Of a DNA stretch of 64,000 bases, positions 1 through 64,000 are shown in pieces. The notes beneath the pieces are model-generated. The model was given only the letters and a program-made list of their open reading frames with translations, was not told the origin of the DNA and did not search any database. Made by a program: the position numbers and the translations under genes. The stretch's first letter is position 1, and each line of letters begins with the position of its first letter. The DNA comes from Thozetella sp. PMI_491 (lineage: Eukaryota > Ascomycota > Sordariomycetes > Chaetosphaeriales > Chaetosphaeriaceae): NCBI GenBank assembly GCA_021432635.1, contig MU270083.1, forward strand, positions 128,114-192,113, given 5' to 3'.

Positions 1-2040
1 GATTATAGCGCAAAACCCTTACATACATCTTAGCACAGTTGCATCAGGGGACACGATAATAAAGTCAGCCAGACACTGGAATAGGATCGCCAAGCAAGAG
101 GGTATCATAGCTTTCAGGATAGAAGGTGCTAGCGTCTAGGAAGAGGTGCCCTACATCATAGTCAAGGGAGTATACAACTATACAGACAGCTATAAACACA
201 AAGGATAGCAGAATTTTATAGCAGCAACAGCTGCCTCTATTATAAAGGCTATCTTAAAGCGCTACATCTAGACAGATAATATCTGGGACAGTATAAATCC
301 TATGTTAAGTCTATATAATAAGTTAATAGAGACAGCATCAAATAAAAGCGCCTAAGTTTACAATACTGTCAGAGTTGGGTTTAGAGATTATAACAGGGGC
401 TTACAAACTGGAATCAACTATAGAACGGTTAACTTTTATAGGCGAGACTAGATGGTTAGCTTGTTTATCTTATCGATAATAGGTTTGCCAGTTGAGACAG
501 AGACTAAAAGTGTTGCGATAAAAGAGCTGTTATATTATTAGGGTAGATCGTATAAGGGCTACCCTTCTAGTCCTTAGTACTTAAGAGAGTAGGTGGATTT
601 ATATTTATGTGATGATTTAAACCTAAGGCTATAGAATGTTATAAGAGAAAAATAGAATCTAAATAGGTGTCTTTTATAGCTTATTAGTTACATAGTATAA
701 ACCTATAAGAAACAGCTAGACAGTGTCTTACTATCCCTCAACTATTATAACTAAAAGAAAGGCTATAAACAACTATCTGGTTAATAATACCAGCGATTCT
801 TTTAATTATAATGTTTTAACCTCTAATAATAAGGAGTCCCAACATACTTTCCAAGGCCTAAGGAGCTAGCTAAAGCCTAAGGAGAGTACCTTAACATTTA
901 TACTATTTACTAACTAGAGCTAGAATAGTTATATATAGATAAGCCAATAATACACTACAACATAAAGTAAAAGTTTTTATTAAGAACAGGAACTAGACAG
1001 GCGAATTAGAATTAGATATTATTATATTACTATAAAAGTTCTAGAAGCACGTCTTATAACAGAAAATAACTAATATATATGTGAATAAGCCCTGAAAAGC
1101 AGAAAAAATAAAACTTATCCTCTCTATAACTAATTATAAGACAAGAAAAATAATAAAAGAATACCTAGAACTAGGGGTTGACTGGCAATTTATTATAAAC
1201 TAGTTTTAAGAGTGGAGCAAGTTTCTAAATAATAGCAAAGAGATAACTATTACAATTATATTCTACTATAAGTGTGTAGATATTAATAAGTCTAGGAGAG
1301 GTGGTGTAACAGCTAATCAAGAAGTAGAACTAAAAGTTAGAACGGCTAGTTTAGGCTGGTAAGCTTATATTAGATAGGTATATGCTTTTATACACTACCC
1401 TAGGCAACTATAGTGTATAAAAGCAGACTACTACTAGGTATACTAAGGGAAATACTTTTCCCTCTAGCTATATTATATTAGGATGCTTATTAATTATCTA
1501 TAAGTAGGAAAGAGTCTTAATAAATATAAGGATATCCTAGATAACTTTTATTACTTAGTGATAGATAATAAATATTAGTGAGAAGAAAGGGAAAAAAGGA
1601 GCAAGAGAAGCAGTAACAGCATAAAAGGAAGTGACAAGACTTAGATAGCTCCTTAGCTAGTATACCGCTTATTTTCTGCTATTATTACCTATCTAAAGCC
1701 TTTAATACTATAGCTAGTATGCCTTTAACTCTTAGAATAGTTTTCCCAACCTCTCCCCTTTTAGAAATTAATCTACTAAAGGAGGATATAGTTAAAGCAT
1801 ATTATATATAGTAGTGATTCTAGGTATGTATTAAAGAATAAAAAGAGTCTTATAGCTTTGACTAAGAATTTAACCCTAGCAAATTGCCTTGATGTTAACA
1901 TGCTTGCTAGTAACTAAGAGAGGATATATCGATTTTATATAAGGCATAGGATACCAAAGGGTATAGCATAGCATTATATTTATAATATTAGGTTCTTCTT
2001 AAAACAATATAAGAGGGTAAAGAGCACACAATAAAACATA
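1..2040. mobile_element. RIP-degraded AT-rich repeat relic, family not identified
   Basis: The stretch is strongly TA-rich, with stop codons (TAG, TAA) in all frames and almost no CpG. This contrasts with the GC-rich DNA from about 3060 onward. Many stops sit where CAG or CAA would fit, which is the expected result of C-to-T change at CpA by repeat-induced point mutation (RIP). No open frame above 60 codons survives. A plus-strand reading between about 560 and 1560 gives long stretches interrupted only by such stops, so a former coding element is likely. I could not recognise its family. It runs off the left edge and may continue into or be nested with the mariner relic that follows. Confidence 0.6.
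1383..1425. repeat. Perfect 15-bp inverted repeat with 13-nt loop
   Basis: TGCTTTTATACACTA at 1383-1397 is the exact reverse complement of 1411-1425, separated by 13 bases. It lies inside the AT-rich relic. It could be a hairpin, or the abutting ends of two nested inverted repeats. Confidence 0.8.
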
Positions 2041-2140
2041 GGACAGACATAAAATAGTATATTATTCACTTCTATCCCTAAAATTCTTCGAGACTAAGAT
2101 AGATCTATACCTTACAAAAATACCCTCTTACGATTGTTTT
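2001..2140. repeat. Near-perfect 19/20-bp inverted repeat flanking 101 nt
   Basis: AAAACAATATAAGAGGGTA at 2001-2019 pairs with 2121-2140 (TACCCTCTTACGATTGTTTT), apart from one or two bases in the middle. It sits at the junction between the unidentified relic and the 3' side of the mariner transposase relic. It may be remains of terminal inverted repeats. Confidence 0.6.
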
Positions 2141-3010
2141 GTCCTAACCTATAACCCTGATCTATATTTATAGGTACGACTTAAAGTTGCCCTATATTAG
2201 GTCTTTGTCTTCCCAGGATCTCTTTCTGATATAATTCTTAACTAAGCTATATATATACTTGATTAGGTTTAGATCTAGAGAATATAGTGGCTAATATTTT
2301 ATAATCACGCCTACTATAGTAATCGTCTATTTGATTCGTAGAGAGAAGAAATAAAATAATGTATTATCTATAAAAATAACTAATCTTAATACTAGATATC
2401 TGCCACAGGATAACAATAACACTCAAGAAAAGCCTTAACTACATAGACATCTGTATTTTCATTATATACCTTGCAATAAATAACTCTGTCTATAGTGTAT
2501 ACTGGTAAAATCTAAACTCTCTTTCCTCGATAGAATCGCTTGGTCTACACGGGGTGACACTATTTAAAGCGTAACCCCGTCCCAGTATCGCAAGACCACG
2601 ATCACTTCTACTTTTATCAATAAAAATCATTTTGTTCAGGCTTATAATAAGATCCCCGCTCGATATAATCGTCTTACAGATCTTAACTACACTCTTTAGC
2701 AATGTTTTAGGTGACCTTCTTAGTCCAGCTAGCCCGTTTCAAGGTTCTACTAATAGTCAAGCGCAACACTATAACACCATAGGCTTTATAGAGGAATTCA
2801 GCCATAGCTTCCTCACTTATACTAGGGTAGTTTTCTAATAGGTTTTACAAGGCCAGCCACATATTTTCCGTGACATCCCTGGGTCGACCAGTGGTCTTTC
2901 GCAGAGGGTCGATTGTGCCATGTCAGAGGATTTTCGATCGATGGGAGCGGACGGTTCGCGTGGAAGGTACACCGATCTGGTTGTAATAATTGATACTCTG
3001 TGGGGCGCAT
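2140..3010 (-). pseudogene. Dead Tc1/mariner-type transposase (RIP-mutated)
   Basis: Three blocks on the minus strand match a Tc1/mariner DDE transposase in order. Around 2980-2830 a helix-turn-helix-like segment contains a GRPRD stretch. Around 2640-2610 the reading FIDKSRS resembles the first catalytic block (F-x-D-E-S-R). Around 2370 the reading FIDNTL resembles the second block (DNA/DNS-xH). Around 2295-2250 the reading PLYSLDLNLIK matches the family hallmark PPYSPDLNPIE. The final catalytic Glu reads Lys, a G-to-A change as RIP would leave, and the frame is broken by many stops. The element cannot encode an active enzyme. The outer boundaries are uncertain. Confidence 0.75.
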
Positions 3011-3735
3011 TCTATAAACAGCAAGTTTACAAATAGTAGGAAGCTGGTTATGCGCATAACTGTATTATAACACAGATTTATCGGCTGCATGCTGGACAGG
3101 CAGATAGCGCTTCCGAGAGCATCCTATCCACGCCGAAAGGCTCGAGGGGCCGTCCTCCGGGGTGAGCGGGTGCTAAGCTCGGGGGTTCCGTCTTCTTGGA
3201 AGACCCACTTGCGGCCGGGAAAGCGGGGCTAGTCTTGGATACGGAATTGCAATAGGTACTGTAGGAACTAAAGTGGTGCTGCATGAAGGCTAGGAAGTTA
3301 GTCAAAGCAGACCCCGCTTGACAACATAGCGTCAGCAAATTGTAATCGCTTTCTCACGCAGTGGTTGGTGGTTGGTGGAAAAGTGCCTCGCTTCTGTTGC
3401 GTTTGGTGCAGCCAACCAGGCCCTAGTCATCACTCCCGGCCATATTCTCAGTAAGCACATCGTAAACCTCAGTCATCAAGACTTGATTTGCCCCACAAAT
3501 GCAGTATTAGCTTTATACAAGTCACAGAGGGCGGCCCGCTACGAGCGAGGGTGCATTAGTAGTCCAAACTTTCCAAATCTAGACCAGACTGCACCCCCCA
3601 AGGGTGATGCATACCTAACCCACTTGTCATCCATTTCCAATCATCACCAATTGGCGTGTCCCTTTAACTTTTTTTCGGCTCCATCCACCTAGCGCTTTCT
3701 CGACCTGTCTCGAGGAGCGCCAGCTCGGCCTATAT
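3011..3735. other. Intergenic, left flank of pirin gene
   Basis: Composition returns to balanced GC after about 3060. I see no convincing gene. The end nearest the pirin gene holds pyrimidine-rich tracts and a TATATAT directly before the first ATG (3731-3737). Confidence 0.5.
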
Positions 3736-4827
3736 ATGCAGCGCTTCATTCTCGCCTTGTCGCTTTTCGTTGCTTCGATTTCCATCCTCATATACAACTC
3801 ATCCACACTCAGAGACCTGCTTCACTCTATCCCACTCGTCTCGCACATCGTCTCTCTTATACCCATCCTCACCACCACTTCCACCAGCACCACGTTGGCC
3901 TCTTCTGCCCCAGCTACTCACACCCACCAAGAAGCAGTACAGCCAATGCTCAAGAACGCCGTCAAGACCAGCATGGCCCAGACACTCCAACACGCCAAGA
4001 TCTCCAAGCACGCGTCCTCCACCCGCGGGCACAGCGACCATGGCTGGCTGAACACGTACCACTCGTTCAGCTTCTCCGACTGGTACAACCCCAAGTTCAA
4101 CAACTTTGGCTCCCTGCGGGTGCTCAATGAGGACCGCGTCAAGTCTAACAGTGGCTTTCCCACGCATCCCCACCGTGACTTCGAGATCTTCAGCTACATC
4201 CTGTCGGGGGAGCTGACACACCGCGACTCGATGCTCAAGAAGGGGGCCGAGGGCGGCCAGAGCGACCGCTTCTACCGGATGCACCGTGGCGACGTGCAAT
4301 TCACAACTGGAGGCACCGGCATCGCTCACTCTGAGTTCAACGAGCATGGGTCCGACACGGTACATTTTTTGCAAATTTGGGCCTTGCCTTGGGCTCGCGG
4401 CCTCACCCCTCGCTACCACACCCGCCACTTCTCTGAGGAGGACAAGCGAAAGGGCTTCGTGCCCATCCTGAGCCCCCTCAAGGCCGGCCGGGACGCCACG
4501 GCCGAACAGGAGAAGGCCGCCGAGCCCACCCTCCCGGACACCATCCCCATCCACGCCGACTTTGTCATGGGCGCCGGCATCATCGCGCCGGGCAGCACCT
4601 TCGAGTGGACCGTCGGGGCCAAGGCCACCGAGGCCACGAAGCGCAAGGTCTTCGTTCACCTGCCAATGACCAAGGGCGGCAAGGCCAAGATCCGAATCGC
4701 CGGCCGGGACGACGTCCTGGAGGAGGGCGACGGAGCCTTCGTAGAGGCTGTCAACGCCGGCGATAAGTTGGCGGTCGAGAGTGTCGGCGAGGCAGATGCC
4801 GAGGTGGTCGTCTTGGACACGGCGTGA
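3736..4827 (+). CDS. Pirin family protein (cupin fold), with N-terminal hydrophobic extension
   Basis: The 363-residue protein is intronless. Residues from about 71 form a bicupin of the pirin/YhhW family. These are Fe(II)-binding proteins linked to transcriptional co-regulation and, in some members, quercetinase activity. The four metal ligands are visible: H144 and H146 in HPHRDFE, then H198 and E200 in GTGIAHSE. HFLQIW follows, as in other members. The first 60 residues are unusual: hydrophobic stretches at about 4-20 and 32-46 and a Thr/Ser-rich linker, like a signal anchor. A TATATAT tract ends at the first ATG, so the in-frame ATGs at 3946 or 3973 could be the real start, giving a cytosolic/nuclear protein of usual length. 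The family assignment is firm; the start is not. Confidence 0.9.
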   Translation: MQRFILALSLFVASISILIYNSSTLRDLLHSIPLVSHIVSLIPILTTTSTSTTLASSAPATHTHQEAVQPMLKNAVKTSMAQTLQHAKISKHASSTRGHSDHGWLNTYHSFSFSDWYNPKFNNFGSLRVLNEDRVKSNSGFPTHPHRDFEIFSYILSGELTHRDSMLKKGAEGGQSDRFYRMHRGDVQFTTGGTGIAHSEFNEHGSDTVHFLQIWALPWARGLTPRYHTRHFSEEDKRKGFVPILSPLKAGRDATAEQEKAAEPTLPDTIPIHADFVMGAGIIAPGSTFEWTVGAKATEATKRKVFVHLPMTKGGKAKIRIAGRDDVLEEGDGAFVEAVNAGDKLAVESVGEADAEVVVLDTA

Positions 4828-5203
4828 ACAGGGAAGCTTTGATACCATGTATTGTACATATACTAGCTTGGATATAGACGGCCTCATCTTACGACCCTGT
4901 TTTCTTGCCGCGTTGCAGAAAAGAACATGTATTTACGCACCAATAGTTAAAATACTATATTGAACGAATCGCCTGACCAAAAAAGTCACCCCCGTAGCCT
5001 CCCTGGTATCGTGAATCGTGAATCTAGAAAGCAGTTTCAGAGAGCACTGCCGTAGAGCCAACCCCTTGCTCGACAACGCCGTAGACCAAGCACACCTAAC
5101 CTGAGGGGAAAACAATTTCCTGATCGTCGCAGTATAGACCTGGGCGGACCGGACCGGCGGGTATTTGCCGTACGTTCCTCCCTTCCCAGTCATCGCACCT
5201 GAC
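4828..5203. other. Short convergent intergenic region
   Basis: This 376-bp stretch lies between the 3' ends of the pirin gene and the Ser/Gly-rich membrane protein gene. I see nothing in it beyond expected 3' untranslated sequence. Confidence 0.5.
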
Positions 5204-6367
5204 TCATTTCTCCGAGGTATTCCTGGAGGCAGATGTAAAGGGTAGCGCGTAAGGGCTATCCATCGTCGACAGAGGCGAGACGGACCTCGGCGGGAATGCC
5301 ACGACAGCTCCCGGCGACGGCGACGGGCGCGGAGAAGGCTGCGGGGAAGTCTCCTGAGCACCGTCGTGCATTGGCCGGTCATAGTACTCGGCAGAGGCGC
5401 CTCTCCCACTAGCATAGGGCGGCGGCGAGTTCAAGCTGGCCATCCTCCCCGCCAAGCTCTCGGACCCAGCGTTGTCAAGGTCAGGGCTAGCCATTGGACT
5501 CGGCGCCAGGCTGGGATCTTTCAAGCTCGCGGCACCCACGTACCCCATAGGCTCGAACTTGCCTGCCGGCACATATCCAACGCCGCCTTCTCCATAAGAC
5601 GTTGCCCCCGCGCTGGTTGTCGCCGCGGGGTCCTGGCCGCGCCCCTCCTCGATCTTGCTGTAAGTGCCCGACCGCGCGACGCCCTTGTGCCGCCGGCCGC
5701 AGCACTTGCGGATGGCGTTGAAGATGGCGACGAAGAGCCACACAAACAGCGCGGCTTTGACAGCCTTCCACAGTACGTGCTTGTGCCGGACCTTGTGGCT
5801 CGAGTCCGACAACCTAGTCTTGCGCTCTGTGGAGGTGGGTCAGCTTCGGTTGTACGACATGAGGGTAAGATGGGGTGACATTGGCCCGCGGGTTGCGTTG
5901 CGAGAGCGTACGCAGAACATACCTGAGTTGTAGTGATAGATCAAGGCGGCAATGAATAAGAGGAGAAGGATTGACGCGATGATGATGAGAGCGAAGGCCC
6001 AGGCAGGAATGGCGCCGACGTAGCCGCTGCCGCCCGGGCCGTGATAGTAAGTGGTGCCCCCTGCAACAATCACGGTCGTGCTGGACGAACTGCTGCTGCC
6101 GCTAGAACCACGGAACCCGCTCGATGAAGAGGAACTGCTGCTGCTGGAGCTGCCACCACCGCTGGTGGAGCTGCTGCTGCTGCTGCTGCTGCCGCCCTTT
6201 GATGAACTGCTACTGGAAGAGGACGAGCTGGAACTACCCCCCTTCGACCCGCTCCCGCCGCCGCCGCGCGGGTCGCGTATTTCGATGGGCAGATAGGGGT
6301 TGATGTCGAAGGCGGCATCTAGGGCACGCGCGCCGGCACGGCGTTCGAGGACTCGGCGTGCAAGCAT
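5204..6367 (-). CDS. Ser/Gly-rich single-pass membrane protein with PPPY tail
   Basis: Two exons, 6367-5923 and 5826-5204, join over an intron with GTATGT donor, CTGAC branch and CACAG acceptor, giving 355 residues. The first ATG with a clean frame is at 6367; upstream sequence in that frame has only non-ATG starts. Residues 1-35 are Arg/Ala-rich. They are followed by a low-complexity stretch of serine and glycine runs (about 35-100), then a TTVIVAGG segment, a strong transmembrane segment (FALIIIASILLLLFIAALI) and a basic tail. A second hydrophobic stretch (LFVWLFVAIF) follows the intron. The C-terminal half is Pro/Ser/Gly-rich with an SPPPYA motif. The layout resembles a wall-stress sensor or wall-membrane linker, but no Cys-rich sensor domain is present. 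I do not recognise a named family. Confidence 0.8.
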
Positions 6368-7604
6368 CTCAGCGGCCGTTGTTGCCAGGGAGGACAGGCG
6401 AGGACCTGGCGCAAAGTATGAAGCGGATATGGATGTCCGCTGCACGAATGCTCAGGGGCGAACTCCTGCGCTGCGGGCGGATGAAGACGCGATCGCGACT
6501 TTGAATTGATGAAAGAGGCAGCCTGGCGCCGCGCCGTCGTTTTTGCGGCTGAAGACTAACAAGAACCGTTGCAGAGAGGGCGGGGAAAGAGAGTAGTTGG
6601 CGGCTGCACCAATACCTACCAAGTCCCCGGGATGCCTGCTTATCATCCAGCCTTCGCAGGGCAGAATCCGCCCCTGGACGTGTGCTCGCACACCCACCAA
6701 TTGGGCAAGGGTTGCGGCGATGCAGACTGGAGGCCCGGCATGCCAAAGTAGACTGGAATAATATTACCGTTTCTGTACATGGCGTGGCCAATCGATTCTG
6801 GACTCCGTAGGCACGACCCCATTGGGCATGGCTGATTGGCGTCTACTTGTAGCGACGAAGACACCAGCCAACAAACACAGCGACGAACGAGGCCTAGAGC
6901 AAGTCCACCACCTCCAACCCGGCTTCTACTTACTATTACTCGCTAGAATCTGTTCTGTACCGGATGGGTTTGCCCATCAGAACTGAGTTAGAACTGAGTT
7001 AGTGCACGTGCCCCTCTCCCCAGTGGTACGCCGTCGTATTACCGGGCACTCGGGGCCACCAGCCCAGCGATAGTGTGAGCAAAGCCCGGAGTCCAATTTG
7101 CGGATGGCGCCTCGCGTGCACTGACACGCCGTGGCCGGCTCAGGAACCAGGAGCAGTGCCGTGTTCGCGGGAAGTGTGGGGCCTCCTCGGCCCGCCGTTC
7201 TCGGCATCAGGGGACTGGCTGTGCTGACTTCGTCCGTGGTTGCACTGCTGAGGAGAGTATACTAGCAGCCCTGGGGCCACCCGGAAACGTACCGCATATG
7301 CCAGCTACACACGAGGAAGTCCATAAAAGAGAGTATGACAAGTGAATCGATTCAAGGAACGTGGGTATTTGCCTCCCGATATACACACCAGCGAGCCTAG
7401 TCTTGCTGGTCCCACCACTTTCTCGTTCAAAGGAGTGTATGGAATGTAGCGTCCTTCGCGTACCGACCTTCCTAGTATCCCTTCCTAACGCCAGTCGTCC
7501 TAATCGCATATCCCAGTGCAAGGTAATAGGCTGTAAACTGATTTGCCAGTTTCCTTGCAGAGCTTTCCAAGCTCCACCATTTTATACACAAGGCATTTGC
7601 CTCC
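6368..7604. other. Intergenic, upstream of the Ser/Gly-rich membrane gene
   Basis: About 1.2 kb with no supported gene. The minus-strand frame at 6369-6791 is Arg/Ser-rich and lacks recognisable domains, so it is read as leader sequence of the gene ending at 5204. The end nearest 7604 should hold the 3' UTR of the DUF7728 gene. Confidence 0.45.
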
Positions 7605-8867
7605 CTAGGCCATGGGGGTTTCCTCCTTCGGAGCAGCCTCCTCCTCTTCCTCCTCGTACGCGGGGGGTGGGCTCTGCTGTTCCATCAGACCGGCCTTCTC
7701 CTCCGCCACCGCAGCCTCTTTGGAAGCGGCCTTGTGCCTGCAAGCATGGCGACAACGTGCGTGGCCCCTGCGGAACATGGCGCGCCAGACCAGGACGATG
7801 AAGGATCCCACCAGCATGCCAAGCCTAAAAAGAAAAAAGCAATCAGTAACTCCCCTTATCCAACTGCCGGGGGGTTTCCCAACTTACAAGCTAGCGCCAA
7901 CACCAGCGACAATACCGATGAGCACCGGGAGGAGGATATGGGAAGCAAGGTTCCTGAGCAACTGGCCCCAAGTGCGCTGGTGCGGATGGCGGAACCGGTC
8001 GGGTCGGAACTTGTGGTGCGACTGCAGAGCCTGGCCTTGCTGTCCGTGATGCTTGTTCTTGTTTGCGCAACCGCCAAAGGGCCGGCCGATCTTGCCCTCG
8101 ATGAAGGCGAGCCACTGGCAGAGCGGGCTCTTGCAATCCTTTAGTGAGGACTCAGGGACGGACAAAGGAGTGGACTTGAGCGGCGAAGAGTCCCGGAGAT
8201 GGACGTCTGCGAGGTTGAGATGACCATTCGCGTCCTTCAACACCCTAACCTCGACGGTCGGAATGCCGTTGATGAACTGACCGGCAACCTCGATGATCTG
8301 GAGCTCCAAGGCGATGGTATCGAAGTCGGCGACGATATCGGGTGCGGATTGGGGTGTGCCAGCCTTCGACTCCATAGTCTGGAGGCTAAATCCGAGCTTG
8401 GGAGAGATAACCTCGTGGTGGACAGGGCCTTTGTGACCCTTGTGCTCCTTTTGTTCCTTATGGACCTTGTGGTGCTTGGCCTTGGGCTTGTCGATGGGGC
8501 CTGTATGGTGCCGGTCGATGGTTTGCGGGGCAAACAGGCTCTCGTGGAAGGGGTCAGATTTCGGGTAGATAGTGAATCCGTTGAGTACGAGACGATCGGG
8601 GGCGTCGGGCTGCTGCTCGACCTTGAACAAGAGATTGAGATGGCTTTGCTTGTTCGTCTTGACGTGGACCTTGCCGTGGCGGTTCTTCACCTGGACTGGG
8701 CATCCGGGACAGGGGAGCTCGACGAGGGCGGTGTCGACGGGGACAGGGAAGATGTGGGCGGGTATGGCGGCCGCCATGGCGATGTCGGCCTCAGACACCT
8801 CCGGGGGGAGGAGGAAAGCGTGCGCGGCGACCCCCAGGGTTGCCACAGCCGCGAAGACGGCCTTCAT
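7605..8867 (-). CDS. DUF7728 secreted/membrane protein with PPAY tail
   Basis: Exons 8867-7888 and 7824-7605 give 399 residues; the intron has a GTAAGT donor and a TTTTTAG acceptor. There is a clear signal peptide (MKAVFAAVATLGVAAHAFLL), then an extracytosolic domain with CPGCPV at about 53-58 and the ELQIIEVAGQFINGIPTVEV block typical of the fungal DUF7728 family. The middle holds a His/Lys-rich insertion (KHHKVHKEQKEHKGHKG), possibly metal-binding. Near the C-terminus a transmembrane segment crosses the exon junction (HILLPVLIGIVAGVGASLLGMLVGSF). A short cytosolic tail carries SPPPAYEEEEEE. This is a type I membrane protein. The family is conserved in filamentous ascomycetes and its function is not known to me. 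Family call is confident; role is open. Confidence 0.9.
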
Positions 8868-9826
8868 GATGTCTGCGTGATCGAAACGTAGGAAATTAGG
8901 GCGGATAGGGATAAGACGTAGGAAAGAGAATGGTCGATCGATGGTAGGGAAAAGGGATTGCGGATGGGTGTCGTTTGAAGGTTGGTTTTAATGTTGCGGG
9001 ATGAGGTTGAAAGGAGGAGGCGAATCTAGTGGTCCCCTCCCCGTGGGCCTCTTCTGTCCTGCCACACGTTGCCTGTTGGGCCCTTGCACCAATCAGAAGA
9101 GTGACACGCCTGACGTAATGTCGGCTGTCCCCACCTCTTTATGCGTGAGGAAGGGATTTGGGCTACACTAAAATCAGACTCCCGTTGTAGCCGGGATCAG
9201 AGCAGCCATTAACCAGCACCACATTCTGTGGCCGCGCGCATCGTGTTTGATGAACAAAAGGAGGGAGGTTAGGCTGTCAGTGGCCCAGGTCTCCTTCACA
9301 TAAAGGCCGTTTCCCATCTTAAGCGTCTCTGCCAGATGTGTAAAGTTCGGATGGATATGGATTTGTGAATTAATTGCCTAGCAGACACCTCAGCTGCTGC
9401 CTCGCGGTTGACGTCACGGGGTGGCCAAAAGAGGACGCGTTGATTATTGTGTAGCCATGATGTCTGGACCCGCGTTGGTGATTGACTTTCATTGGCCGCA
9501 GCCTCTGGGATACCACAGCGCCAAGCGTCGTGACCAAGAGGTTTCACCTCGAAGCCGCTTGCATCGGCCAAGAATATACTTCCGTTGCTCCCTGCCGGAT
9601 TCTGGTAAAACGGTTGATGAGAGGCCCCAAGACGGCACCCACGACACGACCAGGCGGGGAAGCCCGTGCAAGACCCCCAAGAGACGCGAACATATGTGGC
9701 GATTCACTAGCTAACAATATGACAAAAGATGTACTCGCATTAAGCCATCATCTCGCCGGATGTGTCCCCCCCCCCTCTTCCATCTATATGCTGCTCATCC
9801 TCTTTGCCCTCCGCTCCCTCATTGCC
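8868..9826. other. Intergenic between DUF7728 and DMATS genes
   Basis: This holds the promoter side of the DUF7728 gene and the 3' side of the DMATS gene. A C-run occurs near 9765-9775. No supported gene. Confidence 0.45.
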
Positions 9827-11462
9827 TTAGCATACTGACATTCCGCTCGCGGAGTAATACATGGTCATGTATACGCCTTTCTTCTTCGAGAACGCGAACG
9901 AGAGATACGTGTGCGTATAAGCCGGGGCTCGCAAGTCGGCTCGCGGGCTTTTATCATTAGTCAGTTAACGCCCAAGGTAGACAGGTATTGGAGGGAGAAA
10001 TGAGAGATACTCACAAGCTGTCCCTCACGGCGGCACCGTACTTGTCCGCCACGGCTCCCCAGCCCTGGAGCCTGAACACCTCGGCGAGGTTCTCGGCCAC
10101 CGTCTGGTCATCCGGGGCGTAATTCCACATGGGTACGTAGACTTTGACCTCAGGCAGCTCTCGCCCGGGCACCATCTCGAATCCGAAGCAGATGCCCTTG
10201 TGGCGCGTGTGCGTCTCCCGCGGCTTCTTGTGGAAGGAATCCGACACCGGCTCCCGCTCACCCTGGAGCAGGTGCCACACACTGCGCAAGATCTCGAGAC
10301 CCTGCAGTGTCGTCTCATCGTTGGCGAGCCCACCGAGCGTATACACATGTTTCACGACGTCCCAGCTGTTGCTCTCGGTGCGCCCGTACACCTTGACGCG
10401 AGCCCCGGCCGAGGGGTCAACGCAGTCGATGGCGATCATCTCGACCGGGCAAGGCTCCGGGCACGACGTGGCCATGTATTTCTCGAGCGTGTTTACCGCG
10501 GGCGTCAGCTCTGCGCCACAGGGCTCGAGGCCACGGATAGCGTCGAAGGTGACAGTTTCGCAGCTTCGCTTCGTTGATAGGGCCTTGAGGATGGGGAAGA
10601 AGTATGCCTTCATCCCCCTTTTCTTCCCGTCGAGGTCGAAAGCGATGAAGCTCTGGGGCGCGCGGCCGGGCAGGAAGGATGGAAGGCCGGCCTTCACCGA
10701 CGCCATCTCCTCTGCTGAGTGGAGGAACAAAGCCTGCACGAACTGGTTAAACCATCGTGTGTCGCACCGGTCTGCCTCTCGGGCGAGGGAGGGCAGAATC
10801 TGTGGCACGATGGCCTGAACAAACGGATCGGTTTCGGTGCCGGCCAAAGGACCGAGAGGCTCGAAGGTAAATCGGACCGTCGTCTTGCCCTTGGACGAGA
10901 AGTTCCAGCTGGGCTCGAAGGGAGAGTGGTCGTCAGTCAGCAGCGGCATCGTCTTCGCCTCGGAGCGGATTGGCCCAAACGTCGGGATGATGTGCTCAGC
11001 CAGGAAGCGAAGGTTGCTCTCCTTCTCTTCTACCATGTAGCTTCCGGCATAGTCCATAAGGTTCGCGATGGCAGGCTTGCAGGTAGCCCACCAGTAGCTC
11101 TGGTCCGCCGTCAGATTGTACTTGACGGCATCGCTCTCATTGCTCTCCGTTTTTTCAGTAGAAGACGCTGGGCTCGGGAGATGGGTTGCCTCCGCGTCCA
11201 CCTCTTCTTTCTCCGTGGTGCCCTTAGGCGGGACCTGAAGGATGATTCTTCCTGAGCTCGTGCTAGGGAGCTGCCTCGGCTCGCTGGGAAGGTAATCCTC
11301 TCTGTTGCGTTTCCGGAGCGACCGGATTGGCCTCAACTGGAACCCATCGAATGGCGGAGTATAGGATGCAGGGTGAGGAGCCGTCTGGCTGGCATTGCTT
11401 CTCGCCATCTGCAGAGACGAGGAAGGGCTAAGGGGCACAGCCGAGCTCTCGATAGCCTGCAT
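9827..11462 (-). CDS. DMATS-family aromatic prenyltransferase
   Basis: Exons 11462-10015 and 9947-9827 give 522 residues. The 66-nt intron has a GTGAGT donor, CTGAC/CTAAT branch and AAAAG acceptor. The enzyme should transfer a dimethylallyl group to an indole or other aromatic acceptor. PT-fold landmarks appear in order: the acceptor-side Glu in HSPFEPSWNF, TVRFTFEP, GMKAYFFP, RVKVYGRT, EVKVYVPMWNY. The last strand, YTHTYLSFAFSKKKGVYMTMYY, is supplied by exon 2. Without that short exon the fold would be incomplete. The first 120 or so residues form a low-complexity Ser/Pro extension not normal for the family; a second ATG lies 18 residues in. No PKS, NRPS, P450 or regulator sits beside it, so it looks like a stand-alone prenyltransferase. 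Its substrate cannot be read from sequence. Confidence 0.92.
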
Positions 11463-13537
11463 TTTTGATTGAGGTGCCGAAGGAGAGAAGCTTCGTGATC
11501 GTCTGCAGCAGTGATGAGAAGCTGAGGCTTGAGATGAACAACAGCTGGGCAATATCGAAAACGTGCAACGGTCTCCTGCCTTGATATACCTTCTCGGAAA
11601 GCCTATGGAACGAGCGGCCAGGGGCCCCCCAGTGGCTATGCCACCGGAAGTTTCTCCTTCCTAACGGAAGCTATGGGCCCAGAACCTCGGTGCTTTACTT
11701 TGGAGCTGGAGCTCCGAAGGCAGTGTCTTCTCCGTAGCAGCCGGCAAGCATGTCTCCCATGTCTTGACTAGTGCCCGTAAGCTTCTTGGGACGAAGCTTC
11801 AGCATTACTTCGCCGACCGACATGTGCAACGCCCAGAAAATTGATAGGAACAGCGTGCAGCATTGCTGAATACTTCCAGCCAATGCTCCCGTGTAGATGA
11901 AGCACTCGCAGACCATCCTCATTCACTTTCAAGCTTAACAAATCACGTTCCATGGTGGCCGAAGAGATTCAGTCAAAATCACATCAAATCTGAGAATTTG
12001 GAGCCGGCTGGACTGGGCAGTATACTAGAAGGCTCTTCAGCAGCCACAATGCATTAGCGCCCTATACCAACGGCTTGGTTCCGTTCGGTAGGGTTGGGAT
12101 GAAGATGAAACTGAGGCTGGCAACCCCAACGCACGTCCGTGACCTGGCCGCCTTGTGGGTGGAGCTTGCATCGGAGCTACACATTGGGAATGCAGCACCG
12201 CACACAGCCTCGCTTCTCGTATACGGAAACGGGAACGAATGTTGCCCTGTAGACAGAACACTGTATTTCCTAAACAGGATACCAGCACGAATGTACGCGA
12301 GTTCTGCCATTTTTGAGATGGCAAGCGCAGCTCCAAGGCTTCAGCATCGTAGCATGTAAGGGACACAGACTTCAGGAACAGTATGAAGTTAGAGTAGTGA
12401 AGAATCGTGTATTCCGCTTGAGAGTCTAGCCTATACTGATTTTGGTCATTGCTGGCGCATCCCATCCTGAGGAGCGCGCAATGACGAACATCAACCAGAA
12501 GGCATCGACTGCTTGCTACAAGAAACGTCCTGATTCCGCTAACAATTCTTCTGAAGGATAGTGTATTGGGGTTCCAATTCAGGAACGGGGCATCGAAAGG
12601 GGCATTTCGCTACTATCTTATGATCAAAAGGTGTTGTTGCCCGCCACGGCTCATCACATCTGGCTTCCACCGTCATCACTATCGACAAGATATTGGATAA
12701 ATGAAACACATTCTGTTGTTTCGCAGGACAATCCTTGTGACCCACTGAGGAGGACAGGACGAGCTCCATGCATCGGTATTTGACGTGGCTCGAAATATGT
12801 TCAGCAGCCAATGCTTGTGCGCGACAGCAGGCTATCTGGGAGGCATGAGGCGGAGCACATGGGACACAGCGAGCGGAAGCCACCCATGGGTCAAGTAGGG
12901 CTGTGACATGTATTCGTTTTCCGCAGCGTGGTATGAGACGTGTTTCTCAGAACTCAGTTACGGGGTGCAGCTGCTGGCACTCGCCATCGAGCTGTGCATA
13001 AGTTCTTACAAGTGACCTGGAAGAGTAAATATAGAATAAACATGATTAGCAAGGTGTATAACACGTGAAATTCCTGATACAATCCGAAAGAGAAATTCAA
13101 AGGATATCCCCATGTAAATCAGCAAAGTAACACCAAACGCGGGAGGCGGAGGGAGGAACTAGCAAGCGTCAAACTTACCAATCTCTTTCCAAAGTTACAC
13201 TTATATCCTGTACCTGAATTGTCGCACGGGTACCTCACCTTACCGTATCAGTGGCAGCCTCACCGCTTTCTACACCCCACCTCAGGACGAGGAAGCGAGG
13301 CGGCAGAAAAAAAAAGTCCTGGCTACCTTAGTTAGTAGCTGCAGATCACAGCCGCCGTTGATTTCTCCATCACCCACCCTTGAACTCTTGCTCTTCGTGC
13401 CACGGGCAGGCGCAATTCCAAAGCTGGGAGATCCTCAGTTGTAAACTCCAACTTGAGTATGTTTCTAGGAGCCATTTTCTCTCAAACATGCTAACACGAG
13501 CTCCAGACCCTCAAACATCCAATCTTGACCATTCTCC
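11463..13537. other. 2.1-kb intergenic region
   Basis: This shared upstream region lies between the divergent DMATS and Nop6-like genes. Short frames at 11695-12883 show no domain, no signal peptide and no consistent splicing. The part next to 13538 is AT-richer with poly-A and pyrimidine tracts, as in a promoter. I see no gene. Confidence 0.45.
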
Positions 13538-14861
13538 ATGACCGGGACCAAGGTTGCCGCCCGCGAGGGCCGGCTCAAGCGCAAGGAAGCGAAGCGGGAA
13601 AAATTAACATCGACAACCGATGCGACCCCGAGCGGCTCGGCCGCCACATCGGATAAGACCTCCAAGAAGAGAAAGCGAAGCAAGGAGGACGAGGTGGATG
13701 TGACCGCAAGCCCCAACGTCGAGGACACCAACGGTGCTACCGCCGAGGAGCCTGAGAAGAAAAAGAAGAAGAAGGACAAGAAAGAGAAGAAGTCAAAGAA
13801 GGAAAAGAAGGAGTCGGCCACCAATGGCCCGGCGGAAGAAGAGGTGGATGAGGCAGAGGCTTCACAGAAGGTGCTGAAGCCACTCATCCCCGCCGATACC
13901 CTCTATCCTGGCTACGCCGGTGTCCAGGAGATAAAGGGCGATGCTGAGACGGACGCTGGCAAATCACAGGACGACGACAATGACAAGAAAAAACAAAAGG
14001 CAGAAAAGAAGGCCAAGAAGCTGGCGAAGAAGCTGGCCAAGGCGACCCAAGCAGCTGCCGAGCCCGAGGCAGATACCCAGACCGAGCCCAAACCCAAGAC
14101 CAAGTCCAAGTCCAAGTCCAAGTCCAAGTCAAAGCCGAACGGAAAGACTACCGACGACGGCGAGCCCATGGCGGTTGATCCCCCAGCTGCCAAGAACGAA
14201 GAGGCAGCGGCAGGTGCAGAGAATGGCGACGATGGCCCCGCAGGGAAGTCGCGCTTCATCGCCTTCATCGGTAACCTGCCCTACTCCGCGACCAAGGAAA
14301 GCGTGTCGGCGCACTTTGTCTCCCTCCGGCCCAGCGACGTGCGCGTGCTCACGGAGCGCGGTAACCCGAAGAAATGTCGGGGCATGGCCTTTGTGGAGTT
14401 TGACAACTACGACCGCATGAAGACGTGCCTCGAGAAATTCCACCACACCGAGTTCAATGACGGCATCTCCCCGGTGCGCAAGATCAATGTGGAGCTGACG
14501 TGAGCAAACCTCTTCCCGTTCCCTTCCCCCTTCCCCCTTTTGCCCGCTCGCAGCACCCGTTCTCCCCCTTTCCGCCTTCATTCCTCCCGATGTTCAAAGC
14601 AATTCTCTATTGACGGATATACTAACTCCTCTTGAAAGGGCTGGAGGTGGCGGGAAGACCGCAGATCGCCAGGACAAGATCAAGGAAAAAAATCGAAAGC
14701 TCAACGAAGAGCGCATTCGGCGTACGCAGCGAGAGGAAGCCGCCAAGCTAGAGCGCCAGAAGGAGGCTAAGGCCAAGGCTCAGACGGTAGAGGAGAAGGA
14801 GGAGAACGACATTCACCCTTCCCGGCGGGGTAGGGTTCCCGTCCGGGGTAAGAAGTGGTAA
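13538..14861 (+). CDS. Nop6-like RRM nucleolar protein
   Basis: Exons 13538-14499 and 14639-14861 give 394 residues; the 139-nt intron has a GTGAGC donor and an ACTAAC branch. The N-terminal 230 residues are highly charged (runs of KKKKKKDKKEKK, KAKKLAKKLAK and a KSKSKSKSKS hexanucleotide repeat). One RRM follows, with RNP2 AFIGNLPYS and RNP1 CRGMAFVEF. The C-terminus is a basic coil (KTADRQDKIKEKNRKLNEERIRR) ending in RRGRVPVRGKKW. This matches the Nop6 group of small-subunit ribosome biogenesis factors, with a longer Lys-rich N-terminus than yeast Nop6. It should bind pre-rRNA in the nucleolus. RRM and basic tail are clear; orthology to Nop6 is inferred from layout. Confidence 0.88.
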
Positions 14862-15678
14862 ATGGAGTTGCGGATACGTCGTGTTACCTACCTAGGTCCC
14901 GCGGCACGAGGAACGGGCCGTCTTACATGAGGACACCGCTAGCCCGGCTAGTTCATCATACGCCTTACCAGGGCAGCGAGACGCAGGGTGCCTGCTCCTA
15001 ACATACCCCAATGCTTTATCCCTTTCACGAGCTTTAGGAATTACGGGTCATCTTCCAGGGCGTACGAACAGTGGTCATATACGGGTAGTCAGCGAGAAAA
15101 AAAAAAGTCTTTCGCATTTAACCATGAAATCATCGTCCGCCCGTATTCTCGTCTTCTTCCTTCCAAAGTTCGGCCTAACCAGCTATCTACAAAAAAAGCG
15201 GGATATCCTTTGTGATGTGTGATGCAACTCTGCAACCTTTGCAGCGCGAAATGTAGACAACCGAGAAACAGAGAAAGAAAAGTCGAGGGACGTCCCTCGC
15301 TGCCGCCTGGAATCTGGTTCGCCCGTCGCTTTTTTTGAGGGGAGTTCCAGAACACAAGACGGATATAATGTTCCGAACGAAAACCCGCCCAGTGTCCTGG
15401 TGGGCGGCGGTGACAGGCGGGAATTGTCCAGCGAGAAAGAGAGAGAAACGCTTAGAGCTCCTAACCAAATCAAGCCGTCTTTCCACGTAACTCCAAGTTT
15501 CGGGCATTTTGTCGCTTGTCGGCGGGCTCCGCTCCGCAAGCTATTCCTGACCAGCCCATGCAGGCCTTTGATCCAATCTCGGAAAGACTGAGACCTAAGC
15601 CATCTGGCCACACGAGAACGCAACGTTCGTTCGGATTCGGTCGAGATCCACAAGCAGCACGGTATGGGTGCGCTCCGC
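14862..15678. other. Convergent intergenic region
   Basis: 817 bp between the 3' ends of the Nop6-like and Rac genes. No supported gene. Poly-A runs occur near 15095 and 15190. Confidence 0.5.
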
Positions 15679-16731
<1,053 letters not shown>

Positions 16732-19700
16732 GGTTGATTAGACAAGACGTTTGCCCTCTTCGGAGTAGCGATGAGCTAAGCTTGGCTTGCAAACTTGGGA
16801 TCTCGGGAGCGGAAAAGGGGGGGCGGTGCGGCGGCCGGAGAATTGCTGGATAAAGTGGCCTGGAGGAATGGGGGTGGGAAAGATCACGGTTCGTTGAGAT
16901 AGCTGAGAGGAGGTGTGGTGGTGTGCTGCTGGCAGGTCGTCTCTTTGATGCAGAGACAAAAAAGCAACAGTGGTATCGATAGGCTCAAAATGCAGCTCTG
17001 CTGGGATTGCCGTTGCAGGTGAGAGCAGGTTTGGGGGGGGAAGAAGAGGGCAGGCCCAGATAGCTGCATAAAAAAAGTCGCGAAATGTTTCGACCCAGTC
17101 CGGAACAGCTCGGTGCCGCAGGGGGTGGTCGAATGGAGGTGGGCGAGAGGCCGAAGGTGTGTGTGAAGCACAGAAGCTGGGAAGAATGGACGACGAGTGC
17201 AACAGGGAGGCGGACAATTGGGAACGGTCCTCTCAACCCCCCCGCCTCCTGGCTGGCCCCCCCCTAAGATGGGAGAGAGCAGCCGAACGCGCTGGTTGGC
17301 CACCCGAGGCGAGGTACTCACTAGCAGCCTCGCTCGTTCGAGTTAGGGCGGGCAGTCACCAATGAGGGGCCGGGTGCCAAGACCCAGTTCTTTATGTGAG
17401 AGGTTGGCAGCGGGTGGAGGTACCGCTGGTACCTCGCTTTGCTGGATCTCACACCGCTGGAACCATGGGCTGCAAGTACCCTCCTCGCCTCTCCCAGGGA
17501 AAACCCCCCCCTCCCCCCAGGGCCAATGCACGGGGCAGAGGGGCGGGCGAGTGGGGAGGGTCTGGGACCAGGAGCCGGGCAGGAGGCCGGCAGGAGTTGG
17601 CTCTAACACTTTGGGCGTCAACCTCCTCGCGCCAGGAGAAGCGATTGGGACCACCGCTCGAAGGGGGCGCGCGGGGATCAAGGGCACGCGCGTGCCCCGT
17701 CATCATACAGGGCCATACAGCTTGTGAGGCTTGTGAGGCCCAGGGACACGGGCAGAAGTGACTGAGCTATGACGAGGGTGGCATCATTCAATCGACGTTA
17801 TCGAAAGACACCGATCGAGGCCTGCTTCCATCGGCCACCCTCCTTCTTTCTCGAAAAAAAAAGGGGGGAGGGGCTTCTTCCTTCTCCCGCCAGCCAGCCC
17901 TACCGCGCGACCACGATGACCAATGTGCACACGCCCTTGTGGTACCTACCGACTCAGTACGGATTCCGTACGGATCACGGCATGCCACACCTCGGGCCCA
18001 GGGTCCGTGGGCGGAAAGCGAGGCGGGCAGTGAGTCAAATCAAACCGTCGGGCAGCCGATCGCAGCTTTCTCCGTGCGCGACGGACTTGAATACCTCGGC
18101 TTGGCCCTGTTGGGTCTTGGGGGAGGGGGGTGCGTAGTGTTGCAGCTCCGTGCTCCGTAGAGATAGATCATCGAGGTTCCATTTCCCACCCTCCCCACCA
18201 AAAGAAAAAAAGAACAAGGTAGATCATACCTAGGAAGCTACCATGGTGAAGACTTCCCCTTCCAGGAGAGACAAAGTGATCCTATACTGGCAGGTTACAT
18301 AAGGAAGGTCCTTGATCGTGCCGTAGGCAGGAGGTGCAACCCCTTCTTTCCCGGGCCCTGAGCGGGAACGGCATACCTCCCACGGTCCCTTATCAGCTTC
18401 ATGCCTGCCATCTTTTTAGCCCGGATATCTAACTACCCTAGGCAGTCTCTACTCAAAATTGTGGTGTGTTGTGGAGGCGTCCCTAGTCCACCCCCCACCC
18501 CCCCCTGTGCCTGCAGCACTGCACACACTACAGCTCTTAAACCCCCGGGGGGACTTGGCAGTGCTTTGGGTGGGGAACTGGCATGCAGAGGCAGATGCAA
18601 GGCGAGACAGTTCGGATGGGCGAGAGGGAAGACACGCGGGAACGGTGCAGTGCAGGTGTAGCGTCCACCTAGAGGTGGAGAGGAAATAGAAGAACGCCCC
18701 TCCCAAAAAAGAAAAAAAAAAAGTTACTATCTTCTTATCCCCTTCCCCGGCGACGCATCCGGTATCCGTTCTAGTGATGACACGGATAGCCGTCAGCGGT
18801 GGTGGGCGAACCCACTTCCCTCGAACGGTCCTCCCCCCTTCGTCTCCCTCCTCCGCAGCGATCGATCCAGCAGCACGGAAGGAGAGCTTTCGAAATCCTG
18901 CCTTGGGGATCTGCTGGGCCTGGTGCCCAGAGCGTCGTCGCCTGGCGATCTCACAGTGGAGCTCAGGGATGGCCGGTCGAGGGGAGCTCGAGAGCTTGAC
19001 ACCCGGTTGTATGTTTCAACTGGCGATTGGACGTTGAAACCGTTGTTACCCTTGGCCGGGAAGTCCCGACTCTGCGTTTTAGCTAGGTCCCCCCGGCCGC
19101 TCTCTCTGCCCATCGATTTCGCCTCCTCTCTGCCCCACGGCGGGCAAAGACCCATTAGGCCACCATATGTACAGGCCGAGATCGTCGATCGGCGACCTCT
19201 TCGAGCGGTGAGATGGGGGATTCAGACGGTGAAGGGGGGAGGGGTGTGGGAAAAGGGGGGGGGAGGACCCAGAGCTAGGCTGCAGGCGCGGTCGACGGGC
19301 GTTTAAAAAGGAACAAATGCACCATGTCGACAGGTCCTGGCATTCTCGGAGTTCAGGCGCGATTCGATGCAGCTTTTGTAACATGGCTCTTTCCATGGAA
19401 CACCCGACGAAGCCCTCGCGCGGTGGGACGGCCAAGGGGCCCGGTCTGGGCGGAAACACTGCGCCCTTGATTCGTCTGTGTCGCGTCAGGCAAGGGACCC
19501 CCCAACGACCGTTCCCATCACGATGGACCGATCAGCTCTCTTTGCAACCCTCCATCACGTCCAACCTGCCTTGCCCAACCAACGCGCACCATGCCTGCCC
19601 CGCCGAGCGACGTCCCGGGTGAGGACGAAGCGCGGCCTGCCTACGTTCGTTGGTCGGTGGGAAGTTTTTTCTACCCCCCGGAAAGCCGCTAATGCAGCCA

Positions 19701-19861
19701 CGCAAAGTCACCACATTGACGAGGACCATCGACAGGTCTTTCACTACCGCTTCGCCGCTTCCACTGCTATCCCAAAGTGTAGGCTCGAGGCTGATTCCGT
19801 TCGCTATGCGAATGGAGGAGCCCCGCGACGCGGTGTTGGCCTGTTGTAGCAGTCGACACAG

Positions 19862-19890
19862 TTTATTTTATTTTATTTTATTTTTGTATT
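19862..19890. repeat. (TTTTA)n microsatellite
   Basis: Four to five tandem TTTTA units followed by a T-rich tail. It lies immediately beside the G-rich motif at 19900-19927. Confidence 0.85.
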
Positions 19891-19899
19891 TTTGAAAGA

Positions 19900-19927
19900 G
19901 GGGGGGATGGGGAGGGGAGGGGAGGGG
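19900..19927 (+). repeat. (GGGGA)n tract, canonical G-quadruplex motif
   Basis: Five runs of four or more G (19900-19906, 19909-19912, 19914-19917, 19919-19922, 19924-19927) are separated by loops of one or two bases. This meets the strict intramolecular G-quadruplex pattern with four-tetrad potential. Confidence 0.85.
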
Positions 19928-22579
19928 TAACAAGTACGGGCTGCTCTGCACATACCCGCCAGGCGCACAAAGGATGCAGGCAGACTCGGTTCTCTCTGCC
20001 ATGTGGCGGATTCGGAAGCATGACAGGCGACAGGGGGTGGGTTACACAAGATCGCAAATATCAACGTCGCGATTGCTTTGCCTACGCACGAAGCATGTTC
20101 GTAGGCTTTCCACAAAGCACCCCCACCGCCGCGCCATGCGGATCTCGACTTCTCTTCGGGCTGGTAAGTATAAAAGCGTTTTAACTGCTAGTCTGCGTGA
20201 GACACTCGCACACTTGCTCTAGAATAGAGCGCCACCGTTTCGCCTCTGCCGCCACGATTGGCAAGCTGCTTACTTTAGACACCCATTGCTAGACAAGCTC
20301 ATCAACCGAGAGTTTGAGACTTTCCTGGCCCCCTATTATTTTTTTTCTCTTTCCCCATTTCTTCTTTTGCGGAGAGCAGGAGGAAAGAGAGTCAAAAAGC
20401 GGAGAGGGGAGGCGACAGCTGCACAAAATACCTGTCGCATTCGACACCGTGCAAAGAATTTCACCCTCCCATTGGCCTTGTTGTATGAACTTGGAACCGA
20501 AGGCTTTGACTGCAAAGGACTAGTCAAACAACTACGGAGCCGGAACGCGACCATGATGACTAGTGCAGACCGGAAAATAAACCTGGTATCTACCTAATAA
20601 GCCCTAGCGGTTGAGGAAAATATGGTGGCTGAACCACCGCTGGAGCAGAGTGCCAATTACACTAGCTACCGAGCCGGTGTCTATACTTAATTGGAGGATG
20701 GAGCCTACTAGGTAGAGCTGTGAGACCACTCACATCATGAAGGAGCTTTGCACGTGAAGTCTAGGAAGCCTTATTTCCTACCATGCTTGCCATTTTCTCG
20801 CCAGGACATTTCATAGTGCGCCCTAAAAAACGAGGCATTGCTCCTCTATGATTTGCCGACGAGCCTGAGGATCTACCTAGTTTACGATGTTGCTTCAAGC
20901 ACAGCTCGTCCGCACTTTATATTGCATAGAGGCGCACATCTCTGTCAATAATAGCACAGTAATTACGATATTGTCGCATCGATGTACGATGGTGGTGGTA
21001 CATGACCTCTCTACGGGGGATTCTATCCTGTCAGCATCAGGTGTCTTCTATGCCGGTAAGTATCCGCCGTATTCTCTTGCTGGCGTCTCTAGCAAGGAAT
21101 GGGGTTATGATGGTATGTGCGATGTACTCCTTCTCCCTGCGTCTCCTGGCGGCGTGCCTTTGGAATTGCACAGCCGTCTGGCGGTCATCTTGACGTTGCT
21201 GTGATTCCTGTAGCTTCTCCATTCCTACGCATTGTTGTAGCTAGCATTTTTAGTCAAAAAATTGGCTACAGTTGATCATGGTCGATCTCATCTATGTCTT
21301 ACGAGGCGTAGGGGTCTTTTGTGTGACGCCGCGGCATTGGGCTAACAGCCTCACTTTCTCTGGATCACACGCTCTCTAACAGGGTCAGAGTGTCGGCAAA
21401 TAGTATGTGTAGCGCCCCATACTACATGTAGTGTAATGTAGTTTAATACTCTGAACAGGACATCTGGAAAATATAAGTTTGGTGAGCGCTCTCGGGGAGT
21501 TGCGTCGACCTTAACGCTACCCTTGACTCCCTTCACCCTCACGCTCCCAAAGCAGCTACTTCTTAGCAACGCATTGTCAAGGCCGAACCACAAACACTCA
21601 GCCTTTCGCCATCTTCAAAATGTACTCTGGCGACATCCTAATCCTCCTCCTCCCTATCCTACCCCCCGCCTCGCTTATTATTAATCCTCTCGAGAGCCCT
21701 TTCTCATGCCAACCGTTGCTGCTCGCTACGATGAGAGTGCGCGTGGGGTCTTGTGTTGTACGGCAATAATCATGAATTGGTGTCTGTTGAACTATGGAGT
21801 GAATTAATAGAACACACTAGGTTAAACATATACCAAGGTTTGTACAGGTCTGGCTTCGAGATCCATGGTCTGCCCATACAGACCTTCACTTAGGTTGAGT
21901 TGCAGTTTGAGATGCAATTCTAGAGATACAAATTTAAGCTTATAGAAATGCAAGTGTTATCACAAAACATTAAATCTCACCGCTACCCTATTCTACATAT
22001 CAACAAATCTCCCTAGGTAGGTATTACCTATATCTTATTTGTAAGATTCCCATGCCGCCAGTTGCTGAGGAGAGAGATTAGCAGCTCCCCTACCGATACT
22101 CAACCTACCAACGTCTTCTAGTAGCCTGTATTGTATATGCCTCGGTAAGGATCAAGGGAAAAATAGATGACCAAATCTATAGTGAGCACATGCGGTTCCT
22201 CAGGCACAACTTCATTGGCTTTGGATCAGAGTTCACGATTCAGATACCAACTCCAATTTGCATCTAGGAGCCGACCAAACATCGCCCAAAAGACAAGCGG
22301 AGCCGAAGACGGCTCTATATACAGTAGAAAGAACATACCCACATCGAAAAGAACCTAGGTACAGTCAAGGCAAAGGTAAAAAAAAAAAAAAGCCCTTCAA
22401 AGACAACAGCAACCTGACAACCGCATCTTCCTAAGAAATCAACCACGGGCCTTATAACCTTGTTCATCATCCCTATCGCCACGCTTCCCATCATAATCCA
22501 AAGGCGTTTGTTCGTTCCGATGCATAACAGGGTTCTACCAAGACTGGAAGGACCGATTGGCCCTCGATGACCCATTCAT

Positions 22580-23396
22580 CTAGGCCTGGAAGCTAACGGC
22601 ACGCGACTTCTTGTAACTGTTGTTGAAGTACTGCGTGGGCTCACAGAGATCTAGCCACATGTCGCCGGTGTCGCCGGGGCACCAGCGCGTGGCGCTGTCC
22701 GTCGGGGTCTGGTAAGCATCACGGCACAGGGTGCCTGCGTAGCATCGAATCAGCGTGCAGGTACCCGCGGCATGTCCGTTGCCCGTCGGTGTAACCTTGA
22801 CGTTGTCATTGCCGAAGGGAGTTCCGACAAGACCAGGGCCACGGCCGTCCAGGTTGCTCAGATCCCACCACAGAGCATCATTCTTGGTGTACTCGAGCTG
22901 AATGATGCCGCTGTTGAAGCCGGGGTCGTTCTTAGAGACCTTGACGCTAGTACCCTGTCCGTTGGCGATCCAGGGCAGGTTGAGGATTTGGCCAGGGTTA
23001 ATCTGAGCGTCTGGGAGTTGTCAGCTAGTGGCCAACATCTGAGGAGAGCCTCATGTGGGTCCTGGCCACGTCTCAGGAGGATACCTCGGGCCAAAAACGC
23101 TTTCAGGCGAAAAGCTGCCTAAGAGGTCCCAGCAAGGGACTCAGACATGAGTACTTACAATGTCCACAGACACCGTCCGGGCCGGCGTCGCAGTTCCAGT
23201 GGCCGGCACCGCCGACGCCAGGGTTGGCCTGACGGATGTAAACCGGAACATTGCACCTGGAGGCGAACAGGTCAGACAACTAAAAGCCAATGATTGGACA
23301 TGGTGCTGACAGAACATACCAGTTGTTAATGTTGAGGGTCGCAGAGGCCACAGAGGCCAGGGCGAGGATAGCGGGAGCCGTAATCTTGGTAAACAT
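22580..23396 (-). CDS. Secreted BYS1/antigenic thaumatin-like protein
   Basis: Three exons (23396-23320, 23256-23159, 23010-22580) give 201 residues. The introns are 63 and 148 nt with GTATGT and GTAAGT donors. A signal peptide (MFTKITAPAILALASVASAT) precedes a small beta-sandwich domain. The domain has NNWCNVPVYIRQ at its start, then IIQLEYTKNDALWWDLSNLDG, which is the hallmark of the fungal BYS1/antigenic thaumatin group (xQFEYT...YYDLSNID). Paired cysteines follow in the last third (GTCTLIRCYAG, CRDAYQ, RWCPG, DLCEP). Such proteins are secreted by many filamentous fungi and often change with host contact or growth phase. No catalytic activity is known to me. It ends with NNSYKKSRAVSFQA and has no GPI signal. 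It stands alone at the edge of a gene-poor island. Confidence 0.85.
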
Positions 23397-26300
23397 GGTG
23401 AGATCGTGCAGGAAGGACAGACTGCTATAAACGAAGAGAAGGAATGTGTAGGGAGCTTGTAAAGCCCGTAAAGGAGTGTGGAAAGGAGTGTTTAAAGGAG
23501 TGTGGAGAGGAGCGACCTCAAAGGAGTGACTGAAGAGCTGATTGATGCTGCCGACAAGTGATGGGAGAGTGTCTAGAATGTAGAACCTCACGATGGTTTA
23601 TGTAGTTGCCTTCCTGGACCGAGCATGGTCCTGGGTGGCCGTGCCGGGTACGTATTTCCTTAGCTTGTGCGGCAGAGGGTGGGATCGAGGGATTCAGCGG
23701 TGGGACTGTCATTGAATGACATCTTAGCATGATTTCATCGGTACTAGTGGCAGCCTTCTACTAGGAATAAGAGAGGAGCTGGCGTAAGTACGATTGGGTG
23801 ATGCTAGCCCTCGAACCCCTGCCCTGGACGAGTGGCACAACCAACGGCGTCCAGATGGCAAACATCCCTCTATGGATAGAAACCCACACCAACCGGGGCA
23901 CGGACAGACCAGGCCATAAGCAGAAATGCCCAGGGCAATAGACACGCTCTAGGCTAGAAGACGCCTGCACTCTTGAGCTACAAGAACGGCGGGGGCCTAG
24001 ACCGAGCGCTTATTGTCCGAATTCGGCGGAGAGACCACCAGGAAGATGAAGGGGATTTTGGAGCAGAGGAATCAAACGTCATTTAAACCCACCTAGGCGA
24101 ATGCAATGCTAGGCTCTCGGGCCGAAACGCTAACCCGGCACAGCCGTATGGTACAGGGGGGCATTGGTTAGTTTTTCAGCTGCGCCTTAACCAAGGCCCT
24201 ATTTGGGTTTGCAATAGTTGCCAGGATAGGACATGGCGGCTTACACGAAACTAGGCCAGTGCTTCGTTGCTACCATAGACAGGATCCTGAGTGCGGGTGA
24301 GGGATGGCATTATGTGTTTTTGGTAGACTCTGGCCAAATTTGCTAGCTAACCGGTACGCGGATTTCGCGTGGCACTGGAGCCTCGAAGAGTTTCGTGCCG
24401 CATCGCCTTGGGCACAGCTAGAGCCAAGCGCGGATGGTTACAGAAACTATCGACTCGGTTGTCTGCCAGGAACTTCTGGCCGTCGTTCAACACCGCCGTT
24501 GCAAGTACAAGCCAGGGCTAGCGGGCGCTTCCTTTCCAGCCTATATCAATGCGAAAGGGACGTGCCAGCCGCCACGCCTCACGATTCGGCGGCACGAAAC
24601 AGGCGATGGCAGCGAGGAAGGGGTTCAAAGTGGCATAAGGAAGATGGAAGCTTCGTTTCGTTACCGGATCTGTGGGAGAAGTTGAGAAGGTTGATATCAC
24701 AAGGCTGATATGCGATCCTGTCTTTCGGGGGTTTGGGGAAGCAGGGATTGAGACTTGACCGCTCTGCTTTGACGCCAATATTTGGGATAGAGGCACCACT
24801 ACGCTCGTTGCATGGTGCCGGAATCCACGACCGTCAACGTTTCGTGCCTCTCCAACAAGGATGACGAGCAGATGCGGGCTTCCCCGCGGACCATACCAGG
24901 CTGGTATATACGCTTCCTCCCCTGGTGGGACGATGCAGTCCCCACAAGCCAAGGCTCGGTACCTACCATCAAGCGATGCTGGCCGATGCTCTATCCGCAT
25001 TTAATTTAGCGATTTAGTGTACATGGAGAGGAGTTTCCTACGCTAGCCGGGCTGACCGACCGGGGAAGCTCGAAGTGTGCTAGGCAGATCGGAACCTGGC
25101 CAGCTGTGATGGGATAGATGGCCAAAGTCTCGTCCTGGACGAGCAAGTAATCAAAATTTAGCAGAAAACAGGCGCGGCCATTCGCCAATCTAGACCTAGT
25201 AAAAGGGGGCTTAGGGGGGTGCCGGGGGGGGGTTCCGACTTTGGACAGTACAAACAAGGGACGAGTTGTTGGGTCACGTGTCGCCAGCCATATGCTTGCT
25301 GTGGAGAAAAAACATGTTAACCAGCTCCGATCGTCCTGAAATGCATCAGTTCCGACGAGAGACCCAGGACTTTGGTTTGGACTACTACTAGCAGGTTTGC
25401 CGAGGTGGGTAGGAAGGAAGTCGATCCCAACAAGCCTCGTTATGCTCTATTCCGGTCGGTGGAGCCCCATAAAGGAATGGGAACCCCTCATTGGGCCGTG
25501 GCCGTCCCCCGTGCAAGGCAACCGCAACTCCGCCCAAATAAAAGGACAGGGTGCTGACTACAAGTACCGGTAGTAAAATTACTCCAAATAGCGCCTTGCG
25601 CCCTATTGAACCCATTAATCCTTTGGCTCCTCAGTCTGGGATCAAAAGTCCCCCCCGTCGACATTACGCAAGATAATTACCAATAGTCCTTTAAGCCGAC
25701 AGAAAGAAAAAAAAGAATACAAGAGCGTCGCTTACGATGGCCGACCTCCTCGAATTCAACCAGGCCAAGATAGACCCGTCCGTACCTTACTCATCGACCC
25801 AAGCTCGACCAACCCTGACAGTGTAAAGCGTTTCGCTGGTAAACCGCCGCCCGCTGTACGCGATCCGGCGCATCGCGCGCCAATCGGCTCCATGACCGAA
25901 CTTTACGGCAACTGCCGAGGTGTACTAGAATATTGATCCTAATTACTAATTACTAATTACTACTTCCATACTCTACCGCCAAATCGAGCAACAAGAATGC
26001 CTTCGAGAGCCTACCACGGGCCTCCTCCTCCACGACGGGGTGACATCGCTCCAGGAAAGCGACGCAGCCAAATCCTACCTGCTCAGGTGTCGGACTGTTT
26101 TAGCCATGGACAGAGTATTAACAAATGGTATACGGATTGGATTTAAAGATGAAAACTTTAAGAAGGATGCAGTTGCAAAAGACACAGCGGCAAGTAAATT
26201 TGCTGTTGCGAGATCTCATCACAGTCGTGGGGTTTCCTCGCCCTGCTGCCAACCCACGGCTACCTAGTAGAAAGGACCAAGGGGTCAACGTAACTATGGT

Positions 26301-27665
26301 TCTAAAGCTGTCATTTTATAACCATAGCTCCGGAGATATGGTTCCTTACTGTAGGGGCAGGTATAGACTTTTCGTGGCTCTCATAATCTTCCAGCTTATT
26401 CTCACTCGAAGCTATTGCGGTTGGTAACTCGTCGCCGTTGGCCCGTTTGATACTTGTATAGTAGCTGTGGATAGAGGTAACCTTGCTCGAGAAGCTCGAA
26501 GCTGGCCAAGTATAAATGATTTCGAAAGCTCCTACCAATCTAAATCTGAAACAACCGCCCTCTGTCAGATGAAACAGTATAAGTCAGAGGGAGCGTTGCT
26601 CCAGAACAAGCCAAAATTTTTGGCAACTTGGTCAAATCTGACACCCTCACACTTGCGTCTGAAGCGACCACGCCCAATTATCGCCCTCAATCAGAGCCAT
26701 CCTCACGACCCTCGCTACCTCCCAGCCAGCTACACACATCCCCGGTCCTCTTACACAAATAACCGTACCTTCCAACAAAAAAGACTTTGATCAACCCAGA
26801 TTTAATCTAACACCTCTAGGCCTATTAGAGGGACCAAGGGAACCAAACAGAGATATATCGTTTAAGGAGACTTAAGAGCAGGTCAGATATGTAATGTTTT
26901 GAGTAAAATAACTTATGTATAATTATTTCACCCAAGATAAAAAAAAATGTATAAGATAAAGTTAAATAGGGTTGGCGGCTAAGGGTGTAAGAACTATAAC
27001 AGTATCTCAGTAATAACAGCTCCTAGAGCTTAAGGAAGAATCGACGCCTAGTGGTATAATGAGGCAGTGTAGAAATTAATACAGTTGTTGAAGAAGAAGG
27101 AGCATGCGGTCCGAAAGACCGGTGAACAACTAAGATTTGCTTGATTCATTACTTGTGCCTAAGACGCCGGGCATGGTATACGCTGTGCGAACCAAATGTG
27201 CTTGTTCTCTTATGCTGTGCATCCTCTACTACATACACATACCTACCTATGACCATATTATACAGCAAAGATTTAAAATGCTCTCTAAAACCTTGAGTCC
27301 AACACAGGACCTCATTCAATGGTTTAGCTACAGAGGGATAACGAGACCTCCATATGGCAAAGAGGGGAGTCTAAAGCCCACTAATTCAAGCTACGAGAAA
27401 TGATGCGTAAACTCCGTGATACTCGTACACGATTCCAACGCGTTTAAGGGAATGTATTACGGTTGAAGGAAGTGTATCAAAAACGTAGATACATGTAGCT
27501 CGCAGTGTTTCTGATAACGATTGTCCTAATGTCCCTGATCAAAGATCGAAGAGCCTGCGAAAAGAAAGACCACTATTTGTACCATACTCAAGGAACCCCC
27601 TTAGTTGCTCTAGAGACTACCACAGCACATTCCTCATCACTATACACTTCCGTTTAAACGGCTCA
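23397..27665. other. Gene-poor island, left part (4.3 kb)
   Basis: Composition alternates between GC-rich (23.7-25.5 kb) and AT-rich (25.9-27.3 kb). The frame at 24304-24708 has no domain and no start context worth calling. From about 26820 to 27060 the DNA is TA-rich with dense stops, like an old RIP-affected repeat fragment. I find no supported gene. Confidence 0.45.
25941..25961 (+). repeat. Three tandem AATTACT units
   Basis: AATTACT is repeated three times without change. It is too short to assign a role. Confidence 0.9.
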
Positions 27666-28103
27666 CTAAGCACTATCAGAGAGAATCTCAAAGCTCCCAT
27701 CCTCTCCAACGAGGCGCTCCCGCTTGTCAACAGCTCGTTTGGCGGAATCAGAGAGGACCTCGAACGACTCATCGTCTCCAACCAGACGCTCCCGCTTGTT
27801 GACAGTTCGCTTGGCACTATCGGAAAGGATCTCGAAGGCCCCATCGTCTCCCACAAGGCGCTCCCGCTTGTCGACAGTTCGCTTGGCGGAATCAGAGAGG
27901 ATCTCAAACGACCCATCGTCTCCAACTAGACGCTCACGTTTTTCGACAGCTCGCTTGGCACTATCGGAGAGGATCTCGAACGACCCATCCTCTCCAACTA
28001 GACGCTCCCGTTTGGCAACACCATCAATTTGCTCCAAAAGTATCGGCGAAGCAAAAGCCACTGCTAGGTTGGCCAGCAAAAAGACATTTGGTGAGAAGCG
28101 CAT
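27666..28103 (-). CDS. Secreted precursor with five Kex2-flanked peptide repeats (KEP/RiPP-like)
   Basis: A single intact frame of 145 residues starts at a good ATG (CAAAATG). Residues 1-19 form a signal peptide, and 20-32 a short pro-region ending AKR. Five tandem units follow at 33-56, 57-80, 81-104, 105-128 and 129-145. Each is a 17-residue core, consensus ERLVGDDGSFEILSDSA, followed (except after the last) by a 7-residue spacer KR-[AT]V[EDN]-KR. The frame stops exactly after the last core. Every core is therefore bounded by dibasic Kex2 sites, and Kex1 trimming would free ERLVG...SDSA peptides. This is the layout of Kex2-processed repeat proteins, which include alpha-pheromones and dikaritin RiPP precursors. 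The core is acidic and lacks Cys, Trp and Tyr, so it fits neither class. No UstYa-like or other tailoring gene is intact nearby. A linear secreted signal peptide is the simplest guess. Confidence 0.85.
   Translation of the reverse strand: MRFSPNVFLLANLAVAFASPILLEQIDGVAKRERLVGEDGSFEILSDSAKRAVEKRERLVGDDGSFEILSDSAKRTVDKRERLVGDDGAFEILSDSAKRTVNKRERLVGDDESFEVLSDSAKRAVDKRERLVGEDGSFEILSDSA
27669..28007 (-). repeat. 72-bp coding tandem repeat, 4.7 units
   Basis: Units run 28007-27936, 27935-27864, 27863-27792, 27791-27720 and a partial 27719-27669, each starting at an ERLVG codon set. Units differ at both silent and replacement sites but keep all KR codons in frame, which argues for selection on the processed product. 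Confidence 0.9.
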
Positions 28104-28230
28104 TTTGAACCAGGTGGGTTGACAAGATAATGTTAAGAATATTGTGGTTTAGATGAAAGAGGAACAACACGGTGTGGTTGGTGGGCCCATTGAACAAACA
28201 TAAAGATCTACTCGTAGCAGGAGGAAGAGC

Positions 28231-28239
28231 CTTTATATA
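28231..28239 (-). promoter_or_regulatory. TATA-like box for the repeat-peptide gene
   Basis: TATATAAAG on the minus strand lies about 128 bp upstream of the ATG at 28103, a plausible core promoter spacing with a short leader. Confidence 0.45.
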
Positions 28240-28390
28240 TCTTGAGAGCAACTCCATGATATATTCAGTGGCCGCCAGTATTGCCCCTATAAACGTAAGA
28301 TGTATGAGATCACCCCATTTTTCTTACTATAGCAAAAGAAGTAAGTTTAACATCTCAAGTATCTGACCTTTTCGTGAACAGTTCATCACG

Positions 28391-28432
28391 TTGCCTCTCC
28401 CCCCTCTCCCCCCCCCTCCCCCAACTCCCTAC
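28391..28432 (-). repeat. C-rich tract (G-rich on minus strand)
   Basis: Runs of about six, nine and five C separated by single T or TCT on the plus strand give a G-quadruplex-prone minus strand. It lies about 300 bp upstream of the repeat-peptide gene. Confidence 0.6.
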
Positions 28433-28948
28433 TCAATGCCCTCCAACCGATTTAATTAATGCCGCAGTGGCGATGTAGATTACGGACCATCTGTTGTATG
28501 TCGATCTGAGCAGATATTTCCATCGAGGGCCTGGTTTCAACCTTGCCTGTACCTCTTACTCGTCGGTTGGGCGGCCGTTGAGGTTTCACAAATATCAATG
28601 CCATGGGGGGCACACCTGGTTAGTCATCTTTAACAGTTTGTGATGTCGCCTATATCTCGAAGAACCAGATGTGGATCCACTTCGACTTTTCAAATTTCGA
28701 CGTCGTTTCGCATTGGGCTCCATTTGCACCCAGTGGTAAATTCGTTGAAATAACTAGAGCTCTACCTATTCCTAGGGAGTGCTATTCATAGCATACAAGT
28801 TTCAAAGTGATTCTAAACCAGCTCCACACATGTCCACGAGTCCTAATATAAATATGTACACATCACATCTGAACTCGATATCAAGTTTTGAAGGTCCTTC
28901 TCTCTTTAAACTCCCGTACGGATCCTGGTGTTGCCGTCGCATTTCAAA

Positions 28949-29640
28949 ATGAAGCCCCTCCCTTTTAGGGCATTTTCTTTCCTTCCCTGGAGCTTTTTGC
29001 GTCGGTTGCTTTCTTGACGCACACCGCCAGTGCAGTACTGGAAACGAACTCGACCGAACCTGCTGCTTCGAGGCCGCCGCCACCAACACTTGCCGAAATT
29101 CCTAGTTATATGTTGCCAGATATGCCTAGACGAGACGGGTCTATCTTCTTTACGAACCAAACCTTGGCAGAAATCTTTTTGACCGCAAAGTCGCCATATG
29201 AATGGACAGTTCCAAGCGATTAGTGTCGAAGTCGGGGTCTCCGGGCAAGTCTCAGCCACACTTCAAGGAAATTGCCAACTCTGTATGTGGGTAGATGGCA
29301 ATCGGGGGCGGTTAGCAGCACCAGCTGATTCTCAATAATGGTCGGCGGACGGTGGCCCCAGGAAGCAACCGCTGCTTCCCCTTCGACTGGGGCGAAACTT
29401 CTGACCCTGGTCCTGTGTCGGACTACTTTCTTGCTACTTCCACCGAGTAGCAGCCCGAGTTGACAGACAGAGTGGTTAAGGGTCTGCTAATAGAGCACTT
29501 GGACGACGAAAACAAGAGATTCAGGAAAGTAGGCACGCTGAATGTTCGAGGGTCCCACTATGTCACGATAGGATATAGAGGAAAAGTCGATTGGAGATCA
29601 TGCGGGTTAGAATGAGTTAGTAACACTTTTGTAACTAAAT
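28949..29640 (+). pseudogene. Probable frameshifted gene for a secreted protein, family unknown
   Basis: An ATG at 28949 (MKPLPFR) opens a frame that stops within 25 codons. One frame over, a hydrophobic segment (LELFASVAFLTHTASA) continues into about 80 coherent residues (AEIPSYMLPDMPRRDGSIFF, FLTAKSPYEWTVPSD) ending at a TAG at 29221. Beyond it, protein-like readings continue in shifted frames: a VEVGVSGQVSATLQGNC stretch, then FPFDWGETSDPGPVSDYF, and RVVKGLLIEHLDDENKRF up to about 29610. At least two frameshifts and two stops would need to be explained, so I read this as a decayed secreted-protein gene. Unrecognised introns are the alternative. I do not recognise the family. Confidence 0.4.
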
Positions 29641-30464
29641 TACGAGAGTGGTAAGAGCCTGAGTGAAAAGAAAAAAAAGAAGGATGAGGCGGTAGTGTCC
29701 AAGTGTGCTTCGGCCTAGGCCATTTCTGAGACCGGAGTAGAAGATCCTGAAGCAAGCGAGTTAGTTGCTGTGGGACATGGGACTACGGCAGAGGATAGTG
29801 CGGCCGTGGAAGAGGCACTGAAGATGCGATAGACTTTAAGGCCTCGGGCACTCTAGAGAGATTCTATAATTCTTCGCCCCGCGTTCTACATACGTAAGGA
29901 TCTTGGCTAGGGATGGGGACCATGGGGCCGTAATTCCGAGCAAACACAAAATGAGACATTATGTAGTGGTCTGATCTGTCCGGCATCCACTTCACTGGGA
30001 GCGCTTAGGTCTTTGGTAAACAAGTGACCTGGATAGCTAAAGCTCAAGATTACCTAAGAGGAGGTGCATACCAAAGACCAAGACTAAACGCAGTACCGTA
30101 TGTACGTACTTACGTACGTACAAATACGCATTCGCGGTAATAGCTTATACCTCATACATACTAATGCTCCTACCCCGCTAGTGGGGCAGGCCCTGCAGCC
30201 GCCCGTGCAGTTCCAAGGTGGCTTATCGGCCAGATCGATAAGAGCTTACCTGCAGCAAAGTTCCAAGAGTTACTAACGCGCCGGGGCTGTCAACACACGC
30301 GCAGAGGCACCCTTCCACTTGACGAACCTGAGGACCTGAATTACGTCACAAACCCTCGCCAGAACGGGAGCGCTGTCGCAGAAGTCCTAGCATTCCAGCA
30401 TACAGCTGCATCGAGAAAGTTGATCATCTCTACGGGTGGGCTAGCGCCGCGCCCGATTGACGAC
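29641..30464. other. Intergenic, upstream of CENP-T
   Basis: No supported gene. A TACGTAC-rich palindromic stretch lies near 30096-30122, and the 200 bp before 30465 carry the CENP-T promoter side. Confidence 0.45.
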
Positions 30465-32292
30465 ATGAACGCCGAGAGGCGCAGGAGCCGAGGAAACGCG
30501 TCGAGGACGCCAGGACGGTCACCGACCCGCAACGACCCTCTGGAGAGTGCAACGCGCAGGCAAGATGCCGAAAACGCGTCGAATACGCCGGGAACCTCCC
30601 GACCTAGCGCGCTGCGCACCACCCCGGCATCCGGCCGGCATACGCCCAGTGCACGACCGCCCAGCAGCTTGCGGTTCGAGGTGCGGGCGGAGGACGGTGG
30701 CCGGCCGGGAGAATCGACAACGCCAGCCGGCCCAGCTTCCACCAGGAACCCAGGCCGCGGGTCTAACACCCCACAGAACTACCTCACGCCCAGTGGCCGT
30801 TCGCTGCGGCAGCCGCAGGGACGAGGCAGCGCCAGGCAAATCGCCGGTGTCACACCCCACAAGCAGGCCGCCGAGCAGGTCAAGGAGATGCGACGGCGCG
30901 CCCTAATCAACACTCCAGGCCGCGCGCGCCGCATGAGCGGGCGACTCCAGCGGAACGACCCTATGGATAACCTGCGGAGGCTGGCGAGGAATTTGGCTCC
31001 GAAGTCTCAGGCGATCCCATCATCGTCCTCCCCGAGCGATACCGCCCAGGCTGCGGCGCCGACCCCCAAAAAGGACGAAGATGACGATGATGACGATATG
31101 ATTCTGGAGGAACCACGATCTAGGATATCGCTGCACTCAGACTCGGACTCGGACCTGGAAGACCCGCGAAGGGAGCGGGAGCTACAGGAGGCGGTCGAAC
31201 GCACGCGCGTGCTAGAGGACATAGACCTGACGACGTATTCAGTCGAGCTACCGCGAAGGATGGGCCCTGCGTGGCCGGAGGACGCACGGCTGACGCGCCG
31301 ATCGAGCATGTTCGAGGCCATCAACGAGGCCGAGAGCGATGACGGTGACGTGGGGGCGATGCCTTTCCAGCTGGACTCATCGCCGCAACGGCGGCTCCCC
31401 TTTGCGGACGATAGCGACTTCCGCATCGAGGTGCCAGAAGAGCCACCATTGAGCATCGAGGAGAGCACTTTCGCGATGGATGAGGCGCTGGGCCGTGACT
31501 CGGGGCGACAATCAGACTTTCAGCTGCCTGTAATGGACCAAGATGCGTCTGTGCTCGAGGCGGCCGCGGAGGACCTTGGCATGTTCGATGCTCCTGGCCT
31601 CGATGACGTCGGAGACGAGGACGAGGCAGGAGAAGAGGAGGCAGAGGGCGACATGTCAGACTCAGATGGCGACGTCGAAGTAGTGCGCACCTTCGAGAAT
31701 GACGCTAGGAGGAGCGAACCGTTGCCTGGACTTGCGCAAAAGCACGGCCGAAAGAGCAAGCGGCATGCCCTGGCCATCCCCGACAAGCACGTCAAGAAGA
31801 TTGCAGGACGATTCATGAAGCGTAATGGAGGAAACATCAGATTCTCCAGGGAAACTCTGGATCGCCTCGGCATCATGACCGACTGGTTCTTCGAGCGATT
31901 AGGCAAGAGCCTGGAGGCATATGCCGGCCACGCGGGCCGCAAGACTATCCGGGAGAGTGATGTGCACCTGGTCATGAAGAGGTATGTTATATTCTATCCC
32001 GGGTATATCTTTTCTCTGCCCCTCCCAGTCAGATGATGTACACTTACTCCCAGTATAATACACTTGGTACGGAGATTTCTAATGCGCCAGCAGGCAGCGC
32101 TTGATCACCAACAAGGCCACGCCATTCTTCCTGGCCAACAAGCATCTGGATGCGAGTTTACAGCGGCTGATACGTGACCCACCCTCCCTCTACCCACAGG
32201 AGAAAGCCCGTCGCCAAACACAGGGCCTTGGGGCCAACCACAAGCGGATTACACCGGCGAATTTGGATGGAGAGGAGTCCATCTTGGAGTGA
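30465..32292 (+). CDS. CENP-T-like inner kinetochore protein (histone fold)
   Basis: Exons 30465-31981 and 32094-32292 give 571 residues. ATG 30465 is the first in the frame; upstream only a TTG is available. The N-terminal half is a disordered Arg/Pro/Thr/Ser region (GRSPTRND, repeated TPGR/TPS sites suited to CDK phosphorylation). An acidic stretch follows (DEDDDDDD, then SDSDSDLEDPRRERELQEAVE). The C-terminal histone fold begins near HVKKIAGRFMKR and contains RFSRETLDRLGIMTDWFFERLGKSLEAYAGHAGRKTIRESDVHLVMKRQR, as in the CENP-T/Cnn1 family. It should pair with CENP-W at centromeres and recruit Ndc80 through its N-terminus. The intron splits the last helix of the fold and ends in a tandem CAGCAG acceptor. 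Its stop lies 22 bp from the stop of the convergent Shy1 gene. Confidence 0.9.
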
Positions 32293-32314
32293 TGCATGCT
32301 GAAAGGGCTAGCAT

Positions 32315-33580
32315 TTACCAGGTCTTATTCATCCGCACGCGGCGAGTAATGTCCGTAGGTGGTTTCTTAACCACCATATAAAACATAATGGATGTTGCTA
32401 GGGCTAGGCCATACCTAGGTGTTTGTCAGTGGCGAGGCTCAACCTGCAAGGAACTGGGTTCACGGGTAGGGAAGGCCCCCTTTGAAGGGAGGAAAGGATG
32501 ACCAATGATTAATGTTTCGACGAACTTACCAGGTGAAGATGTACTGCGCATGGTTGTTGCGCAGGTTCACCTCGGCTGGCCTCCCGAGGGGAACGCCCTT
32601 TTTTTGGTACTCTTGAGCCTGGAAAAAGTTGGGGTCTACCACAATGTTAGCAGAAGTTAGCCATACCCCAAAGATGAGGATGAAGAAGCAATGTTACGAA
32701 GGGTAGGACACGGCGCCGACTCGTGGACCAGTCTCTTACATACCCATCGTCTGCTCAACCCATACTGGCTGGCTCCCCGTTAGGTTGGCCATCTCGTGTA
32801 CATCCGGGAAGTAGAATTCGCCCTTGTCGGGCCGGTTCTCCGGCGTAAACATGTTCTTCTTCCACGGCTGCCGCAGCATGCCCTCGACACGCACCTCACC
32901 CTGCGGCAGAGCCTCCGGGTGGCGGTTCGCTTGCTCGGCTTTCTCCTTAGAGATCCACCCCCGGTTCACCAACACCGTTGCCGTCGCTGCGCCCGGACCG
33001 CCGCCCTCGCGTTCCAGCGGTGTCACCACCATATATCCGGACTCGCCGTCGCGCACGCGCGGGCCCACCAGCATCTCCTGGTCGTGCCTGAAGCGGCCGG
33101 TCGCATACACACGGCGGTAGTCGAAGTCCTCGGCGACCACATCGGCATCGATACGAGGGGGGAGTGGGAGAGGTGGGCGCACGATCCGGTCCTCGCACTT
33201 GGCAAGCAAATCCGTCTTCCACTTGAGGCGCTGGACCTGCCAAGTACCAAGGGCAAAGGCAGTGATAGGAATGATGGCTGTAGGGGTGGTCGTAATTAGC
33301 ATCCGCGCAAGGGACATGCCGAGAGGGCTGGCCTACCCAAGATGATGAGCCCAGGCCCATGTTTCCTTCCGCTGCGCACCAGTTCCGGCGGGTTGTCTAG
33401 GATGGAGGTGAATCCTGGCTCGTCGGCCGCTTGCCGGGCGGTCCGTTGAGGGGAGCTCGAAATTGCCCGCCGTGCCGGGGCAAGCTGTGGGCGGGCTGGC
33501 GCCGTCAGGCTTTGCTTCGAGAGCAACGCGGTGATTCTCCGTCCCGCTGCGGGTCGCACCAAGCAATTGAGCGGATTCAT
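32315..33580 (-). CDS. shy1: SURF1/Shy1 cytochrome c oxidase assembly factor
   Basis: Four exons (33580-33337, 33277-32744, 32635-32530, 32414-32315) give 327 residues. Residues 1-60 are an Arg/Ala/Ser-rich mitochondrial presequence. TM1 spans the first junction (IILAIIPITAFALGTWQVQRLKWK). Next come the SURF1 blocks FDYRRVYATGRFRHDQEMLVGPR, GYMVVTPLER, VLVNRGWISKEKA and GEFYFPD, then NNHAQYIFTWYGLALATSIMFYMVVKK containing TM2. Shy1 sits in the inner mitochondrial membrane and helps insert haem a into Cox1. The last two exons are only 106 and 100 nt and are easy to miss, but TM2 needs them. It shares a 522-bp divergent promoter with the UBX gene. Confidence 0.95.
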
Positions 33581-34102
33581 TGCGTCTTGCTCCGTGCCGG
33601 GCGTGGTGCAGGACCAGGGGAGCTCGTTCGGCACGGGTTTGCTGGGGAGATCGGAGGTCGTCTTGAGAAATTCGGGACGTGGTGTGGTTCGACGATGCTG
33701 CTGGAGTTTCTGGAGCTACTGCAGCTTCCCGCTTGAGTGGGACCAGGGTGGTCGCCTGATTGGCCAACACCATAGCAGAGGAGCTCCCCTAGACTTACAT
33801 ACAGGTGGCCTCGGGAAGACAGCACTTTCATTTCACCACGCCGACACGGTGCAGACTGAGCTGGAGCACCTTGCAATTTCCATCTCACGCATTTGAAGGC
33901 TCTACTAGTCATTTAATCATATTCCTTGAGCTATTTTCGACCCTCGGCTTGTTCTAAAGGAAGGTACGCTTGGGCACCTGGGACTGCATCTTCGACGTCA
34001 ACCACGCCGGGCCAATCCCTTTTGTCAGCAAACCTCGCCAATTGCCACCCCCGCGCCTTGTTGTTGCTACCACTCCAAAGCTTCAGGCTCAAGCACATCG
34101 AC
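33581..34102. promoter_or_regulatory. Divergent promoter, shy1 / UBX gene
   Basis: 522 bp between two start codons pointing apart must hold both promoters and leaders. No clear TATA box is seen. Confidence 0.6.
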
Positions 34103-35565
34103 ATGTTCTTTCCAGGCACTTTGCAGGAGGGCATCGCCACCGCCATTCAGAGCGCGAAGACCGTGGTGTGCTTTGTGACCGACGGCGAGGACGAGAGCAA
34201 GCAGTGGGAAGATGAGCTGCTCGTTCATGAGTCCGTGAAGCCACTCCTCGAATCTCAAGCCGTTGTACTCAGGCTAGAGGCAGGGTCTGAGGGCGAGGGG
34301 TTTCTTTCCCAGCTCTACCCAATTCCCAAGAAGCCGACTCTAGTCGTCATCAAGAATGCCGACCTGCGGGAGTACATCGCCGCCGGCGTATCCAGGGAGG
34401 ATTTCTTCTCCAGGCTACTAAAGGCGCTCCAGCCGGCCCAGCCGCCAGCAACCCCAGCAGCGCCACAGCAAGCGCAGGCGGTCTCGTCGCAGTCTTCGGC
34501 TCCCAGTGCAACTCCTTCCACCACCGATAGCAGCTCTGGCCAGGCTACGCCCTCATCTAGCCAGAGCGCGGCCACCACCGACCGTGTGCCGTCTCGCATG
34601 GCTGAGCAAGCCGCCAGGGTCGCGGCTCAACGGAAGAAGGAAGCAGAAGAAGCGAAACGGAAACTTGCAGAGGAGGCTAAAGCCAAGGCCATGGCCGACG
34701 ACTCGCCAGCCGACCGGGAGAAAACCGAGTCGCAGAAGCATGCCGACCGGGTGCGCCAGCAGAAGCGCGATGCCCAGGCGGAGCGTGCACGCATCCTCAA
34801 GGCAATCGAAGACGACAAGGCAGCGCGCAAGGCCCTCCAAGCTGAGCGCGAAGCTGAGCGCCGTGCTGCCGCCGAGGGTGAGAAATCTGCACCTTTCTCA
34901 CCGGCGAGCCAGCTGCGACCCGCTGCAGGGCGCCAGAGCGAACACTGTTCACTGCAGGTGCGGCTGTTCGACGGGTCCACCATCCGCAGCAAATTTCCTG
35001 CCGGCAACACGCTGGCCAAAGAAGTGCGGCCGTGGGTAGATAATGCGAGACAGGACGGCAAAACACCTTACACCTTCAAGGTGTTGCTGACGCCCCTGCC
35101 GAACCGGACCATCGACGTGACGGAGGAGGGAAAGAGCTTGCAGGTGTTGGGACTGACGCCCAGCTCGACGCTCATTCTGGTGCCGGTGCAAAAGTCTGCG
35201 AGTGCCTACCAGGGGGGCGAAGGGGGAAACGTGGTATCGAGGGCCATCGCATCGATCCTTGCATTCTTCACCGGCATCTTCACCCTTATTTCGACCTTCT
35301 TTGGAACCCTGTTTAGCACAGCTGGTCCCCCACAAGGCGACTCGTCCTCAGCCACGTCCGCGGAGAGAACGCAGGCGCGGGCCTCGGGTAGGGATGACCA
35401 GGGCAGGATACGTGGGTTTGGGGGAGGCGACGAACGGCGCCGGGATCAGCAATTCTACAATGGCAACTCGGTAAGCTCACCAGAGTACTCTAACTTATCA
35501 TTTGGATTATTGCTGACATTACACAGACCAATTTTGAGCCAAACATAGACGAGCAAGACCAGTAG
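34103..35565 (+). CDS. ER membrane UBX-domain protein (UBXN4/erasin-like)
   Basis: Exons 34103-35470 and 35527-35565 give 468 residues; the intron has a GTAAGC donor, CTGAC branch and ACACAG acceptor. Residues 1-115 look like the thioredoxin/UAS-type fold of UBXN4 (MFFPGTLQEGIATAIQSAKTVVCFV..., ending LREYIAAGVSREDFFSRL). A Gln/Ser/Ala linker follows, then a charged coiled coil (AAQRKKEAEEAKRKLAEEAKAK, ARILKAIEDDKAARKAL). The UBX domain runs from about 280 to 360 (LQVRLFDGSTIRSKFPAGNTL to SSTLILVPV). A hydrophobic hairpin (AIASILAFFTGIFTLISTFFGTLF) follows, and the end is basic/Gly-rich. UBX domains bind Cdc48/p97 and the hairpin should place it in the ER membrane for ER-associated degradation. 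Start at 34103 is chosen because the domain begins there. Confidence 0.92.
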
Positions 35566-35827
35566 ACCAGTACAACAATGTTGGTACAAGGGAGAGAAGT
35601 CAATTAATCAGGCAAGCCACTGGAGTGGAATTTGTGCCACTTTCTTGTATATATATTTTACAACGCCGTTGTTGGCTCTCTGAATGCACCCGTTTCGCTC
35701 GCCTGCCCTATGCAATGCGGCCATGGCTCCCAGCAAGTGTCGCTAAGGCCTTCTTTTGAGTCATCCGATCCGTTCTAGCCTCTCTCCGCAACTCCCAGTC
35801 TTCGAGGAGGCTAAACGGCACTCCTGC

Positions 35828-36402
35828 TTAGTGCTGGCTGGCAGCGGCCTGGCAGGCCTTGAGCTGGTCGAGATACCAGCCGCAGATATTCATGTTGCCG
35901 CCGTTCTCGTCCATGCACTGGGTGAACTGCTTCGTCGCGCCTTGGCAGTTGTTGCCCCAGTTGTTCTGCTGCTGCGCGGGAGCAGCCTGGGCCTGGGGCG
36001 CCTCAGCGGGGGCGCTGGAGCCGCCGCTGAACAGACCGCCGATGGCGTGGCCGACCGAGGATCCTATCGCAACACCGCTGCAAACTTGTTAGTACTCTCA
36101 ATTTTGGGACGTTCTGCGCTCCCGCCACACCCGGGGCAAGCCTTGCTTGCAGCCCAGGAACAGAGGGGAGAGCACTGGGGAATAGCTCAAGAGTCGACAT
36201 ACGCGGCGGTCGAAGCCATCTGGCCAAAGAGGCCAGGACCCTGGGAGACGGGGGCGGCCTGCGCAGGAGGAGCAGCATGCTGCTGCTGGGGAGCGTAGGT
36301 CGTCGCCGGCCTAGTCTGCTGCTGCTGGGTCGGGGCGGACGGAGCACGGCTGGGAACGGTAGGGCGGGCCGGAGGCCGGGCGGCAGATCGTTGACGAGGC
36401 AT
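35828..36402 (-). CDS. Twin CX9C (CHCH) mitochondrial protein, CHCHD2/10-Mix17 family
   Basis: Exons 36402-36203 and 36077-35828 give 149 residues; the 125-nt intron has a GTATGT donor and a TACTAAC branch. The N-terminus is basic and Pro/Ala/Gln-rich (MPRQRSAARPPARPTVPSRAP, with a QQQQ run). A hydrophobic Gly-rich segment follows (GVAIGSSVGHAIGGLFSGG). The C-terminal CHCH fold has CQGATKQFTQC and CGWYLDQLKAC, each exactly C-X9-C. This is the layout of human CHCHD2/CHCHD10 and yeast Mix17, intermembrane-space proteins imported by Mia40 and tied to cristae and respiratory function. It is convergent with the UBX gene (262 bp between stops). Confidence 0.93.
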
Positions 36403-36827
36403 AATTGATGGCTTGTGTGTAGAGGGTGAAGGAGGGAACTGTGCGGGCGGGATTGAGGTGTTGGTGGCAGTTGAGGGAGGAAGAGGAGGTTGCGAAGAAT
36501 GGATGTCGGCACGGGGTTTGGCTTTTCGCCGACCGAGCGAGCTTCCTACGCTTTCCGGAAACCAATGGAATGCCACCAGTGGCGACCCACGTGGAAAGCC
36601 GGCGGCCAGTAGGACACAAGGAAGGGTTAGGGTTTTCTAAGCACTTAATGACTAGGTAGGTACGGAGTACATAACTAGGTACCTTGGCATCTAAAAAGGT
36701 ATCCCCAGGTGACGAATGGAATATTAAAGAGATGGCAAGTGGCTTCAGATTCAATTGGTCCTTCAGGATAGCTCTCCTCTATGTAGCTGTTACTATTATC
36801 ATAACGGCATGCGCTTTACTGTGCCCG

Positions 36828-37220
36828 CTAATTAAATGGCGTCCTGTTCGCCCGCGCGAGCCAGTCCTCCACGGGCATGGGCTTCTTTGGACCCCATTGC
36901 CTCCTGCCGACAATAGGGTTATGCCAGGGAGAGGTGAATACCGCCCATTCTCCCGCAGGATTGAGACGATAATAAGTTACCGGCCCTGGCAAAGGTTGGA
37001 GCTGCCTGTAGCCAGCCTGCGGAAGCGGCAGCGAGATGTATACGGGCGTTTGGTGCGCCAGCTGCCGGTAAGGCGTCCCCGTGAGATACGTCGGCTGAGG
37101 GCGCATGCCTTGAGAAATCTTGACCCACTGCGGTTTGGCAACTGCTATGGGAGGCTGTCCATTCTTGCCGGACATGTAGTACGTTTGGTACTGGACCGCA
37201 TATTGGGGCTGCGACGCCAT
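36828..37220 (-). CDS. Hypothetical protein, Tyr/Pro/Gln-rich
   Basis: The frame is open from far upstream. The ATG at 37220 (MASQPQYAVQYQTYYMSGKNG) gives 130 residues with protein-like content: QWVKISQGMRPQPTYL, TPVYISLPLPQAGYRQ, GPVTYYRLNPAGEWAVF, and a conserved-looking end WGPKKPMPVEDWLARANRTPFN. There is no signal peptide, membrane segment or cysteine. I do not recognise the family. A competing plus-strand frame (36684-37229) is compositionally poorer. The even spacing of aromatic residues and the Trp-rich tail make this strand the better guess. Confidence 0.5.
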   Translation of the reverse strand: MASQPQYAVQYQTYYMSGKNGQPPIAVAKPQWVKISQGMRPQPTYLTGTPYRQLAHQTPVYISLPLPQAGYRQLQPLPGPVTYYRLNPAGEWAVFTSPWHNPIVGRRQWGPKKPMPVEDWLARANRTPFN

Positions 37221-37625
37221 ACTGACTGATGTTGGGTCGAGTGTTTCTCGCGGGACAGTAGCTTTCTCAGCAGAATTGGCAAAAAATGAACCAAGGCGTA
37301 TGGCGTTGATGTACGGGCAAGAAATTGGGTTGCGAGGAAAGTGACTGCCTGGCCTCGTTAAATATTGCCCAGGTCGTCCCACGAGGACACGAGGAGGTGA
37401 GCCAGAGTCAGTAGACGAGAGACAGGAAGCCGAACAAGTTCCCTGACGAGTGATGGGGATTCTCAAATAGTTCGGATGGTGCATCGCAGCCTCAGAGTGT
37501 GTATGGTGTGTCACGTCGCCCCTCTGCAAAAATGATGACCGTTCACTAGGACCTCTATAGCGCAAAGTCGAATGGGCTATATGCGATACAACATCAGTAT
37601 TTGGACCATGGCGGCCCGGGTACGG
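37221..37625. other. Intergenic
   Basis: About 400 bp upstream of the hypothetical gene and downstream of the SET-domain gene. No supported feature. Confidence 0.4.
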
Positions 37626-38812
37626 CTATGATCCTAGGCGCTTTATTGTAGCTGCTAACAAGGCTTGGATCTGCTGCCAACGGGTGCTCAGCATCGCCCG
37701 GTGGCCGTCCTGGCCCACCTTGAGCGCTTCGACTTGGAGCAGGATTTTTTTAACCGTTGGTTCGTATTTCTTCAGCAGTGATAGAAGGAACCGGTCTATC
37801 TTCTTCTGCTCCGCCTCGCCGTCGTCAACCCCGTCTACAAACGCCTTCCACTTGTTCTCCGGGAGGCATAAGATCCGGAGGGCGACCTGTGTGCGGTAGC
37901 AGACGCTCTCGGAATCGATGATGTACTTTCCGAGAAAGTCTCGCTGTTCTAGTTTGTTCTTTTGCTCTGAAGAGAGCTGCGGCAAGATGATATCGTCGAT
38001 GCAGACCTCATCCCAACGGTTATGATCCATGACGAACCCGTACTCAACCAGGAGAAAGTCATTGCTGTGACTGCCGTATGAGATATGGACTTCTTCTCCG
38101 GCGGCATACGGACGCATAGAAGTGATTGCGAAGCTCTCGGTATCAAACTGGACACCACACCCTTCATCCGAGTGGTTGAACAGATCTGCAACGGGTTGGA
38201 GAGCCATGCAGTCAGGAGGGGCAAATTTCTCCGTCTTTGCCGTGGTGTAGTGAAAGGTTCGCGTGTTGACCAGGAGCCAAGCGTAGAGGTAGTCGTCGTA
38301 TGCCAGGCTCGGGAATGCCTCTAGCACCATACTCCAGTCCAGCTTGATCTTGGCGATCTGCTTGTTAAGTAGATCCTTTGCCGGTCTCGGGAGGAACTCG
38401 TGCAGTTTGGTGTCCCATGTCAAGGGCAAGGTCGCCCAGATGTCTTCTCTTGTGGGCGTCACGGCATTCCAAATGTCGTACTTGACCGACTTGTTCAACG
38501 CCAAGTCGGCCGCCAGAAGCCCGTGGATGGTTAGCTTTTTGGGCAGCTTCCGTGCGATCCTCTTGGGAACGGTATCCAACGTCCGTAGCAGAGAGGTTGG
38601 GACTTCGAGCAAAACCTCATCAGCCTAGACCGGATCGAGATCCGTGTGAGCAATCGGCCAGCCTAGCTTCCAAAGCTGACTTTGTAACGAACCTTGAGTC
38701 CTCTTGTTGCAATCAACCCGATGCCTCGCCCAGGAATGCGCTGGGGCTCGATCCCATGGAGCTGGACGCCTTCGCCAGTGGCCCAGCGAAGAAGATCCTC
38801 GTGCGCCTCCAT
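37626..38812 (-). CDS. SET-domain protein lysine methyltransferase, Rubisco-LSMT/SETD class
   Basis: Exons 38812-38693 and 38624-37626 give 372 residues; the 68-nt intron has a GTTCGT donor and a GTCTAG acceptor. Exon 1 supplies the SAM-binding start of the split SET domain (GIEPQRIPGRGIGLIATRGLKADEVLLEVP). The insert region runs to about 160, then the catalytic core MALQPVADLFNHSDEG and GEEVHISYGSHSNDFLLVEYGFV with the active Tyr. The C-terminal substrate-binding part (about 230-372) is helical. Members methylate lysines on non-histone proteins such as ribosomal proteins or elongation factors. The substrate cannot be told here. Missing exon 1 would lose the GRG motif. It is divergent from coq4 (483 bp). 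Confidence 0.93.
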
Positions 38813-39295
38813 GACTGGGGTGTGTGGGGAGAAATAACTGGGAGAAGCTAGCCGCTAAAAGGCCGTCGTCTTAAGTGGTGATCCAATGAGATGAGGAGCA
38901 AGAGAAAAAAATAAAAAGGCCGGACCACAGTCGTGGCTCAGAGTTAGTGTTCGTTCGGGGCGTGGCCACCAGTGGTTACTCAATTGACATGTTTCATTAC
39001 ATCCATGGTCATGCAAGAGGGCTGTTACCACCCTTCTCGCGGCCAGAGTCGCTCGTTCTTGCTGAAGTAAGAGTAATGTTTCGAGGCACGTTGTCTATGG
39101 GAAAGGGTTTAGGGTCCACCCACTCCAGGGGGTGTGTGTACTCCATCAAAGCACGCCTCCCGATAAGGCCCGATAAAGCTTCCCTTGCGCATCGCATCAG
39201 ACCACCAGACTCAGGTTTCGGAAGCTTTCTCTGAGCCGGCACCCAACCTTGACTGACTGCACGATGCGCGCAGCTGCAACGGTGCAAATTTCAAG
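38813..39295. promoter_or_regulatory. Divergent promoter, SET-domain gene / coq4
   Basis: 483 bp between two start codons pointing apart. An A-rich run lies near 38900-38925. No other feature is visible. Confidence 0.5.
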
Positions 39296-40253
39296 ATGAA
39301 TTTGGCACTAAGGCGCTCAGAAGCGGCAACCTCTCTCGCGAAAGGGGCGAGGCAAGCCATTTTCGGGGCCGGCGCTGTGGTTTCGGCGCAGAGACATTTC
39401 TCGGTCCTGAACCGCCCGCAACCCAACTACCCAGGACATGTCCCGCTCACGCGCCTCGAGAGGGCCGGACTGGCCATTGGTTCGGGAATCATCTCGCTCA
39501 TGAACCCACGGCGAGGCGGTATGTGCCTTCGTCCCTCCAGCCGCCGCACCTCTTCTCCCTCGTGTGCGTCGCAGCTGCTCACTAACCTGCACCGCAGACC
39601 TCATCGCTGCCTTTGCCGAAGCTACGGCGACGCCGTACTTTATTTACCGCCTCCGGGATGCCATGCTCGCCAACCCTACTGGCCGACGCATCCTGCGAGA
39701 CCGCCCGCGCCTAACGTCGACGTCACTCAACCTGGCGTACCTGCGATCGCTGCCGCCCAACTCAATTGGGCGGACTTACGTCGACTGGCTGGACCGCGAG
39801 GGCGTGTCCCCGGACACGCGGGCGGCGGTCCGATACATCGATGATGAGGAGTGTGCGTACGTGATGCAGCGGTACCGCGAGTGCCATGATTTCTACCACG
39901 CCCTGACGGGACTGCCGACGGTGCGCGAGGGGGAAGTTGCGCTCAAGGCGTTTGAGTTCGCCAACACGCTGCTGCCTATGACCGGGCTGAGCGTAGCTGC
40001 CGCGGCGACCCTCAAAAAGGCCGAGCGCCGCCGCTTCGCCGAGATCTACTTCCCCTGGGCTGTCAAGAACGGGTTGCGTGCCAAAGAGGTGATCAATGTC
40101 TACTGGGAAGAACAGATGGAGCGCGACGCAGCCGAGCTGCGAGCCGAACTGGGGGTCGAGTCACCACCAGATATGCGGGCGATACGGAAGAAGGAGCGGG
40201 AAGAGAGAAGACGAAGAAAAGCACAGAGTGAAGCTACTGCTGCAGCATCATAA
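39296..40253 (+). CDS. coq4: Coq4, ubiquinone biosynthesis protein
   Basis: Exons 39296-39518 and 39598-40253 give 292 residues. The intron has a GTATGT donor and an ACTAAC branch. The first 35 residues are a mitochondrial presequence (Arg/Ala-rich, ending near [20 protein letters not shown]). The Coq4 fold carries the metal motif HDxxH-x11-E as HDFYH followed by E ([17 protein letters not shown]). PFAM-like landmarks [20 protein letters not shown] and [20 protein letters not shown] precede it. The C-terminal 40 residues are a basic tail ([17 protein letters not shown]), longer than in yeast. Coq4 acts in the matrix-side CoQ synthome, where it is implicated in C1 decarboxylation/hydroxylation of the head group. 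It is convergent with PDCD5 (220 bp). Confidence 0.96.
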
Positions 40254-40473
40254 AACGGGGTGGCTGTCAGTGCCGAGTCATGTGTTTGGCGTTGTACTAG
40301 TTGATTGTATCATATGAGCAAAGAAAATGCTCCCCTCGCAGGTTATACCATCAGTCGATAGACGAGCGTGGATCGTAGACCTAGAGCACCCAGCAATGAA
40401 TCGCTCCCGTTTGCCCCTCGCACACTAGTCCCGTCCAAGATCAAAACAACGCTTTTGCTCGAACGCTTGCTGC

Positions 40474-41123
40474 TCACAGATCCAACAGGTCGTCATCGTC
40501 GTCATCCCAGCCCTTGCGCCGTGTCACCACAATCTTCTCCTCCTCTTGCTTGTCCGCCATGGCGTTCAGGATCTCCTTGAGCTGGTCCTCGGTCACCTTC
40601 TGCCGCAGCTGGCCGCTGCGCGCGAGCATGATCAGCCGGTTCTCGACGTCGGTTGCGCGGGCCTCCTTGACCATGCGGATGCGGCCTAGCCGGTCGGCCG
40701 CCTCGGGCTCGAGAATCTGGCTGAGTATCGACTTGCGTGCTTCGGCTAGCAGATTTCTGCATTAGCAGCGTTCGTCCAGAGAAAGGAGCGTCCCTCACGA
40801 GGGCTCGTAGTCGTGAAGTGGCAGGAGCCACGGCGCTCGAGGCTATTGGAGAGAGGGTCACGAGGGCGCGGTACCTTCTTGTTCTCTGTGCAATACATGT
40901 TAGCACCTCTTCCTATCTGTAATTCTTGCACACGCAGAAACCTGCCTTTGAGCTGCTACCTGCTCCTGGCTGACACTGCCTTGGCCGCCTGACGAGCCGC
41001 CGCCCTGTTGCGCCTTGAGCTGCTCCAAGCGGGCTTTTCGGATCTGCGAGTCGGTCGTCAGCGAAGAGACTCAAGAGACGGGATGCAGGAGCTTCAGACC
41101 CTCTCTAGCTCTCCGTCATCCAT
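40474..41123 (-). CDS. PDCD5-family DNA-binding protein, four exons with an 11-nt microexon
   Basis: Exons 41123-41100 (24 nt), 41043-40942, 40885-40875 (11 nt) and 40756-40474 give 139 residues. The N-terminus reads MDDGELERIRKARLEQLKAQQGGGSSGG and the core SILSQILEPEAADRLGRIRMVKEARATDVENRLIMLARSGQLRQKV, which is diagnostic of PDCD5 (yeast Ymr074c). The tail is KIVVTRRKGWDDDDDDLLDL. The family is a small helical bundle tied to apoptosis and chaperonin/tubulin folding in animals. Exons 2 and 4 are certain. They join in frame only if an 11-nt exon is included; it has a GCTAAC branch and TGCACAG acceptor upstream and a GTACCG donor downstream. The donors GTCTGA and GTTTCT are weak. Confidence 0.88.
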
Positions 41124-41552
41124 GGCTGCTTTCGTGGGCTGCTGTGTGCTTTTGCGTGTTTGGTTGTGAAGGGCTTCGAGATTCGCCGCGGTCGCGGGGT
41201 GGAAATTTGGCGGGGTTGTTTTCGTCACTAGCAGCCTATTACCGCCCCCCTGATCGGACGACATCTACACCTTGTAAAACGATATTGGACCTTGGTAGTT
41301 ACGCCACTTCTTGGTCAAGAGGAACCAAACGGACAGTTCACCCAATCTTCGGGGCCAGCTCTGAACAATTAATACATAAGTTACACAATCATGCCGTGGG
41401 ATCTATGATATTTACAAAGTAGTCGTACAGGACGGAGCGGTACAGGTTCGAACGTGTGCTGTACATGCATAAATGGGAAAACCACCCCAAGGCCACATAT
41501 CCATGGTCTCTACTCCGTATGCTGAACCAACCGCTGAAACCCGTGCGCCGTT
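41124..41552. other. Intergenic
   Basis: PDCD5 upstream region and the 3' side of the reductase-like gene. Nothing else is seen. Confidence 0.45.
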
Positions 41553-43160
41553 CTATTCCACAACGTACTCCTTTTCTTCAAATGGTATCTCGGCCTTGCG
41601 CTCGTCACTTCGGGTCGTGTGCGCTGCCTTGAACAGCATCATGATGTTCTCCAGCGTAGTGGTCTTGACGCCCAGCTCTCCGCCGAGCTTGATAAAGTAG
41701 CCCGTGAGGAAATCAATATCGCTCTCTTGCCCCCAGCGTACCGCCCACCGCAGGGCATTAGTTCCCCCTTGCTTGCGCTTCAGCTTGTGAAAGGCCTCTT
41801 GACGGAACCGCCCATCGCGCACAAAGCTCGCAAACTTTAGCGAGTTCTTGGCCTCCGGTAGACGCATGAGGACGTTGCACACCTCACCAATCCCCCGATC
41901 GAACATGTTCCTTGCGTACAGGTTTGCTGGTATTTTGTCGTACGTGCAGTTCATGATGGCCGTAAGGGGATCCGCCACGGCCCGGAAGGCGGTAACTGGG
42001 AGCTTGTGGCGGTAGAAATCCTCGAGGGGGTGCCCCGTTGCCTTCAGGCCGTGCATCGCCGTTAGGAGCCGCATCATGTGGGTCGTCCGAGGTGTTCGCT
42101 CAATGGGAGGGTGATAGCTGATCTCAATGCGCTTGCCGAGCGCCAGCGGTGCGGACCGGATGGCAGACAAAAAGAGCCGGCCGGGTCGGACCTCAGAGAC
42201 GGCAAAACTGTCCCTCGGAACGAAACCCAGGGCATGCGTGGTATGTGCGAGGACCATGACAGGGCGCGTAAGCGGATCTGGGAAGAACAAGTCCTCTAGC
42301 AGCTCGGCAACGCCTAGGCCGTCCTGCGTGAGGCATATCGTGGTTCGGTGGTCTATCCTGTGCCGGATGTACGACAGCGCTTCGGCAATCTGATGGCAAG
42401 GAAGCGTGAGGATGAGGTTCTGGATGGGCTCGTCGGACGGGCGGCCCGAAAGCGGTGGGCGAGGCTGCCCCCCGCGAGACACAAACTCGGCAATGATCCG
42501 ATCGTGAGTGACCACCTCATCGTCTCCACGCTGCAGCCGAATCGCCCGGCCGCCGTCGAGCCACTTCTTCCACAGAAACTCGCTGTATATGAGATAACGA
42601 ACCGGTGGGATTGTCTTGCAGCCGGCGAGAGCGTGGGCGATGTACCGGCCGTTAAGGTCGGACCCTAGAACGTACACTTGATCTGACGGCCGCGGATACC
42701 CCGAGAGGGTAGAAACAGCATGAACTGGTCTTTGCGCCAACACCCGCTCGTGGCTCTCGGATATTACTTCAGTTCGCTGAGGGTCGTGAGTCTCACCACC
42801 CTGTAGTGGGTGCACGCCCCGTTCTTCTGCGTCTGATGCCCAGATGCCCTCTTGGTCTTCCGCCGGGAGCAGTCGATCTAGCTTTTCCCAGCTCTTCCTC
42901 GCGCTTTCTTCTTGGTATTCGTTCAATTCGGCCCTCGGAACTGGCGGGACTAGGCCATCCGACCCGGCCAAATCTGCACCGGTAGCTCTATTGACTCGGT
43001 TTGGCGTAGTCTCGACTGCCGCTGTCGGGCGGGAAGCAGAATCTCTCGCTACGATCGCTTCGGGCTGTTTAGTCTTGTGAGACCCGTCTAGGGCGTCATG
43101 GGGTGGCGGAGTGGAACGAGTAATCGAATGGGCGTGTCCTTGAATAAAACGAATTTGCAT
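41553..43160 (-). CDS. Ketopantoate reductase-like (ApbA/PanE family) protein, long form
   Basis: From the ATG at 43160 the protein is 535 residues. The Rossmann start VYVLGSDLNGRYIAHALAGC (G-x-x-x-G variant) and YLIYSEFLWKKWLDGGRAIRL match fungal 2-dehydropantoate 2-reductase-like proteins. LILTLPCHQIAEALSYIRHRID, TTICLTQDGLGVAELL and the C-terminal helical domain with FRAVADPLTAIMNCTYDKIPANLYAR, containing the usual substrate-side Asn/Lys region, support it. Fungal members of this branch are mitochondrial and diverged; NADPH-dependent reduction of ketopantoate is not assured. The same frame stays open upstream to about 43370, encoding an Arg/Ser/Ala-rich stretch like a mitochondrial presequence. 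It contains no ATG, so an unseen upstream exon or a non-AUG start is possible. A 150-residue disordered spacer precedes the Rossmann fold. Confidence 0.85.
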   Translation of the reverse strand: MQIRFIQGHAHSITRSTPPPHDALDGSHKTKQPEAIVARDSASRPTAAVETTPNRVNRATGADLAGSDGLVPPVPRAELNEYQEESARKSWEKLDRLLPAEDQEGIWASDAEERGVHPLQGGETHDPQRTEVISESHERVLAQRPVHAVSTLSGYPRPSDQVYVLGSDLNGRYIAHALAGCKTIPPVRYLIYSEFLWKKWLDGGRAIRLQRGDDEVVTHDRIIAEFVSRGGQPRPPLSGRPSDEPIQNLILTLPCHQIAEALSYIRHRIDHRTTICLTQDGLGVAELLEDLFFPDPLTRPVMVLAHTTHALGFVPRDSFAVSEVRPGRLFLSAIRSAPLALGKRIEISYHPPIERTPRTTHMMRLLTAMHGLKATGHPLEDFYRHKLPVTAFRAVADPLTAIMNCTYDKIPANLYARNMFDRGIGEVCNVLMRLPEAKNSLKFASFVRDGRFRQEAFHKLKRKQGGTNALRWAVRWGQESDIDFLTGYFIKLGGELGVKTTTLENIMMLFKAAHTTRSDERKAEIPFEEKEYVVE

Positions 43161-43918
43161 GTGGAGTGGCGATTGTGCCTGCTTGTGCTGGCTATCCCTG
43201 AGCCTCGATGCGTGTCTCGAGGCATCCGAGAGAAGTTGTCTGGCCCCCCGGCCCGCGCGAGGGTCACCGCGTCGCCATAGTGCGGACCTGATAGGTATTC
43301 GCGCAAACGCCCGCGATGGCGATTGACGGCTGAAGAGGAGAGACAGGGTGGCGGCTTTACGCAAATCCTAGCTCATGGTAAGATGTCGGAAGACGGGGGT
43401 GTAAGGAGGTCCTGAGGACGGTCACGAGCTTCTCGCGGGTTCGTCCAACATCGGATGCAGCCGCCAAAGAAGTAAAGAAGAGGAGGACCTGGAGCTAGTT
43501 CGACAATCAAGCTCTTCCCTATTCAGCGCCGAAGTCCTCCTCGAAAAGCAGGACGGTTCGGATCTGCAGGTCCAATTCGCGTGAAAGCAGCAGGTAGCTT
43601 GCTTGCTTGAATGACGACGGCTTTTTTTTTTCCTCCTAGACTCTGCGATTTTTTCGACGCGCCAAAATCTGCAGGGATCGGAAGCTGATCCAGAATCACA
43701 CTAACGCTCATTGGTCGCCTGCGCCGGGTCGTCTATCAAGGTGGAACCTCGATTTTAAGGTATCAAAAACTCGTCGACCGTCACAGTTCAAACACAGTAA
43801 TTATCAGCCAGGTACAGCAAGAAAGGGTTCACCTGCGTTGCCAGCTTGTCCATCGAAGAACCGGCCATCTTATTTCATCGTATTCTCAAGAGGCTAGTAA
43901 TCAAGGAGATTCTCTATA
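43161..43918. promoter_or_regulatory. Divergent region, reductase-like / rrp47
   Basis: Besides two promoters it includes the open presequence-like extension at 43161-43364. Poly-T occurs near 43622-43632. Confidence 0.45.
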
Positions 43919-44627
43919 ATGGCTCTGGACGTCACAGATATCTCGCCGCTCATCAAGCAGCTTGACGGCAACTTGGACGAGCTTCAGGCGGCCATCAAGC
44001 CTCTTCTAGGCAATCTGGAGGATGTCTCGTCCAAACTCCCCCTTCTAGACAGGGCCAAGCTTCACGTGATGGTTGCGTATGCAATCGAATCGGTGTTATT
44101 CTGTATGCCATACTCACGCCCACGCCCATGTCGGCGACCTTTCTTTGGGCGCCAGTGCTAACATACATGTCAGCGACGCTGCAGTTGAACGGGGGGGATG
44201 CAAGGCAGCACGCAGTCTTCACCGAAATCACCCGCATCAGACAGTACTTTGAAAAGATCAAAAAGGCAGAGACTCCTGCGCCCCAGCGCGAGACGGGATT
44301 GAACACCCAAGCAGCCATGCGCTTCATCCGGAGTGACCTTGTAGGCCCAGCTTCCATTCCGGTTCAAGCCACGTCAACGTCCGTAAGTACTGATTATTCC
44401 CGCAGAGCGACAACAAGGAGATCTCCGCAAAGCTCAAGGAGGAGATCGCCAAGGCAGAGCAGGCTGCAGAACAGGCCAAGGCCGAACTTGCCGCCGCACA
44501 GGCACGGAAGCGCGACTCGGATGCGCTTGATGATTCCGACTCCGAGCACCGACCCGGAGATGCGCAGCCTCGCAAAAAGAAGAAGAATTCCAAGGGCTCA
44601 AAGAAGGAGAAGAAGAAGAGTCGATGA
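43919..44627 (+). CDS. lrp1: Rrp47/Lrp1 (C1D family), nuclear exosome cofactor
   Basis: Exons 43919-44102, 44174-44340 and 44406-44627 give 190 residues. The N-terminal Sas10/C1D domain (MALDVTDISPLIKQLDGNLDELQAAIKPLL, HVMVAYAIESVLFSTLQLNGGDARQHAVFTEITRIRQYFEKIK) binds Rrp6. The C-terminus is a charged coil (SDNKEISAKLKEEIAKAEQ) ending in Lys-rich KKKKNSKGSKKEKKKSR for RNA binding. Rrp47 stabilises Rrp6 and serves 3' processing of rRNA and snoRNA in the nucleus. Intron 2 uses a GTAGGC donor at 44341. A better-looking GTAAGT at 44383 lies only 23 nt before the acceptor and cannot be the real donor; using 44341 restores the family's RSDL-SDNK junction. Confidence 0.93.
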
Positions 44628-45405
44628 GCATGGCCGCTGTCATGTGAGGGATGTCGCGTTTTAAGCTAAACGGCTCTCTGGAGCCTAGATGCCCCTTTTG
44701 GCACTACATATTGGCCCTACGGCGGGGAAGAGGTGTGCATTGGCCTACATCGTTCTACAGGACGTCAAGATGCTTACTCTTTGACAGATACCCACGAGAT
44801 GACATTGAGCGGCGCTGAACTGGACGTAGCTGACACCTCACCGCACGTTAACGCACTACCCTTGCTTTCTATCACCATGCTATGCATCACTAGCAACAGT
44901 GCTTTTCAGAGGAGGTTCTTACGTGGGACATACGGTATGTCCCTATAACACCTCGGCGCGAATGATGGAGATGGAAAAGACGCCATGGCTACCGAGGAAC
45001 ACGGGATCCTAGATTCCCCTGCTTGGTGGGTGGTAGTAGCGCTTGAGTAGCAAGAGTAAAGCACCCATAGGGCATTACTATTCAGAAAATCTGTTGAATC
45101 CATTGCACTCGTCCTGAGGTGCGGGGGAGAGGAGAGGAAGGCATCACGAGGAGTCTGCGACGAATATGTAGTGGCATGGGGAGAATCCTTCTAGCAATGC
45201 ACCACTTGGCAACAGCCACGGGCAGGTGGTGGATGTGGGGCCGTTTACCCTAACGCAGGTACAAGGAGCGGGAAGCGCGGGGGAGGGCCTGAGCACCCTG
45301 TTTGTAATACAAACTGCCACCGCTCGTTGGTACTCCCATTCACTTCTTCACATCCCTATTTCATAAGCCATTCTATCTATCCATTCACATCAGGCGCTAG
45401 CAGCA
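44628..45405. other. Intergenic
   Basis: Tandem orientation, lrp1 then DUF7704 gene. The short frames here show no domain. No supported feature. Confidence 0.45.
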
Positions 45406-46008
45406 ATGGCATCGCACCTTCCTGTCATCCCCCGTGTCATATTTACCGTGGTGGAGCCCATCTCCCTGTAAGCTATGTTTCCGCAGTGTTGACACCGACT
45501 CAGAGGATGGACGTTCGTTACTAACCACCGCTCGGCACCCTAAAGTCTGGTTGGGGCGATTCCGGCCATCTTGTGGCCAGAATGGTTCGTCTCTGAGCAG
45601 CTCCCTTCGGCGGTGCCGCTCGTCACATCGGCGAACGCCAGCCTAGTTGCCCAACAACTAGGCTCTATGTTTAGCTTAGGGTTCCTCCTCGCCATTGCCG
45701 TGCTGTATACCACCACTGAAATCAAGGTGGTCCGGAGCTACTTGTTCGCTCTGTGGCTCGCCGACATCTCGCACGTCGGCTTGACCTTGTACGCGCTCGG
45801 CTGGGAGGGATCGCTAGACGTTGCGAGCTGGAACCCAATGACGTGGGGGAATGTAGCCTTCACAGTAAGTACAGACACCCAATTGCTTTTCCAAGAGAAT
45901 ATTGGTGCTAAAGCTTTGCAGGTGTTCCTCTGCCTCACCCGCTCGGTGTACTTGGTAGGCGGCTTTGGACCGGACGTGCCGAGCTTGACAGCCAAGAAGA
46001 GCCAGTAA
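45406..46008 (+). CDS. DUF7704 four-helix membrane protein
   Basis: Exons 45406-45467, 45546-45864 and 45922-46008 give 155 residues. Introns are 78 nt (perfect TACTAAC branch) and 57 nt. The start MASHLPVIPRVIFTVVEPISLL and the blocks PEWFVSEQLP, VAQQLGSMFSLGFLLAIAVLYTTTEIKVVRSYLFALWLADISHVGLTLYALGWEG, SWNPMTWGNVAFTVFLCLTRSVYLVGGFGP match the small fungal DUF7704 family. Four hydrophobic segments (about 9-32, 55-73, 78-98, 118-138) indicate a polytopic membrane protein. Its function is not known to me; relatives sometimes lie beside secondary-metabolite genes, which is not the case here. Convergent with the amidase (303 bp). Confidence 0.88.
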
Positions 46009-46311
46009 GCGCTGGCTCCGAGATGGGAATCATGCGGTCGCGCCAACTACGCATTCCTCCCGACATCAACGCAGCAGGTTCGTGGTATTCGACGCTATTG
46101 CCGGCAAAGCGGCTCCGTCCTAGAAAGCATGGCTTTTAGGCATGAGGCCATTGGTCTACCTGCGCTTTGGAGAATTACATCTACGCTAAGAATCATGCAC
46201 GTTTCCACCTACTGAATCCATGTTGTGTTATTGCCTTTGATGGGTTTGCACATACGTATATCCGTAGGAGGTTTCATCTACTTCCGTTCCGCAGGACGAT
46301 AGCTGCTTCAC

Positions 46312-47991
46312 CTATTCTCCAATTGCTCCTTGAGGATAAACGTTTTTAATGTTGCCAGTATCCGGGCGTACAATTGGTACGTGGTTGTACGCTTTCTCCT
46401 CCAAAGCCCCGGTCGCGAAATGCGGTACCCGTCTCACTGGGCCAAGGGTATCGGAAACGTGCTTTGCGATATTCAGCAGGCGATCTTCACTCCACGGCTT
46501 TCCTAATATCTCCATGCCCACAGGCACCCCAACCGGCGCATCTTCGGACGGCGGTGAGAAACCGGCCGGGACTACGACCACGGGGCTGCCGGTGAGGGCC
46601 GCTAAAATGCCATTGCGCCCACTCTGAGATGGCGAGCCTTGTTTAACAACCAAATTCTTCTGCTGGGGGTATATGATGGCATCCAGACCGTGCGCTTCAA
46701 ACGTAGTTTGGAGGAAAGCACCCAGATGACGAATAGCCTGCTTAGTTTCCGAGTAGCCTGCGTCCGAGGTAGAGCACGTAAATGCACGTTGAATGTAGGG
46801 GTACTGAGCGGGGATGACCAGGAAGTTATCCGAGGTGTAGAGCTCGGAGAACGTTGTAGGGCGAGATGTACCAGCAAGATGGCCTCTGGCAAGGTAGGAG
46901 TCCAGTTCCTGGCGGTACTCGTATACTTGGGTGTCTAGTGTCAAAAGTTGAGTTGCATTGTAGATAGATTCTGTAATATTAACGATCTCGGCCCCCCCGG
47001 CCGTCAGTTTGTCGACAACAGAGGTCATTACCACGTTCACCGGTGTCGTCTCGTCTGAACCCGTGCGGTTTAGGAATCCGTCTAGAATCCCGAGCCTTAC
47101 ACCTTTCAGGCTTCCTCCCCGGAGAGCGACGGTGTAATCTTTATCCTCGAGCTCTGTCGGCTTCAGAGCAGTCGTGTTGTCGGCAGGGTCAAGCCCGCCG
47201 CTCGCCATGATAGTCAGGGCCAGAGCCAAGTCGTCTAGACTCCGTGCAATCGCACCGACGGAGTCTTGAGTGTAACTAACGGGAATTACACCTGCCCTGG
47301 ATATAAGGCCACGCGTGGGGCGGAACGAGTAGAGCGAGTTAGCTGACGCGGGACTCCGAAGCGAGTTGACGGTATCGGTGCCAGTCCCAATGATGGCGAA
47401 GCTTGCAGCAATCGCTGCACCCGTTCCTCCCGAGCTACCACCGGGAGTGCGTGTCACGTCATAGGGGTTGATCGTTTGCCCGCCCAAAGAGGAAACTGAA
47501 AGGCCTTCGAGCGCCATCTCATGCAAGTTGGTCTTACCCAGGATGACCGCTCCGGCGTTCCTCAATGCAGCGACGGTCGGAGCATCCTCTGAAGGCTGGT
47601 TGTTTGCGAGAGCCAAGCAGCCTCCCGTGGTCATCATCCCTATAGCATCGAAGTTGTCCTTGAGCAGTACGGGGATGCAGAACAGCGGGGCTGTTGCGTT
47701 CCCCTCTGCAAGCTGAAGATCCAACTGGTCGGCGACGGCAAGAGCCTCGGGGTTGAGGGAGATTATTGCGTTGATTTTTGGATTGAAGGCCTCTATCCGG
47801 GCCAGGAACGAGGAGACGACCTGCCGGCAAGTTGTCGACTGGGTCCACAAAGCATTGCGCACGCTCGCGACAGTAGCTTCTCGAGGGTCAAAAGGCGTGG
47901 AGGAGAATGCCCGGGCCAGAGAGGTGATGGAAAAGCAAAGCACAAGTCGCATCGCTTGGGCGAACACCATGGCCCCCTTCTTCCTTCTCAT
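46312..47991 (-). CDS. Secreted amidase-signature-family hydrolase
   Basis: One exon from ATG 47991 gives 559 residues; the frame upstream offers only TTG. A signal peptide lies within the first 32 residues (AMRLVLCFSITSLARAFSS). The amidase signature is complete: catalytic Lys in CIPVLLKDNFDAIG, cis-Ser in TRTPGGSSGGTGAAIAASFA and the nucleophile Ser in GTDTVNSLRSPAS, followed by SYTQDSVGAIARSLDD. Several N-glycosylation sequons (NAT, NTT, NRT, NIT, NAT) fit passage through the secretory route. The family hydrolyses amide bonds in small amides, fatty amides or indoleacetamide-like substrates. The specificity cannot be read. No pathway partner is adjacent. Confidence 0.93.
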   Translation of the reverse strand: MRRKKGAMVFAQAMRLVLCFSITSLARAFSSTPFDPREATVASVRNALWTQSTTCRQVVSSFLARIEAFNPKINAIISLNPEALAVADQLDLQLAEGNATAPLFCIPVLLKDNFDAIGMMTTGGCLALANNQPSEDAPTVAALRNAGAVILGKTNLHEMALEGLSVSSLGGQTINPYDVTRTPGGSSGGTGAAIAASFAIIGTGTDTVNSLRSPASANSLYSFRPTRGLISRAGVIPVSYTQDSVGAIARSLDDLALALTIMASGGLDPADNTTALKPTELEDKDYTVALRGGSLKGVRLGILDGFLNRTGSDETTPVNVVMTSVVDKLTAGGAEIVNITESIYNATQLLTLDTQVYEYRQELDSYLARGHLAGTSRPTTFSELYTSDNFLVIPAQYPYIQRAFTCSTSDAGYSETKQAIRHLGAFLQTTFEAHGLDAIIYPQQKNLVVKQGSPSQSGRNGILAALTGSPVVVVPAGFSPPSEDAPVGVPVGMEILGKPWSEDRLLNIAKHVSDTLGPVRRVPHFATGALEEKAYNHVPIVRPDTGNIKNVYPQGAIGE

Positions 47992-49877
47992 GTTCAACCC
48001 GTCTAATACGCTCCCCGTGCGCGGCGGGGCTGTCTCGCCGAGGTTGTCACAATTCGCCGTGGGTAAGTCGTCAGCGTATTCGCTACACTTACCTTATAGC
48101 AAGGCGGGCGTAATCGTTTGGGTTACCTTGATCGTAAAAGATATTAGCGCGCGACTGGGGTGCTCGATCATGTTTTCAGAGGCGCTCCAACTTGCAACTT
48201 GCGACGGACCCACTGGAAGCCGAAGGCCGGAGTGTGGTCGGTGAGGGGTTAGCCATGGCCGTACCGGCATTTCCGTTCATTGTTTTCCCACCAGCTGCTA
48301 GGTGCCTCAGATGCACCCAGAAAATGCTAATATTTTCTATCCGGCTTCTCAGAATCAGTCTCCTGTACAAGTGAGCCTAAGGCCAGCAGAGTGGGTAAGA
48401 CGTACTGGTGTCAGTTGGACAAGTAGGGAGAGAAGGGCCGTGCGTCAGGGGTAAGGGGCAGCATCAACAAAAGGATACTTTAGGATGGTTGACACCTGAT
48501 GCGTGATGCAAGAGTTTACTACGTACCGGAATAAGTAAGACCAAATAATTAATGGGAATTCCTTCAAATCTAGTCTCTTGCGTATGAAGGAATCCGATGC
48601 CAATGCTCCAACCAGAAGTGCACATCTAGAAGCAAACGCGTGGCCTGACATCTTGCTCTGTCCCTATCCTTCCTCTCTCTGCTATTGAGTCTCAAAGATG
48701 TCAGGACTATAACCCGGAGTTCTTCTTTCAGTAACCTATCAAGAGTTCTTTGTCAAAGTTTCCCACAAAGCTTTACTGCCACAGCACTCAGCAGCCATAG
48801 GAACAGGCAAGCTTCTTGGTGTGAGATCTTCTCTTTGACGCCCAATGATGGCCTTGCTCCCTTTCCAATCGTCTTCCACACCTATTTCTCTCTCTGAAAG
48901 CCGAAAAATTCACAGAAAGAGTCGTTTCCTCGTTCCAGACTGCATGCTACTCTCAAGCTGCTACCTAACCTCCCGGGAGACTCTCTCAGCCTCGCGTCCT
49001 CCTCGAGGCTGTCCCGCAACGGCAGTTGCGCATGGTGGTCCTCAGGATTTTCTTTCGTATACAAAAGTAGCTTGTCAGGTCTTTTGGGAGGCTATTGCCA
49101 CAGACGGCGGCTGTACCCAACCACCAGCCGCAGTATCGTGACATCACGCGCGGGTCCTAGCCCGCGATTCCAGCCACCCATGGCCTTGTTCGCAGTCATA
49201 ACACCATTGAAATTAACCTGGTATATCACAGATGGCACCGCGGCCCAATGGGCGATCATCGCTCCTAGTTGATAGGAGAAGCTGCCTTGTCAACTGCCCC
49301 TACTCAATAGGAGTAAGGTGGTTAGAGCGGGATAGCCGTCCCTTTTTTTTTTTTTTTTTTTTTTTCGCCATGAAAATAGAGATACTTCAACGTCTGAAAC
49401 TTTTATTATTAAGAAGGTACCTTATTACTTGGGTCATGTAGGGCCTTGGCATCTCTACTGCACTGGTCTTGCCTCCTTTCTTGCCCATCCCGTTTGCTTG
49501 CCTTTCATATATTAGGGGCGGAGACAGATAAATGGAAGAACTTTCCGGGCATATGAAATGTGAAAAAATGTACATTCCCCCCAAAGCTGCAGCTACCCGG
49601 TGTTAGGATTCAGGACTACGCCTTCGGCCACCTTCGTTACCAGCGAGCAGTGAGTGGCGTTTTGAGAAGGCGGGATGATGCCCAACAATGCCCTGTAGAT
49701 ACCTAAGAGGCGTAAGAACGCATGACAGCCTAGCTGGAGACAGACGACGCCTGTGTCACGCATTTTAGTCTAGTGGGAAGGTGCAGCCTTCCCAGCTGGA
49801 AACTCCTTTCCCACTTGATGGGTCGGCGCGGGAATCAACAGAAGGAACTTGAGCCAGCTTCGTCCAAATACAACCTC
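47992..49877. other. Intergenic, 1.9 kb
   Basis: It holds the amidase promoter side and moderately AT-rich sequence with no supported protein gene. A 23-T run lies at 49343-49365. Confidence 0.45.
49343..49365 (+). repeat. Poly-T tract of 23
   Basis: Uninterrupted T23. It might be the A-tail of an old retroposed insert on the minus strand, but no target-site duplication was found by eye. Confidence 0.9.
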
Positions 49878-49964
49878 GGCCTTGTAGAGAAATGGTAACT
49901 CGCTGGATTCCTACAAAGAGAGTTTAAGATCCAGAGACTCTGGGTTCGAGTCCCAGCAAGGTCG
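49878..49964 (+). tRNA. tRNA-Arg (anticodon CCT) with 15-nt intron
   Basis: The cloverleaf closes fully. The acceptor stem is GGCCTTG/CAAGGTC with discriminator G. The D arm is GAG/CTC with a GG-containing loop, the anticodon stem CTGGA/TCCAG, the variable loop AGACT, and the T arm CTGGG-TTCGAGT-CCCAG. The anticodon CCT is at 49910-49912. A 15-nt insertion (49914-49928) follows base 37, the normal site for nuclear tRNA introns. The internal B box GGTTCGAGTCC (49943-49953) fits the consensus exactly, and T-runs follow for Pol III termination. It reads the AGG codon. Confidence 0.93.
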
Positions 49965-50592
49965 CTTTTATTTTTATTTTTTTGGTTTATTTTTGCGCTT
50001 GGTAAACGTGCATGTTGTTTCACGCCGCCAGAGTGGACAGCGTCTTTGTTGTTTAAGCTTATTTTGGCGGCACCTCACTTGAATTTGCGGGCTTCTTCTT
50101 GTTTCAACAGCAAACCGGCCGGGTTATCTTTGCGTCGCCACGGTGGGCGGCCAGCTCGGCTAGTGGTTCTTCTTTCTGGCAAGCTCTTACCAGCGTATGC
50201 TGGTTCAGTGCCTCCCCTCAAGGATGGGATCATTGACTAGAATGGCATCACCGATTGCGTTCCCAAGAGGTCTGATTCGAAGTCAACTCACGTGTGCTAT
50301 GAGAAGAGCCTTGGCGCCGTGACGCGGAGGCAAGACTAGATGGATCCGAAGGCAGAGTGACACACAAGCCCGATGACATGCAACACAGCAGAGGGACTCA
50401 GAGCATGCAATCCAATAACCCGCTAGGCGGCCACGTTTACTTATAATCTATGCTTTGATGACAGTCTCATACCGATGAACTGACCACAAGATATTTAACA
50501 ATTCTACTAGGATGTACAGCATAACACATCGACCCACCCGACTCTGTCTCTACCAAGAGTTCCGACCCGCACATGCAGCCCAAGAAGAATGT
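49965..50592. other. Intergenic between tRNA-Arg and MFS gene
   Basis: No feature beyond the Pol III terminator at its left end is visible. Confidence 0.45.
49966..49983 (+). terminator. Pol III terminator T-runs
   Basis: TTTT, TTTTT and TTTTTTT start two bases after the tRNA-Arg 3' end. Confidence 0.85.
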
Positions 50593-52107
50593 TCATTGCA
50601 CCTTCTTGGCGTCCTTGCTCTTTGCCTTTATTCTCTCGGAGCCTGGTGGGGTCTTCAGCCCGAACAATACGATCGAGCTGACACCAGCGATACCAGCTGC
50701 TCCAACCCCGTAGGCGACTCCCCTGCCGGCCCACCAATATACACTTGTGAACAAGATGGGGCCGACACCGCGCCCAATCTGCCCCCAGCTGCGGAGGATG
50801 CCCAGTTTGCCCCCGCGCTCCCCTTCGCCGGCTTCAAAACTGCTCAGCGCATTCAGGCCCGTCACTACCGTGGCCGAGGTAGTAGCTAAGCAGGTAGCCG
50901 CGATGTACAGTGCCGAGACGGACGAAATGCGCCCCAACAGCACAAAGGCCAGGAAGCACGCGACCACGCCGATCCTAACGGACAGCAGCGGCGGGAGCCG
51001 GCGCACCACGCCGCCTTGCAAGAGCGAGGCCACCAGGCCGATGTAGCCTAGCAAGCGGCCGTTCCTGGCTGACGAATACTGGAAGAGGTCATAGGTCATG
51101 AAGGGCAGAGAGAACTCCATGCCTGAGAAGAAGAGCAGGAAGGAAAAGTGGACAAAATTGAGGAGGAAGTGGGAGTTGGTGCGCTGCACGCGGGGGGCCT
51201 CCACCTTAGCGGTGCCTTGCTTCTTCTCCGCCGACTTGGCCTCGCCATTCGTGAGTGCCGGCAGCGTCTCGGGCAGGGAAAAGTACAGATACACCGTCTC
51301 AGTTACGATCAGCCCCAAGCTGACGCTAGCGGCCGTGGCAAACGGGTTGGCGGCCACGGTGCCGATGGAGCTGAGCCAGGCACCGAGGGCGGGCCCGAAC
51401 GTGAAAGCAATGGAAAAGCAGGCGCCGATCAGGGCCATAGTTGAGCCGCGGTTGCTCTCCTCCGAAATATCGGTAGCAATGGCGGTGGCCAGCTGGACGT
51501 TGCCCTCGGACAGGCCACCCACGATGCGCGAGGCTAGGAAGGTGCGGAAATCGACAGCCATGACCCAGAGCAGGACCGAGAGGATGTTGCCCACCATGCT
51601 GGCCAGCAGCGCGGTGCGGCGGCCATAGCGGTCCGATAGATGGCCAATCACGGGGGAGGCGACAGCTTGCAGTAGACTAAGGGAGGGAAGCAGACGAGCG
51701 TCAGCAAGGGGCATCGCAGCGAGGGTGGGGGAGACGGGGAGGTCCGGCATACGAGAAGAGACTCCCTAGGGCACCGCCCAGCAGCACAATGTCATATCGC
51801 GAGTCAATCGGCTTAGCGAAGGCGGTCTTGTAGGCATTAAGGTAGCCGAGCACGCTGGCGAGCAGGGTATTGTTGGGCTCGGAGCCAGTGGCCGCGTCGG
51901 CCTCGATGCTGCGGTAGAACTCGAGCAGCTGGGGGAAGAGAGGGAGGATGAAGGTGAACGAAATCTACCGCAGATGCGCCGTTAGCTCGTGATGGGATTG
52001 AGACACGCGGGGCCGCAGTCGCGGCGACTCACCAGGTCCAGCAGCAAGGAGACGAAGATGACTTTGAGGACCCTTTTGCGGGTTGTTGCATCGACAGGTG
52101 GCGCCAT
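50593..52107 (-). CDS. MFS transporter (DHA1/TCR-like)
   Basis: Exons 52107-52033, 51964-51753 and 51676-50593 give 456 residues; introns are 68 and 76 nt. TM1 crosses the first junction (VIFVSLLLDLISFTFILPLFPQLLEFY). The loop 2-3 motif A is GHLSDRYGRR, followed by LASMVGNILSVLLWVMAV and LASRIVGGLSEGNVQLATAIATDISEE, then GACFSIAFTFGPALGAWLSS (motif C-like), a charged central loop (about 240-265) and six more helices. The TM-loop pattern fits the tetracycline-resistance-like group found in fungi, which lies on organellar or plasma membranes. The substrate is unknown. The tail is Lys-rich (RIKAKSKDAKKVQ). Family call is secure; the function beyond transport is not. Confidence 0.92.
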
Positions 52108-54486
52108 CCCTGTTAGCTGCTCGGGGAGCTCGTCTTGTTCTGTCCCTTGCCTTGCGGAATCGAATGCGATAAGCCAAGACAGGGCGCGGCAGGCCAAAGT
52201 AGAAGCCACAAAGAGAAGATGCGGTCGCCTATCCAAGGCTTTGCGAGAGAGAAGAGAAAAAAAGAGTGAAATGTTGTGCCGCCAGGAAACTATGAGCCAG
52301 TTTAGGGTGGCACCCGTCTGAGTTGAGCTCCTGAATACGTGTTGTTCGGGCGCGGGCTGCTCCCGCGCGACAGGGTACATAGGTTAGCGCCTCGCCCCTC
52401 CAACGCACCATTCTGTGGCTCGGGCGCACGGCAGACGAATCACGCACCCGCCTCGGACCCCCCGGACTTTGTGGGCTTGGGCTTAGAAGGAGCTACCGAG
52501 AAACAAAGCTGGGCGAGTCGTGGAAAGAGGATCCGCGCTTATCCTTGCATCTTTCTCTGATTGATGTCCCTCTCCAGGCCGGCCTCTCGGGACACAGAAC
52601 GACGACTGCCCTCCCCGGTCATCCTCGTAACGTGTCACTGGCTACCTACCTTACCTACAGGACCTGTCCGATTGAACAGCCCGAACTTGGGCGCGCGGGG
52701 CATTGGATATGGGTCCTAGTGGGGCTCCGGCGGCCTGATCTCGAACAGCGGGCCGGGTCCGAGACACTTGACTTGGCCTGAATCAATAGCTGCAACTCGC
52801 AAACGTGCTCTCGTGGGAGCCAGCGCCCGGAGCCGCCGCCGTGGAAAGATCCCTTACATCGGAGTATATCCCAGTCCTCGCCGCCAGCCCACGCAGCTAC
52901 ACCGAGAAACCCGGACACGTCATCTGAGCTTCCGGCTTGGCGGTAGGTGCCGAATGCCTTTTATCACGCACCTCTAAGATGCACCGTGGCATTATCGTGG
53001 TGGTACTGCAGTGCTATTCCCTATACGCTCTCCTGTATTGCAGCGGCTTGACCACGAATACGCCACGGATGACTTCATTCTCACCTTGGGAGCCAATCCA
53101 AGGCCAGAGCAAGACGGCTGCGCTTCCCGTAATCTACCGAGCTACCTTTCGTTCCCAAGTAGAACAATCGATCGATAGCTAAGTCCTCTCGTAGCCATTC
53201 TCCTCTCCTAGAGAAGAAGGCTGATGACGACAGGTGTCGCCGACATTCCCTGACAGTGAGTCCTTCGGTTCGTCGCATGGGCTTCTTCTATTGGCTGGCC
53301 TCGGCCAATAGCATACTGCCTATTTCACAGTTCTGCCCTATGCTGCCTCCCTGTCTTGCCACAATCCCGCTTTTAACGCACAGCTTTTAGCTTTTGTCGC
53401 CAGCGAGCGACAGGGAGGGAGAAACGACCATGACTTCTATGGGAGCGCTAGGACGCTGTCTAGGGCTTGGTAGCTCGAAGAGATGGTCGTCTTGTCTGAA
53501 AACCAAACGACCACGGACCTTGAAACGAAACATTCTCCCTTGGGGGGGCTGACAGCTGGGGGAAGCAAAGGGCACGGACTGTCGTCTGATTCGTTAGCGG
53601 CGGGCCGTGCTCCTTAGGTACAGTAGCATATGCAGGAACCAGCACCCCCTCGTACTACTTTGGGCGGCACTTAGACCGATCGAGGCCTTGACTCCTACCT
53701 GTCTTCCTAACCAAGCCAAAGCCGCCGTTTCTCCCCAAAGCTTGAATTTGTTTCAAAACATCGAGTCGATCCTCATCCTGCATGGGCCGCCGCTGATGTG
53801 ACCTTGCTTTGCGATGGTACGGCTCGCCACGCGGTTCTGTCGAGCCGCTGCTGAGCGCTCTTGCCAGCCGCTTTGCGATCCTGCAGCCACGACGACGGCA
53901 AGCCATCTCTGCCTTGTCGCGGCGGGAAGCCAGCTTTGGGAGGACAAACGGCTCATCCGGTAAGCGCTGGGCAATCAAGTCTCGGCCCTGAGGACGGCCG
54001 TAGATTGCAGCTTGGTCCGTCTCCTTTAGCCGTCAGCGAGGTGGCCTGTCCTGCTGGCTTGCGCCGCTACATGCACCTACTTTATTTTCGTCATTGTCGG
54101 GTCCGGGTCTACTGCCAGCCTTTGTCACGTCCCTTCGTTGGCTTACTGCCCTAGCTGCAAGTGCAGATCGCCCCTGCAGGGCCGGGGCAGGGCTGTCTCT
54201 GGGCGATGCCTTGCTTCTGGCCCTTCCCCAACCCCAGGCACGATGTCTTCATAAGGGCCCCGTACCCTCCCCCCCAGAGGTGATTCAACCACTCTTCCTC
54301 CTCATCGCTGCTCAGTATCGACTTGATACCATCCACTCGCTCCGTCACTCGTTGGCCTCGCCGTGCCTTGTGCTACTCATACCCAACCTTGTGCTTCTGC
54401 CTCGGGTCTCCTTTCGTTGGACCCTCTTACACACCCTCCACCACGCACCAAGAACAGGGGCTACCACCCTCGCTACTACCACCGCT
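52108..54486. other. 2.4-kb intergenic region
   Basis: A long divergent region between the MFS and GPI-protein genes. Short Arg/Pro-rich frames only. An open in-frame leader (54094-54486) precedes the GPI gene but has no signal peptide or domain and is treated as 5' UTR. Confidence 0.45.
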
Positions 54487-55098
54487 ATGAAGGCCGCACT
54501 TTTTGCCCTCCTGGCCCTCACGGCCTACGCAGTCGCTGACGATGCTCACCGGCGGCCCAGCTCAACCGACTGTGATGACGACGACGACGAGACCCCAACC
54601 CCGACCTTGTCGCTTCCCTATCCCACCTGGGGCGGCCCCTGGACCACCAGCACCATCTTCAGCACCACCACCACCACCATCACTAGCTGCGGGGCCGAAG
54701 TGAAAAGCTGCCCTGCTCATAGCACCGTCCTGACTACGGTCGTGATCCCTATTAGCACCACAGTGTGCCCGGTCAGTGCGGTCATCACCCCGCCCGCCGT
54801 GGCCACCCCGCCGGCTCCTCCGAAAGGAAGCCCATCGGCGCCCCCTCCTGCCCCGTCGAGCACCTGGAAGGCCCCACCCCCGGCTGGCACCGCGGCGAGC
54901 TGGAACGCTCCTATCCCGCCGCCCACCGGCACTCCCGCCAGCTCTGCTCCCGCCGCACCCACGACTCTCAAGTCAGTGGGGACCGTGTCGACACCCTCGA
55001 AGCCCGTGCCTACGTTCGTGACTGCTGGCGCGAACCAGAACATCCAGCGGGCCGGTGGCGCCTTGGCGGTTGCCCTCGCGGCTGCTGCTCTGCTCTAA
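54487..55098 (+). CDS. GPI-anchored Ser/Thr/Pro-rich cell-wall protein
   Basis: An intronless 203-residue protein. A signal peptide (MKAALFALLALTAYAVA) is followed by a short acidic stretch (DCDDDDDETPTP). Next is a Thr-rich module with four cysteines (STIFSTTTTTITSCGAEVKSCPAHSTVLTTVVIPISTTVCPV), seen in many fungal wall proteins. A Pro/Ala/Ser-rich stalk follows, and the C-terminus (AGANQNIQRAGGALAVALAAAALL) has a small-residue omega site before a hydrophobic end, as needed for GPI attachment. It should be O-glycosylated and linked to membrane or wall glucan. Start 54487 is chosen because the signal peptide begins there. Confidence 0.9.
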   Translation: MKAALFALLALTAYAVADDAHRRPSSTDCDDDDDETPTPTLSLPYPTWGGPWTTSTIFSTTTTTITSCGAEVKSCPAHSTVLTTVVIPISTTVCPVSAVITPPAVATPPAPPKGSPSAPPPAPSSTWKAPPPAGTAASWNAPIPPPTGTPASSAPAAPTTLKSVGTVSTPSKPVPTFVTAGANQNIQRAGGALAVALAAAALL

Positions 55099-56536
55099 AC
55101 CACCCGTCAGGAGTTCCCTAGGCGCTGAGCGAGAGTAGGCAGGCGGTGTATCCATGGGCCGATGCACCCGAGGTGTATGAAAAAGCTATTTATCGGACGA
55201 CATTCAACGTTTGCTATGTCGGAAGTACGATCTATCTTCAATCCCATGTACGGAGCTCCCTTTGCCGGAGATGCAGAGGCTCCTTATTTTTCTCTTCATG
55301 TGCTTAGAGCGGCTTGGAAAAGTGTCTCCTGAGGAGCTGTGTTTTTCTTTGGCGGTTTGGTGTGCCGCACCGCGGACTTGGAAGCACTTGACCTTGCTTC
55401 ATCTTGTAATAATGACTTCAGCCTAATCAACCCTTTTTTAACGATTTGTGACGAACCATCATGTGCAACCAACACAGCGTTCGTGAGATCTAAGTTCGTG
55501 AAGTATGCCGATGGTCGTTCCATGGCCTTCCGTCGGCCGAAGCCGTCTCTGTCCCCAGGGGTTCTCCTTACCCCTGGACGTCTTATTCTCGCAGCCGGCC
55601 GACCTCCACCTAATCACCGACAGAGATTGGCCTACTCTCGTTACATCAGCCGCCCTGCTCATCTTAACTTGGCTCATGGCATTCAGCCATGCCAACCAGA
55701 TAGACGCGAGATATTACCCGGGCTCCGCCTCCCGCAAGCAGCAGCGGCGAATCCCCTCGCCCGAAACGGGTGTCTAGCGAAACAAGGGTCCTCCTATGCG
55801 AGCCTGCCAGCCTGCTTGCCTGCCAGCCCGACTGTCAGATTTGACCAGGCTTCCCCGCTGTCCCGGTCGATTGGTAGGCGCCATCTGCATTGATGCGTAG
55901 ATTGCAGATATATCGGCAGGATTGGCGATCCCGCCGTCGCTGTATGACTTCACGCGTCTTGGGCTTCCTTCGGCCAGACAGCAAGGCTAGCTGGGACAGC
56001 TGCTCTGGGGGATGTCTCTGGGTAGGGCACAGGGACGTCATCAATGATGTTGGGTGATGTTGTCCCGGCAGACCACACCCGCCTTTTTCGACTCGGAGCT
56101 TGGTCTCTTGAGGAAGCACCGAAATGCTTGTTACCCTTCTTAGCGGCCCGACTAGGAGCGAATTTCTAATGCTCAAGAATCTTGAGATAAGTTTGAAGGG
56201 CAGCCTAGGGTCTCGTGGACACAAAGGAACACTTCGGCCTTGCTCTCCGCCAAGACGTATCGTGAAGACAGCCTCCAGCTGACAACATCCGACATTATGG
56301 AGGGTTCGGCAGGGAGCTGATGTCAACATGAAATTCATTGCCCGTGGTATCATGCATGCCTGCGATATATTGTACAAATTTATACGCACCAGCCCATAGG
56401 AACTCCCAGTGTAATCATGCCGCCGACTCCACATCCTTGGGTGTTCGTCCCATGCCCAGACTCCGCACGCCCGCCAGTCTCGTTTACTGTCTTGAGATAC
56501 AGGCCATTTTCGACCTTGCACTTCCCGCACGCAAGC
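55099..56536. other. Convergent intergenic region, 1.4 kb
   Basis: Lies between the 3' ends of the GPI-protein and CENP-O genes. A plus-strand frame at 55339-55893 lacks domains and is not called. Confidence 0.45.
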
Positions 56537-58293
56537 TCATTGCCGTACCGGATGAACAAGTCCAGCCAGGTGCCTGACCAGCCGTTCGATCCGAATCTTG
56601 CCAAGCTCACGGTTTCGGAGCAGGCGCCGAGCCGTCTTGCGGTCCACGCCCTCCTGGTCTAGCACGACCAGTTTTGTGACAAGCCCGTCGTCGTCCATCA
56701 TGAGCTCGGCCGTCCGGCCGTCGGCCCACTCAATCCGAAGCTGCTTAACCTGAGGGTCCATGATGCGTATCTGGGCAACCCCCTGTCTCGGTGGGTGAGA
56801 TTTCGAATCCCACGATAAACCTGTCGCCATCTCATCCTGTGTTGAGGAAGCCTCGCTGTCGTCAGAGTGTGAATCTGATGCGCTGCTCTCGCTCTGACCC
56901 GACCGCCCCTCTCCGGGATCTCGTTCAGTGTCGTCTCTAATGTCATCCCTCTTCCTATCATAGTCTGCTGGGTATCGCTTCTGCCTTCTCCTTCCGCCCT
57001 GGTCGAGATTCATGTCCGCGTCGCCGGCGTCGCTCTCGTCGCTTTCGTAGCAATACATACTGTCGTCACTATTGTCGTCGTCTGCGCCGTCTTCTGTCTC
57101 TGACGGTTTCGGCAAAAATCTGTTTTGGGTGCCATCGCTCTCCACGCCCGCGGCCTCCATCATGTCTGCAACCCAGCTAAGGCGATTATTGTAGGCGACG
57201 AGCTCACAGCGGAGTTCCTTCAGAAATCGGGGCAAATCTTGAGGCGTTTCTCGCACACAGACGTGACCTTCTTCGACCTCACCTGTGGCGCTTCTAGGGC
57301 CTCTCCAAGTCTGCTGTGCCCGGCTCCTATTCGATGCATTTTCGCGAGCAACGCGTCCACTAGGAGCGGCTGTCTTCGGAGCAGCCCTCTTGATGGCTAT
57401 ATTGCTTTTCGGTGGGGGGTTCCGCTTCCCTGCTGCTGTTGCTTTGGATGCATTGGCTCTTCTGAAAGCTGCGCCTTTCCTGACGGCAGCGGCTTTCTTC
57501 AACTCAACAACACGCCTCCGGGCAGCGTTCCTCTTGGCGGCCTCCAGCCTTCGGGCAGTTGGCTTCCACGTTGCTGTCGACATCCACCCGCCATCCTTCT
57601 GATTGCGACAACACTCCCGCTCCCCAGGAGCTAACCTATCCTCCGTCCACTTCGGTGCCGGCAAGTACCTCTCCGCGAGGGCCTCTACTGCAACGCCCGG
57701 AGGGACCGTGTGCCAGGCAAGCTTCACCCACGTGCGTCTCTTGGGCCACGCGCGCAGCATAAAGATAAAATAGGGTGTCTTGAAACGGCCATTGCTGCAC
57801 ACATCAATGCGCACGCCGAGCAGATGGCCGCTGTCGAGCGCGTACGGGTCTGGGTCCCGAACTGAGAAGGCAGTTATGCCCGCGAGCATCCGGTAGGCAT
57901 TCTCTTCGAGTACGATGGAGGTGGTGTCAACGGCTGCAAGGAGTGCCTTCCGTCTGGGGTCATGGGGTGGAAGTGAGGCGATTGCAGATCGCGTCGAGGG
58001 GTTGCTGAGGAGGATGGCGGCCTGAATATCGAGCTCGCGTGAGAGAGCGGCATCTGGTCGCGTTAGGGGGACGGCCCAAGGCTGAAGGAGAGGGGGAAGG
58101 GGGAGGGGGGGGGCTCACTCTCGGCCTCGAGTGCTTCTATTTCCTCTGCAGTCTTGTTTCTATTGCTAGTGCTCAACTCGGCGACTGTATCCGTGGGATC
58201 GTTTGCTTTAGGTGCAATGGAAGGAGAGCTTGGCAGAGGCGATGGGGCGGGAATCGCGAGCGGACTACTCGCGGGCCAAGCTGAAGTAGCCAT
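56537..58293 (-). CDS. CENP-O/Mcm21-like inner kinetochore protein with long insertions
   Basis: Exons 58293-58119 and 58053-56537 give 563 residues; the 65-nt intron has a GTGAGC donor and CAG acceptor. A coiled segment crosses the junction (EEIEALEAENAALSRELDIQAAILL). The CENP-O RWD fold follows: MLAGITAFSVRDPDPYALDSGHLLGVRIDV, GRFKTPYFIFMLRAW, WHTVPPGVAVEALAERYLP. It continues with QDLPRFLKELRCELVAYNNRLSWVADM and ends with VKQLRIEWADGRTAELMMDDDGLVTKLVVLD. CENP-O pairs with CENP-P in the COMA/CCAN complex. The fold is split by an Ala/Arg/Lys-rich insert (about 225-308) and an acidic Ser/Asp-rich insert (about 378-473), making it roughly twice the usual size. It is divergent from the SLC33 gene. 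Confidence 0.87.
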
Positions 58294-59361
58294 GGTATTG
58301 GGAAGATTCAAAGGAGCATTTGCGAGTGTACAGAGCTCCAGGGATTGTCATGTTGTAGCGGGCTCGCTGGGTTGTCGCACAGTCGGGTTGCAAAGGAAAG
58401 CTTGACGCGGTTTGCTGCCCCTCCAAACCTGGGTTGACGCGCCGCATAGTCAATAAGGCACTGGCAGATGCTGGGGGCCCCACTCTGGAGGTGGTTCTCC
58501 CAAGCTTTAGGCAAAATGGCCCAATCAGCAAAGCTTATCTTTCGCCTAGCAATTTTTGGATGCGTTGCCAGCCGAGCCAGCTCCCCAATGCAGAAGGTCA
58601 GAGGCCCATTGGCCCACAGAACCCCCCCCTTACACCCTCTAACCCAGTCTGTGATAGCCCTGTTTGTCCCTGCCAACCAGGACCTCGGGTTCTCAGGGGT
58701 TCTGTGAGATCTATGGGGTAGGCGCAACACTATGTTCGCCAATCTAAACCTTCCAGCTGTTCTCTTCGACTTTGGACCTCGAAGGCGAAGGGACAAGACA
58801 TCTCCAGGCTCGCCCGCGTCAGTTGCGTCGTCATAGAGGCGAGGTTCATGGCTGTCGCATTTGGACCTTCAGGCTTGTTGAAGCCCTTCTTGAGACTTTC
58901 TCCCATCCATTCCGCCCTTTTTGCCACGTCCGATTAAGCTTCCCGCTCAGAGGCCACGGTTGCTTCACGCAATTTTTTGCGCTTCCAGGCTCCCAGGCCC
59001 TCGGGCTGCGAAGGAACGCCCCAACCAGGGCCTCCCCTCCTCCGCTGCGACTCGATCCGAAGCGCTTGTTGCTGAATTCATCCGGTCATTTTTGCTACGG
59101 CCTAGGCCTTCGCCCGCTATTTCGTGGAAAAAAAAAAAACAGCGGCCAGCTGGTATCCCTTGCAAAACACCTCGAACCCGCATTGAACTCGCTTTTGTCT
59201 GTCGCATCTCGACCAGCACAGCACATTTCTCGCCGCCTGCCCAGCTCTGAACCTCGGTGAACCTAGTCGCCTTGCTCCCTTTACTCTCGAACTGCACGGC
59301 ATAGACCGAGATCGCTCAGTCGACAACCTCCTACCCCTCCGCCTCCGCCTCAAAGAGCCCT
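58294..59361. promoter_or_regulatory. Divergent region, CENP-O / SLC33-type transporter
   Basis: 1.07 kb between opposite start codons. No gene is seen inside. A 12-A run lies near 59127-59138. Confidence 0.45.
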
Positions 59362-59488
59362 ATGGGTAACCGAGCCCGCCGCGCAAAATCGCCAAAGCAG
59401 AACGGGGCGTCTCCCGAGCCCGAGCCCACCGCAGAGGCAACAAACGGTCACGCCCGCGCCCGCGGCACCGGCCTGAGCATCAACACCA

Positions 59489-59528
<40 letters not shown>

Positions 59529-61226
59529 AATGAACAACGGCAACGTCGAGGTTCTAAGACGTAACGTCTCCCACGACTCGGCGAGCGTGACGGCCAACCT
59601 CATGACGCGCGAATCCTTCTCCCTGGACGAGCCGGTCCCCAAGACCCCGACGGTCAACAACCATGGCTTCTTTGACCTGCCCAAGCAGGATCAGAAGAAC
59701 TTTGGTCTCTTAGTCCTCCTATACTTCCTCCAGGGTGTGCCCCTCGGCCTGGCCACGGGCTCCGTGCCCTTCCTCCTAAAGAACCACATGTCGTACAGCG
59801 AGATTGGCATCTTTAGCCTGGCGTCATACCCCTATTCTTTGAAGCTATTCTGGAGCCCCATAGTGGACGCGGTATGGAGCCCGAAGGTGGGCAGGAGGAA
59901 GAGCTGGATCCTGCCCATCCAGTTCCTCTCGGGCCTCGGCATGCTCTGGCTTGGATCCGAAGTGGAGGGTTTGATGGAGATGACAGGCAAACCCGGCGGC
60001 CCAACGGTCTGGGGCTTCACCGGCTGGTGGTTCTTCCTGGTTCTCATGTGCGCGACGCAGGACATTGCGGTAGACGGCTGGGCGCTCACCCTCTTGACCC
60101 CCGGCAACATATCGTATGCCTCGACCGCCCAGACTGTTGGCCTCACGGCAGGACAGTTTCTCTCCTACACCGTGTTCCTTGCCTTCTACTCCAAGGATTT
60201 TGCCAACAGGTGGTTCCGCACGGTCCCGCAAGAGTACGGCTTGATGAGCCTGGGCGGATACCTGACATTCTGGGGATGGGCCTATATTGCCGTCACGATT
60301 GGCCTGGCGCTCATGAAGCGCGAGGAGAAGACCAAGAATGAGGACGGCATTTGGGACGTCTACAAGATCATGTGGGGCGTGCTCAAGCTCAAGAACATCC
60401 AGGCCATCATCTTGGTGCACCTGATCGCCAAGATCGGCTTCCAGGCCAACGACGGCGTTACGAATCTGAAGCTTCTCGACAAGGGCTTCGGCACGGACAA
60501 CATGGCGCTGACCGTCCTAATCGACTTCCCCTTCGAGATTGGCCTGGGTTACTACGCCGGCAAGTGGTCGCAGGAGTTCACACCCATGCGCCTTTGGTGC
60601 TGGGGCTTCATGGGCCGCCTGGTCGCCGCTGTTGTCGCGCAGCTCGTCGTTGTCATCTTTCCCTCCGGCGGTGTCACGGGCTGGTATCTCCTGGTTGTCA
60701 TCGCGTCGCATGTCTTCTCCACCTTCACAAACACGGTCATGTTCGTCGCCGTGTCCGCGTTCCACGCTAGAGTCGCAGACCCAGTCATCGGCGGTACTTA
60801 TATGACCCTGCTGGCAACGTAAGTTTTGTTACCCTTTTTCTCCTTCTGGTAACTCGGCGCTCTGCTGACAATGCATTTAGCGTGAGCAATCTCGGCGGCA
60901 CTTTCCCTAGGTTCTTTGTCCTACGCCTTGTCGATGCCTTCACCAGCGCGACTTGCCACCCGCCCAGCTCTACGCTGGACCAATCCACGCTCAAGGGCCC
61001 CCTCGTCACGCAGGCCTTCAGCTGTGCCATCCAAGCCGACAAGGAGCGATGCTTGGCCGGGGGTGGCAGCTGCGATATGGCGCGGGATGGCTATTACATC
61101 GTCAACATCATCTGTGTCGCCATTGGCGTCACAACCTTTTTTATGTTTATCAGACCGAAGGTGCTGCAGCTCCAGGCCCTACCGCTCCGCGCGTGGCGGC
61201 TATCCCCCGTCGGCACTGCGAAATGA
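59362..61226 (+). CDS. Acetyl-CoA transporter, AT-1/SLC33 family
   Basis: Exons 59362-60818 and 60881-61226 give 600 residues; the intron has a GTAAGT donor and CTGAC branch. The N-terminal 110 residues are disordered with an Asn-Gly repeat. The MFS-like SLC33 body begins at FFDLPKQDQKNFGLLVLLYFLQGVPLGLATGSVPFLL. It shows SLKLFWSPIVDAVWSPKVGRRKSWILPIQ, then CATQDIAVDGWALTLL, FQANDGVTNLKLLDKGFG, and AFHARVADPVIGGTYMTLLATVSNLGGTFPRFF at the exon junction. These blocks identify the AT-1 family, which imports acetyl-CoA into the ER lumen for lysine or sugar acetylation. Eleven to twelve helices are apparent. A luminal Cys pair lies near the C-terminus (SCAIQADKERC, GGGSC). Confidence 0.96.
59491..59526 (+). 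repeat. (AACGGC)6 coding microsatellite
   Basis: Six exact hexamers encode an Asn-Gly run in the disordered N-terminus of the SLC33-type protein. Length is likely to vary between strains. Confidence 0.95.
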
Positions 61227-62708
61227 ATGTGTCAGGATTAAAGGCGGAATGAAATGGTTGGACCACCAAAGATAGCATTTGATCTGTAATAATATAGACA
61301 CAAAGCCGAGCCAGCTGTCATAGATGGATCGAGATCCTAGTAGAATGAGAGCTATTCGCGAGTACGATTTCGAAGTCAGAGACTAGTTCGCTCTTGTACG
61401 TGACCATGAGGAGGATGCCAAAGGGTGATGATGAGCTACCAAAGGTGCTGTTTGGCGGTTCGTGTGTGGGCTCTCTCCCCTTTCACTCAAAGCGGCGGTC
61501 TATGTAGTGGGCCCACGGTAGGGATGCCCAGAGGGTAAAGGCTAGCTACCGAGGTAGACACTCTGGTGCGTCAACGGTCAGAGATTAGCACAGGTCTTAG
61601 TTCCGCCCCACCCTCCCTTACGGTAGCATCGTTAGGCGAAGGTTGGCATCAATCGGGTGCTGCGCCTGATGCATGCTCTCCTCATGTCCATCTCGCACCA
61701 GCAACCTTTCTGTCGTGTCACCAGAGCAGGAGCAAAAAATGCCAAAAGTCTCCAGAGAGAGAAGCTCGGGACATTCTGGCTCCCCGGGAATGATGGGCGG
61801 CTGAGGGCGACGGCATCTCCCCTTACAAAAGTAAACATGCTTCCCGATTCGGGGGACGTTTTTCTCCCGAGCGCAACCCTAACCCACGCTTTCGGGTGCA
61901 TCCGACCGCCCGCCTATTTTTAAGCCTATCTGCCAACCTCCTCCAGCGACCGGGGTGTCTTGCGCATGGCGTCTGCAACCCCTGCTCAAAATGGCGGTAT
62001 GAAAAGAAATTCAACCTCTTCCGGCCGGATCGCGTGTCGGCCATGCAAGGCCTGTCAGACGCGCCAATGCGTCCCGTTCCTGGCGCGCCCAGGGGCAGCA
62101 CGGTTCTCTCCGAGATTTGACGCCTCGATCCTGTGCGCTGCCCTTGGGGGCGCGGAGGGACCTCTCTCCCTTCGGAGGAACACTGAGGATCTAGGGCCTG
62201 CTGGCTCTTGGCTTCTGATGGAGCATCCAGGGCTAGCTAGCAAATGGCGGGGCCCCTCAGTCTGCCGCCCCCTCGTTGCATCAAGTTCGTCGGGCATCAA
62301 CACATTCTACAGTCCACCGTTCGCGCGGCCGCGAGATAGGTCTTCGGGACGGGCCTTCAGACCGCCTAGTGTGCCCTGACAGCCAACGGGGGACAGATCC
62401 GGGGGGAGGGGGGCTAGGGACCTTCTTAGCAGCAGGGTCGCACGAGATTCCACCAGGTGTTAGCCCAATCGAGCCACACCGACCTCCTCGACAGCCTGCT
62501 AGCGCCGGGGTGCGCTACGTGGCCAGCTCACCGCCTATTTTCCATCGAGGCGGCCCTCAGGGGCGAACCCCATCTCGAAAACCTTCAAGTAGGGCGCGAG
62601 CTGCTGCCCGGAATCCCTTCTTTTCTTTTCCTTCCCCAGAGCTCCTCCTGGCTAGTCCGGAGGGGTGATTTGAGGGGTCTCAGTGGCCTCGTCAGTTAGA
62701 TCCAAAAA
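61227..62708. other. Intergenic, 1.5 kb
   Basis: Frames here (61566-62668) are Arg/Pro/Ser-rich on both strands without domains. I see no gene. Confidence 0.45.
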
Positions 62709-63175
62709 ATGTCTTCCTACATGCACGGAGGGGTCTTTGTAGGCCTCCTCATTACGTGCCTGATCTTTGCCTCGATCGAAATCTACAGCGACATGACCCT
62801 CGGCCCGCACGGCCTCGAGGTGGCGCCCGCCGACCGGCGGGACGCCAAGTTCGTCTCCCGCCCCGTCCCCTCGGTCAACCCCAACGCGGGCTGCCTCGTC
62901 TTCTACTCCGAGGTGCACCCCAAGACAAACCAACGAAGGGACCGTGTGGGATTCTACATGAAGCAAGCGGGAGCGCATGGTGTGTACTACCCTTCTCTCA
63001 TTTGCGCGCCAAGCTGCGGCTGCTAACCCGCGGGGTAGAGAGCTTCTTTGGCGCGGCCGACAACGACCAGCGCCGGGGGGTGACCAAGGCGCTTGACGAC
63101 CTGTTCTCCACGTCCGCCCAGAGCATGAGGAAGCGAATCGACGCCTCTTCGCCTCTGGTCGTGGGGCCGTTATGA
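62709..63175 (+). CDS. Small single-pass membrane protein, family unknown
   Basis: Exons 62709-62979 and 63039-63175 give 135 residues; the 59-nt intron has a GTGTGT donor, CTGCTAACCC branch and GTAG acceptor. A hydrophobic segment (VFVGLLITCLIFASIEIY) near the N-terminus follows a short MSSYMHGG lead, like a signal anchor. The rest is soluble (GLEVAPADRRDAKFVSRP, NAGCLVFYSEVHPKTNQRRDRVGFYMKQ, then GVTKALDDLFSTSAQSMRKRIDASSPLVVGPL). I do not recognise a family. Splicing is well supported by the branch site and the in-frame join. A small mitochondrial or ER membrane protein is possible but unproven. Confidence 0.6.
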
Positions 63176-64000
63176 CCACGGCCCTGGCGCACTAAGACGC
63201 CATTCAACCGGCTCACTCAGAAGACGACCTGAGTGAGCCAAGATTGCGGCGTGCTCGCTGGAGCGAGCATAAACACAGCTGCAAGGAGAAGGGGAGGGTG
63301 TAGGCTAAAAGTCGGGTTGGTACCCCGGCGGATGGCGGCTTCCTGCTTGACGCATGGTTTCTTTTGTTAGCGTGAAGTTGTCGGCCTTTTCCAAGATGAA
63401 TGACTGGCATGGAAAAAAAAAACGGTACCAAAATCTGGACGAGCACCTCGTCGGACATGGACCCAACTCTTTCCTTTGTCTACACTATATCTATCACGAT
63501 AGCATTACGATAACGACCTAATGAGATATCAATCATGTCCTCAAAATACGTTCCCGAATCCTTGTGCGAATGAGGTTGGCCCTGCTGTGAAATACTGACC
63601 GCCAGATTGGGTCGACCTCTTATTCACTATAGCTGGTCGAACTCAGGTCCTTTCACTATGGCGTGTGGCTGAAGATCGAATGGGTGGCAAGCAATGTATT
63701 ATGTGCACCTAACTAACGCTATTCTTCGTAGCTGGGCTTTGAAGCCGAGTAGCATCTCCTGGCGCAAAACGAGTGAGTTCCATCTCCTCATTATCACAAA
63801 TCCTCCCCTACTTTCCCCCATACGCTATGCAAGCCGCAAAGTCTCGTCCATACGTAGCTGCAGAAGCAGCTCAAACAAAGGAAAATAAAGAGAGTCTCGA
63901 ACGAAACCTGCAAAGCCTGTCGTGGTTGCTGCAATCTGATAACCACTAGATGTTCTGGGAAGAGAATTTGGGAAATACAAGTTTTAAGGGCAAATAACGA
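63176..64000. other. Right-edge intergenic sequence
   Basis: Becomes AT-richer to the edge. No supported gene; the short frame at 63694-63888 has no recognisable content. A gene may begin beyond the window. Confidence 0.45.

Follow-up and report, generated by a model that had tools for sequence, protein, structure and literature searches.

The window analysed here is a stretch of 64,000 nucleotides of the ascomycete Thozetella sp. PMI_491, and the feature of interest is a short precursor gene on its minus strand that reads from 28103 to 27666 as a single uninterrupted frame of 145 residues followed by a TAG stop. An initial annotation had described a signal peptide, a pro-region ending in KR, five cores set off by KR spacers and a stop directly after the fifth core, without giving a strand; all of these elements are present at 27666–28103, and the strand on which they lie is the minus strand. 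The plus-strand frame starting from 27666 contains stops and is not open. An intron breaking the repeats, named in the annotation as a finding that would count against it, is excluded insofar as the frame is open throughout.

Read along the minus strand, on which all of the following features lie, the gene begins with a putative signal peptide of residues 1–18, MRFSPNVFLLANLAVAFA (28050–28103), and a 14-residue pro-region, SPILLEQIDGVAKR (28008–28049), that has the first KR at its end. Core 1, ERLVGEDGSFEILSDSA (27957–28007), is separated by the spacer KRAVEKR (27936–27956) from core 2, ERLVGDDGSFEILSDSA (27885–27935), after which come the spacer KRTVDKR (27864–27884), core 3, ERLVGDDGAFEILSDSA (27813–27863), the spacer KRTVNKR (27792–27812), core 4, ERLVGDDESFEVLSDSA (27741–27791), the spacer KRAVDKR (27720–27740) and core 5, ERLVGEDGSFEILSDSA (27669–27719). 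Core 5 runs directly into the TAG stop (27666–27668), which stands where the next KR would be expected. The description of the five cores as near-identical holds; yet core 1 is identical to core 5, so that the gene encodes four different 17-mers, and core 2 alone matches the consensus ERLVGDDGSFEILSDSA exactly.

The signal peptide was recognised by inspection and from hydropathy: it has an arginine at position 2, a hydrophobic stretch (the hydropathy of the precursor peaks at 2.48 over residues 7–17) and an A-F-A/S site, where the predicted cleavage site was placed by the A-x-A rule. Every one of the nine lysines of the precursor belongs to one of the nine KR pairs, which are its only dibasic sites. 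A TATA-like TATATAA (28233–28239, minus strand) that may act as a promoter element lies 136 bases 5' of the ATG, and between it and the precursor start there are two ATGs, one of which opens an upstream ORF of 22 residues. The idea that the pro-region is a decayed half-repeat was rejected, as 3116 of 5000 shuffles score equally well.

TRF describes the repeat array as 4.8 copies of a 72-bp unit with a score of 431. When the 519 stop-to-stop frames of at least 60 residues within the window were sorted by a dibasic-bounded repeat score, only the precursor frame (five copies) and its antisense frame (four copies) scored above 1 among the best 8. Between the repeat copies dN/dS lies at 0.067–0.289 for all 10 pairs, and 24 of the 36 differences from the repeat consensus fall at third codon positions. 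The cores carry 5 changed codons. A neutral simulation in which the copies were treated as independent and their duplication history was left aside gave a mean of 19.6, and none of its 10,000 runs reached a number as low as that of the cores. The KR pairs are invariant, whereas two of the three spacer positions and 4 of the 17 core positions vary; at core position 16 serine is retained despite switches between AGT and TCC codons. The third-position test by itself leaves the strand unsettled, the antisense being nearly as quiet (8 changed among 22 differing codons in the coding frame, 10 among 25 in antisense frame +1). We therefore assign the strand from the ATG, the signal peptide and the KR pairs, which decide the matter. 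The antisense frame on the plus strand (27670–28119) has no methionine, and no ATG-started plus-strand ORF of at least 20 residues overlaps it.

This layout is that of the KEPs (Kex2-processed repeat proteins), of which thousands have been predicted and which are defined, in PMC7329392, by a signal peptide and three or more tandem repeats that lie between dibasic sites and measure 8 to 100 residues. Here a signal peptide, identified by inspection and hydropathy, precedes five 17-mers, of which four are flanked by KR pairs and the last is closed by the stop. Judged by its sequence, the predicted precursor fits this definition and belongs to a known kind of gene. Usage of the term differs, with PMC7099791 separating KEPs from modified RiPPs and other papers counting both. 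Peptides of 9–24 residues are given as the commonest KEP class in Dikarya except yeast-like Basidiomycota (PMC6339444), and the 17-mer of this precursor falls within that class. The KEPs without DUF3328 neighbours, as described in PMC6339444 and PMC7329392, have the same signal peptide and dibasic-bounded repeats and, like them, the precursor has no UstYa gene that could be found in its window.

The search for relatives of the gene itself gave no confirmed case. Core fragments were absent from open-access text, and a match is possible in the supplementary KEP lists, which lay outside that search; none of the conserved KEP motifs printed in the accessible part of PMC6339444 was matched by eye. 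No second copy of the gene was found in its own genome (72.3 Mb in 157 contigs), even at E values up to 10. Among bacterial, archaeal and viral sequences, the repeat pattern picked out 243 stretches of genome_contigs and 13 of viral_contigs, none of which tblastn confirmed, a miss that says little about fungal relatives. The matches of the precursor in Pfam, NCBIfam and the PDB were short or summed over the repeats. The best from Pfam, KH_KRR1_2nd (PF21800; 28.2 bits against a cut-off of 27, 1.9e-6), is taken as a composition artefact because no stretch passes alone and the score sums over the repeats. The best PDB match (chain KWOCA_102, 3e-5) was also taken as a composition artefact, and NCBIfam gave no match over its cut-off.

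The anatomy of the gene supports its initial reading as a Kex2-type repeat precursor, and we consider it likely that the product is secreted and processed at its KR pairs. After the predicted entry of the precursor into the secretory pathway, cleavage by Kex2 behind every one of the nine KR pairs and removal of the C-terminal K and R by a Kex1-type carboxypeptidase would yield four tripeptide spacers and five linear, acidic 17-mers representing four different sequences, with predicted [M+H]+ values of 1823.866, 1809.850, 1793.855 and 1867.856. Because core 5 meets the stop without a KR, all five products would have a common SDSA end only with Kex1-type trimming. The agreement of the end that the trimmed cores would have with the KR-less end of core 5 is the best sequence argument for the 17-mer as the product. 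The same genome has a Kex2 gene with an S8 and a P domain. It also has 77 exon matches to S10 carboxypeptidases, the family to which Kex1 belongs, with Kex1 presumably among them. The arginine at core position 2 makes an alternative 15-mer product possible; other KEPs expressed in Pichia gave products that apparently came from cuts after a single arginine (PMC9769878).

One part of the initial annotation has to be given up, namely the comparison of the spacer remnants with the Ste13-type spacers of yeast alpha-factor. The dipeptides that come after the nine KR pairs are ER, AV and TV and never XA or XP, so the comparison fails; and since its own KR parts each spacer from the next core, dipeptidyl trimming would be unnecessary. 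It could also be proposed that the gene encodes a secreted repeat protein that is never cut and in which the KR pairs are incidental. We regard this as extremely improbable, given that every lysine is confined to nine regularly placed KR pairs that are kept at every site. A single-sequence fold gave a mean pLDDT of 42.6, which is very low and so indicates no folded domain, a lone repeat sequence being a poor test of folding.

If the precursor is processed, the cores could be cyclised or otherwise modified as in the dikaritins ustiloxin, phomopsin and asperipin-2a, which likewise come from repeat precursors with KR sites. A UstYa (DUF3328) profile built from five loci, with a sixth placed among the controls, recovered 3 of 3 control loci and found none among all 1611 frames of at least 25 residues in the window, so that the nearby UstYa gene of a dikaritin locus was not found here. 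The core also lacks tyrosine, which is typical of dikaritin cores and not universal in them: among the repeat sequences of KEPs linked to DUF3328, 65.6% contain it, and some types have HH or W in place of Y (PMC7329392). UstY-type cyclisation, against which the initial annotation had pointed to the missing tyrosine, is thus unlikely as far as the window without a UstYa frame is concerned, whereas absence of tyrosine is by itself no sufficient argument against UstYa-linked processing. In the genome as a whole there are at least 149 UstYa exon matches, with 150 of 203 candidates scored, and this large number suggests many cyclic-peptide clusters. The oxidases for a dikaritin-type ribosomal peptide might accordingly be encoded elsewhere, and the tyrosine-free types among DUF3328-linked KEPs (PMC7329392) would allow for such a core. 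We nevertheless think this very improbable, as none of the 149 matches lies on the contig of the gene (150 of 203 candidates scored) and none in the window, the core is without Tyr, Trp, His and Cys, and the Pfam-named neighbours are mostly housekeeping genes, though with a secondary-metabolism prenyltransferase 16 kb away. With no frame for a UstYa cyclase detected in the window, a linear peptide is likeliest.

The other well-known secreted, Kex2-cut precursors with several copies of one peptide are those of the ascomycete alpha-pheromones. In Sordariomycetes the usual alpha-pheromone core is of the WCxxxGQxCW type with two cysteines, and the core studied here has neither Cys nor Trp; the initial statement that it has no Cys, Trp or Tyr was confirmed. 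A separate alpha-pheromone precursor with four unevenly spaced copies of WCQIRGQSCW is present in the same genome (contig C21, locus L011, 1366–2220, minus strand), which bears out the earlier judgement that the repeat gene is not the usual Sordariomycete alpha-pheromone and makes it very unlikely that it is the alpha-pheromone at all. The pheromone itself points to a filamentous ascomycete, probably of the Sordariomycetes; WCQIRGQSC did not occur in open-access text, and a 5.8S rRNA search aimed at the identity of the fungus gave no match. Alpha-pheromone precursors are further characterised by XA or XP Ste13 dipeptides after their Kex2 sites (PMC6339444), and the repeat precursor has none. 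The contrast with the organism's own pheromone gene is real, not absolute. In the C21 gene XA or XP stands directly before two of the four copies, one of them after KR (DANP), and the remaining two copies come directly after KR; the missing dipeptides are for this reason a weaker argument than the separate gene. The repeat gene might instead encode an alternative or second sexual pheromone, with the same processing steps and a different function. The general precursor architecture is that of the alpha-pheromones and a Cys-less Sordariomycete alpha-factor has been described in Huntiella (PMC10182648), so that the idea has some appeal; the existence of the WCQIRGQSCW precursor and the lack of XA or XP at the nine KR sites leave it, in our estimation, improbable.

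The cores have a charge of about −4 to −5 at pH 7 and GRAVY values of −0.45 to −0.10, and the helical moment of the consensus core is 0.06. A lytic amphipathic helix is unsupported, with this low moment for the consensus core and an acidic sequence unlike lytic peptides. An EF-hand loop was also discarded, since on inspection the acidic residues are not placed as in that motif. The same processing steps could serve a peptide with a structural or cell-surface role comparable to that of Rep1. Rep1 of Ustilago maydis is likewise counted among the Kex2-processed repeat precursors, is listed among the examples of KEP-derived peptides and gives peptides that form amyloid-like fibrils (PMC9769878). 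In comparison with the fibril-forming peptides of Rep1 the 17-mers are short, hydrophilic and strongly acidic, which argues against self-assembly at an interface, and we give a structural role of this kind very little chance.

Since the cores are acidic and hydrophilic and their consensus is not an amphipathic helix, a lytic or self-assembling role is unlikely, which leaves a soluble signal as the best interpretation. We suggest, tentatively and with some doubt, that the 17-mers may be diffusible extracellular signals to the fungus itself, its host or a neighbour rather than membrane-active or structural peptides. A more specific proposal, which we find on balance doubtful, is that ERLVGDDGSFEILSDSA and its variants could be a new lineage-restricted linear peptide hormone or host-directed signal that has a receptor of its own, is produced along the pheromone route without need of Ste13 and plays no part in mating. 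Detection of linear KEP peptides is on record, and what KEP-derived peptides do is described as largely unknown (PMC9769878). According to the same source, knocking out kep genes in Coprinopsis produced no detectable phenotype, so that signalling is not established for KEP peptides in general. The Thozetella gene offers a clean experimental case, with one gene copy found in the genome, no UstYa frame in the window and linear products of predictable mass. Because the alpha-pheromone is encoded by a separate gene, a deletion of the repeat gene could be read without confusion with mating, and could thereby directly test whether non-pheromone KEP peptides are signals.

The surroundings of the gene were annotated with Pfam over all six frames of 14000–27600 and over selected frames elsewhere, where a small gene lacking long exons might have escaped notice; only the UstYa test extends over the entire window. 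The neighbours named in this way include a Ras-family GTPase, an RRM protein, CENP-T, SURF1, a UBX protein, a SET protein, ApbA and an amidase, together with Coq4, an MFS carrier, CENP-O, an acetyl-CoA transporter and pirin. About 16 kb from the repeat gene there is a tryptophan dimethylallyltransferase (Trp_DMAT, E 1.2e-110; 10011–11660, minus strand), an indole prenyltransferase of secondary metabolism. A plus-strand frame at 28949–29223 resembles a small secreted protein by eye and its first-ATG frame stops early, perhaps owing to an intron or to decay of the gene. At 34103–35548 (plus strand) UBX7_N and UBX are joined in one frame with a C-terminal SelK_SelG match, a pairing that seems unusual and may represent one protein or two. 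A frame at 22580–23020 (minus strand) is Bys1-like (Blastomyces yeast-phase-specific protein), with an E value of 9.7e-7.
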